NCBI GenBank assembly: GCA_030156825.1
Contig: JASGLU010000013.1
Coordinates: 1-37,224 of the forward strand
Length of the DNA stretch: 37,224 nt
Direction of reading: 5' to 3'
Source: Candidatus Atribacteria bacterium
GTDB taxonomy: Bacteria > Atribacterota > Atribacteria > Atribacterales > JASGLU01
A model generated the notes under the pieces. It worked only from the letters and a program-made list of their open reading frames with translations. It did not search any database and was not told where the DNA came from. Positions 1 to 37,224 of this stretch are shown here, one piece after another; position 1 is the stretch's first letter; each line of letters starts with the position of its first letter. The position numbers and the translations under genes were made by a program.

Positions 1-305
1 TGGGGACCGGCTCTTACGTTCTTCTGGGAACTGAATTGGCAATGAAGGAGACCTTTGGTTCTACTTGTCACGGTGCTGGTCGAGTGCTTAGCCGGGCTCA
101 GGCAACCAAAAAATCTAAGGGACGGGATATTAGACAGGAGCTGGAAGAAAAAGGAATTTTGGTAATGGCAGATAGCCGAGCCACTTTAAAAGAGGAGATT
201 CCCGAAGCCTATAAAGACCTATCTCGGGTGGTAGAGGTGGTGGAACAAGCCGGAATTTCTAAAAAAGTAGCTTACGCTGAGCCGATGGGAGTAATCAAGG
301 GATAA
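1..305 (+). CDS. rtcB: RtcB family RNA-splicing ligase, C-terminal fragment
   Basis: Only the last ~100 codons are inside the window; the gene starts upstream and is read in the frame beginning at base 3. The fragment carries the RtcB C-terminal signature GTGSYVLLGTE followed by STCHGAGR, then the AYKDLSRVVEVVEQAGI stretch and the terminal PMGVIKG, all typical of the family. RtcB joins 2',3'-cyclic phosphate or 3'-phosphate RNA ends to 5'-OH ends with GTP and Mn2+, in tRNA splicing or RNA repair. The internal TTG at 36 is not a real start, because the conserved GTGSYVLLGTE segment runs upstream of it. serS follows 36 bases downstream on the same strand. Confidence 0.9.
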   Translation, partial: GTGSYVLLGTELAMKETFGSTCHGAGRVLSRAQATKKSKGRDIRQELEEKGILVMADSRATLKEEIPEAYKDLSRVVEVVEQAGISKKVAYAEPMGVIKG

Positions 306-311
306 ATTTAG

Positions 312-1628
<1,317 letters not shown>

Positions 1629-1629
1629 G

Positions 1630-2766
1630 ATGAAAAAACTGGGAGTGGGTATAGTTGGCTTTGGGTTTATCGGGCGAGTCCACGCTCTGGCTTTTTCCTC
1701 TCTTCCTTTTTATTACCACGATCTTCCCTTTTTACCTGAAATTAGAGGGGTTTGCACCTCTCACCCGGAAACGGCCCAACGAGCCAAAGAGGAAATAGGA
1801 ATTGATTTTGCTACTCATCAGTTAGATGAGCTTTTAGATAGGGAAGAGATTGACTTGTTGGTAGTTGCTACCCCTAATCGTTATCACCAGGAAGCAATTG
1901 AAAAAGCACTGTCTCGCGGGTTGACTGTTTATTGTGATAAACCTTTGGCTTTTAACTTGGCTCAGACAAAGCAAATTCAAAAACTGATGAAAGTTAAACC
2001 GGTTCCTTTTGGGATGGCTTTCCAAAACCGTTTTGTCCCTGCCCTTTGGCGGGCTAAGCTTCTTCGAGAGGAAGGGCGTCTGGGGGAAATTTTTCGAGTA
2101 AGGGCTCTTTATCTTCATTCGGGATACTCTGATCCTGAGAGGCCTATGAGCTGGCGCCTGCGGCAAGAGATAGCCGGAGGAGGAGCTCTGGCCGATTTAG
2201 GTTCTCACCTGTTTGACCTTTTGCATTTTATTTTGGGGGATTATCAGGTGACCTCAGCTCGAGGTCGAACCTTTATCCCGGAGAGGAAAAAAGAGAGAGG
2301 TTCTCCGACTAAGGAAAAAGTGCTGGTAGACGATTGGTCGCTGGTAAATCTTGAATTTCCAGAGGGAGTAGGGAGTCTGGAAGCCAGCCGCTTTGCCACC
2401 GGAAGTTGTGACGAACTTCGGTTAGAAGTAGAAGGAAGTCGAGGGGCGTTTCGCTATAATTCTATGCAGCCCAACTTTTTGCAATTTTACGACTTGACTG
2501 AACCGGCTGGTTCTTTGGGTGGAGAAAGAGGATTTAAACAGATTGAATCGGTGGGACAATATCCTCCTCCCAGTGCTCTTCGAGGTAAGTTTTCTGTCGG
2601 TTGGTTGCGATTTCATATAGCCTGTGCTCACGATTTTATTCTCCGTTTGGCTGGTGAGGAAGGTCGGGGAGCTACTTTTGAGGACGGACTTTTGGTCCAG
2701 AGCAATTTGGAAAAAGCCTATTCCCTTATGGGTCCTCCTTATTCTTTGGCTGCTGATTCTCTTTAG
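1630..2766 (+). CDS. Gfo/Idh/MocA family NAD(P)-dependent oxidoreductase
   Basis: The 378-aa protein has an N-terminal Rossmann fold with the dinucleotide-binding GFGFIGRVHA near residue 11, the VVATPNRYH strand end, and the family's lysine motif CDKPLA near residue 102 (EKP in most members). A C-terminal alpha/beta domain follows (GGGALADLGSHLFDLL, around residue 185). Members oxidise or epimerise sugars and cyclitols such as myo-inositol, or act on related acids; nothing here fixes the substrate. It starts one base after serS with GAGGTGA overlapping the serS stop, which suggests translational coupling. It ends in TAG, showing that amber is a normal stop in this genome. Confidence 0.9.
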   Translation: MKKLGVGIVGFGFIGRVHALAFSSLPFYYHDLPFLPEIRGVCTSHPETAQRAKEEIGIDFATHQLDELLDREEIDLLVVATPNRYHQEAIEKALSRGLTVYCDKPLAFNLAQTKQIQKLMKVKPVPFGMAFQNRFVPALWRAKLLREEGRLGEIFRVRALYLHSGYSDPERPMSWRLRQEIAGGGALADLGSHLFDLLHFILGDYQVTSARGRTFIPERKKERGSPTKEKVLVDDWSLVNLEFPEGVGSLEASRFATGSCDELRLEVEGSRGAFRYNSMQPNFLQFYDLTEPAGSLGGERGFKQIESVGQYPPPSALRGKFSVGWLRFHIACAHDFILRLAGEEGRGATFEDGLLVQSNLEKAYSLMGPPYSLAADSL

Positions 2767-2839
2767 TTGAAAATTCTGCCCGGTTAGCTTTTTAAACTTG
2801 ACTTATTTAAAGTGGAAGGTCGGGTGAAGAAGTGGTTTG

Positions 2840-3595
2840 ATGAATTTTGGGTCAGTGGGAAAATGGGCCAAGTGGGCTGTGGTTATTTTACTTGTGCTCC
2901 TCCTTTTTTTCCTCTTTTCGCCCCCACTTCAGGAGCTCTCCTGGGAAGAAACTTCTTTTTCTTCTCTCCGGGAAAAAATGATAAAAGAGCAAATTGAAGC
3001 AAGAGGAGTTAGTGATTCTTGGGTAATCGAAGCTTTACGGCAAGTGCCTCGTCATTTGTTCGTTCCTGAAAACTTGAGAAGTCAGGCTTACCAGGACCGT
3101 CCTTTACCTATTGGTTTTGGACAGACCATTTCCCAACCTTATATTGTGGCACTCATGAGTGAAAGTTTGGGGGCCAAACTTGGGGATAAGGTATTAGAGG
3201 TTGGGACTGGCTCTGGTTATCAAGCGGCAATTCTGGCTGAAATGGGATGTCAAGTTTACTCGGTGGAGATTGTTCCTGAGTTGGCCGATTTGGCCCGGGG
3301 AAGGTTGAGTGAGCTTGGCTACGATACAGTAAAGGTGAGGGCAGGCGATGGCTATTTGGGTTGGGAAGAAGCAGCTCCTTTTGACGGGATAATTGTTACC
3401 TGTGCGGTTGACCATATTCCCCCGCCTCTTTTGCGTCAGCTTAAAGAAGGGAGTCGTATGGTTATCCCGGTAGGACCTCCCTGGAGCATTCAGACTTTAT
3501 GGGTAGTAGAAAAAACCGATGAGGGGGTCGTTTCTCATAGTTTAGGTGAGGTGCGGTTTGTACCTCTGGTGCGGCAAGAATTCTCTCCGGAGTAA
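2840..3595 (+). CDS. pcm: Protein-L-isoaspartate O-methyltransferase with N-terminal membrane anchor
   Basis: The catalytic part matches PCMT: REKMIKEQIEARGV, RHLFVPE, the substrate-site GFGQTISQPYIVALM, and SAM-binding motif I VLEVGTGSGYQAAILAE. It transfers a methyl group from SAM to isoaspartyl residues of damaged proteins. The usual enzyme is ~210-220 aa; this one has an extra N-terminal ~40 residues with a strong hydrophobic segment (WAVVILLVLLLFFLF), predicting a membrane anchor or uncleaved signal. I chose the ATG at 2840; a TTG one codon earlier (2837) is equally possible. The last 61 bases overlap the 3' end of the convergent gene on the other strand. Confidence 0.9.
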   Translation: MNFGSVGKWAKWAVVILLVLLLFFLFSPPLQELSWEETSFSSLREKMIKEQIEARGVSDSWVIEALRQVPRHLFVPENLRSQAYQDRPLPIGFGQTISQPYIVALMSESLGAKLGDKVLEVGTGSGYQAAILAEMGCQVYSVEIVPELADLARGRLSELGYDTVKVRAGDGYLGWEEAAPFDGIIVTCAVDHIPPPLLRQLKEGSRMVIPVGPPWSIQTLWVVEKTDEGVVSHSLGEVRFVPLVRQEFSPE

Positions 3596-5877
3596 AAATT
3601 CATCCCCAACCAGTAACCGCAATAAAGTAGAACGGCTAAAAAGTAGGCGGTGGAAATCCCGATGAAGACCGAGAGTAGATGAGCCAGTAGGGAAGAGATG
3701 ACGGAAAAAAACCCATTCCAAGCGAAGACCTGTGGAAAATGGGCTGGGTTTGTCCGACGAATTATTTGCGAGAGATAGGCAAGAGGCATCCCACTAAAAT
3801 AGGCTACTAACGCCAGCGGGGCTAAGGCTATGGCAAAGTTTAAATAGGCGGACAAAAGCAAAAGCCAATCCTTCCCTATTTCTAAGAAAATAAAGTAACC
3901 AATCAGGGAAAGCGGATGACAAACAGCCATTCGGCGGGGAAAAGCAGGGGAGAGGGCTTTGTTTACTCGAAGGCTACCAAGGCCGGAAAAAGTTAAAAGT
4001 ACCCCCAATACCAGTAAAAAGCTGGTTAAAGGATAACCTAAGGTCAGCTTCAGCTTTACTATAAGGGGAATTTCCAAAAACATATACCCGGCTCCTATGC
4101 TGGCTCCAGCAATAAGGGTTGCTCCTGATTTTTTAATAGAAGGATGGTTTTTTCGGGAGGGGAGTAAAATGAAGAGAACTGCCAAAAGGACGATAACTAC
4201 CAGAGTGAAGATGACTAAAAGAAAGCCGGCCCCTCCAAAAGGTAACCATCTTTTTCCCAGGTTAGTCCAGGTTTCTTGTAATTGAGACCAGGTAAAAAAA
4301 TTGGAAAAATAAGGGGAATTATCCTGGGGCGGCTTTAGGTTAAAGGGATAATTTTTGGGATCAGCAGATGATTTGAGCAGGCTTTGCACTGCCTGGTAGT
4401 AGATTTTTCCAGTCTGAAAAATATTTTCCGCTGTTTCTTCCTGAATGCCTGGATAGTAAATCCAGTCAAATTGATAGTCTTTGGCCAATTTGGTTGCCTG
4501 TTCTATTTCAGAAAGAGTAAGCGGGCTCTTTTTAAGCAGAACCAAGCTGAAATTTAGTGCTTTCAAGATGAGCAGGTTTTGCTCTAAAGCTATCTCTTCC
4601 TCCAGGGCAAACTCTAACAATTTCAGGACTTTCGGGAGAACAGAGGGTGGTTGTTGAAGGAAAAGATATAAGGCAAGATACCCCTCTTCCTCCAGTCGAG
4701 AAAAAGCCTGCCTTATCCCTTCCTGGGTGAAAAGATAGTTTTCTTCTAAAGAGAAAGCTCCGGGGAAGATTTCTCCTGGCCCAACCGGTACCTGAGCGGT
4801 GATTAGTTGATAGCGGTTCTCGGTTTGGGCTAAAAATTTGCGGGGAAAACTGATTTTTACCTCTGTTGGGAAAGAAGGGAAAGATTTTTCTAAAAACCTC
4901 TCGAATAAAGGGGAAGAGATTAAGTATAGAGCTTCATCGGTTTGTGAAAAAGCGCTACAGTAAGTCTCGAGTCCACCTTTGCTTTCTAAAATGAGAACTG
5001 TCTGTGGGGAAATAAGTTGAAAGGGAAAGAAAAAGAGGGTGTTTTGGATAAAAGCGGACGAGGGATCTTGGGGAAAGAGTTCTTCTTGGTGGTGATCCCA
5101 TACTAAGGTCCAACTGGTGGGAGGAGCTTGCTCGAAATTAACACTTACTCCAGTGGCCACCCGAGTATGAGGGGTGTCGAATACCTGTAAAATCTGAGCG
5201 GGGTGGCGGAAGGAAAACAACAGTTTATTTGAGGGATCCTGGAGAATAGTTTGCGAGGGGGAATAGGGGGAAAGGTAGATGTCTAAAGGCAAGAATAAAA
5301 GGATAAGGCCTCCAATAATCAGGAGAAAAGTAAGGATTTTTTCTTTGGTAAATAGAACAGCGAAAAAGGGGAGGAGAGATAAAATAATTATGGCTTTAAT
5401 TTCGGGTAGAAGAAAGAGGATGACAAAACCTAAAGCTGTGCCTCCCGCTGAGCCGATCAGGTTTAAGCCGTAAAATCGGGGGAAGAGAGCAGGAAAAAGC
5501 TCGAAACAATAAAGCTGGTAAAGACCGTGGAAAAAGAAAGGAAAAAAGGCTAAGACTAACAGGACTATAAAATAAAGCCAGTTTAAAGGAAAAACCCAAA
5601 ACTGATACCCATCGAGCGGCAGGAGGGAAAATCCCAGGGCTAAAATTATAGCTGCCCCGGCGAACAACCAGGGGATTTTTTGTTTGACCCGGTCTGGAAT
5701 GCTAAAAGCCAGACTACCAGCAGCTCCGTAGCCCAGGAGGGCTAAAGACACGATTAAAGACACAAAATGGTAACCTACTACAAAAGTAAAAAGCCGAAGC
5801 AGGACACCCTCTATAGCCAGGGTGGCTACCGAAATCAGAAATAAAGTCCAGTAAAAAGAGTTGATTTGATTATTCAT
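3535..5877 (-). CDS. Spermidine synthase-like multi-pass membrane protein
   Basis: The 780-aa protein has about seven hydrophobic helices in its first ~200 residues, a soluble region from about 210 to 560, and a second helical block from about 565 to 760. This is the layout of large bacterial membrane proteins with a spermidine-synthase-like methyltransferase fold between transmembrane blocks. The late motif PPQDNSPYFSNFF is the family's D(D/N)xPYF-type signature. The glycine-rich nucleotide motif is poor (TVLILESKGGLETY), so a true aminopropyl- or methyltransferase activity is doubtful. RBS GGAAGG lies just before the ATG at 5877. Its 3' end overlaps the pcm gene tail-to-tail. Function is unknown. 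Confidence 0.75.
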   Translation of the reverse strand: MNNQINSFYWTLFLISVATLAIEGVLLRLFTFVVGYHFVSLIVSLALLGYGAAGSLAFSIPDRVKQKIPWLFAGAAIILALGFSLLPLDGYQFWVFPLNWLYFIVLLVLAFFPFFFHGLYQLYCFELFPALFPRFYGLNLIGSAGGTALGFVILFLLPEIKAIIILSLLPFFAVLFTKEKILTFLLIIGGLILLFLPLDIYLSPYSPSQTILQDPSNKLLFSFRHPAQILQVFDTPHTRVATGVSVNFEQAPPTSWTLVWDHHQEELFPQDPSSAFIQNTLFFFPFQLISPQTVLILESKGGLETYCSAFSQTDEALYLISSPLFERFLEKSFPSFPTEVKISFPRKFLAQTENRYQLITAQVPVGPGEIFPGAFSLEENYLFTQEGIRQAFSRLEEEGYLALYLFLQQPPSVLPKVLKLLEFALEEEIALEQNLLILKALNFSLVLLKKSPLTLSEIEQATKLAKDYQFDWIYYPGIQEETAENIFQTGKIYYQAVQSLLKSSADPKNYPFNLKPPQDNSPYFSNFFTWSQLQETWTNLGKRWLPFGGAGFLLVIFTLVVIVLLAVLFILLPSRKNHPSIKKSGATLIAGASIGAGYMFLEIPLIVKLKLTLGYPLTSFLLVLGVLLTFSGLGSLRVNKALSPAFPRRMAVCHPLSLIGYFIFLEIGKDWLLLLSAYLNFAIALAPLALVAYFSGMPLAYLSQIIRRTNPAHFPQVFAWNGFFSVISSLLAHLLSVFIGISTAYFLAVLLYCGYWLGMNFYSGENSCRTRGTNRTSPKL

Positions 5878-6030
5878 CTTCCTTCCCCTTTGCTTATTGT
5901 ATCAGAATTGTTTTTTTGATTGCTTTTCTTTAGAAGTAGATAGGGGGAAGATATTGTGGCAACTGTTTTTCCAGTCTCAGTAAGGATTTTCCTTCAAGAA
6001 AAGTTTTATTTGGTATTTGTTCTTTTTTCG

Positions 6031-6059
6031 TTGAAAGAAAACGACATCATGGGTATAAT
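6031..6059 (+). promoter_or_regulatory. Sigma-70-type promoter for tRNA-Ser
   Basis: A -35 box TTGAAA (6031-6036) and a perfect -10 box TATAAT (6054-6059) are separated by exactly 17 bases. The predicted start near 6066 is just ahead of the mature tRNA 5' end at 6069. Confidence 0.8.
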
Positions 6060-6068
6060 ATTGGAGCT

Positions 6069-6156
6069 GGAGGGGTGTCCGAATTGGCAAGGAGCCGGTC
6101 TTGAAAACCGGTGAAACCGCAAGGTGGTGCGGGTTCGAATCCCGCCCCCTCCGCCA
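6069..6156 (+). tRNA. tRNA-Ser (anticodon TGA)
   Basis: The acceptor stem GGAGGGG (6069-6075) pairs with CCCCTCC (6146-6152), followed by discriminator G and an encoded CCA (6154-6156). The anticodon stem CCGGT/ACCGG encloses loop CTTGAAA, giving anticodon TGA at 6102-6104. A long variable arm (about 6112-6128) marks it as a class II tRNA, as expected for serine. The T arm is GCGGG-TTCGAAT-CCCGC. It decodes UCA and other UCN codons. Confidence 0.97.
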
Positions 6157-6231
6157 AAACCCGATTAAAATAAGTCGTTTGCTGAAGTAAAACCATTGGC
6201 GCTGCTAATTGTTTAGGATAGTGTTAGTTTG

Positions 6232-6240
6232 TGCTAAAAT
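6232..6240 (+). promoter_or_regulatory. Extended -10 promoter for the parAB operon
   Basis: TGCTAAAAT combines the extended TGn element with a -10 hexamer TAAAAT; the possible -35 17 bases upstream (TTTAGG) is poor. Initiation would fall near 6247, between the two in-frame ATGs of parA (6241 and 6256), which argues for the second as the real start. Confidence 0.45.
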
Positions 6241-6255
6241 ATGGATTGGTTGCTT

Positions 6256-7014
6256 ATGACAGAAAAGGTAGCTATTACCAACCAAAAAGGTGGAGTGGGG
6301 AAGACCACTACTGCTGTTAATTTAGGGGCTTGTTTAGCTGTACAGGGGAAGAAGGTTCTCTTGGTGGATATTGATCCCCAGGGTAATGCTACCAGTGGTT
6401 TAGGAATTGACCGGCAAACGCTCAAGGGGTGTATATACGATCTTTTACTTAAACAGAAAACCCCGGAAGAGATTTTAATAACTACTAAAGTTGAAGGTCT
6501 CTTTCTCCTACCGGCTACCATCCGTCTGGCAGGAGCGGAAATAGAATTAGTCTCTTTGGTAGGACGGGAAAACCGTCTAAAGGAAGGCCTTAAGCCCATT
6601 GTTGAACAATTTGATTTTGTTTTAATTGATTGTCCTCCTTCTTTAGGCCTTTTAACCCTTAATGCTTTAACCCTTGCTTCTTCGGTGATTGTTCCTATTC
6701 AATGTGAATATTATGCACTTGAAGGGTTGGAACAACTCACTAAAACTTTTAGCACGGTTCGTAGTTTTCTCAACCCCAAGCTCGAACTTAGAGGGGTTTT
6801 GCTTACTATGTTTGATTCTCGAACCAACCTTTCTCATCAGGTAGCGGACGAGGTAAAAAGAGTTTTTCAGGAAAAAGTTTTTCGGACAGTTGTTCCTCGT
6901 AACGTTCGGTTGAGTGAAGCCCCCAGTTTTGGAAAACCGATTATTTTGTATGATCAAAGTTCAGCTGGTGCTTTCGCCTATCAAAGCCTGGCTCGGGAAA
7001 TCTTGGAGGGATAA
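6256..7014 (+). CDS. parA: ParA/Soj family chromosome-partitioning ATPase
   Basis: The start of the protein, KVAITNQKGGVGKTTTAVNLG, holds the deviant Walker A motif KGGVGKTT of ParA/MinD ATPases. The Walker A' region (VDIDPQGNATSGLG) and Walker B region (LIDCPPSLG) follow, as do family motifs QCEYYALEGL and TMFDSRTNLSHQV. At ~252 aa it is the size of chromosomal Soj. It binds DNA nonspecifically as an ATP dimer and moves ParB-parS complexes. I prefer the ATG at 6256: it places the Walker motif at the usual distance and agrees with the extended -10 promoter. No clear ribosome-binding site is visible, so the mRNA leader may be very short. Its stop overlaps the parB ATG by one base. Confidence 0.95.
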   Translation: MTEKVAITNQKGGVGKTTTAVNLGACLAVQGKKVLLVDIDPQGNATSGLGIDRQTLKGCIYDLLLKQKTPEEILITTKVEGLFLLPATIRLAGAEIELVSLVGRENRLKEGLKPIVEQFDFVLIDCPPSLGLLTLNALTLASSVIVPIQCEYYALEGLEQLTKTFSTVRSFLNPKLELRGVLLTMFDSRTNLSHQVADEVKRVFQEKVFRTVVPRNVRLSEAPSFGKPIILYDQSSAGAFAYQSLAREILEG

Positions 7015-7877
7015 TGAGTCGAAAAGCCTTAGGAAAAGGATTAGACGCTCTGATTCCAGGAGCAGGAGCTTTTAGCTCCCGTACTATCCAGGAGATTGAT
7101 ATCCGGGAAATTCGAAGTAATCCTCTTCAGCCCCGGCTTAACTTTGACCAGGATAGTTTAAACGAATTGGCGGAGTCGATTAAGCTTCACGGGGTGCTGC
7201 AGCCTATTTTAGTCCGGCGGGTAACAGAAGGTTATGAGATAATCACTGGAGAAAGAAGATTTAGGGCGGCAAAACAGGCGGGCTTGATTACTGTGCCGGC
7301 AGTGGTAGAAGAGACTGGAGATCGGGAAAGGTTGGAGATCGCCCTAATAGAAAATCTCCAGCGGGAAGATTTAAACCCGATTGAGCTGGCGCAGGGAATA
7401 AAAAACTTAATCGAGAATTTTGCCCTTACCCAGGAACAAGCGGCTGAAAGAATTGGTAAAAATCGCTCCACCGTTTCTAACCTGTTACGCCTTTTAGAAT
7501 TGCCGATAGAAGTTCAAGGTCTTGTTCGGGAAGGAAAACTTTCCTTAGGCCATGCCAAAGCCATTTTGACTGCTCCCGAACAAGAACGAATTGCCTTGGC
7601 CCAAAGAGTGATAACCGATTCTCTTTCAGTGAGAGAAACGGAAAAACTGGCTCAAAAAATGAACTTGATGGAAAAAGAAGCCCGACCTCGTTTTCGACCC
7701 TTGCCCACTGAAGAAGAAAAGTCATTGGCTAACCTGATAGCTGATCATCTATCAGTTCAAGTTAAGGTGAAAAAGGGAGAAATAGCAATTAAGTATCGCG
7801 ATTTGACGGAACTTAAACGCCTTTGTTCACTAATTTTACATAGTGGTTTAGCAGAAAACGATGGAAACCTCGATTGA
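7014..7877 (+). CDS. parB: ParB/Spo0J family partition protein
   Basis: The 287-aa protein begins with the ParB N-terminal LGKGLDALIP, then IRSNPLQPR and the CTPase box with the arginine-rich motif ITGERRFRAAK. A helix-turn-helix DNA-binding core follows (LTQEQAAERIGKNRSTVSNLLRLL, around residues 137-160), and the C-terminal region is the dimer interface. ParB binds parS, loads as a CTP-dependent clamp and stimulates ParA. It is translationally coupled to parA. No consensus parS palindrome was noticed in the window. Confidence 0.96.
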   Translation: MSRKALGKGLDALIPGAGAFSSRTIQEIDIREIRSNPLQPRLNFDQDSLNELAESIKLHGVLQPILVRRVTEGYEIITGERRFRAAKQAGLITVPAVVEETGDRERLEIALIENLQREDLNPIELAQGIKNLIENFALTQEQAAERIGKNRSTVSNLLRLLELPIEVQGLVREGKLSLGHAKAILTAPEQERIALAQRVITDSLSVRETEKLAQKMNLMEKEARPRFRPLPTEEEKSLANLIADHLSVQVKVKKGEIAIKYRDLTELKRLCSLILHSGLAENDGNLD

Positions 7878-7895
7878 AGTTGGGAGGATGGGATT

Positions 7896-8957
7896 ATGAA
7901 GGGAAAAGATGAAAAATGTTTTACTGTGGTTTGGATTCACCCGCTAAAAGGCTGTTTGAGGAAAACTCACTTTCGATGGCAAACCATTATTTTGGGGATT
8001 GTTTTGTTGGTGGTAGGCGTTTGTTTAGGAGTGGGAGGAATTTTTTGGTATCAGGGACGTTTAAAGAGGGAACTTAAGGCTTCTATTTCCCAGATTGAGG
8101 CTTTAAGTCAAGATATTGTTTTTTTGGAAAAACAGAAAGAAGCTCAAGAGGAAAAACTGGAAGCTTTGATTCAAGAAACAGAGAATGCTTTGCAAGAGGT
8201 GGTTAGTTTACGCGAGTTGGACCAGAAGGTAAGGTCAATTTTGCAAAAAGACCTCCAGTCTAGTCTACAGAAAGTAGGAATAGAGTTAGCTTTTGACGCT
8301 ACGGTTCCGGAGCCTTGTCTCCCGGTGAATGAACTTATTGTTTCTCCTTTAGAAATGTTTCCGATTGGTATGGGTGGCCCAGCGCTGGGATTGCTTACCC
8401 CAGCGAGAACAGTTTCTCCTGATGATAGCTCTTTGTATGGTTCCGACTTTACCAGCCAGACCCGGACTTTAGAAAGCAATCTTTCTCGAATTCAATCAGA
8501 AACGGTGGCCCGTCGGAAGTCGTTTGAAGAGGTACTGGATATCTTTGAACAGGGAGAAGAACTGGTAGACATGGTACCTTTGCGCTGGCCTACCTGGGGG
8601 CGGGTGTCGTCCAACTATGGATGGAGAAACGACCCTTTTACCGGAGTTAGGGCCTGGCATCAGGGTATTGATATTGCCGCTCCTTCGGGGCGAAATGTAG
8701 TAGCTACTGCTCAGGGGAAAGTGGTTTACACCGGATGGAATGGCAATTACGGACAGTGTGTGATAGTAGAACATAAGTTTGGTTATCAGACGATATACGG
8801 GCATTTGTCCAGAATACTGGTTAAAACCGGTGAGCGGGTTAAGAAAAATCAGATAATCGGCCAGGTAGGAAGTACCGGCCGGAGCACCGGTCCTCACCTT
8901 CATTACGAAGTGCGACGATATGGAGAGGTTATCAATCCCTGGCCCCATCTTCCTTAG
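7896..8957 (+). CDS. M23 family metallopeptidase, membrane-anchored, with coiled coil
   Basis: The 353-aa protein has an N-terminal membrane segment (about residues 30-52), a coiled-coil region (about 60-125), a linker, and a C-terminal LytM/M23 domain (about 230-353). The zinc and catalytic residues are present: H255 and D259 in HQGIDIA, H303 in YGHLS, and H334/H336 in HLHYE. It is therefore predicted to be an active peptidoglycan endopeptidase facing the periplasm, or a divisome/elongasome activator as coiled-coil LytM proteins can be. RBS GGGAGGA precedes the ATG. It lies 18 bases after parB, linking chromosome segregation and wall remodelling in one transcript. Confidence 0.92.
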   Translation: MKGKDEKCFTVVWIHPLKGCLRKTHFRWQTIILGIVLLVVGVCLGVGGIFWYQGRLKRELKASISQIEALSQDIVFLEKQKEAQEEKLEALIQETENALQEVVSLRELDQKVRSILQKDLQSSLQKVGIELAFDATVPEPCLPVNELIVSPLEMFPIGMGGPALGLLTPARTVSPDDSSLYGSDFTSQTRTLESNLSRIQSETVARRKSFEEVLDIFEQGEELVDMVPLRWPTWGRVSSNYGWRNDPFTGVRAWHQGIDIAAPSGRNVVATAQGKVVYTGWNGNYGQCVIVEHKFGYQTIYGHLSRILVKTGERVKKNQIIGQVGSTGRSTGPHLHYEVRRYGEVINPWPHLP

Positions 8958-8996
8958 AGTACTATTTTCTTGCTTGGAGGAAAGGAGGAGGTTGTT

Positions 8997-9518
8997 TTGA
9001 GCAGATACTTGACTTTTCTTCGACCAAGGTTGTTTTGGTTTTTATTCTTTCTTTTGATTGCTTTATTTTTCTCTTCTTTCGCTTTTGCCCAGGTGGAAAA
9101 AGTAAAAATAGAGCAAATTGAAGTGCAAAAGATTGCAGGAAAAGTATTTATCAACTTGGAGGTTATTGCTGAAGGCAGTGGACAGGCTTATTTGGAAGCT
9201 TCGGTGGAATGGCAAAACAAAGATTACCGAACTGGGCCTTTGGTAGTAGAAGCCGGCCAAGAAGAGGTTCCTCTTAGATTTATGCTGCAAAGGGAGGATT
9301 TTAAGTTTATTGATCGAACTACTAATTTGGTAGAAACGCTACCCGAGTTTAGCCAGGACCAACAATTGGTGGTTTACGTCTACCAGAAACAGATTACCAC
9401 TTGGGAAGAAGGGATGACCGAAGAAATCAGAGAAGATTTGAATACTCGCGGATATGCCCTGCGGGGTATTCTGGCTAAAGCAACGCAAGCCCTGAAAAGT
9501 GAAGGGTTTTTCAACTAA
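8997..9518 (+). CDS. Exported protein of unknown function
   Basis: I choose the TTG at 8997, eight bases after AGGAGG (8983-8988). This gives a 173-aa protein with a clear signal peptide (about residues 4-32, ending FAFAQ). The mature part looks beta-rich at first and then helical (TTWEEGMTEEIREDL onward). I do not recognise a family. It is the last gene of the parA-parB-M23 cluster, 39 bases after the peptidase, and may serve in the envelope. A longer reading from TTG 8970 would spoil the signal peptide and lacks a ribosome-binding site. Confidence 0.7.
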   Translation: MSRYLTFLRPRLFWFLFFLLIALFFSSFAFAQVEKVKIEQIEVQKIAGKVFINLEVIAEGSGQAYLEASVEWQNKDYRTGPLVVEAGQEEVPLRFMLQREDFKFIDRTTNLVETLPEFSQDQQLVVYVYQKQITTWEEGMTEEIREDLNTRGYALRGILAKATQALKSEGFFN

Positions 9519-9521
9519 GAA

Positions 9522-9690
9522 CTATAATGGGGGCGCTGCCCCCCTTATAACCGAACTATAGGGGGTAAACCCCCTATAACCCCCGAAAAAAATTGAAAAG
9601 ACGGAAAAAAACAGACAGCCTACGGCGTAGACAAAAAAGACAGAAGAAAAAGAACAAATATAACCGAGGAAAGGGAAACACCTTCCTCGG
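9522..9690. repeat. Modular palindromic repeat, copy A
   Basis: Ordered modules are: a G5/C6 hairpin (9525-9548, ATAATGGGGG...CCCCCCTTAT); a second hairpin CTATAGGGGG-TAAA-CCCCCTATAA followed by CCCCCGAAAAA; an A-rich stretch with CAGACAGCCTACGGCGTAG and GACAAAAAAGACAG (9612-9651); and a CCGAGGAA/TTCCTCGG hairpin (9664-9690). The first 27 bases (9522-9548) are identical to 34128-34154. The 40 bases at 9612-9651 differ from 33963-34002 at one position. The element fills the gap between an operon end and the GH1 gene. Confidence 0.8.
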
Positions 9691-9740
9691 AAAAAGCCAA
9701 ATATTCGAGTGAGCGCTTTTCTACGTTATATCCCTTTTCT

Positions 9741-9767
9741 GTCATGCCCGAAGTTAGTAATCGGACA
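9741..9767. repeat. Short dispersed repeat, GTCAT..CCCGAA type (degenerate copy)
   Basis: GTCATGCCCGAAGTTAGTAA followed by TCGGACAT resembles the cleaner copy at 23831-23862 (GTCATTCCCGAAATCAGTAA, then TCGGGAATCCAG). The two halves form an imperfect inverted repeat. It lies just upstream of the GH1 promoter. Confidence 0.6.
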
Positions 9768-9807
9768 TTTGAAATTATCTATGGTGCAACTTGGGTTAGC
9801 TGCCACC

Positions 9808-9836
9808 TTTACCAGCGGGGGAAAAGGTAGGATAAT
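9808..9836 (+). promoter_or_regulatory. Predicted promoter for the GH1/PHP gene pair
   Basis: -35 TTTACC (9808-9813), a 17-base spacer and -10 GATAAT (9831-9836) lie 35 bases upstream of the beta-glucosidase ATG. An AAGGAGG ribosome-binding site sits at 9857-9863. Confidence 0.55.
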
Positions 9837-9871
9837 AGGAAACAACAAATTAAAACAAGGAGGCAGTTAAA

Positions 9872-11209
9872 ATGCAGTTTCCTCAAGGCTTTCTCTTTGG
9901 CACAGCCACATCTTCTTATCAGATTGAAGGAGGATGGAAGGAAGATGGAAAAGGAGAAAGCATTTGGGACCATTTTTCCCATATTTCAGGTAATATCCAG
10001 GATGGTTCGGTGGGTGATGTTGCCTGTGACCACTACCATCGAATGAAAGAGGATGTTGCCTTAATCAAAGAGCTTGGGACCAACGCTTACCGGTTTTCCA
10101 TATCCTGGCCACGAATTTTCCCTCAAGGTGAAGGTCAAGTTAACCAAAAAGGTTTGGACTTTTATCAATATTTGCTGGATGAACTGGTAAAAAACGATAT
10201 TCAACCGGTTGTTACTCTCTACCACTGGGATTTACCCCAGGCTTTGGAGAGTAAGGGTGGTTGGGCTAACCAGGAAACGGTGGCGGCTTATCTTAAATAC
10301 GTGAAAATCCTTTTCCAAACCCTGGGAGACCGAGTAGCTCTCTGGATTACCCATAATGAACCCTGGGTGATAGCTTTTATGGGGCACTACCTGGGAGAGC
10401 ATGCGCCGGGTAAGAAAGATTTTAATCTGGCTCTTCGGGTTTCTAAAAATCTTCTTTTATCCCATGGTTTAGCTGTTCAAAGTTTTCGGGAAGTGGGACC
10501 GGTGGGAGACATAGGAATTAGCCTTAATCTGTCGCCAGTTCATCCTGTTTCAGAAAGCGAAGAGGATATTAAGGCGAAAAAGAGGTACGATGGCTTTTTA
10601 AATCGCTGGTTTTTAAACCCTTTGTTTGCAGAAGAATTTCCTTCAGATATGGTGGAATGGTATCAAAAGAAGGGACTTCAAGTTCCATCTTTAAGCAAGG
10701 AAGAAGCGAGAATCATTTCCCTACCTTTTGATTTTTTGGGGATTAACTATTATACCCGCACCGTGGTGGAGGCCGGAGAGGATGAGCCAGTTTTGGAAGT
10801 CAATTTTTTCCAGCCGCAAAAGGCTGAATATACCGATATGGGTTGGGAAATTTATCCCCAGGGAATGACAGAAATAGTAAAATGGGTGGAGGAAGAATAT
10901 CGACCGGAAAAAATTTATATTACAGAAAACGGGGTTGCCTTACCTGATGTTCGAGAAGGTAATAGCATTTTAGACCCCGGGAGAATATCTTTTATTCGGA
11001 GTCATCTGTTAGACCTATCTCAAGCGATAGATACCGGCTCTCCGGTGAGCGGATATTTTCTTTGGAGCTTGCTGGATAATTTTGAGTGGACTCTTGGCTT
11101 TAGCAAGCGTTTTGGTATTATTTGGGTAGATTTTTCTACTTTAGAACGGATTCCCAAAGAGAGTTATTTCTGGTATCAAAAAGTAGCTAAAACTGGCAAA
11201 GTAGAATGA
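9872..11209 (+). CDS. GH1 family beta-glucosidase
   Basis: The 445-aa length is standard for glycoside hydrolase family 1. The N-terminus [19 protein letters not shown] is diagnostic. The acid/base catalyst is E163 in THNEPW, and the nucleophile is E352 in IYITENG. Substrate-site motifs [10 protein letters not shown] and the late [18 protein letters not shown] are intact, so it should be an active retaining beta-glucosidase or related beta-glycosidase. There is no signal peptide, so it acts in the cytoplasm on imported disaccharides or aryl glycosides. It has a good AAGGAGG site eight bases before the ATG and its own predicted promoter. The PHP gene follows 13 bases later. Confidence 0.95.
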
Positions 11210-11222
11210 AAGGGGTTATGGA

Positions 11223-12563
11223 ATGAACAATCTAAAAGACTTGGAAAATAAGTTGGATAGTTTCGAATGGAACGAGCGACGGGGGGCTTTTCTCCAGTTA
11301 GTGACAAAACTTAAAAAAGGTGAAATTTCATTTCCTCCTCCTGCTCCTCGAGTCAACCTCCATTTTCACACTTTTTTTTCCTTTAATGCCTATGGTTATT
11401 CACCTTTGCACGTTATTTGGAAGGCAAAAGAGATTGGTTTGAGTATGGCTGGTAGCGTAGACTTTGATGTGTTGGATGCTTTGCCTGAATTTCAGTGGGG
11501 GGGTCTGGAGGTAGGTCTACCTTTTTCTTCGGGAATTGAGACCCGGATTTACCTCCCCCAATTTCCCGACTTGGAGTTTTCCTCTCCCAACGAACCGGGG
11601 GTAGCCTATTATATGGGCAATGGTTTTACCCGCTTACCCGAGGAGAATTCCGAAGCCGGGCAGGTTCTTGCTTTTCTCAAACAGGTAGCCCAAAAGCGTA
11701 ATTTAAAAGTGATAGAAAAGGTGAACCACTACTTAGACCCGGTTCAAATTGATTATCAAAAAGATGTTCTCCCGCTTACCCCCTCGGGTAACCCTACAGA
11801 AAGGCATATAGTAATAGCTTATGCCCGAAAAGCGGAGGAAATACTGCCCGATGAAGAAAACCGGCTGCTGTTTTGGTCGGAAAGATTGGATGAGGGAAGG
11901 GAAGCGATATCTCAACTATTACAAACTCCGCCTGATTTTTACGATTTAATCCGCTTGAAACTTATGAAGTTTGGTGGAGTAGGTTATGTCAAGCCCGATG
12001 TAGGGGATTTTCCCAGTCAGGAGCAGGTCAACAAGTTAATTTTTGGTTTGGGAGCCTTACCTTCTTTTTCCTGGTTGAGCGGATTTCCCAGCGGAGAAAG
12101 AGACCCTAAATTTTTGCTCGATTTTTGTCTTTCTAACCAGATTGAGACTCTCTTCCTTATTCCAGATCGAAGCTGGAATGTAGAGGACGAGAAAGAGCGA
12201 GAACCAAAGCTGAAGAACTTGTATGCTATAACCGAAGAATGCCAGAAAAGAGCGGTTCCGGTATTTGTAGGGACGGAACTTAATAAGTATGGGCAAAAGT
12301 TAGTAGATGACTTTGATTCTCCCTATCTAAAGCCTCTTTCCCCTTACTTTTTGGAGAGTGCCTGGTTACTTTGGGGACATGTGGTTATGGAGATTTCTTC
12401 TTTCAGGGGCTATAACAGTTCCTGGGCTAAGAAATCGTTGCCTGATCGAAAAAAGAGAAATACCTTTTTTGCCCGTTTAGGCGAGAGTACCCCAGCTGAT
12501 AGGGAAGCTATTAAAAAGATAGGAGAAATCTCTACTTCAGAGCTTATCAAGCAATTTGGATAA
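11223..12563 (+). CDS. PHP-domain-like metal-dependent hydrolase of unknown substrate
   Basis: This 446-aa protein contains the opening motif of PHP domains, NLHFHTFFSFNAYGYSP (around residue 45), followed by AKEIGLSMAGSVDFDVLDAL and the GIETRIY strand. A later segment (VPVFVGTELNKYGQKLVDDF, around residue 355) fits the end of a PHP-type metal-binding barrel. Such proteins coordinate two or three divalent metals and hydrolyse phosphoesters. I cannot name the substrate. It is cotranscribed with the GH1 gene (13-base gap) and may act in sugar-phosphate metabolism, which is inference from position only. Confidence 0.7.
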   Translation: MNNLKDLENKLDSFEWNERRGAFLQLVTKLKKGEISFPPPAPRVNLHFHTFFSFNAYGYSPLHVIWKAKEIGLSMAGSVDFDVLDALPEFQWGGLEVGLPFSSGIETRIYLPQFPDLEFSSPNEPGVAYYMGNGFTRLPEENSEAGQVLAFLKQVAQKRNLKVIEKVNHYLDPVQIDYQKDVLPLTPSGNPTERHIVIAYARKAEEILPDEENRLLFWSERLDEGREAISQLLQTPPDFYDLIRLKLMKFGGVGYVKPDVGDFPSQEQVNKLIFGLGALPSFSWLSGFPSGERDPKFLLDFCLSNQIETLFLIPDRSWNVEDEKEREPKLKNLYAITEECQKRAVPVFVGTELNKYGQKLVDDFDSPYLKPLSPYFLESAWLLWGHVVMEISSFRGYNSSWAKKSLPDRKKRNTFFARLGESTPADREAIKKIGEISTSELIKQFG

Positions 12564-12567
12564 CTTT

Positions 12568-12599
12568 AACAATAAGGGGGGTCTTTCCCCCTTATTGTT
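12568..12599. terminator. Bidirectional hairpin between convergent genes
   Basis: A perfect 13-bp stem (AACAATAAGGGGG, 12568-12580, with CCCCCTTATTGTT, 12587-12599) and a 6-base loop lie between the PHP gene stop (12563) and the end of the convergent MscS gene, whose last bases it overlaps. There is no long T-run. The ATAAGGGGG...CCCCCTTAT core resembles other palindromes in this window. Confidence 0.65.
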
Positions 12600-13134
12600 C
12601 TTCTTCCACCTCAAATTTTTCTCCCAGGTCGACTGGTTTTTCGCCGGCTTTTCGCTTAATAGTCTTTTGGAAGAACAAACTGTTAGGCACCTGGTAGTAT
12701 TCACCCTCTGCATTTTGGAGAGTAGTATACAGGGGGGTTAAAGCTACTACTTTGCCTTTGATCGGTTCGCCTGGGAATTCCACTGTATCGTCTATGGAAA
12801 ATGGTTTTAGAATGATTAGCAGCCAGGTAGAAAGAAAATTGCTTAGAATACTCCATACTGCTACAAAACCAATAGCGATTAAAGCTACAATGGTGGACAG
12901 GATGGTAAACAAGTTAACCCCAAACTTGTTGAGGATTAAAGATAGAATTATCACTGCCCCTAAGATGCGAATTACAAAATAAACCGGCTCTAAAACCATG
13001 GGAGAAAGTCGGACCCGTTGAGCGAAAATTCTCACTATCCGGATAAGCAAGGTGATGACGATTGCTCCTATAGCAACAATGATTCCAATTTCAATCATCA
13101 GTTGCAAAACATTGTTGAAAGAACTGGTATCCAT
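12592..13134 (-). CDS. Small MscS-family mechanosensitive ion channel
   Basis: The 180-aa protein has three transmembrane segments: residues ~10-33, ~50-67 and a pore-lining TM3 around 75-112. A short beta domain follows, with the MscS signature FSIDDTVEFPGEPIKGKV and YYQVPNSLFFQKTI. It is shorter than E. coli MscS (286 aa), lacking most of the C-terminal vestibule. It would release solutes on hypo-osmotic shock. AAAGGAG lies nine bases before the ATG, and a strong predicted promoter lies upstream at 13212-13240. Confidence 0.85.
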   Translation of the reverse strand: MDTSSFNNVLQLMIEIGIIVAIGAIVITLLIRIVRIFAQRVRLSPMVLEPVYFVIRILGAVIILSLILNKFGVNLFTILSTIVALIAIGFVAVWSILSNFLSTWLLIILKPFSIDDTVEFPGEPIKGKVVALTPLYTTLQNAEGEYYQVPNSLFFQKTIKRKAGEKPVDLGEKFEVEEEQ

Positions 13135-13211
13135 GACTCTGTTCTCCTTTCTAATTACTTTTTGGGAGGGTTTGTTCAGCTGTTTTAAGCCAAATTAATT
13201 TAGCTAACTTT

Positions 13212-13240
13212 ATTATATTGCTTTTCGGCTAAAAATTCAA
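13212..13240 (-). promoter_or_regulatory. Predicted promoter for the mscS-like gene
   Basis: On the minus strand, -35 TTGAAT (13240-13235), a 17-base spacer and a perfect -10 TATAAT (13217-13212) lie about 78 bases upstream of the ATG. Confidence 0.7.
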
Positions 13241-13368
13241 AAAAGCCTGCTACAATCGGCATGCAGTGCAAGCTGTAAAGATAAGAAGACAAGGAAAAAG
13301 GCGAGCACTCGCTCTGGCTTAGAACTTATGATCCCTTGTTGAAGGTGCAGCGGAGGCGTTTCTGAGCA

Positions 13369-14367
13369 CTACTTAGGTTTTAAGACGGCCGAAGCCTTTA
13401 TTTCGCTTCTTTTCAACTTTTGTAAAACTTGATTGGCCATTTCTAAAGGGAAGACCTCTATTTGAGGTTGCAACCTTACCTGGCCGGCTAATTCAAGTAG
13501 TTCCCGGATATCGCGCTGAGTACTATTGGCCGTGCTTTGAATGGCTCGTTCTTGATAAATGAGTTCATAGGGAATTTGAGGAATAGGGGTGGAATAGATA
13601 CCGGCGGTTACCACTTTCCCTCCGGGGTCCATTATATTTAGAGCGTCTTTGACCAGATTTCCTGCCGGAGCAAAAATAATTGCCCCATCAACCGGGTGGG
13701 GTGGAACATCTCCGGCTTTCCCCACGAAGGAAGCGCCCAAGTTTCTGGCTAACTGTTGGTGCTCTAAACTACGGGTGAAAACGAACACCTCTATCCCCTC
13801 AAAAAGGGCCATCTGGAGCACCAGGTGAGCAGAGGAACCGAAACCGTATAGAGCCAGAGTGTCTCCTTTTCTTACCGAGGTCAGGCGATAAGAGCGGTAT
13901 CCAATCACTCCCCCACAAAGTAGAGGAGCCAGTTCTTCCGGTTGGTATCCGGAGGGCAAGTGATACACTGCCTGTTGGTGGATAGAGGTGAATTCGGCAT
14001 AACCTCCGTCTACATCGTAGCCGGTAAACTGGGCTTCAAGGCATAAATTCTCTTTCCCTTTTTGACAGAATTTGCATTGGCCACACACTCGGTTCAGCCA
14101 GGGGACTCCCACCAAATCTCCCGTTTTTATTCCTTTTACTTTTTTTCCTACTTCTTCTACTGTACCCACAATCTGATGTCCCAAAATAAGAGGGAGCCGG
14201 TGGGGAGGCAATTCTCCTTCTGCCAAGTGAAGATCGGTATGACAAACCCCACAGGCGTCCATCCGTAAAAGAACTTCTTCTTCTCGGGGTTCCGGCCGAG
14301 GTAACTCTATCACTTGCAGGGGATTACTTTCAATGGAAGCTGGTCGGTTGAGTCGAACCGCCTTCAT
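13369..14367 (-). CDS. Zinc-dependent alcohol dehydrogenase (MDR superfamily)
   Basis: I start at the ATG at 14367 (332 aa), which has AGGAG just upstream and an ATGA overlap with the stop of the epimerase gene. The catalytic zinc site is present (CGVCHTDLHLAEGELP and the GHQIVGTVEEVG region). The structural zinc loop has four cysteines (CGQCKFCQKGKENLC). The nucleotide-binding segment is TLALYGFGSSAHLVLQ. It oxidises alcohols or reduces aldehydes with NAD(P)H. The ALYGFGSSAH and HQQAVYHLP segments resemble the AdhA-like branch, but the substrate is not clear. It is the last gene of the xseA-xseB-epimerase-adh cluster. Confidence 0.92.
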   Translation of the reverse strand: MKAVRLNRPASIESNPLQVIELPRPEPREEEVLLRMDACGVCHTDLHLAEGELPPHRLPLILGHQIVGTVEEVGKKVKGIKTGDLVGVPWLNRVCGQCKFCQKGKENLCLEAQFTGYDVDGGYAEFTSIHQQAVYHLPSGYQPEELAPLLCGGVIGYRSYRLTSVRKGDTLALYGFGSSAHLVLQMALFEGIEVFVFTRSLEHQQLARNLGASFVGKAGDVPPHPVDGAIIFAPAGNLVKDALNIMDPGGKVVTAGIYSTPIPQIPYELIYQERAIQSTANSTQRDIRELLELAGQVRLQPQIEVFPLEMANQVLQKLKRSEIKASAVLKPK

Positions 14368-15308
14368 TTCCCCTTCTCCTTTTGGGCAAACCATTTATAG
14401 GTTTTGGTAAGACCCTCTGTTAAGGGGGTCTGAGGAGACCAGTTTAGCTTTTCCCGGGCCAGTCGGGAAGAAAGCGCGATTCGGTTAATTTCTCCCTTTT
14501 TTTCTGGTTCAAATTGAACCGGGATTTCCTTTTTTCCGGAAGCTTTTCGAAAAAGTCCTATTAAATCAAGTACACTGGTTTCTTTACCAGTTCCAATGTT
14601 ATATATCCCACAAGCTGCTTGTAAAGCTAAAAGATTGGCTTGGGCCACATCTTCTACGAAAACATAATCCCGAGTTTTATTTCCTTGACCAAAAACCAGG
14701 CAAGGCTGGTTTTTAAGAATACGGCCACAGAAAATAGCTATTACACCAGCTTCCCCTGTCGGGTCTTGTCGTGGACCGTATACATTACCATATCGCAAAG
14801 CTACGTAGTCCAGACCCCAAATTTGGTGGTAATAGTTGAGATAAAGCTCCACTGATCGTTTGGCTACTCCGTAAGGTGAAAGGGGTAAAGCCGGGGTGTC
14901 TTCTCCTACTGGTAGATTGTCCACTTCTCCATATATCGCTCCTCCAGTGGAGGCAAAGATAAACTTTTTTATCCCGAACTGACGGCTGAGTTCAAGCAGG
15001 TTCAAACTACCCAGGATATTTATCCGACCATCGAAGACTGGCTCTTCCACTGAGCGGCGGAGATTAATCTGAGCGGCATGGTGATTCAAATAATCTGGTT
15101 GCTCTTTTTTAAAGACTGTTGCCAGATCAGCAAATGAAGTAATATCCACTGGATAAAAACGGGCTTGGGGATTAACGTTTTCTACCCGTCCAGTGGAGAG
15201 GTTATCTACTACTACCACCTGGAAGCCCTGGGAAAGGTAAGCATCTACCAGGTGAGAGCCGATAAAACCGGCTCCTCCAGTTACCAAAATCTTTTCCAAA
15301 TTTACCAC
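14364..15308 (-). CDS. NAD-dependent sugar-nucleotide epimerase/dehydratase (UDP-glucose 4-epimerase-like)
   Basis: An extended short-chain dehydrogenase of 314 aa. It has the N-terminal dinucleotide motif TGGAGFIGSHLVD, the VDNLSTGR segment typical of GalE-like enzymes, catalytic serine/threonine in FASTGGAIYGE, and the YxxxK pair in YGVAKRSVELY. It then shows RYGNVYGPRQDP and RDYVFVEDVA. It would interconvert UDP-sugars (glucose/galactose or the N-acetyl or uronic forms) for surface polysaccharide. The start is GTG with GGAGAAGGGA just before it. It ends in an ATGA overlap with the alcohol dehydrogenase gene and starts 26 bases after xseB. Confidence 0.9.
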   Translation of the reverse strand: MVNLEKILVTGGAGFIGSHLVDAYLSQGFQVVVVDNLSTGRVENVNPQARFYPVDITSFADLATVFKKEQPDYLNHHAAQINLRRSVEEPVFDGRINILGSLNLLELSRQFGIKKFIFASTGGAIYGEVDNLPVGEDTPALPLSPYGVAKRSVELYLNYYHQIWGLDYVALRYGNVYGPRQDPTGEAGVIAIFCGRILKNQPCLVFGQGNKTRDYVFVEDVAQANLLALQAACGIYNIGTGKETSVLDLIGLFRKASGKKEIPVQFEPEKKGEINRIALSSRLAREKLNWSPQTPLTEGLTKTYKWFAQKEKGK

Positions 15309-15334
15309 TCCCTTCTCCGGGGAAGAATGAATTA

Positions 15335-15598
15335 TTAGCTATCCAGCGGTGAGCGGTTTTCTTTTTCTTCTGCTTCTAAAATTTGCTGGACTTCTTCTTC
15401 TGCCGCTCGTAAACGTTCCTTGCAAAACCGACATAGAAAAGCGGCTCTTTTGACTTTATCGGCTAAAACATCTACTTCTACCTCTTCTTTTTCCAGCTCG
15501 TCTACGATGGTTTGTAGCTCCTCCATCGCCTGTCTATAACTTAACTCTTGGTTTTTTGGTTTTTCCACTGGACCTCTTGCACCTCGCTTTTTACCCAC
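15335..15598 (-). CDS. xseB: Exodeoxyribonuclease VII small subunit
   Basis: The core LSYRQAMEELQTIVDELEKEEVEVDVL, a helical hairpin ending in CKERLRAAEEEVQQIL, is the XseB family pattern. It pairs with XseA to form exonuclease VII, which degrades single-stranded DNA from both ends. The longest reading (87 aa) overlaps xseA by 58 bases; a GTG at 15568, preceded by AGAGGT, gives a more usual 77-codon product and still overlaps xseA, so that may be the true start. Its order directly after xseA is the conserved one. Confidence 0.92.
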   Translation of the reverse strand: MGKKRGARGPVEKPKNQELSYRQAMEELQTIVDELEKEEVEVDVLADKVKRAAFLCRFCKERLRAAEEEVQQILEAEEKENRSPLDS

Positions 15599-16881
15599 CC
15601 GTCAAAAAATTGGGTTAAAATTGAATTTTCTTTTTGCAAATTTTCCACTCTTTTTATCAACTGACCATTTTGAAAGGTGAGACTATAGCCCCTTTTGAGG
15701 ACATTGGTTGGGTCTAAAATGCGCACCGTTCTTATCTGATTTGCCAGTTTTAACTCCTGGTCTTTAATTAAATTTTTTGTTTCCTGGCACATTTTACTCC
15801 AGAGATTGTCTATTTTCTTTTTCTCTTCCCTTATTAGCAGGGAAGAGAAGGTTGCCCATCTATCCTCCAGTCGGAGTAATTTCCCTTCTTCCTCTTTTGT
15901 GCTTTCCCGGACAAGATGGATAAAACGGTTGAACCAGTTGTTAAGGAGGGCTTCTTCTATTTCCAGGATATCTCGAGCTCTTCTCTCAATTATTTTGCTA
16001 CTTTCCTCTATTTTTAGTTCAAAATCACGGGCCCGGTTAATAAGAAACTCGGCTACCGCAGTTGGCGTTTTTAAAGACTGATAAGCTACATAGTCTGCTA
16101 CCGCTTTATCCCGTTGATGACCAATTCCGGTTATGACCGGTAGCGGGAATAGGGCTATATCTCGTGCCAAATCATAACCATCAAAACAGCTCAGATCCAC
16201 CCGGGATCCGCCTCCCCGGACAATCACCACGCAATCAAAAACCTCTTTCTCTTTTTCAATAGCTGCCAGTGCTTCTTTGATAGAGGTCTCAGCCTCTTCT
16301 CCTTGTAAGTAAGCAGGGTAAAATTGCCAGGAAAACTTATAACCGAAAGGGTTTTGGACCAGGTGAGTTGTAAAATCTTCCCAACCGGCGGCTGTAGGGG
16401 AAGAAATCACCGCAATTTTCTGAAAAACCGGAGAAACGGGTAACAATTGGTTTAAATCGAGCAATCCTTCTCCTTCTAATCGGGCCAATACCTCTTGTCT
16501 TTTCCTCATCATTTCGCCCAGAGAAAAATTGGGGTCGATTTTTTTAATTTCCAGACTTAGGCCGTATATTGGATGGAACCTCAGTCGTCCCCAAAAAAGA
16601 ATCTTCCAGCCCACTTTTAAGCTTTCACCGGTAACCTCCTCAAATGAGGTAACGACTTCCTGGTAATTGGAAGACCAGATAATACCATCCATTTTGGCCC
16701 GCAGAATGTCTTCCTCCTTCTCGACTAATTCTAAATAGCAGTGACCATTGCGGTTTCTTCTGATTTCGGCTATTTCGGCTACTACCCAAAAACCCTGAAC
16801 TGATAGACTGTCCAACCATTCTGCTATCAGAGCCGTTAGTTGAGAAAGAGAAAATACCGAATTTTCCTGATATTCCACCAC
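15541..16881 (-). CDS. xseA: Exodeoxyribonuclease VII large subunit
   Basis: The 446-aa protein has an N-terminal OB-fold domain (FSLSQLTALIAEWLDSL, then FWVVAEIAEIRRNRNGHCYLEL). The catalytic domain shows KIAVISSPTAAGWEDF, DCVVIVRGGGSRVDL, CFDGYDLARDIALFPLPVITGIGH and KTPTAVAEFLI, all typical of XseA. A long coiled-coil tail (about residues 285-400) ends in RGYSLTFQNGQLI. It is the catalytic subunit of exonuclease VII. The start is GTG (16881) with a weak G-rich site before it. Upstream, TTCCCA (16943-16938), 17 bases and TAAAAT (16920-16915) on the minus strand form a possible promoter for the whole cluster. Confidence 0.96.
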   Translation of the reverse strand: MVEYQENSVFSLSQLTALIAEWLDSLSVQGFWVVAEIAEIRRNRNGHCYLELVEKEEDILRAKMDGIIWSSNYQEVVTSFEEVTGESLKVGWKILFWGRLRFHPIYGLSLEIKKIDPNFSLGEMMRKRQEVLARLEGEGLLDLNQLLPVSPVFQKIAVISSPTAAGWEDFTTHLVQNPFGYKFSWQFYPAYLQGEEAETSIKEALAAIEKEKEVFDCVVIVRGGGSRVDLSCFDGYDLARDIALFPLPVITGIGHQRDKAVADYVAYQSLKTPTAVAEFLINRARDFELKIEESSKIIERRARDILEIEEALLNNWFNRFIHLVRESTKEEEGKLLRLEDRWATFSSLLIREEKKKIDNLWSKMCQETKNLIKDQELKLANQIRTVRILDPTNVLKRGYSLTFQNGQLIKRVENLQKENSILTQFFDGWVKSEVQEVQWKNQKTKS

Positions 16882-16970
16882 TTGCCCCCCATCTGGTTAA
16901 ATACTCTCTACCATATTTTATCCTATTTATTGTTATTTGGGAAAAGACGGGCCTAATTTTTCTTTCACCC

Positions 16971-16999
16971 TTTACCCCAGCTACAAATTTATCTATAAT
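16971..16999 (+). promoter_or_regulatory. Predicted promoter for the isopropylmalate-dehydrogenase-like gene
   Basis: -35 TTTACC (16971-16976), a 17-base spacer and a perfect -10 TATAAT (16994-16999) lie 40 bases before the GTG start at 17040. Confidence 0.65.
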
Positions 17000-17039
17000 C
17001 TTTGACAGATAATGCCTAAAATCGAGAGGAGGCAAAATA

Positions 17040-18098
17040 GTGAATACCTATCACCTTGGAGTTATACCTGGAGATGGAACTGGACCAGAAGTAGTAAGAG
17101 AAGGCTTGAAGGTTTTAGAGGCCGTATCTCGAAAGGTTGGTTTTTCTTATGAAACCGTCGTTTATCCCTTTGGGGGAGAGTACTATCAAAAAACCGGGGA
17201 AACTCTACCCGATTCGGCGGTTGAGGAAATGAAAAAACTGGATGCCATTTATCTGGGAGCAATTGGTCATCCAGAAGTAAAACCAGGAATTTTAGAAAAA
17301 GGCATCCTTTTGAAGCTTCGTTTCAGTTTGGATCAATATATTAATCTGCGACCGGTGAAGCTTTACCCCAATGTTTGGACTCCTATAAAAGATAAAGGTC
17401 CAGACGATATTGACCTGGTGGTGGTTCGGGAGAATACCGAAGGGTTATATGTCGGGGGAGGTGGCTTTTTGCGTAAAGGGACAGCTGAGGAGGTAGCCAT
17501 TCAGGAATCCATCAATACTCGATTTGGCGTAGAAAGATGTGTCCGCTATGCCTTTGAGTATACTCAAAGGCGAAACCGTCGGAAAAAGCTAACCCTTTGT
17601 GGTAAAACTAACGTTCTCACCTATGCTTTTGACCTCTGGGAAAGAACATTCCAGGAAGTGGCTCGCGAATACCCTCAGGTGCAGACCGACTATGCCCATG
17701 TGGATGCTACTACCATGTGGATGGTTAAGAATCCAGAATGGTTTGACGTTATTGTTACGGATAACATGTTTGGAGATATTATTACTGATTTGGGGGCGAT
17801 GATTCAGGGAGGCATGGGAATTGCTGCTGGGGGGAATATTAATCCTCAGGGAGTATCCATGTTTGAGCCGATAGGAGGGTCTGCCCCCAAATATACCGGC
17901 AAAAACGTTATCAATCCTTTGGCCGCTATTTGCGCTATGCAAATGCTTTTGGATAACTTAGAGGAAAAAGAAGCTGCCCAAAAAGTGGAACAGGCGGTAA
18001 TTGGGGCTTTGGAAAGCGGAAAAATTAAAAGCCTAAGTGCTGGCCAGATGGGGTTGACTACCCAGGAAGTAGGAGATTTAGTGGTTTCTTTTTTGTAA
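17040..18098 (+). CDS. Isocitrate/isopropylmalate dehydrogenase family enzyme (LeuB-like)
   Basis: The 352-aa beta-decarboxylating dehydrogenase carries [13 protein letters not shown] at the N-terminus, the substrate-site [26 protein letters not shown], the metal-binding [13 protein letters not shown], and the nucleotide-binding [19 protein letters not shown]. It oxidises a 2-hydroxy-dicarboxylate and releases CO2 using NAD+ or NADP+. The family holds 3-isopropylmalate, isocitrate, homoisocitrate and tartrate dehydrogenases. No leuA, leuC or leuD is nearby, so I do not assign leuB. GTG start with GAGGAGG about seven bases upstream. The gene stands alone between divergent xseA and a convergent gene. 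Confidence 0.9.
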
Positions 18099-18108
18099 AA
18101 TTTAGTTC

Positions 18109-18972
18109 TTAATCAAGCGGAGTAGCCCCCTCCTGAGTGGGGGGGGCTCCGGGAGAAGAAGGAGTGCTCTCAAGCGGTCCTCCTCCTTCATGTACCGGAG
18201 TAGAAGGGGAGGAAACCCCGGTGGTGGTAGTTACTGCTCCCTGGCCAGATTGAATGGCTGGTTTGCTTTTGGCATCAGCAATAAAACGGTTTACTTCCAT
18301 TTCTACCAAGTTGAAATTTCTACCATATTTGGAAAGGGATTCTTCAATTACGGCAGCTGTTCGAGTAGGGTCAATTCCTTCTCGCCGGGCTTGCTCGACC
18401 AAGCGGGTTAAGTTTTCAATATTTTCCACCTTGGGGTTTTGGGAAACCGTTTTTTGAATAATTCCGCTTGCTTGATCTGGAGTTATTCCCAGCTCTAAAA
18501 GAGCAACCAGAGAATCGGCTACCGCTTTTGCCTTTTCTCCGTTGTTACCAATTGTTTCCTGCAAGGCTTCTTCTATTATTTCTGGTGGGATCGACATTTC
18601 CAAAGAAAGGGCTAAATCCAAAAGAAGTTTCTGGTGATTGTCTGCTTCCAAGTTGGCTTTTTCCATTACTTTTTTTGCCTGGAGCATGGCCTCTTTTTTA
18701 TTTTCCAGAGTTTTTACCAAATTGTAAGGTAAAACCTCTTTCCTTATTCCCTCTTTCAGTTTTAGAATTAAGGGGTCTGATGGTAGGTTTTCTTGCTCTA
18801 CTTCTTTTATGATTTCTCCTACTCGTCTTTCCAGGTATTCCCGATCTTCGGCTTGGTAAAAGTCTGATTGCCCAAAGAGAGAAGAGAAATTTTCATCTGC
18901 TGAGCCAGGCCGACAAAAACTCAGAAAAACAAGAAGGAAAAATAAGCAGTAACTAACAAAGTGACGTCTCAT
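18109..18972 (-). CDS. Exported helical protein with Pro/Ser/Thr-rich tail, unknown function
   Basis: A 287-aa protein with a signal peptide (residues ~1-26, ending GSADE). The middle (about 30-235) is predicted to be almost all helix, with repeated short helical units (SIPPEIIEEALQETIG, LGITPDQASGIIQKTV, EGIDPTRTAAVIEESL) that look like internal repeats. The last ~45 residues are rich in Thr, Ser, Pro and Gly. I do not recognise the family. The ATG has GAGG four bases upstream and sits six bases after the preceding gene, so it is the last member of the sigma-factor operon. Confidence 0.7.
   Translation of the reverse strand: MRRHFVSYCLFFLLVFLSFCRPGSADENFSSLFGQSDFYQAEDREYLERRVGEIIKEVEQENLPSDPLILKLKEGIRKEVLPYNLVKTLENKKEAMLQAKKVMEKANLEADNHQKLLLDLALSLEMSIPPEIIEEALQETIGNNGEKAKAVADSLVALLELGITPDQASGIIQKTVSQNPKVENIENLTRLVEQARREGIDPTRTAAVIEESLSKYGRNFNLVEMEVNRFIADAKSKPAIQSGQGAVTTTTGVSSPSTPVHEGGGPLESTPSSPGAPPTQEGATPLD
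18124..18148. terminator. G/C-rich hairpin at the end of the convergent pair
   Basis: AGCCCCC (18124-18130) can pair with GGGGGGCT (ending 18148) around TCCTGAG. It lies inside the 3' end of the exported helical protein gene and 26 bases past the dehydrogenase stop, where it could end rightward transcription. No T-run follows, so this is weak. Confidence 0.3.
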
Positions 18973-18978
18973 GGATCC

Positions 18979-19494
18979 TCAATTGTTTTCTACTACCAAG
19001 ACGGAATTAATTCCTCCAAACCCGTCGGAAACTTGCCTTAGAGAGGCAGGATCAGGCACCCACTGTTCTCCATCTACTAAAAAACCGTATTGATAGTGAC
19101 CGGGTTTAAGTTGGATGGTTACACTCCAACAATTATCCCGAACTTTCTTCATTTGCAGAGAATCCCACTTACTGAAATCACCAGCTACTGCTACTGTCCG
19201 AGGGTTTTGGGAAGAGGGGCAAAAAACCAACTCTACCTTTTCATAGCCAAAACCATTAGTAGTTTCTAAACGGGGGCTCAAAGGCAAATCGGTAAGTAAC
19301 ATCAAACCTAAAAAGACCCCGGCTAAAGAGAATGCCAGCACCTTTTTAAAATCAAACCAATGGATACGCTTGCTCTCTCTTTTTTCTTGCTCGGCTCTGA
19401 TAGAGCTTATTACTTTCGAGCTAAAACTTTCCCCTGGGGAAACCTGGGGCAAACTCTCTAAATGGTCGATTAATTTTTTTTCCCATGCTTCCAT
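18979..19494 (-). CDS. Membrane protein with anti-sigma-like N-terminus and glycogen-binding (CBM48/AMPK-beta type) domain
   Basis: I start at ATG 19494, which has AGGTGA five bases upstream; a GTG at 19503 is the longer option. Residues ~1-50 are charged and helical, like short anti-sigma N-termini, although no zinc HxxxCxxC motif is seen. One transmembrane helix follows (KVLAFSLAGVFLGLMLL). The C-terminal ~85 residues match the carbohydrate-binding family 48 / AMPK glycogen-binding fold: VAVAGDFSKWD, NCWSVTIQLKPGHYQYGFLVDG and WVPDPA, with the usual aromatic residues in place. With the N-terminus inside, this domain faces the periplasm. The gene lies 58 bases after an ECF sigma factor, so I infer a sigma regulator that senses a glucan or other polysaccharide. 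Confidence 0.75.
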   Translation of the reverse strand: MEAWEKKLIDHLESLPQVSPGESFSSKVISSIRAEQEKRESKRIHWFDFKKVLAFSLAGVFLGLMLLTDLPLSPRLETTNGFGYEKVELVFCPSSQNPRTVAVAGDFSKWDSLQMKKVRDNCWSVTIQLKPGHYQYGFLVDGEQWVPDPASLRQVSDGFGGINSVLVVENN

Positions 19495-19561
19495 CTTACT
19501 CACCTATCAATTTTATACGAAAGAAGAATAAAAGAAGTTTCAGCCGGTTCCAGTTGCGAGT

Positions 19562-20140
19562 TTAATCCAAATATTTGCGCAGTTCCTTACGCAAAGCTTT
19601 TCTTGCCCGGTGAAGATAAGTTTTAACCGTACCAATCGGCAGGCCGGTTACCTGAGCAATCTCTTCGTAAGAAAGATTTTCCAAATGACGTAAGATGACC
19701 ACCTCTTTAAATTTAAGCGGCAACTGGTCAATAGCTTTTTCCAGTTTTGTTCTTAGTTCCTGGTTTAATATCTCTCCATCCGGGTCTAAGAAAGCTTGTT
19801 GCTCAATCATATCTTCTAATTCACCGTTTTCGTCATCACCAATGGGCTCATGGAGAGAAAGAAAGGGCAGTTTTTTCTTTCGAAAATAATCTCGGCATAG
19901 ATTGAGCGCTATCCTAAATATCCAGGTGGAAAATTGATAGGAATTATCATATTGAGGAAGGGCAAAAAAAGCCTTGACAAAAGTTTCTTGGGCTAAGTCT
20001 TCCGCCTCTTGCCTTTGTCTTACCAGGCGGAAGACATAGTTAAAAATAGATTTTTGGTATTTTTCAACTAACAGGGTAAAAAGTTGGCTATTACCCTGCA
20101 GCACCTGATTAATGATCTCTCGATCTTCCCACTCGGCCAT
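19562..20140 (-). CDS. ECF-family RNA polymerase sigma factor (RpoE-like)
   Basis: The 192-aa protein has sigma region 2 (SIFNYVFRLVRQRQEAEDLAQETFVKAFFAL and TWIFRIALNLCRDYFRKKK, split across residues ~30-90) and region 4 (KFKEVVILRHLENLSYEEIA, then GLPIGTVKTYLHRARKAL). The acidic linker between them (about 95-130) is normal for the group. It directs RNA polymerase to an envelope or stress regulon. It begins six bases after the upstream lipoprotein gene and has no close ribosome-binding site; a GGAGG 20 bases upstream inside that gene suggests reinitiation. The membrane CBM48 protein downstream is its likely regulator. Confidence 0.93.
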   Translation of the reverse strand: MAEWEDREIINQVLQGNSQLFTLLVEKYQKSIFNYVFRLVRQRQEAEDLAQETFVKAFFALPQYDNSYQFSTWIFRIALNLCRDYFRKKKLPFLSLHEPIGDDENGELEDMIEQQAFLDPDGEILNQELRTKLEKAIDQLPLKFKEVVILRHLENLSYEEIAQVTGLPIGTVKTYLHRARKALRKELRKYLD

Positions 20141-20146
20141 TGTGAT

Positions 20147-21334
20147 TTAAATAAAGTTTTCCTCCAACCAGTTAAGTCGGAATCTAACGCTTTTGATTAA
20201 AGAAGAGCCATCGGCCCAACAAGCTCCCGGATAATCCCGGATTATTTTAAGATAAGTTTGGTAAGCCTCTCGATATCGTCCTAACTTTTCCAAACATAGT
20301 CCTTGGTGGAAAAGAGCCGCCGGAGCTATCAGGATGCCATTATACCAAGTTCCATTTGGGTAGTTAGAAGAGCAACGCTCGAAAGCCTGGAGAGCAGCTG
20401 TAAACTGGCCAGCTTCGTAGTAAGCTGCGCCTTCAAAGTATTGAGCATCATCTGAAATATCGGTATTGGGATAGCGGCTTACATACTGGTTGAAATAGGA
20501 GGCGGCTTCTAAAAAATTTTCTAATTTGTACTGACAATGGGCCATGGAATAAATAGACTGCCTTTCTATCTCCCCTCCAAAGTTACCAGCTTCCTGGTAA
20601 GCCAAGAAAGCGGAGTTATAGTTACCTAAAATATAATAACAGTCTCCCATTTCATAATAAGCCGCGCCGGCAAATTCACTGGTAGGATAGTTTTCAACCA
20701 ATGCCTGGTATCGCTCGACAGCCAAGCCATATTTTCCCAGTCCACTGCTTAAAGTTTTTCCCAAAAGGTATAGCCCGTCATCAGCCAGGTCGTGGTTAGG
20801 ATAATAATCAACCAAGTAAGAGAGCTTATCCTGGGCATTTTGATAGTTTCCTAAGTAAAAATAAGAGGCTCCCTGGACAAAAGTAATCTCCGGCAAAAAG
20901 TGACTTTGAGGATATTCAGTCAAGAACCGTTCTGTCTCTTCTAAAGAGCGTTGGTAAAATCCATGTTGGTAAAGGGAGAATATATAGTCTAAAAGGTTAT
21001 CTTCGGTCAGTGAAGGTAGAACTACCACTCCCTGGTTGATGGTTGTTACCTCATCTTTTTTAACTTCAGCTTTCAAGAAGGTGCCGGTATATCCTTCTTT
21101 AGAAAAAAACACATACCATTCTCCGACTGGAACCTGATTTAGAAGAAATTTTCCCGACTGGTCGGTTACTGTACTTGCTCCTCCTCCTTCTACTAACACA
21201 CCCCCGATGCTTTGGGAGTTACTGTTTTGAACCTCTCCCTGCATAGCGCCATAATATATGGTAGTAGTCATACAACCAGCAAGACAAAATAACAAACAAA
21301 GAATAAGTCCTCCGATTTTCATTTGGTTAATCAT
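20147..21334 (-). CDS. TPR lipoprotein with N-terminal carboxypeptidase-regulatory-like domain
   Basis: A 395-aa protein with a lipoprotein signal ending in the lipobox LAGC (Cys21). A small beta domain with GEVQNSNSQSIGGVLVEGGG and VTDQSGKFLLNQVPVGEWYV (about 30-105) fits the carboxypeptidase-regulatory-like fold. Six or more TPR-like repeats follow (for example FVQGASYFYLGNYQNAQDKL and AAYYEMGDCYYILGNYNSAF), as in BamD/YbgF-type outer-membrane assembly proteins. It would be attached to a membrane in the periplasm. It starts at ATG 21334 inside the end of the preceding TPR gene (8-base overlap), with a second ATG at 21322. Confidence 0.85.
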   Translation of the reverse strand: MINQMKIGGLILCLLFCLAGCMTTTIYYGAMQGEVQNSNSQSIGGVLVEGGGASTVTDQSGKFLLNQVPVGEWYVFFSKEGYTGTFLKAEVKKDEVTTINQGVVVLPSLTEDNLLDYIFSLYQHGFYQRSLEETERFLTEYPQSHFLPEITFVQGASYFYLGNYQNAQDKLSYLVDYYPNHDLADDGLYLLGKTLSSGLGKYGLAVERYQALVENYPTSEFAGAAYYEMGDCYYILGNYNSAFLAYQEAGNFGGEIERQSIYSMAHCQYKLENFLEAASYFNQYVSRYPNTDISDDAQYFEGAAYYEAGQFTAALQAFERCSSNYPNGTWYNGILIAPAALFHQGLCLEKLGRYREAYQTYLKIIRDYPGACWADGSSLIKSVRFRLNWLEENFI

Positions 21335-22025
21335 TGTCTATTTTTCCCTCCAATCGACTCAGTTCTTTACTGGCCTCCCGGTAACGAGAAGACCCTTCGG
21401 GCATAGTTTCTATCACATAAGTGAATTCCTGATAGGCTTCCTCTAATCTGTTGGCATCTCGGTAAACCAAGGCTAACCAATAATGCACCTCTCCGTCAGT
21501 TGGGTGTTGGTCTAACAGAGTAAGAAACACCTCCTCTGCTTTTTCATACTCATCCATTTTATAATAAACGTAGCCTAAATGCAGCAAGTATAGGAAATTA
21601 TCAGGAGAAAAAGAGAGAGCTTTTCCTAAAGCTTCTTTTGCCTGGTCCCACTCTTTAGTCCCAGGTATGTCGCTCCGAACTTCGTGGATATAGGCCAGAT
21701 TGAACCAGCTTTGGTGGTCTTCGGGCTGTTCGGCTAAATGTTTCTCATAGGCAACAATTGCCTTTTCCGAGGTGCGGTAGGCTTTCCGGTAACTTCCCTG
21801 GTTTAAATAAATGAGTCCCATTTGGAAATAGGCGTGGTGAGGCTCTATTCCCTCTTCAACACATTTTGTAAAAAGTTCTAAGGCTTCTTTAGTTTCTCCC
21901 CTGGCCCGGGCTTCCAGCGCCTGCTGAAATAGATCTTTTTCCTGGGCAAGAGCCCCAGACAAGCCGAATAAGACTAAGCAAAGGATTAGAGAAATGACTA
22001 AATTATTTTTTGTCCACCAAAACAT
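21327..22025 (-). CDS. Exported TPR protein
   Basis: The 232-aa protein has a signal peptide (residues ~1-28, ending GALAQ) and about four to five tetratricopeptide repeats (AYFQMGLIYLNQGSYRKAYR, SWFNLAYIHEVRSDIPGTKE, LLHLGYVYYKMDEYEKAEEV, VHYWLALVYRDANRLEEAYQ). TPRs mediate protein-protein contacts; here in the periplasm. The start overlaps the LptF/G gene by 23 bases and the stop overlaps the lipoprotein gene by 8, so all three are translationally linked. Confidence 0.85.
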   Translation of the reverse strand: MFWWTKNNLVISLILCLVLFGLSGALAQEKDLFQQALEARARGETKEALELFTKCVEEGIEPHHAYFQMGLIYLNQGSYRKAYRTSEKAIVAYEKHLAEQPEDHQSWFNLAYIHEVRSDIPGTKEWDQAKEALGKALSFSPDNFLYLLHLGYVYYKMDEYEKAEEVFLTLLDQHPTDGEVHYWLALVYRDANRLEEAYQEFTYVIETMPEGSSRYREASKELSRLEGKIDND

Positions 22026-23085
22026 AGAGAATCCCTCCTAGTAAACCAAAAATTATATTAGGCATCCAGGCTGCCAAAATTGGATCAATGACAGCGCCTC
22101 TTCCTAAAGACCGAAAAATAGATAACATCATATAGTAAACAAAAGCCAGAATTACCGTAACGATTACCCCAAGCGTTCTAGTATCTCGGGTTTGCTGGAT
22201 TCCAAGAGGTACACCGATCAGGACAAAAACCAGGGCGGAAAAAGGGATGGCATACTTGAGATGGTAAGCTACTTCAAAATTTTCAGTTGCAGCTCCGGCT
22301 TGTTTGAGGATTTGGATTTGTTTGCGAAGCTCCCGCGAGGGCATCTCCTCTGGGGAGCGTTGTTTTTCAAAAAAATCTTTTAGCTCTGCTTTCATATCAA
22401 TTACCATTTCCGAAAATTCAATTTCTTGGGTTAGGTAGCCTTGCTGGTCAAAGCGGTGGATTACTCCTTCCTGAAGCAACCACTGGTCATCCAACCAAAG
22501 GGCCTTTTGGGCCACGATTACATCGGGGAAGTCACGTCTTTTACCCAGCTCGTATACTATTACGTTTTTCATTTCCCAGCTTTCATTATCCAGCTGATTA
22601 ACATAGAAATAGCGATTTTCGGCATCTCGAAAGAAAACGTTCTGTTCAATTCGCGGTGGCCCTTCTTTATACACATATTCTCGAATTAAAGTCTGCGCTC
22701 GGTGGTTCGTTTCAGGAACCACCACATCGTTGAGCAGAAACGACCCTCCGCTCACCACCAATGCTAAAACCAGATAGGGGAAGAGAAACCGTTTTAAACT
22801 TACTCCACTGGCTTCTATCGCCACCAGCTCCGAATCCCGACATAACCTTCCTAAGTTTAACTCAGAAGCTAACAGATTGGAAATGGGAAAAGTCATTACC
22901 ATATGAGCCGGAAGATATAAAGCTAAAATCTCAAGCACAATCAGCAGAGGAACTTTTTTGTTTACAAAAAAGTCGGCTAACTCAAACAGAGTTTGTACCA
23001 ACATAATGATGGTCACCGCTCCTACCCAGGTAAACATTCCGGCCGCAGTTTCCCGGGCTATGTAGCGGTCCATAATTTTTATCAA
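22003..23085 (-). CDS. LptF/LptG family lipopolysaccharide-export permease
   Basis: A 360-aa protein with the family layout: N-terminal IMDRYIARETAAGMF, transmembrane helices near residues 15-40, 55-80 and 100-120, a large periplasmic beta-jellyroll (about 120-270), and three C-terminal helices (FSALVFVLIGVPLGIQQ, VIVTVILAFVYYMMLS, WMPNIIFGLLGGILYVL). LptFG with LptB extracts LPS from the inner membrane and passes it to the Lpt bridge, so its presence implies a diderm envelope. Only one of the F/G pair is here. The TTG at 23085 follows AGGTGA closely; an ATG at 23073 is the alternative. It is the first gene of a six-gene operon. Confidence 0.93.
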   Translation of the reverse strand: MIKIMDRYIARETAAGMFTWVGAVTIIMLVQTLFELADFFVNKKVPLLIVLEILALYLPAHMVMTFPISNLLASELNLGRLCRDSELVAIEASGVSLKRFLFPYLVLALVVSGGSFLLNDVVVPETNHRAQTLIREYVYKEGPPRIEQNVFFRDAENRYFYVNQLDNESWEMKNVIVYELGKRRDFPDVIVAQKALWLDDQWLLQEGVIHRFDQQGYLTQEIEFSEMVIDMKAELKDFFEKQRSPEEMPSRELRKQIQILKQAGAATENFEVAYHLKYAIPFSALVFVLIGVPLGIQQTRDTRTLGVIVTVILAFVYYMMLSIFRSLGRGAVIDPILAAWMPNIIFGLLGGILYVLVDKK

Positions 23086-23431
23086 ACTCGATCACCTACT
23101 ATGAAGATTATCGGTTTTAATTTTTCCTGGTTCATTTTTTTGAACATTGCTGGTATATTGTATCAAATTTTTTTTCCACTTCTAAGAGCAAAAGACACCC
23201 TTGTTTCCAGTTTGATTTCCTCTTGCTTATCTGGATTTTATAAACCTATCTTTTTCGTTATATTCCAACGATTATTTGGAGATAACTTGTTTATACCGAA
23301 CTATGATACCCAGAAACTACCGAGATTGCCTGTCTCTAAATTGCCGGATATAATGTTCAAATAATAATCTTCAGGAGAATACTTAAAAAAGGAACCCGAG
23401 GATAGGTAGCTAACTTCCCGAGACCCCAAAA
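23086..23431. other. Gene-free AT-rich gap upstream of the LptF/G operon
   Basis: No credible gene is seen on either strand. Open frames here either run antisense into the permease or lack family features. The minus-strand promoter of the permease operon must lie here, but I could not settle on a pair of boxes; TACAAT near 23160 on the minus strand is a weak -10 candidate. Confidence 0.5.
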
Positions 23432-23446
23432 ATGACCATGATGATT

Positions 23447-23671
23447 GTATCACATACCAAAGCTTATATTTTACATCATCTGCGATATGCTGAGTCGAAC
23501 TTTGATATCTTCTCGGATGAGGCGATAAAGGAGATTTTCCGTTATTCAGCTGGTAGTACCCGACTGATTAACAAAACCGGTACTCATTATCTCATGTATG
23601 GGGCCCAACAACAGAAGAAGATCATTGATGACCATATGGTCAGATACGTGCTGGGAAAAGAACTGCTGTAA
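23447..23671 (+). pseudogene. C-terminal remnant of an ExeA-type transposon AAA+ ATPase
   Basis: About 75 codons read HTKAYILHHLRYAE, then IFSDEAIKEIFRYSAG, RLINK and KKIIDDHMVRYVL. This is the end of the AAA+ module of ExeA/TniB-like ATPases that accompany DDE transposases. The P-loop, Walker B and everything upstream are missing, and stops precede the fragment in its frame. It reads as the stump of a lost insertion element. Two direct copies of TTGGCAACT follow at 23747 and 23771, 24 bases apart, and might be the element's end repeats. Confidence 0.7.
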
Positions 23672-23746
23672 GGTAAAGTGGTTTCCAGAGATGAGGTATT
23701 CATCACCAGGAGTACCTCAGCTCTACCTTACCCTTGGACACAATAG

Positions 23747-23779
23747 TTGGCAACTATGTGACTTTTTAGCTTGGCAACT
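23747..23779. repeat. Direct repeats TTGGCAACT, possible transposon end
   Basis: TTGGCAACT occurs at 23747-23755 and again at 23771-23779, two helical turns apart, downstream of the ExeA-type remnant. Paired transposase-binding repeats of this sort are usual at the ends of Mu-like and Tn7-like elements; assignment here is inference. Confidence 0.4.
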
Positions 23780-23830
23780 GCCAGACAAAAGGAAATCCGG
23801 CAGAAACATTTTTCCTTATCGTTTTGCTCG

Positions 23831-23862
23831 GTCATTCCCGAAATCAGTAATCGGGAATCCAG
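23831..23862. repeat. Short dispersed repeat, GTCATTCCCGAA type
   Basis: An imperfect palindrome: GTCATTCCCGAAATCAGTAA, then TCGGGAATCCAG. Related copies lie at 34285-34316 and, inverted, at 34338-34369, with degenerate or truncated copies at 9741 and 34104. A CCCCGGC/GCCGGGG hairpin follows it (about 23891-23913). Confidence 0.7.
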
Positions 23863-23934
23863 TCTTTTTTAATGCTCTAAATACTATAGACCCCGGCTTA
23901 AAAACTGCCGGGGTGACAAAAGAGAGGGAGGGGT

Positions 23935-23965
23935 TATAAGGGGGGTCTTTCTCCCCCCATTATTG
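23935..23965. terminator. G6/C6 hairpin at the end of the exported-protein operon
   Basis: TTATAAGGGGGG and CCCCCCATTAT flank a short TCTTTCT loop and overlap the stop of the minus-strand gene at 23960. It is the end of the leftward three-gene operon and resembles the hairpin at 12568 in stem and loop (both contain GTCTTTC). Confidence 0.55.
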
Positions 23966-25474
23966 CTCTAATAAAAGGACTCCGCTGAAGAGAGGAAGCA
24001 GCCACTCTTGAGCTGCAGGATACTGGTCGGCTGGTAAAACTACTATTAAAAGCAGGGAAGTCCCAGGATAAGTGGTAACCAGGGTGGCATATTTTAGCTG
24101 GTTTTCGGGGTTGGTGGAAGAGTAAAGAGCAGTTTTTCCCCATCCTCCCTGAGCCTGGATGGTGCTTTCTCCGTGAAAAGTTTTGTCTTGAGCTATCTGG
24201 GTTGCCATGTTTTTTACCGCTTGTTCAGAACCCAGGTTGAGAATAACCAATTCTCCTTGATTAGGGGTTTGATAGACTGCTCCATTTTCCAGGGATTGGC
24301 TCAATACGGTATTGGGGGGAAGAGGAATGGTAAATTTACCCTGAGGATCGATAAAATTAGAAGAGGTATCTTCTTCCACCAGGGGGAGGCCTCCTTCTAA
24401 GGAAGGTAAAGAACCAGTAGCGGGAGCAGGAGCCGAGCTGGCTGTTCCTGCTTGGGTTTGAACGGTAGTGGTCTGGATTATTTGTTGGAATTTGACTTCC
24501 AGGGACTGAAAGTCTTCCGATAAACAGTCAAACAAAAGGGAATAGGCCTGGTTACCGAGAATTACAAAATAGGTTCTACCTCGAAGCTGGTTTGGATTCC
24601 CATAAGGGGTAAATAGAAAATCGTACTGGAGAGCAGGTTTGGTAGCTATAGTAGCTTCCTGGGTTTGGAGAGGAGTGAGGCTTTGAAAGGATTGACGGGC
24701 GTTGTCTTCGCTTATTTTCAAATATTCAGAGAGAGTGACGGGATGGGTAAGTTTCTCCCGAATGAAGAAAAACTCAGCTACAGGGACCCCCTGCTCATTG
24801 GGCAAAAGGTAATACCCTATAACTCCCTCTTCAGTGGGATTCTGAGAAATCCATTCTGGAGGGACCTGAACCGATAGTTTTTCCTTTTCCCCTTCGGCAG
24901 CGGATGTAGGAGGAGCGAGAGTACCACCGGCTGAAGGCGGGGTTGCGGTGGGGGTCACCTCGGCCAAATCTGGGGCGGCCTGCTCAACAGTTATTCCCTG
25001 AACTACTTTAGAAAACTCCTTTTCCAGATCCGCAAACAAATCCTCAAAGGTGAAAAAATCTAAGGTATAAACTTCTTGTTCCAGCTTTACAAAGTATATT
25101 TGTTCCCGGTATCGTTCCTCTTCCTGGGTAACTAAAAGGTCGTGGCGTACCGCGGGCAAACCGGCTACCGTTAGTTCTATTTTTTCTATTATGGTAGCAT
25201 TTTCCCAGCCCTGAGCTTCTTCTTTGAGAAAGTTAAAGTAACCCTGGGTTTCTTCGGCGGAGATAAACTCTTCTTTGCTTAGAGAAAACAGGGCAATGGA
25301 GTTCCCCGACTGGTCTTTTAGTTCGAAGAAAGCGATTTCATCCTCTTCGGGGGTTCCTGGCTGCCAATTAGGTGGAACATAAACTTCTATTCCCATTCCA
25401 AAGGCAGCTACCGAGGAGAGGAAGACTACCCCTCCAATTAAGAATAAACTAACTAAGATATTTGTTCTCTTCAT
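23960..25474 (-). CDS. Exported protein with three PsbP/Mog1-like domains
   Basis: A 504-aa protein with a signal peptide (about residues 1-26). Three units of ~130 residues share a pattern: a start like IEVYVPPNWQ, LSVQVPPEWI or FTIPLPPNTV; a middle beta sheet; and an end with a repeated YTLDFFTFEDLFADLEKEF or YSLLFDCLSEDFQSLEVKF segment before a closing helix. Linkers rich in Ala, Thr, Pro and Ser separate them (about 167-195 and 345-370). The pattern fits the PsbP/Mog1/DUF1795 alpha-beta sandwich, a ligand- or protein-binding fold. The third unit is the most diverged. No catalytic motif is seen. It is cotranscribed with the CHAT gene, 24 bases upstream. Confidence 0.7.
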   Translation of the reverse strand: MKRTNILVSLFLIGGVVFLSSVAAFGMGIEVYVPPNWQPGTPEEDEIAFFELKDQSGNSIALFSLSKEEFISAEETQGYFNFLKEEAQGWENATIIEKIELTVAGLPAVRHDLLVTQEEERYREQIYFVKLEQEVYTLDFFTFEDLFADLEKEFSKVVQGITVEQAAPDLAEVTPTATPPSAGGTLAPPTSAAEGEKEKLSVQVPPEWISQNPTEEGVIGYYLLPNEQGVPVAEFFFIREKLTHPVTLSEYLKISEDNARQSFQSLTPLQTQEATIATKPALQYDFLFTPYGNPNQLRGRTYFVILGNQAYSLLFDCLSEDFQSLEVKFQQIIQTTTVQTQAGTASSAPAPATGSLPSLEGGLPLVEEDTSSNFIDPQGKFTIPLPPNTVLSQSLENGAVYQTPNQGELVILNLGSEQAVKNMATQIAQDKTFHGESTIQAQGGWGKTALYSSTNPENQLKYATLVTTYPGTSLLLIVVLPADQYPAAQEWLLPLFSGVLLLEQ

Positions 25475-25498
25475 GATTTTAAATCCCCCTTTTTTAAC

Positions 25499-28400
25499 TT
25501 ATTTTTCACTTCCCTGGATGACGAATCCAGCCCAAAAAACTGGGTGAGGGTAACGCTGGGCCAGTTCTCTTTGGGCTTTTTGCATGGCTTCAGCCTTGCT
25601 TTGCCCGGCTAACCAATGTTGGTAAAAAGCAACAAAAAGCTCCATGGTGGAGCGGTCAAAAACACTCCACAAACTGGCTATTAAGGTGGGTGTCCCCGCA
25701 TAAAAAAAGGAACGGGTAAAACCTACCAAACCTTCGGTAGGACTATACTTTCCTAAGGCGGTTTGACAAGCACTTAAAACCACGCACTGGGCAGATAAGG
25801 GGAGGCTAAATACCTCCGAAGCTAACACTACTCCATCGTGCATTTGGTCCTCCGCCAGAGCAATGGAGCTCAGAAGAGGGCGGGTCTCGTCGGCAACCGC
25901 GTGGGTAGAAAGATGAACTATATCAAAACCAGCGGCTTTTCGGTATAGCTGAGTTTCAGTAGCCTCCTTTCCCAAGTAAATTTCCTTTCTTTCAAACAAC
26001 TTAGCAATCTCTTTTACCTCTAATTCAGAAGCGGGAAGAGGGGGGAGAGATTGCTTGGAAAAAGCTGGATTTCCAAACCCGATAAAGGTTTTAGGCTCGG
26101 TTTCCCCTTTGGTTAAAGAAAAAAAGTAAGTGTTTATCGAAGGAGCATAGGAAAAAATGTATTCTTCCACCAAGTAGTGGTCTTCCTTCCATAAAGCTTG
26201 GAAGGGAAGGTAACAGAGGCTATAGTGAGGTACAATTACTATGAATTTTTTGTTACCAAGGTAGGGCTCAAGCGGTAAAAAGATTTGGGAGGCAATATTT
26301 TCCAGTTTGGCGTAAGGTATCGGAGCTTTGTCGTCTGAAATGAGGTGGTAGACCTCGATTATATTTTCCTCCAGTAGTTTCCGGTTTATTGGGAGCGATA
26401 CCCCCTGAAGAGAGGAGGAGGTAAGCAGAAATACCAATAACTCATCTTCTAACAGGTAGTAATCTACTATTACGGTATCCCCAGCAATTGATTTTTGGAT
26501 TTCTGCTATTGCCTTCGGTTTCACTGTTACCAGAGAGGTGATTTCAGGAGACACCGAGTTTAAACTGTCGATCAAGTTTTCCAGCTCTTTTTCAGTTTCC
26601 TCCAATTTATTTTCTAATTGTTTGACCAAAAGCGGGTTAACTGATGCTGGAGGTTGGTTTTGTAAGATGCTTTTCTTCTGGAGTAGGAACTCTCGCTCTT
26701 TTTTAAGGTCAGAGATCAGTTGCAGTAATTCCTGATGTTTGGGTTTCACCGAGATAGTCTTGCCTGTTACCACGTCCAAAAAGCTTCTGGCTTTTAGTCG
26801 CTCAGAGTATTGAAGAGCTTCTTTAATTCGTCCTTCCTCAAATAGGGCCTCGATTAAAAAATCGTAAACCGACAAGTTTTCTTCCGAAAAAGCGATCCGG
26901 TCTTTGATGGTCTGAAATTGACTTCGGTTTGCCTCCAGAATGTCGACCGAATTTTCCCAGTAAGAGATAGCGATTGCTTCCTCTCCCAATTGGAGATAGG
27001 TTTTCCCTAAACCTAAAAGAGAGTAGAAAAGAAGGGCTGAATTTTCTATTTTTTGAGCATTATCCCGGGCTTGGGAAAAAAGGGTTTGGGCTTTGGGCAC
27101 CTCTCCTTGTTCCAGCGCAACATTGGCTAAATTGGCCTGGACTAAAGCAATGCCAGACAGGTTTTCTCTTTTTTGGTAAATCTCCAAAGCCAGCCCAAAA
27201 CTCTCCTGTGCCAGGGGTAGCTCTCCCAGAAGCAAGTTAATATTTCCTATATTATTCAATACATCAGCCACTTTTAACTCCAGGTTTAATCTTTCAAATT
27301 GAGCCAGGGCTTTTTGGTAGGATTGCAGGGCTAACTGGTAATTTCCTTTTCTTTGGGCTAAAACACCTAAGTTAGCCCAAATATTGGCTTCAGCTTCCTC
27401 ATCTTTTTCTTTTTGGGCTACTTCCAGAGCCTCTTCCAGATAGTTTTCGGCCTCGTTCAATTGCCCCAGGGTTAAAGAGACCACTCCCAGGTTAATCAAC
27501 AACCCCAAATCTCTGGGCAGTCTCTCTTTTTTTTGAAAATCTACTGCTTTTTCTAAAGTAGCTTTGGCTTGACCCCAGTCACCAAATTGGGAGAGGACGA
27601 GGGATAGGTTGTTCCATACCCAGAGTTTTTGGTAGGTGAGGTGCATGCTCTCGGCTAATTTCTGGCATTGCATCAAATTTTGCCAGCCTTCCCCGGGAGA
27701 AAAGAGATAATCGGTTAGCAACTCAGCTTGATTGAGAAGAACTATAAATTCAAGCCATCGTGCCTGGCGCTCTCGAGCCCAGGATAGAGCTTCTTCGAAT
27801 TTTGCTTGAGCTTCCGGGATATGACCTTGTTTAAGCTCTATCCAGGATAGGTGGTTGAGAGCTAATCCAATAATTTCAGGATTTTCAAGCTGTTCTTGCC
27901 AGCTTAATACTTTTTGGAAATGGTTTTTGGCTTCCTGGTATTTTCTGGCTTGAAGAGCCAAAATTCCTTGGTTGAGAAAGAAAACCGCTTTTCCATACGG
28001 GCTATCCACCGCTTGGGATAGACAGTCCAACTCTTCCAGAAGGGGAGGGACTTCTTCCCACAAGTTGAGGTTTTCAATTACCCGGATTATGACTTCTAAA
28101 GAGTGAATCATCCCCTCTTTTTCCCCGATTTTCTGAAATAATTGGTAAGACTCCTGGGCTTTAGGTAGGGCTTCTTCGCTCTTTCCCCTGCGAGATAGAG
28201 CCCAGGCGTCAAAAAGGAGGGCCCTGGCTTCTCGCTGCTGGTCACCCTCAAGCAGAGCAGTTAAATAAAGAAGGCGTGATTTTTGGCTTACCTCAGTGTA
28301 CTCTCCTTGCCAGAGGAGCTGGTTCATTTCCTGGTTAACTGATTGGGAAATGGTTTCCCGCTCTGCGGGAGTAAGGGAGAGGATATGGCGCAGCAAAAGA

Positions 28401-28516
28401 TAGCCATCTTCCTCTTCAAAAGGAAAGTCAAGCGCACTAATTTCTTCTGCTAATCCGGGGTAAATTACCCCGAAAAGCAAACTAACTATTAATGCCAGTG
28501 CCAGATATCGGTTCAT
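25499..28516 (-). CDS. Exported TPR-CHAT protein (caspase-like peptidase candidate)
   Basis: A 1005-aa protein with a signal peptide (about residues 1-23, ending GLAEE), a long array of a dozen or so TPRs (about 80-540; for example ANIWANLGVLAQRKGNYQLA and ADVLNNIGNINLLLGELPLA), a coiled-coil linker (about 575-650), and a C-terminal CHAT domain (about 690-1003). The CHAT dyad is present: His at ~872 in VHLSTHAVAD and Cys at ~917 in VVLSACQTALG, with TEGLVGFTRSFFYAG and LIASLWSV after it. CHAT domains are caspase-related cysteine peptidases. The signal peptide puts this one outside the cytoplasm. It sits between two genes for exported PsbP-like proteins in one operon; those could be partners or substrates (inference). 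Confidence 0.88.
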   Translation of the reverse strand: MNRYLALALIVSLLFGVIYPGLAEEISALDFPFEEEDGYLLLRHILSLTPAERETISQSVNQEMNQLLWQGEYTEVSQKSRLLYLTALLEGDQQREARALLFDAWALSRRGKSEEALPKAQESYQLFQKIGEKEGMIHSLEVIIRVIENLNLWEEVPPLLEELDCLSQAVDSPYGKAVFFLNQGILALQARKYQEAKNHFQKVLSWQEQLENPEIIGLALNHLSWIELKQGHIPEAQAKFEEALSWARERQARWLEFIVLLNQAELLTDYLFSPGEGWQNLMQCQKLAESMHLTYQKLWVWNNLSLVLSQFGDWGQAKATLEKAVDFQKKERLPRDLGLLINLGVVSLTLGQLNEAENYLEEALEVAQKEKDEEAEANIWANLGVLAQRKGNYQLALQSYQKALAQFERLNLELKVADVLNNIGNINLLLGELPLAQESFGLALEIYQKRENLSGIALVQANLANVALEQGEVPKAQTLFSQARDNAQKIENSALLFYSLLGLGKTYLQLGEEAIAISYWENSVDILEANRSQFQTIKDRIAFSEENLSVYDFLIEALFEEGRIKEALQYSERLKARSFLDVVTGKTISVKPKHQELLQLISDLKKEREFLLQKKSILQNQPPASVNPLLVKQLENKLEETEKELENLIDSLNSVSPEITSLVTVKPKAIAEIQKSIAGDTVIVDYYLLEDELLVFLLTSSSLQGVSLPINRKLLEENIIEVYHLISDDKAPIPYAKLENIASQIFLPLEPYLGNKKFIVIVPHYSLCYLPFQALWKEDHYLVEEYIFSYAPSINTYFFSLTKGETEPKTFIGFGNPAFSKQSLPPLPASELEVKEIAKLFERKEIYLGKEATETQLYRKAAGFDIVHLSTHAVADETRPLLSSIALAEDQMHDGVVLASEVFSLPLSAQCVVLSACQTALGKYSPTEGLVGFTRSFFYAGTPTLIASLWSVFDRSTMELFVAFYQHWLAGQSKAEAMQKAQRELAQRYPHPVFWAGFVIQGSEK

Positions 28517-28522
28517 GTTGGG

Positions 28523-29479
28523 TTAAAAGTTATAGAGCCCCAGCGATTTTTCGTAAGAAGCAACCATCCGGTTAAAGAATTGCTGGAGAGTTTCAGAGAA
28601 ATTATCCTTGGGGGCTTGACAAAGTATTACCCCTCCTATCCCAAAAGGGATAGAGGCGGCCGGAACGTAATGAGCATAACTCATAAGCTGGAAAGTTAAA
28701 GGCACCCCCACAAAAGTTCCCTGGAGAATAGTTTGGCCTCGGGTCAGGTTAATGCCTATCTGAAGTGCTTTGGGGTCCTCCTTGAAATCTTGCTTTATAA
28801 CCTGGAGGTCGGGAACATTGTTGCTGAGTAAGTATATGATTTGTGCGGCCAGGTCTCGGGCTGAAGAAAAATCGCCAGTTATCCCGGGCATCAGGGTAAG
28901 GGAGGTGTTTTTCTGGGGGTCCGGGGAGAAGACCACCGTTTTGTTGTAGATATCTAAGTTGACCTGCCAGTTAGCCGGATATTCAATATAACCTTCGATC
29001 AACTGGTTGTATCCGAAAGCTTCGAGTAAATTGTATTTTTTCCAAACTACCGGGATGTTTTGGCCTTCAGGAGGCTGGAGCGGGCTTTGGGGTGCAGTGG
29101 GTGGAACTAACAAGGGGTTGGTAGGAGATGGAGGTGGTGCGGTTGTGCTGGGAGCAGGTTGAGTTTGAGTTGGAGGAGCATCCAGGGAGGGGAGTTGTGT
29201 TTGGACGACTCCTGGTTGGTTAAACTGGGGCAGGGTATCCGTCCTTTTAGGCGAAGAAGAAGAACCGGGTAGGGAAATAGTATCTCCGTTTTTGAGGGGG
29301 AGAGAGAAAGGTTCGTCCTGGGTTAGAGCCTCCCCGCCTCGGGTTGGGCCAGAAAAAGCCTTGCCGGCTGAAGAAAAACCGGCAATCCGAAAAGAAAAAG
29401 ATTGAGCATAAGCTGAGTTTATGGTGAGTAGGAACAGTAAAATAAAGGTTAAGCTGAGGGAGAGCAATTTTTTGACCAT
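28523..29479 (-). CDS. Exported protein with proline-rich linker and C-terminal PsbP-like domain
   Basis: I start at the ATG 29479, nine bases after GGAG; a TTG at 29488 is the longer alternative. The ~318-aa protein has a signal peptide (ending AYAQS), a low-complexity region rich in Pro, Thr, Ser and Gln (about residues 30-145), and a folded domain from ~150 with YIEYPANWQVNLD, KTVVFSPDPQKNTSLTLM and LQQFFNRMVASYEKSL. The last part recalls the PsbP/Mog1-like fold of its neighbour. It is the first gene of the leftward operon that includes the CHAT protein, six bases upstream of it. Function is unknown. Confidence 0.7.
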   Translation of the reverse strand: MVKKLLSLSLTFILLFLLTINSAYAQSFSFRIAGFSSAGKAFSGPTRGGEALTQDEPFSLPLKNGDTISLPGSSSSPKRTDTLPQFNQPGVVQTQLPSLDAPPTQTQPAPSTTAPPPSPTNPLLVPPTAPQSPLQPPEGQNIPVVWKKYNLLEAFGYNQLIEGYIEYPANWQVNLDIYNKTVVFSPDPQKNTSLTLMPGITGDFSSARDLAAQIIYLLSNNVPDLQVIKQDFKEDPKALQIGINLTRGQTILQGTFVGVPLTFQLMSYAHYVPAASIPFGIGGVILCQAPKDNFSETLQQFFNRMVASYEKSLGLYNF

Positions 29480-29670
29480 GATTTTCAACTCCTTCAGGTT
29501 TTAGTGGGGGCAAAAAACCTGCTCCTTATTTTAATTTTACCACTAAAGGACGAGAAAGGAAATTTTCACACTTATTGACGTAGAACCAAATTAACGAAAT
29601 AGTTACATTATTTATCAAAGTGGGTTAAAATAAAGTCTAAGTTTGTTTTCTGAAGGAGGAGAGAATAACT

Positions 29671-30321
29671 ATGAAGAGGTTTACTCATAAGTTTAATTTT
29701 GGAATTTTGGTTTTGGGTTTGGGTTGTACCTTTTTTTTAAATCTGATTTTATTTACTCCTTTAGCTGAAGGTGCGAACTCTTCCCTGGGTCCTCTTTCCC
29801 CTTCTTTGTTTGAGGGGAAGGAGGGTGTTTGGCAGGGAAATTTACTTGATGACGCTTATCTCCTCACCAATACCGAGGATTCCGGCTCGATACAATATTT
29901 TTATGTCGAACGGGACCAGGGAGAATATGCCATTTCGGTTTCGGTTAAAGTCGAAGGAGAAAGTTCTGGACTACAAGGGGCAGGAATTCTTTATGCCTTT
30001 CATTCAGAAATTCCTTCTTACTACGCTTTTACCCTTGATGCTGAAGGTACTGTGTCACTATCTCGGAGAGATGAGGAGGGTTTTAATCAGTTGCTGGGGA
30101 TGGGCACTGAGACGGTGAGAAAAGGTAATTTTAATACTCTTACTATTATTGAGCAAGGAGCGGCTTTCCATCTTCTGGTGAATGGGGAAGAAATTGCCAG
30201 TGTGGAAAGTAGTCGGACCGGAGAAGGAGCGGTGGGAATTGTTGCTCTGGGTACAGGCAGCTTTACTTTTTCTGAGTTTAAGTTGAACCAGAGTACCGGT
30301 CGCCTGCCCTCTCTTGATTAA
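29671..30321 (+). CDS. Exported protein with concanavalin-A-like (LamG/DUF1080-type) domain
   Basis: The 216-aa protein has a signal peptide (about residues 1-32, ending LAEGA) and one ~180-residue beta-sandwich: EGVWQGNLLDDAYLLTN, YAISVSVKVEG, GAGILYAFHSEIPSYYAFTL, FHLLVNGEEIASV and VGIVALGTGSFTFSEFKL. This is the strand order of DUF1080/laminin-G-like domains, which bind or cleave glycans. No catalytic residues are obvious, so binding is more likely. AAGGAGGAG precedes the ATG; TAAAAT at 29626 with a poor -35 is the best promoter seen. It is transcribed away from the CHAT operon and ends at a terminator. Confidence 0.75.
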   Translation: MKRFTHKFNFGILVLGLGCTFFLNLILFTPLAEGANSSLGPLSPSLFEGKEGVWQGNLLDDAYLLTNTEDSGSIQYFYVERDQGEYAISVSVKVEGESSGLQGAGILYAFHSEIPSYYAFTLDAEGTVSLSRRDEEGFNQLLGMGTETVRKGNFNTLTIIEQGAAFHLLVNGEEIASVESSRTGEGAVGIVALGTGSFTFSEFKLNQSTGRLPSLD

Positions 30322-30327
30322 ATTCTC

Positions 30328-30368
30328 AAAGACCACAGGGCGGGGTTAACCCCAGTAAGTGGTTTTTG
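30328..30368 (+). terminator. Rho-independent terminator
   Basis: AAAGACCAC pairs with GTGGTTTTT (ACCAC 30332-30336 with GTGGT 30359-30363), with an inner GGGG-TTAA-CCCC stem (30342-30353), followed by a T-rich tract. It lies seven bases past the stop of the exported lectin-like gene. Confidence 0.75.
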
Positions 30369-30378
30369 TCTTTTATTC

Positions 30379-30426
30379 TTTTGCCTACGCCGCAGGCAGT
30401 CTGTTTTTTAGCGCCGCAGGCTGTCA
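30379..30426 (-). repeat. Inverted partial copy of the modular repeat (CAGACAGCCTACGGCGTAG module)
   Basis: Read on the minus strand, this stretch contains CAGACTGCCTGCGGCGTAGG followed by CAAAAGA, close to the CAGACAGCCTACGGCGTAG-GACAAAAAAGACAG module at 9612 and 33963. A second GCGCCGCAGGCTGTC partly repeats it. It abuts the B12 riboswitch promoter. Confidence 0.6.
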
Positions 30427-30428
30427 TA

Positions 30429-30437
30429 TGGTATAAT
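30429..30437 (+). promoter_or_regulatory. Extended -10 promoter of the B12 uptake operon
   Basis: TGGTATAAT combines the TGn extension with a perfect TATAAT (30432-30437). No good -35 is seen. Initiation near 30444 is just ahead of the cobalamin riboswitch. Confidence 0.6.
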
Positions 30438-30451
30438 TCCTCCAGTTTGGT

Positions 30452-30600
30452 CTTTAGGTGGTTTCAGCCTTAATAGGGAAGTTCGGTGAGAATCCGACGT
30501 GGTCCCTCCACTGTAACCGGGGAGCGAGTTGTCAGAACCACTGACTGAAGTCGGGAAGGGACAATAAGCTTTGATCTGGGAGCCAGGAGACCTGCCTAAG
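30452..30600 (+). ncRNA. Cobalamin (B12) riboswitch aptamer
   Basis: The conserved core is present in order: GGGAAGTTCGGTGAGAATCC, CCACTGTAACCGGGG, and the B12 box AGCCAGGAGACCTGCC (30581-30596). The ends CTTTAGG and CCTAAG can pair as P1. It binds adenosyl- or methylcobalamin and controls the btuF-btuC-btuD operon beginning 127 bases later. The leader between box and gene holds an SD-like GGAGGTGGG (30628-30636) and a CCCACCTTCC stretch (30691-30700) that may form the switch. Confidence 0.95.
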
Positions 30601-30727
30601 GAGGCCCAACTACTCTTCGTGGAAAGAGGAGGTGGGTAGTAAAGTTACCCGGGTTTGACCAGTAACTTGATAGAGTTGACCCCCTCTTATCCCACCTTCC
30701 CTTAATTAAATAGGAGGTAGATGAAAG

Positions 30728-31645
30728 TTGAAAAAATGGTATTGGTTGGTTGTTTGGAGTGCGGTCATCTTTAATCTGTTTTTCTCGGTAGCTCTGGCTC
30801 AGATGGTAGTGATAGATGATCGAGGGAGGGAAGTCAGGATAGAGCAAATCCCCCAAAGGTGGGTCTCGCTTTCTCCTTCGAACACGGAGATGGTTTTTGC
30901 TTTATCTTTAGAAGATAAGTTGGTAGGAGTAACTACCTATTGTAATTTTCCCCCCGAAGCAGAGAAGAAGGAAAAAGTTGGAACCATAACCGATGTTAAT
31001 CTGGAGAAACTGATTTTGCTTGAGCCCGATTTAGTTTTGGCTAGTTCCCTCAATCCGCCAGAGCTGGTGGAAAAGCTGGAAAACCTGGATTTTCAGGTGT
31101 TTGTGGTGGAACCCCGAAACATCACGCAAGTGTTGGATGATTTGGAAAAACTGGCGCAAATTGGGGGAGTAGAAAAAGAAGGTCGCTTACTTCGACAGTC
31201 GCTTGAAGCCAGGATTGAGTCAGTAACCAGTCGAGTAGCCCATCTCCCGCAAGCAGAAAAACCACGGGTGTTACACCTTATCTGGCACGATCCTCTCTGG
31301 ACGGCGGGGAAGGGGACTTTTATCCATCAGTTTATTACCCTGGCTGGAGGAGTAAATGTAGCTTTCGGCCTTACCGATTATGCTACCTTAAGTGTGGAGG
31401 AACTGCTACTTAGAAATCCAGAAATCATTACCGTGGTGGAAAATCATGGTAGCGCTGAAAATCTCCCCTACCAATTTATCACTACTGATTACCGTTTTAG
31501 TTCGCTGGCGGCCGTTCGGGAGGGCAAAGTTTTTCGGGTGGATGCGGATATTGTTTCTCGTCCTGGACCGCGAGTGGTGGAAGCAGTTGAACTATTTGCC
31601 CGAATCATCCATCCAGAACTGTTCAGCCCCCCTGAGGGAGAATAA
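30728..31645 (+). CDS. btuF: Cobalamin ABC transporter substrate-binding protein (BtuF-like)
   Basis: A 305-aa periplasmic binding protein of the helical-backbone class, with a signal peptide (about residues 1-24, ending VALAQ). Family motifs are VVIDDRGREVRIEQIPQR, VSLSPSNTEMVFAL, DLVLASSLNPPELVEKL and LWTAGKGTFIHQFITLAGG. It delivers cobalamin (or cobinamide) to the membrane permease. The specificity is inferred from the riboswitch; the fold alone could also fit ferric siderophore. The start is TTG, ten bases after AGGAGG (30712-30717); an ATG at 30721 is out of frame. The permease gene follows nine bases later. Confidence 0.9.
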   Translation: MKKWYWLVVWSAVIFNLFFSVALAQMVVIDDRGREVRIEQIPQRWVSLSPSNTEMVFALSLEDKLVGVTTYCNFPPEAEKKEKVGTITDVNLEKLILLEPDLVLASSLNPPELVEKLENLDFQVFVVEPRNITQVLDDLEKLAQIGGVEKEGRLLRQSLEARIESVTSRVAHLPQAEKPRVLHLIWHDPLWTAGKGTFIHQFITLAGGVNVAFGLTDYATLSVEELLLRNPEIITVVENHGSAENLPYQFITTDYRFSSLAAVREGKVFRVDADIVSRPGPRVVEAVELFARIIHPELFSPPEGE

Positions 31646-31654
31646 CGATAAAAA

Positions 31655-32662
31655 GTGAAACCAATAAAACTCTTTGGCCGAAAAAGAAAAGTAGTTTACT
31701 TCTTGGTGATTCTCTGTTTAATCATTACTTTCTTTCTGGCTGAAGGATGGGGTGGGGGAACTTATTCTTTCGCTCACTCTCTGGCCCTTTTTTCCTCGAC
31801 TCCGCTATCGGAGGTGGAAGAAACTATTCTTTTTCGGGTCAGGTTACCCCGGATAGTATTGTCCTGGTTGGTAGGAAGTGGGCTTTCGCTTGCCGGAGCA
31901 GTTCTGCAGGGTTTATTTAGAAATCCTCTGGTTGACCCTTATGTGCTTGGTATTAGTTCAGGAGCAGCTTTTGGGGCGGTAGTAGCTATTTACAGTGGTA
32001 TATACTGGGGGTTGTTCACTATTCCCCTCTTTGCCTTTGGTTTTGCTTTGTTTACCGCTTTTTTAGTGTTTTATTTGGGGAGGATAGGACAAAAGATGCC
32101 GCTTGAAGTTTTGCTCCTTTCGGGGGTAGCGGTGGGCTTTTTTTTCTCTTCTTTAATTTCCTTGGGAATGTATTTGGCCGGAGAAAACCTCCACCAAATG
32201 GTCTTTTGGATGATGGGGGGGTTTTACAGCGCCAGCTGGGAAGAGGTAAAGATGGTCTTACCTTTTTTCCTGGTTAGCTTACCCCTGCTCTTACCTTTTA
32301 ATCGGGAATTAAATGCCTTCCTTTTAGGAGAAAAAGTGGCCGAGAGCATGGGGGTGGAAGTAGAACGGGTGAAAAAACTGCTTCTTTTTATCTCGTCGGT
32401 GTTGGTAGCTTCTTGTGTTGCGGTAAGTGGAGTAATCGGCTTTGTCGGGTTAATAGTGCCCCATCTGGTTCGGCTTTTAGTAGGACCAGATCACCGTCAC
32501 TTGCTGCCTCTCTCTTTTTTGTTAGGGGGAGTGGTTTTGATTTGGGCTGACACCTTGGCGCGGACCGTTATCCATCCGATTGAGCTGCCGGTGGGTATAG
32601 TGACCAACTTGTTGGGCGTACCTTTTTTTATTTTCCTTTTGAGGAGGCGCAAATCTAATTGA
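31655..32662 (+). CDS. btuC: Cobalamin ABC transporter permease (FecCD family, BtuC-like)
   Basis: A 335-aa membrane protein with about ten hydrophobic helices. Family motifs include RLPRIVLSWLVGSGLSLAGA, VLQGLFRNPLVDPYVLGISSGAAFGA, VSGVIGFVGLIVPHLVRLLVG and DTLARTVIHPIELPVGIVT, the last preceding the cytoplasmic coupling region. It forms the homodimeric channel with BtuD. Start GTG. Its stop overlaps the btuD start (TTGA), so the two are translationally coupled. Confidence 0.92.
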   Translation: MKPIKLFGRKRKVVYFLVILCLIITFFLAEGWGGGTYSFAHSLALFSSTPLSEVEETILFRVRLPRIVLSWLVGSGLSLAGAVLQGLFRNPLVDPYVLGISSGAAFGAVVAIYSGIYWGLFTIPLFAFGFALFTAFLVFYLGRIGQKMPLEVLLLSGVAVGFFFSSLISLGMYLAGENLHQMVFWMMGGFYSASWEEVKMVLPFFLVSLPLLLPFNRELNAFLLGEKVAESMGVEVERVKKLLLFISSVLVASCVAVSGVIGFVGLIVPHLVRLLVGPDHRHLLPLSFLLGGVVLIWADTLARTVIHPIELPVGIVTNLLGVPFFIFLLRRRKSN

Positions 32663-33981
32663 GCGAGTATTTGACCGTGGAAAGCTTAGAATTTTCCTAT
32701 GGTCTCAGGAAAATTATCCATAATTTCAATTTTCAGGTTCAAAAGGGAGAACTGGTAGGCGTGATTGGCCCTAATGGAGCCGGGAAAAGCACTCTTTTAC
32801 ACCTTTTAGCCGGTCTTTTGTTCCCTGATAAGGGTAAGATTTATCTGGGCGGCCGGGAAACAACTTTTTTATCCCGGCGAAAGTGGGCGCAGAAAGCGGC
32901 TTTGGTTTTTCAGGATGTGCCTTCAGAATTAGATATGGATTGTTTGGAAGTGGTTATGATGGGGCGATTCCCCTACATCACCAGATGGAAGGGAGAAGAT
33001 GAACTTGATTATCAGGTAGTACAAAAGGTAATGAAAGCTACCAGTGTGCAAAATTTTATTGGTCGTTCTTTTCAAGAATTATCAGGCGGGGAAAAACAGA
33101 GGGTTATGGTAGCTCGAGCGCTGGCGCAGGAGCCAGAGCTTTTACTTCTGGATGAGCCTACTAGTCATCTGGATGTAAGACACCAATTAGAAATTATGGA
33201 TATTCTGTTAGAACTTAAAAAAGAGGGCATCGCTATTTTGGGCGTATTTCATGACCTCAACCTGGTTTCCCAGTTTTGTGATAAAGTTTTACTTTTAAGA
33301 GAGGGGTGTCTTTTAAATTGTGGTAAAACTACCGAGGTTATGAAAACTCCCCAAATAGAGGAGCTATTTCAAGTGGAATTTTTGGAAGCCCTTCATCCTT
33401 TTACCTTCCGTCCCTTTTTTATGCCCCTGGGTAAAAGAAAAAGTGAGAGCAATAATATCCGGCTTCATCTTATTTGTGGAGGAGGGAGTGGGCGTTTGGC
33501 TATGCAAGAACTTCTCTCTGCTGGCTTTTCCTTGAGCGTGGGGGTGGTAAACCAGCTGGACTCGGATCAGGAACTGGCTGAAAAGTTGGGGTTAAAGTTG
33601 GTTACAGAAAAACCCTTTACCCATTATTCGTCGGATTCTCTCCAGCGAGCTCAGACCTTAGCTGAACAGGCTGATTTTGTGATAGTAGTTCCTACCTATT
33701 GGGGAGAAGGTAATTTAGGTAACCTCCGGTTAGCTCAGCAACTACTTGCTCGCGGGAAAAGAGTGATTCTCTTTCGGGATTGCTTGGGAGAACAATGGGA
33801 TTATACTAATGGTAGGGCTCTGAAAATCCTGCATGAATTGGTTGAGGCTGGAGCCTTGGTTTTTGACTCCTGGCCGGCGGCTATAAGAGCAATAGGGGAC
33901 AAGCCCCCTATAACCCCCGAAAAGCAAAGACAAAAGGAATTAAAAACAACTGGTGGAAAAAACAGACAGCCTATGGCGTAG
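32659..33981 (+). CDS. btuD: Cobalamin ABC transporter ATPase (BtuD-like) with extra C-terminal Rossmann-like domain
   Basis: Residues 1-245 are an ABC ATPase: Walker A GPNGAGKST (37-45), signature LSGGEKQR (141-148), Walker B LLLLDEPT (161-168) and switch His in GVFHDLN. A second domain of ~145 residues (266-410) begins IRLHLICGGGSG and has VGVVNQLDSDQELAEKLG, ADFVIVVPTYWGEGN and ARGKRVILFRDC, a Rossmann-like pattern. I recall similar domains on B12-type ATPases of anaerobic bacteria; its role is unknown and may be regulatory. From about residue 411 the reading frame runs into a dispersed repeat, which supplies the last ~30 residues and the TAG stop. TTG start, overlapping the btuC stop by four bases. 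Confidence 0.9.
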   Translation: MSEYLTVESLEFSYGLRKIIHNFNFQVQKGELVGVIGPNGAGKSTLLHLLAGLLFPDKGKIYLGGRETTFLSRRKWAQKAALVFQDVPSELDMDCLEVVMMGRFPYITRWKGEDELDYQVVQKVMKATSVQNFIGRSFQELSGGEKQRVMVARALAQEPELLLLDEPTSHLDVRHQLEIMDILLELKKEGIAILGVFHDLNLVSQFCDKVLLLREGCLLNCGKTTEVMKTPQIEELFQVEFLEALHPFTFRPFFMPLGKRKSESNNIRLHLICGGGSGRLAMQELLSAGFSLSVGVVNQLDSDQELAEKLGLKLVTEKPFTHYSSDSLQRAQTLAEQADFVIVVPTYWGEGNLGNLRLAQQLLARGKRVILFRDCLGEQWDYTNGRALKILHELVEAGALVFDSWPAAIRAIGDKPPITPEKQRQKELKTTGGKNRQPMA

Positions 33982-34052
33982 ACAAAAAAGACAGAAGAAA
34001 AAAACAAAGATTAACTGAGGAAGGTCTTTTTCCTTCCTCAGTAGGGGGAAAA
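33891..34052. repeat. Modular palindromic repeat, copy B, running into btuD
   Basis: The modules match copy A in order: a G4/C5 hairpin (33893-33913) ending CCCCCTATAACCCCCGAAAA (33904-33923), the A-rich stretch with CAGACAGCCTATGGCGTAG (33963-34002; 39 of 40 bases as at 9612-9651), and ACTGAGGAAG/CTTCCTCAGT (34014-34042). A further AGGGGG/CCCCCCT hairpin follows. The btuD stop codon is the TAG of the GGCGTAG motif. Confidence 0.8.
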
Positions 34053-34103
34053 TACCCCCCTAATAACCCCTTTCTTTTTCGGCAGTGCAATGGCCCTCTG
34101 TTT

Positions 34104-34126
34104 GTCATTCCTGAACGTCTTTATCG
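34104..34126. repeat. Truncated GTCATTCC-type repeat cut by copy C
   Basis: GTCATTCCTGAACGTCTTTA then TCG matches the first two thirds of the copy at 34285 and stops exactly where the modular repeat copy C begins (34128). This suggests that the modular repeat was inserted into an older copy. Confidence 0.5.
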
Positions 34127-34127
34127 A

Positions 34128-34260
34128 CTATAATGGGGGCGCTGCCCCCCTTATCAACCCCGACAATAGGGGGAAACCCCCTATAACCCCCGAAAAAAAA
34201 CCAAACAAATCAAATATAAAAAGACAAATATAACCGAGGAAGAACGACGCTTCCTCGGTA
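34128..34260. repeat. Modular palindromic repeat, copy C
   Basis: The first 27 bases equal 9522-9548. The second hairpin (AATAGGGGG-AAA-CCCCCTATAA) and CCCCCGAAAA at 34187-34196 match copies A and B. The CAGACAGCC module is missing and replaced by A-rich sequence; GACAAATATAACCGAGGAAG and its partner CTTCCTCGGT close the unit. Confidence 0.8.
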
Positions 34261-34282
34261 CACGGAGGAAAAGCCTCCGTGT
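34260..34282. terminator. Perfect ACACGGAGG/CCTCCGTGT hairpin
   Basis: A 9-bp perfect stem with loop AAAAG directly follows the CCGAGGAAG hairpin of copy C. It could act as a terminator between the leftward methylase genes and the rightward B12 operon, though no T-run follows; it may simply be another repeat module. Confidence 0.4.
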
Positions 34283-34284
34283 CC

Positions 34285-34369
34285 GTCATTCCTGAATGTA
34301 TTTATCAGGAATCTAAATTGTTTAAGGATGAAAATACCTGGATTCCCGATTAAGGATTTCGGGAATGAC
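34285..34369. repeat. Inverted pair of GTCATTCC-type repeats
   Basis: A direct copy (34285-34316, GTCATTCCTGAATGTATTTA then TCAGGAATCTA) and an inverted copy (34338-34369, CTGGATTCCCGATTAAGGAT then TTCGGGAATGAC) face each other across ~21 bases, forming a long inverted repeat. Confidence 0.65.
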
Positions 34370-34378
34370 GGAGAAAAG

Positions 34379-34550
34379 TTCTGGCTTTGACACCTCACTC
34401 AGCTGAAACCCGCATTAAATCTACATTTTTTAAATCAAAATGTGCTATTTTGCCACTACACTTTTGGAAGAATAAAATATGAATACCTATATTTATTAGG
34501 TTTGCAACTTCAAAATGAGTGAAAATCAGCACAAAGCGTCAAAGTCAGAA
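34379..34550. repeat. Possible 172-bp non-autonomous element with 13-bp terminal inverted repeats
   Basis: TTCTGGCTTTGAC (34379-34391) and GTCAAAGTCAGAA (34538-34550) are inverted copies with one mismatch. The AT-rich interior has no gene. It lies between the repeat cluster and the methylase stop. No clear target duplication was seen. Confidence 0.35.
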
Positions 34551-34573
34551 GACAAATACCTATCATCCTGAAA

Positions 34574-35362
34574 CTAAACATGATTACGCCCCATACTATA
34601 GCATATCCTTTTCAGGTTTTCATTTTTAGCCGGTTTCCTGAATATGAACAGGTGTTCATGCATAATCATGAGAAAATTGTATTTCCCTATTTTATTTTTC
34701 CAGTATGGTGTTGACTTACAATTGTGTTGAATCTTGATCACTTCTTCTTTAAGAGCAAAACCGCTTTCCAAAAACAGTTCTAACACATAATAGGAAAGGG
34801 GGATGTAATGCTGAGCCTTTCTGGTATCACCTATAAGAATAGCACAATAAGCATTTTCTTTTAATACTCGGAAAAATTCTTGTATTCCAAGACTCAGTTC
34901 CTGACAGAATTTATCCACGCTTCCGATGTTTGATAGATCATTTGCTATTTTACCATTTGAATATTTAATAATATTAAGATAAGGAGGGTGGGTAAGAATC
35001 AGGTCAATGGAACAATCCTCAATTCCGATAAGGTTACGAACATCACCCACTTCAACGGTTTGGGGGAGCGCCGCCGGGTATGAAAATTGTAAGTTGTTAA
35101 TTGTAAGTTGGACAGCTTCAGGGTTAATGTCCCTACCTATTCCTCGTCGTTTGAGCAGTTTGGTTTCAATAAGGGTTGTACCTCCACCTACCATAGGGTC
35201 AAAAACAGTATCTCCCTCCTTGGAATAGCGAAGAATAACATTACGAGCTATTTGGGGAGCAAAATTACCCCGGAATTTTGGGTTATGGGTATACCAAATT
35301 CCCCTTTCAGGTATAGACCAAACTGTGGTGGTTTCTATCTGGAAGTCGATGCTATCTGACAC
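34574..35362 (-). CDS. DNA (N6-adenine or N4-cytosine) methyltransferase of the restriction-modification locus
   Basis: A 262-aa SAM-dependent DNA methyltransferase. Motif I is DPMVGGGTT (residues 55-63), preceded by THNPKFRGNFAPQIARNVIL. The catalytic motif IV is THPPY (124-128). A motif-I-before-IV order with a (T/S)xPPY tetrad suits amino-methyltransferases of the N4/N6 class. The start is GTG at 35362, with GGAG eight bases upstream, inside the end of the DpnII-type endonuclease gene (28-base overlap), so it belongs to the same operon. Frame and motifs are intact. It may protect the same site as the Dam-like enzyme, or its hemimethylated or single-stranded form, as the second methylase of DpnII-type systems does; that is inference. 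Confidence 0.85.
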   Translation of the reverse strand: MSDSIDFQIETTTVWSIPERGIWYTHNPKFRGNFAPQIARNVILRYSKEGDTVFDPMVGGGTTLIETKLLKRRGIGRDINPEAVQLTINNLQFSYPAALPQTVEVGDVRNLIGIEDCSIDLILTHPPYLNIIKYSNGKIANDLSNIGSVDKFCQELSLGIQEFFRVLKENAYCAILIGDTRKAQHYIPLSYYVLELFLESGFALKEEVIKIQHNCKSTPYWKNKIGKYNFLMIMHEHLFIFRKPAKNENLKRICYSMGRNHV

Positions 35363-36276
35363 AGTATGCGCTCCAAAAGTCCTTTTCTGACAAAATGTAA
35401 ATTTAAAGGATAATCAATCATTTCTAACCCTTTCCTAATCTGATTTTTCTGACCTTTCCAACCCAAACCATCGGTAATCCAGATAAAGTCGAAACCGTTA
35501 TCGTATAACTCATTCTGCCGGTTAATATAAGAATCCACGATTTCTTGGGGTTTAGAACCAGTTCCAGAAAAGAAGTTCACCTCAATATTGACGATTTTAC
35601 CTTTGTTCCCAATAAGCATAAAATCAGTTTTTCGATTGAAAAGAGAGGACGAAACAGGAATGTGGTAATGGTCTGGTAGATAACGAAAGTATCTTTGGTT
35701 TTCTATTTGAAATGGTAGCTTTCGCTGCTTCACTATGGTCTGGATTATTGGATCCACAACAAGTTCCATCGCTTTACCGCTGCGGTTTTTGCGAGCGTGG
35801 GTATCTAAACCCACTTCTACTCCGGCAATATAGTCTTGAATGCTTTGGCATGAAAAATTTTGAAAGAAGCGCTTGAGTCCAGTCCTTTCAAAAAAGATAA
35901 TTAAATCTTCTATTTCTTTTGGTGAAAGCTTCCTTTTTCGGAAATCGTATGTCACCGTGTCTGAATCGACATCCATGAAGTCTTTGACCACCTTTATTTG
36001 CAAATCACGAATAGCAAGAAGCATGGGAATGACAGGAAGCACTTCCGGATAGCTGGTTATCAGGCGGCAAAGGGTGGAGTCAAAGTCGGAACATCGGATA
36101 AGAGAACTTAAAATGTTAAGCTCAACTCTATATTTTTCTACATTTCGTTTGACTTTTTGCTAATCGACAAAAAACTGATACCCCCGGTTTGTGTCAATAA
36201 GAGTATCATGAAAGATGTCTATAATAGCATCAAAGGATCTCAATTTAAAGAAACTCAGATAAAGAGAGACATCCAT
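35335..36276 (-). pseudogene. DpnII-type restriction endonuclease gene, interrupted by an in-frame TAG
   Basis: The frame from ATG 36276 (two bases after the Dam-like stop) to the TAG at 35335 has 313 codons, and codon 39 is TAG (36162-36160). The sequence around it, YQFFVD-stop-QKVKRNVEKYRVELNIL, aligns with the DpnII family's N-terminal region, where I recall Trp at that place, so a TGG-to-TAG change is likely. Downstream, family motifs are intact: GLDTHARKNRSGKAMEL (about codons 157-173), and the putative PD-(D/E)xK site in KTDFMLI and VNIEVNFFSGTGSKP, then FIWITDGLGWKG. DpnII cuts GATC. A GTG at 36042 could start only a C-terminal piece. Function is probably lost unless TAG is read through. 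Confidence 0.85.
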
Positions 36277-36278
36277 GC

Positions 36279-37216
36279 TCAACTTACTCCATAGTTACGA
36301 ATTATTAGTTCGTTGATTTCTCCCCGACGACTGGCATCGCAGTTAATAAATCTTTTAGCCGGTACTCTCTCGATTATAAACCCTTTATAAAGGTTATCAA
36401 AAAAGTCATCTTCAGGATTTTCATTTTTGGGGTCGGAATTGCTTTGGATGAGGTAGGCCCCTCGTCTATCCATCTCCCGAAAAAACTGAGCCAATCGCTT
36501 TTGATCGGCTTCGGAAAATCCCTCCTTGGAATATGATGTGAAGTTAGAAGTAGCATTAATCGGTCTATAAGGAGGGTCGAAATAAACTAACGTTCCCTTC
36601 TGTATATATCGGGCCGAAAGAGAGAAATCGCCACAAATGATGTCTGTATTCTGGAGAGCACGACTTGCTTTCTGTAAAATTGTTTTACTACAAATGGTGG
36701 GATTTTTGTAGCGACCAAAAGGCACATTAAATTCCCCTTTTCGGTTCAAGCGGAATAAGCCATTATAGCAGGTTTTATTGAGAAAAATTAACCAGGAAGC
36801 CCGTTCAATCCAACCTTTATTATATCGACTATAATCTAAATGATGTCTCTGAGCATTGTACTGGCTCCGAATGTGGTAAAAAAGTTCACTTCTTTTTTCT
36901 TCAGGCAAATTGAAGTAGGCTTCCTCAAGCTTGCCAAGCTTTTGAATAAGAGCCTCGGGGTCTTTTTGCACCACTCGAAAACTCAGGATAAGTTCCGGAT
37001 TAGAATCAACCAGATATGACTCTTCAACTTGAAAGTGTCTTTTGAGGAAAAAAAACAGTGCACCACTTCCTACAAATGGTTCCACATATCTTTCAATATA
37101 AAGTTGGGAGAGAATAGGCTCAGGGAGTTTTGTGGCTAAAACATTCAAAAGTTGAGTTTTCCCCCCGCCCATTTTAAAAAAGGCCTTGGATATTCCCTCT
37201 CTTTGATAGCTTTCAT
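36279..37216 (-). pseudogene. Dam-type (D12 class) adenine-N6 methyltransferase, frameshifted near the N-terminus
   Basis: From ATG 37172 an open frame of 297 aa shows the Dam family motif I region EPFVGSGALF, LNKTCYNGLFRLNRKGEFNV with PFG after it, motif IV FDPPYRP, and RRGEINELIIRNY. The upstream start ATG 37216 reads MKAIKEREYPRPFLKWAGGK, the exact Dam-family N-terminus, but in another frame, and ends at TGA after 23 codons. The two frames meet in a run of six G and four A (about 37157-37166); adding one base gives KWAGGKTQLLN. So either a one-base deletion has broken the gene or the read is wrong there. Translation from 37172 would lack the KWAGG part of the SAM site. Target is probably GATC, from its DpnII partner. 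Confidence 0.75.
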
Positions 37217-37224
37217 GTCCCTTC

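Follow-up and report, generated by a model that had tools for sequence, protein, structure and literature searches.

What would a CHAT-family peptidase with a TPR array act on, or answer to, outside the cytoplasm? To our knowledge, CHAT peptidases have been studied almost only intracellularly, with CRISPR, gasdermin or separase partners, and the TPR-array CHAT enzymes studied so far cut specific partners. The question is raised by a three-gene locus of Candidatus Atribacteria bacterium (GCA_030156825.1), which lies in a 37,224-nt stretch of DNA, here called the window, that constitutes contig C21 of a genome of 1.98 Mb in 98 contigs.

A Gene Trio Built around a TPR-CHAT Peptidase Candidate

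The locus comprises three co-directional open reading frames on the minus strand: gene A (28526-29479), the CHAT gene (25499-28516) and gene B (23960-25474). Because only 6 nt separate A from CHAT and 24 nt separate CHAT from B, an operon is likely. A GC hairpin just 3′ of B (23940-23958), with a weak T tail, is a possible terminator, though the count of hairpin-type matches in the region is near the shuffled expectation. Background counts were taken from the window and samples of 20 contigs.

The 1,005-residue CHAT protein begins with a predicted signal peptide, followed by a helical and TPR region at about residues 100-530 (26927-28219, minus strand), in which Pfam TPR_12 matches fall in six stretches and are strongest at residues 300-525. 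The clan-CD peptidase domain occupies residues 738-1003 (25508-26305, minus strand) and matches PF12770 with an E value of 8.5e-65 over profile positions 4-289 of 289. The putative catalytic residues, His872 (codon at 25901-25903) and Cys917 (25766-25768), are invariant in the 8/8 aligned orthologues and are also kept in four relatives outside Atribacterota. The first-pass annotation of this DNA had described the protein in the same terms, with a signal peptide, about a dozen TPRs (in line with the six TPR_12 stretches) and exactly this His/Cys pair, and the loss of the dyad in close homologues that it named as a refutation is not seen in the eight aligned.

This plan resembles that of Csx29 from the type III-E CRISPR Craspase, which likewise joins a TPR array to a CHAT domain with a His/Cys dyad (H615/C658) and has a neighbor-encoded partner, Csx30, that it cuts once, in a flexible loop, with both His and Cys being needed (PMC10028731). 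A profile of the C-terminal half of the CHAT protein matches solved TPR-CHAT/Csx29 PDB chains, though the sequence similarity to Csx29 is weak (E values of 1e-4 to 1e-9). However, Csx29 is cytoplasmic and gated by RNA through Cas7-11, whereas the CHAT protein here is predicted to be exported and has PsbP-fold partners and no CRISPR. Indeed, the pairing of Cas7-11 (gRAMP) with a CRISPR array that marks Craspase is absent from this locus: the window contains no CRISPR-like array, no Cas7-11-like gene occurs among the window genes scanned, and PADLOC returned no CRISPR-type match for the operon proteins, only a generic TPR match and a marginal LmuB match. With no array and no specific PADLOC match, we reject the idea that the window proteins form a CRISPR or defense system. 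No toxin, pore-former or defense gene was recognized among the neighbors scanned either, and the annotation's picture of a three-gene unit without a CRISPR or obvious toxin partner holds for the window and these neighbors. A 27-nt direct repeat occurs twice, imperfectly, at 34099-34306; the two copies lie 181 nt apart and form no array.

The Flanking Genes Encode PsbP/Mog1-Fold Proteins with Predicted Export

Gene A encodes a predicted exported protein of 318 residues. Its start codon is, as first annotated, the ATG at position 29479, which has AAGGAG ahead of it, and not the TTG at 29488. Residues 24-140 (29060-29410, minus strand) form a disordered linker rich in Pro, Thr and Ser (pLDDT mostly below 57) that contains the motif LPSLD at about 29180-29194, and residues 141-315 (28535-29059) form a single globular domain modeled by AlphaFold2 with pLDDT values mostly of 88-96. 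Foldseek searches against the PDB place this domain in the PsbP/Mog1 fold: CyanoP is matched with an E value of 1.2e-4 and a probability of 1.00, the best solved matches include cyanobacterial PsbP, a Jonesia protein, SciW, DcrB, Mog1 and LpqN, and MTC28 ranks after these, at 6e-3. No Pfam profile matches A up to an E value of 1. The A family is confined to Atribacterota among the 386 genomes searched. In two genomes (L079:11253-13547 and L080:11028-13358), the A protein has grown to about 770 residues through an additional N-terminal PsbP_2 domain, with a Cys4 zinc-ribbon motif between the domains of this exported protein.

Gene B encodes a predicted exported protein of 504 residues with three PsbP-like domains on low-complexity linkers. 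Domain 1 (residues 28-160; 24995-25393, minus strand) is the only one detected by Pfam PsbP_2, right at the cutoff (27.0 bits; cutoff, 27), and is modeled at low confidence. Domain 2 (residues 198-340; 24455-24883) is modeled with pLDDT mostly over 90 and is homologous to domain 1 (29%, E value of 1e-16), and domain 3 (residues 372-500; 23975-24361) is visible in the model, as are the other two, and matches by BLASTP the C termini of caspase proteins of 1,224 residues, described below. One B linker carries the motif LPSLEGGLPLV (24377-24409). Searched whole and not split by domain, B matches EagT6, CyanoP and PA94 with Foldseek E values of about 1e-6; its other matches include LpqN and the immunity proteins TplEi/Tli4, and the EagT6/SciW chaperones are found among the matches of both A and B. 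Since orthologous B proteins have two domains, the three-domain form is particular to this window. The models and Foldseek bear out the earlier proposal that both neighbors have PsbP/Mog1-fold domains, three of them in B, the first weakly modeled, and a simple rule predicts the export of both.

The fold common to the A and B domains is that of the PsbP/Mog1/DcrB/LpqN superfamily (CyanoP, LpqN, MTC28, EagT6/SciW, Tli4/TplEi), many members of which are exported; A differs in having no sequence-level family assignment. BLASTP and hhalign gave no signal between A and the B domains, and we therefore reject A as a sequence homologue of the B domains; the likeness is one of fold alone. We know of no member of this superfamily that works with a CHAT peptidase, and the literature searched holds nothing on CHAT together with PsbP.

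A simple hydrophobicity rule detects signal-peptide-like N termini in A, CHAT, B and their orthologues, from which a location outside the cytoplasm is predicted. A periplasmic location is plausible given that an LptF/LptG-family permease is encoded in the window; the periplasm, the outer membrane and the outside are indistinguishable on this sequence evidence.

The Trio Recurs in Atribacterota

CHAT orthologues are found in 9 of 50 Atribacterota genomes and are absent from 40; counting one genome with more distant CHAT proteins, they represent 8 genera. The aligned orthologues share 33-44% overall identity with the CHAT protein of the window. Gene A lies directly upstream of CHAT at 9/9 loci (in G022 the contig covers only the end of A), and gene B lies directly downstream at all seven loci whose contigs continue. 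No other window gene is common to the CHAT loci at E values below 1e-8. Thus, the order A-CHAT-B, whose lack of conservation the first-pass annotation had named as one refutation, is conserved, in unrelated flanks. It is likely that the three genes form one functional unit.

Not all copies follow this pattern. G048, the genome with more distant CHAT proteins, encodes two of them and has no A or B matches. In five genomes, all of a single genus, A copies of the CHAT branch persist with no CHAT gene next to them (L072:4831-5622, L240, L241, L242 and L243), and in G013 (L081) A lies beside a B protein that has gained a TPR array, without CHAT. These cases indicate that A and B are of some use independently of this peptidase. 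In G004 (L078:7212-11713), two open frames stand in place of one for both CHAT and B, and the N terminus of A is shortened, reflecting either locus decay or assembly errors. A divergently transcribed gene for an exported LamG-like protein (29671-30321, plus strand) was considered as a fourth member and rejected, as its only good homologue (G007) is found apart from the CHAT operon, on a different contig.

A Caspase-Type Peptidase Has Its Own A- and B-Type Gene Neighbors

In eight genomes an A-type gene adjoins a gene for a second candidate peptidase, of about 1,224 residues, which contains a signal peptide, TPRs, WD40 repeats, Big_7, a caspase (C14) domain and, at its C terminus, a homologue of B domain 3. 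A B-type gene occupies the other flank at the four of four loci that are long enough; the B-type proteins of caspase loci contain DUF4919, with or without ankyrin repeats, followed by PsbP domains. The caspase His-Cys pair is kept wherever covered (His 6/6, Cys 7/7). In its TPRs, WD40 repeats, caspase domain and signal peptide the sister peptidase is like those prokaryotic metacaspases that bear WD40/TPR and helices at the N terminus (PMC3501461), but it adds Big_7, the fused B-type PsbP domain and the A/B-type neighbors. In a third arrangement, ankyrin/TPR proteins with PsbP domains adjoin an A-type gene. The fusion partners of B-type domains are caspase, TPR and ankyrin proteins. On one 7.8-kb contig of G024 (L074:105-7820, G024:C60), the two kinds of unit stand in tandem, in the order caspase-A′-A-CHAT-B.

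In a tree of A domains, caspase-linked and ankyrin-linked A proteins each form one clade with a bootstrap of 100. CHAT-linked A proteins lie on the other side, and the copies with no CHAT neighbor (SOLO branch) fall inside their group. Both CHAT-type and caspase-type units are present in G021, G022 and G024, so that the A subfamilies divide by partner rather than by species. We would read the caspase sister system as the same device placed on a second clan-CD enzyme, with its own A and B and with a B-type PsbP domain fused to the peptidase.

A Recurrent Motif in the Linkers

Across the A linkers of 11 family members, LPx[LIV] occurs 21 times, compared with 3.2 ± 1.7 when each linker is shuffled (maximum, 11 in 2,000 shuffles); the shuffling preserves composition and not descent, and the linkers are proline rich and come from related proteins. 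The density of a related motif, per 1,000 residues, is 2.6 in those A/B-family proteins that are exported, against 0.4 in the remaining exported proteins and 0.19 in all others. As the motif was noticed post hoc in related proteins, we regard it as a lead and not as a result. A, B and the divergent LamG-like protein of the window all contain LPSL with D or E as the next residue; in the last it forms the extreme C terminus, and the five letters, LPSLD, are the same as in the A linker, although this gene is not a conserved neighbor.

Possible Roles of the PsbP-Fold Partners

Conservation of the trio and the existence of the caspase version suggest a dedicated envelope proteolysis system. In the reading that we favor, at a probability of roughly 0.4, an envelope clan-CD peptidase would make limited cuts, with dedicated PsbP-fold partners in control; these cuts might fall in the linkers of the partners themselves. 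The TPR array would hold A and/or B outside the inner membrane, and the PsbP-fold domains would either detect a ligand or present a client protein. The CHAT domain would then make one or a few limited cuts, likeliest in the disordered, LPx[LIV]-bearing proline-rich linkers of A and B, and the cut would free the globular domain to act. By analogy, this would be the logic of Csx29 and Csx30 moved to the envelope, without an RNA trigger. We infer that the proteins lie outside the inner membrane, that they form a complex and that proteolysis is limited, and the same holds for which partner would be substrate, adaptor or inhibitor; to place the cut in the linkers of A or B is guesswork, and doubtful. 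Equally tentative is the wider picture of a two-branched Atribacterota family in which an exported, TPR-bearing CHAT or caspase peptidase is each accompanied by a matched PsbP-fold pair, LPx[LIV] serves as a docking or cutting site, and the whole would be an envelope counterpart of Craspase-like partner cleavage. We found no earlier description of such a two-branched device in the searches made.

The main competing explanation, which we consider rather unlikely yet close behind these last proposals, makes A and B regulators, PsbP-fold clamps that inhibit or activate CHAT, and assigns the true substrates to other envelope proteins. The Foldseek matches of B include TplEi/Tli4, periplasmic two-domain inhibitors of this fold that confer T6SS immunity, and EagT6/SciW chaperones are also among the fold matches; moreover, the PsbP domain of the sister system lies within the peptidase chain, as would be expected of a built-in regulator. 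However, the immunity-protein matches are low in TM-score over the whole query, and disordered, motif-bearing linkers such as those of A are seen more often in substrates or in docking partners.

It is less probable that the unit is mainly a scaffold for envelope assembly, in the manner of LpqN/MTC28, with TPRs that dock partners and a secondary part for peptidase activity. A does share its layout of signal peptide, proline-rich stretch and PsbP/Mog1 domain with the mycobacterial secreted proline-rich antigen MTC28, which is related to LpqN, and A and B occur without the peptidase in several genomes. This explanation sits poorly with a CHAT dyad that is invariant over deep divergence, and with a caspase sister that keeps its own His-Cys pair at every position covered.

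CHAT and caspase enzymes serve in bacterial cell death and defense. Such use, the resemblance of B to T6SS immunity folds and the proposal that extracellular metacaspases act on neighbors (PMC3501461) would allow a contact or cell-death system, in which the exported peptidase harms neighboring cells or its own and A and B protect or trigger. We judge this improbable, as the neighbors scanned show none of the toxin, pore-former or defense genes sought and inheritance looks old and stable, not island-like. Finally, broad peptide digestion by a secreted, nutrient-scavenging protease would suit a predicted exported CHAT protein in Atribacterota, a heterotrophic anaerobe, but is very improbable given the partner specificity of the TPR-array CHAT enzymes studied so far and since bulk digestion has no need of dedicated, co-conserved partners.

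Predicted Exported TPR-CHAT Proteins in Other Phyla

TPR-CHAT proteins of this kind extend well beyond Atribacterota. The nearest relatives of the CHAT protein outside the phylum, about 24-33% identical to it, are found in Deltaproteobacteria, Acidobacteria, Cyanobacteria and others (L092-L170), and as here they combine an exported or lipoprotein-like N terminus with TPRs and an intact CHAT motif. Among the 66 with a usable N terminus, 54 pass an export rule of the same kind, compared with 2 and 0 for control internal windows of the same proteins, from which we conclude that exported TPR-CHAT proteins are a common kind. The first-pass annotation had set the export of the CHAT protein of the window against the intracellular action of the best-known TPR-CHAT proteins, and the idea that export makes it unusual is not supported.

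These loci differ in their neighbors. No A- or B-type gene adjoins CHAT at any of 79 loci in other phyla, where, for example, DUF1318, DUF4384 or subtilase genes occur instead; with 0/79 loci positive and no A outside Atribacterota in the 386 genomes, A/B partners in other phyla are rejected. At the level of sequence, the Atribacterota unit is set apart by its pair of partners and not by export, and what is new here is the two-partner, two-peptidase arrangement. The literature searched names no substrate of an exported TPR-CHAT protein; the three-gene unit and its parallel caspase version provide a concrete list of substrate and regulator candidates, and they link the PsbP/Mog1 fold to clan-CD proteolysis.

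Some of the loci in other phyla have layouts of their own. Two Deltaproteobacteria loci (L095:3974-12619 and L102:4247-12736) encode exported proteins of about 2,800 residues that end in TPR-CHAT and stand behind a small gene, which in L102 is of the DUF1318 type. An Aminicenantes genome (L107:6354-7610) has a subtilase gene immediately 5′ of the gene for an exported TPR-CHAT protein.

Follow-up and report, generated by a model that had tools for sequence, protein, structure and literature searches.

A single codon raises the question asked of this locus: why is a gene for a DpnII-family restriction endonuclease, otherwise complete over 313 codons, interrupted by an in-frame amber codon, and what has become of the methylases encoded beside it? 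The stretch of DNA analysed here (the window) is one whole contig of 37,224 nt, C21 of the 98 contigs that make up a Candidatus Atribacteria draft genome (G000) with a size of 1.98 Mb, a completeness of 92.85% and a contamination of 1.96%. Three consecutive minus-strand genes lie at the right end of the contig in the order M1-R-M2, coding for a Dam-like adenine methylase, the endonuclease and a second DNA methyltransferase, respectively. The genes are tightly packed; R starts 2 bases past the M1 stop codon, and the GTG start codon of M2 sits within the 3' end of R, creating a 28-base overlap. DpnII-type restriction-modification systems, which are directed at GATC, include DpnII and MboI. The named relatives found for the R gene are Candidatus Atribacteria metagenome-assembled genomes (MAGs). 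With moderate confidence, we favor the reading that the three-gene DpnII-type cassette was recently inactivated; it looks like an ordinary defence system falling apart and not like a reprogrammed genetic code. The features on which this reading is built are collected in Table 1.

Table 1. Genes and lesions of the DpnII-type cassette, in coordinates of the window.
Feature	Position	Strand	Evidence and remarks
M1, Dam-like adenine methylase gene	36279..37216	-	TIGR00571, PF02086, frame check; homologous start ATG 37216-37214; frameshifted near start
R, DpnII-family type II restriction endonuclease gene	35335..36276	-	PF04556, PADLOC REase_II; 313 codons + TAG; interrupted at codon 39
M2, second DNA methyltransferase gene	34574..35362	-	N6_N4_Mtase family; frame open
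In-frame TAG (amber), R codon 39, replacing Trp	36160..36162	-	TGG in closest relative G015
R remainder, longest stop-free stretch with a start codon	35335..36042	-	235 aa from GTG codon 79; without profile positions 1-62
G6-A4 run in M1, KWAGGK motif	37157..37166	-	1 base shorter than in two intact relatives; holds in-frame G_GGA_AAA heptamer
Premature TGA in M1	37145..37147	-	Ends M1 after 23 codons in start-codon frame

We confirmed the presence of the TAG in R and its position within the gene, both of which had been proposed in the initial annotation. The triplet reads CTA on the forward strand and TAG on the minus strand, where it forms codon 39 of the frame running from 36276 to 35335. 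When the stop is read through, the R product matches the Pfam DpnII profile (PF04556) with 267.8 bits over profile positions 3-277 of 278, with homology on both sides of this single TAG; the near-full-length match across the TAG marks R as a genuine gene, not a frame open by chance. R was also called REase_II by PADLOC, while no match was obtained with the NCBIfam profiles. An alignment was built from 12 of the 21 homologue matches, the window included, and the other nine, being partial or weak, were left out. The column of codon 39, predicted to be usually tryptophan, indeed holds Trp in 11 of 11 other rows, six of which share just 30 to 43% identity with the R product of the window. The window R keeps 40 of the 41 columns that are invariant in these 11 rows, and W39 is the sole loss. 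The closest relative, G015 (88% identical), reads GAT TGG CAA AAA at this site and the window reads GAT TAG CAA AAA, a difference of one G to A, exactly the change from TGG that had been suspected. As assembled, R is a pseudogene of the DpnII family, its frame being interrupted at codon 39. Cleavage of unmethylated GATC is a specificity predicted from family membership.

A truncated but active nuclease restarting at the GTG of codon 79 or the ATG of codon 85 was considered and found to be unsupported; such a product would miss profile positions 1-62, the N-terminal quarter of the family. Of the six orthologous cassettes described below, only that of the window has the ATG at codon 85, and no clear ribosome-binding site was seen by eye in the printed bases upstream of the restart codons. 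Structure prediction performed on the read-through R protein plus three relatives gave a mean pLDDT of only 35.6, and a sequence search of solved structures with R revealed no resemblance, its five matches having E values of 0.41 or worse. Relatives of R were absent from the viral contigs searched; the phage records searched contained one match (31%), and 19 records of a plasmid collection contained relatives, every one less than 60% identical.

The R frame stays fully conserved past the TAG, which is what would be seen if TAG were read as an amino acid, through amber recoding or insertion of pyrrolysine. Several properties of the genome speak against such decoding. Release factor 1 is present, covering nearly the whole profile without an internal stop; the best match to pyrrolysyl-tRNA synthetase (PylS) scores 37.5 bits, compared with a cut-off of 178.15; and stops occur in none of the 85 ABC-domain matches of the genome. 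TAG is also the proper stop codon of R and terminates 6 of the 32 tallied open reading frames (ORFs) of the window, R included; its use at the end of R and several neighbours had been pointed out when general amber recoding was first judged unlikely. A suppressor tRNA was sought among 33 Rfam tRNA matches, 31 of which received an anticodon from ARAGORN, and CTA was not among the anticodons in this incomplete list. Amber recoding was therefore rejected, and we regard its probability as negligible. None of the 31 anticodon-called tRNAs in the genome is for Trp, Tyr, Ile or Thr, and tRNA genes thus seem to be missing from the draft.

The initial annotation had placed an intact methylase beside the broken nuclease. 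This holds for M2, which is fully open and carries a THPPY motif after a DPMVGGGTT motif, but not for M1, which is one base short as assembled. M1 is a clear member of its family, matching TIGR00571 with 269.6 bits (cut-off 114.85) and PF02086 with 194 bits (cut-off 22), and the nearest solved structure by sequence is that of DpnM (2dpm). Its ORF looks open and intact because the frame runs off the contig end. That contig-end frame contains KMGGGK in place of the conserved KWAGGK, and the residues preceding it (KGHESYQREGISKAFF) are unlike the M1 starts of G015 or G008. The neighbouring frame begins with ATG and reads MKAIKEREYPRPFLKWAGGK, the G015 counterpart of which is MKVIKERGQPKPFLKWAGGK. 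DNA alignment of M1 with the two relatives containing the stretch gives exactly one gap in the window, located in the run GGGCGGGGGGAAAAC. Read from its own start codon, M1 is not an uninterrupted frame; 23 codons are followed by a TGA (37147-37145). Past the break, the profile match, which extends almost to the end, and the constraint are both normal. The G6 run at the M1 start is found in neither of the two relatives that hold this stretch. Some 60 bases separate the gap from the contig end, and the contig itself ends 8 bases before the M1 start; no other contig of the genome was found to overlap this end. M1 illustrates that a gene break can be hidden when the frame runs off the end of a contig.

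A one-base backward slip at the G_GGA_AAA heptamer would yield the expected ...KWAGGK/TQLL... protein, which raised the possibility of a programmed frameshift. In-frame GGGAAAA is common in the window, with eight occurrences in the 29 other genes, and the RNA fold downstream of the M1 heptamer is no better than that of shuffled sequences (z 0.47). For these two reasons we see no sign of programmed slippage, and this candidate was rejected.

Orthologous cassettes were read in six genomes, namely the window, G015, G022, G020, G005 and G008. Within the portions present, no lesion was seen in G008, G015 or G022. The cassette of G020 (L020/L060, G020:C485) bears an independent CAA-to-TAA (ochre) stop at R codon 144, and this genome has in addition a second DpnII gene that is open and 43% identical to the window R. 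The contig of G005 (L061, G005:C195) contains at about 4800-5060 a tandem duplication of the M1/R junction with an offset of 117 bases, the two copies not being identical; R is open downstream of it. Two R stops among six cassettes, set beside an M1 or M2 lesion in the window only, suggest that R tends to be lost first, although two events are too few and the count is weakened further by the truncation of M1 at a contig boundary in G005, G020 and G022. A survey for stops in R in another phylum found none, but only nine genomes were reached and two had a match, too small a sample.

The age of the loss was approached by comparing the window with G015. R and M2 both give a dN/dS of 0.086, and the part of M1 past the break gives 0.092 (0.097 for M1 with some out-of-frame codons); these are rough figures because dS is 0.7 to 1.1. 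Residue changes were polarised by four more distant relatives, which assigned 12 changes (the stop included) to the window branch and 5 to the G015 branch in R, 10 and 6 in M1, and 16 and 10 in M2; R does not differ from M1 and M2 combined in this respect (Fisher p 0.76). R, M1 and M2 are thus equally constrained, with no sign of long decay, which supports the proposal in the initial annotation that the loss is recent. Judged from these comparisons, the unrelaxed constraint in R and M1 fits a recent loss and fits a sequence error equally well. We found no second assembly of this species.

If the cassette has indeed been inactivated as assembled, R would give a 38-residue peptide and no nuclease, and full-length M1 would not be made, or would be made at a low level only, from a downstream ATG or by slippage. 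Expression of M2 may be reduced through loss of translational coupling, since translation of R would no longer reach the M2 start codon within its 3' end. A cell that lost M1 with R still cleaving unmethylated GATC would be expected to die unless protected by M2, and R was thus likely to have been lost before M1. With a true frameshift, M1 would methylate GATC far less or not at all, a condition that should be survivable only with R dead. Were this sequence of events real, the locus would offer a snapshot of a restriction-modification system just after its loss, with the nuclease dead by one base, the methylase apparently following and constraint unrelaxed.

The first of the competing explanations holds that only R is dead and that M1 and M2 still methylate, making this a solitary methylation system as the initial annotation had inferred; the M1 gap would then be an assembly slip, or M1 would be translated from the in-frame ATG at 37172 or rescued by slippage. 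Low dN/dS past the M1 break and the profile match running almost to its end are what a working methylase would show, the proximity of the gap to the contig end makes a slip in the assembly conceivable, and the backward slip described above would restore the expected protein. Precedents also exist: in the parts of the literature consulted, Dam-like orphan GATC methylases recur across several archaeal taxa (PMC10609329), and two type II systems of Helicobacter pylori facultatively lack the nuclease (PMC10423294). Set against this, M1 is frameshifted in the sequence as assembled, the heptamer and the RNA fold give no slippage signal, and 11 other G/C runs of at least 6 lie inside the 29 open coding frames of the window, so that such runs are not generally misassembled here. 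We hold survival of solitary methylation to be unlikely. Rather doubtful, too, is the explanation that the organism has an intact cassette and that the consensus near the contig end is wrong at one or both lesions. Both lesions fall in the last 1.1 kb of a contig, where the consensus is weakest, in a 98-contig draft; constraint is unrelaxed in R and M1; and assemblies seem prone to break here, M1 being truncated by the contig boundary in three of the six orthologous contigs and the window contig stopping 8 bases short of the M1 start. R codon 39, however, lies 1.06 kb from the contig end, and only 125 of the 2817 possible single-base changes in R create a stop, a rare outcome for a random substitution. 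Of the 29 other proteins of the window, 23 were scanned and 22 matched a Pfam family; by eye none looked split, and the 11 long G/C runs just mentioned also lie within open frames.

Inactivation might alternatively be a reversible OFF state, that is, phase variation of the cassette. The G6 run at the M1 start, missing from the two relatives holding the stretch, invites this reading, and poly-G runs of 6 to 11 are described as switching a CpG methylase of Mycoplasma agalactiae in the portion of that report seen (PMC9465063). In R, however, the lesion is a simple base substitution outside any repeat, and the OFF state that had been entertained found no support in simple repeats of this gene, for R contains only two T6 runs and no tandem array at codon 39. 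The G6 run of M1 is short and of a common kind, the window containing 19 G/C runs of at least 6, so that it leaves a weak case for phase variation, which we consider most improbable. Also very unlikely, if not quite to the same degree, is a cassette retained as a restriction-free, low-level GATC methylation device, with R silent, M1 expressed via the G_GGA_AAA backward slip or by switching of the G-run length, and M2 uncoupled. If such a device existed, it would represent a tuned or switchable epigenetic system derived from a former defence system. Recent inactivation of the cassette is the explanation we retain.

The cassette was compared with known systems. The Lactococcus plasmid pSRQ700 likewise carries a Dam-like M1, a DpnII-family R and a second methylase, all on one strand, and the window R is 30% identical to the pSRQ700 enzyme. 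The gene order is M1-R-M2 in the window and M1-M2-R in pSRQ700, and M2 and the second methylase of pSRQ700 do not appear to be full-length relatives; only pieces of 54 and 49 residues align well, in swapped order. The lesions in R and M1 set the window cassette apart from pSRQ700. Homologues of M2 were found near a DpnII-family R in 3 of the 9 loci compared, and a fourth locus (G003) is cut off by the locus end. In G085 (L002) the M2 homologue near R is 55% identical; in G093 (L011) it is 49% identical and precedes R; and in Fusobacterium vincentii (NZ_CP084075, L150) it is 47% identical, with a further frame between R and M2. No stop was reported in R of G085 or G093. Since M2 homologues accompany R in these three loci, the trio is a variant that recurs outside the window.

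Restriction systems are already known to become inactivated in nature, and the window cassette adds one more case. As far as the sections consulted describe them, hsdR and methylase pseudogenes of M. agalactiae are broken by frameshifts and early stops (PMC9465063), and a frameshifted nuclease gene is suggested to silence the intact downstream genes in the silenced H. pylori JHP0414/JHP0415 system (PMC3936762). Nuclease or methylase genes are disrupted there as they are here, but the systems are of other types, in other organisms, and methylome data accompany them. In the collection of papers searched, none combined Atribacterota with restriction-modification, although two name Atribacter, DNA methylation and restriction-modification.

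We asked whether avoidance of GATC might record earlier activity of the nuclease. Among the 256 tetramers GATC ranks second in depletion, with 723 seen and 1522 expected in 437 kb of the genome (ratio 0.48). The ratio in relatives ranges from 0.43 to 1.01 in five without a DpnII match and from 0.44 to 0.97 in five with an orthologous cassette, and a relative with a different DpnII gene gives 0.49; for G020 and G022, the contigs sampled in this comparison have a low GC content (0.31 and 0.24, respectively) and may be contaminants. Because relatives with and without DpnII overlap in ratio, the depletion does not track the presence of DpnII and was rejected as not diagnostic. In the window and another 20 stretches of G000, GATC and GTAC are both about halved and CTAG is extremely rare, with a ratio of 0.05 in the window and 0.08 in the 437 kb; in all 11 relatives sampled the CTAG ratio is 0.02 to 0.52.

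Repeated DNA was also observed elsewhere in the window. A stretch of 874 bases at 23086-23959 showed no convincing gene on inspection, and pieces of it are matched in 7 of 20 sampled stretches. Intergenic repeats at 33982-34573, 9521-9690 and 23823-23890 are matched in 17 of the 20 stretches of 20 kb sampled from the genome, and the segment at 34381-34550 has a 170-base copy on contig C5 (L072) with 91% identity.
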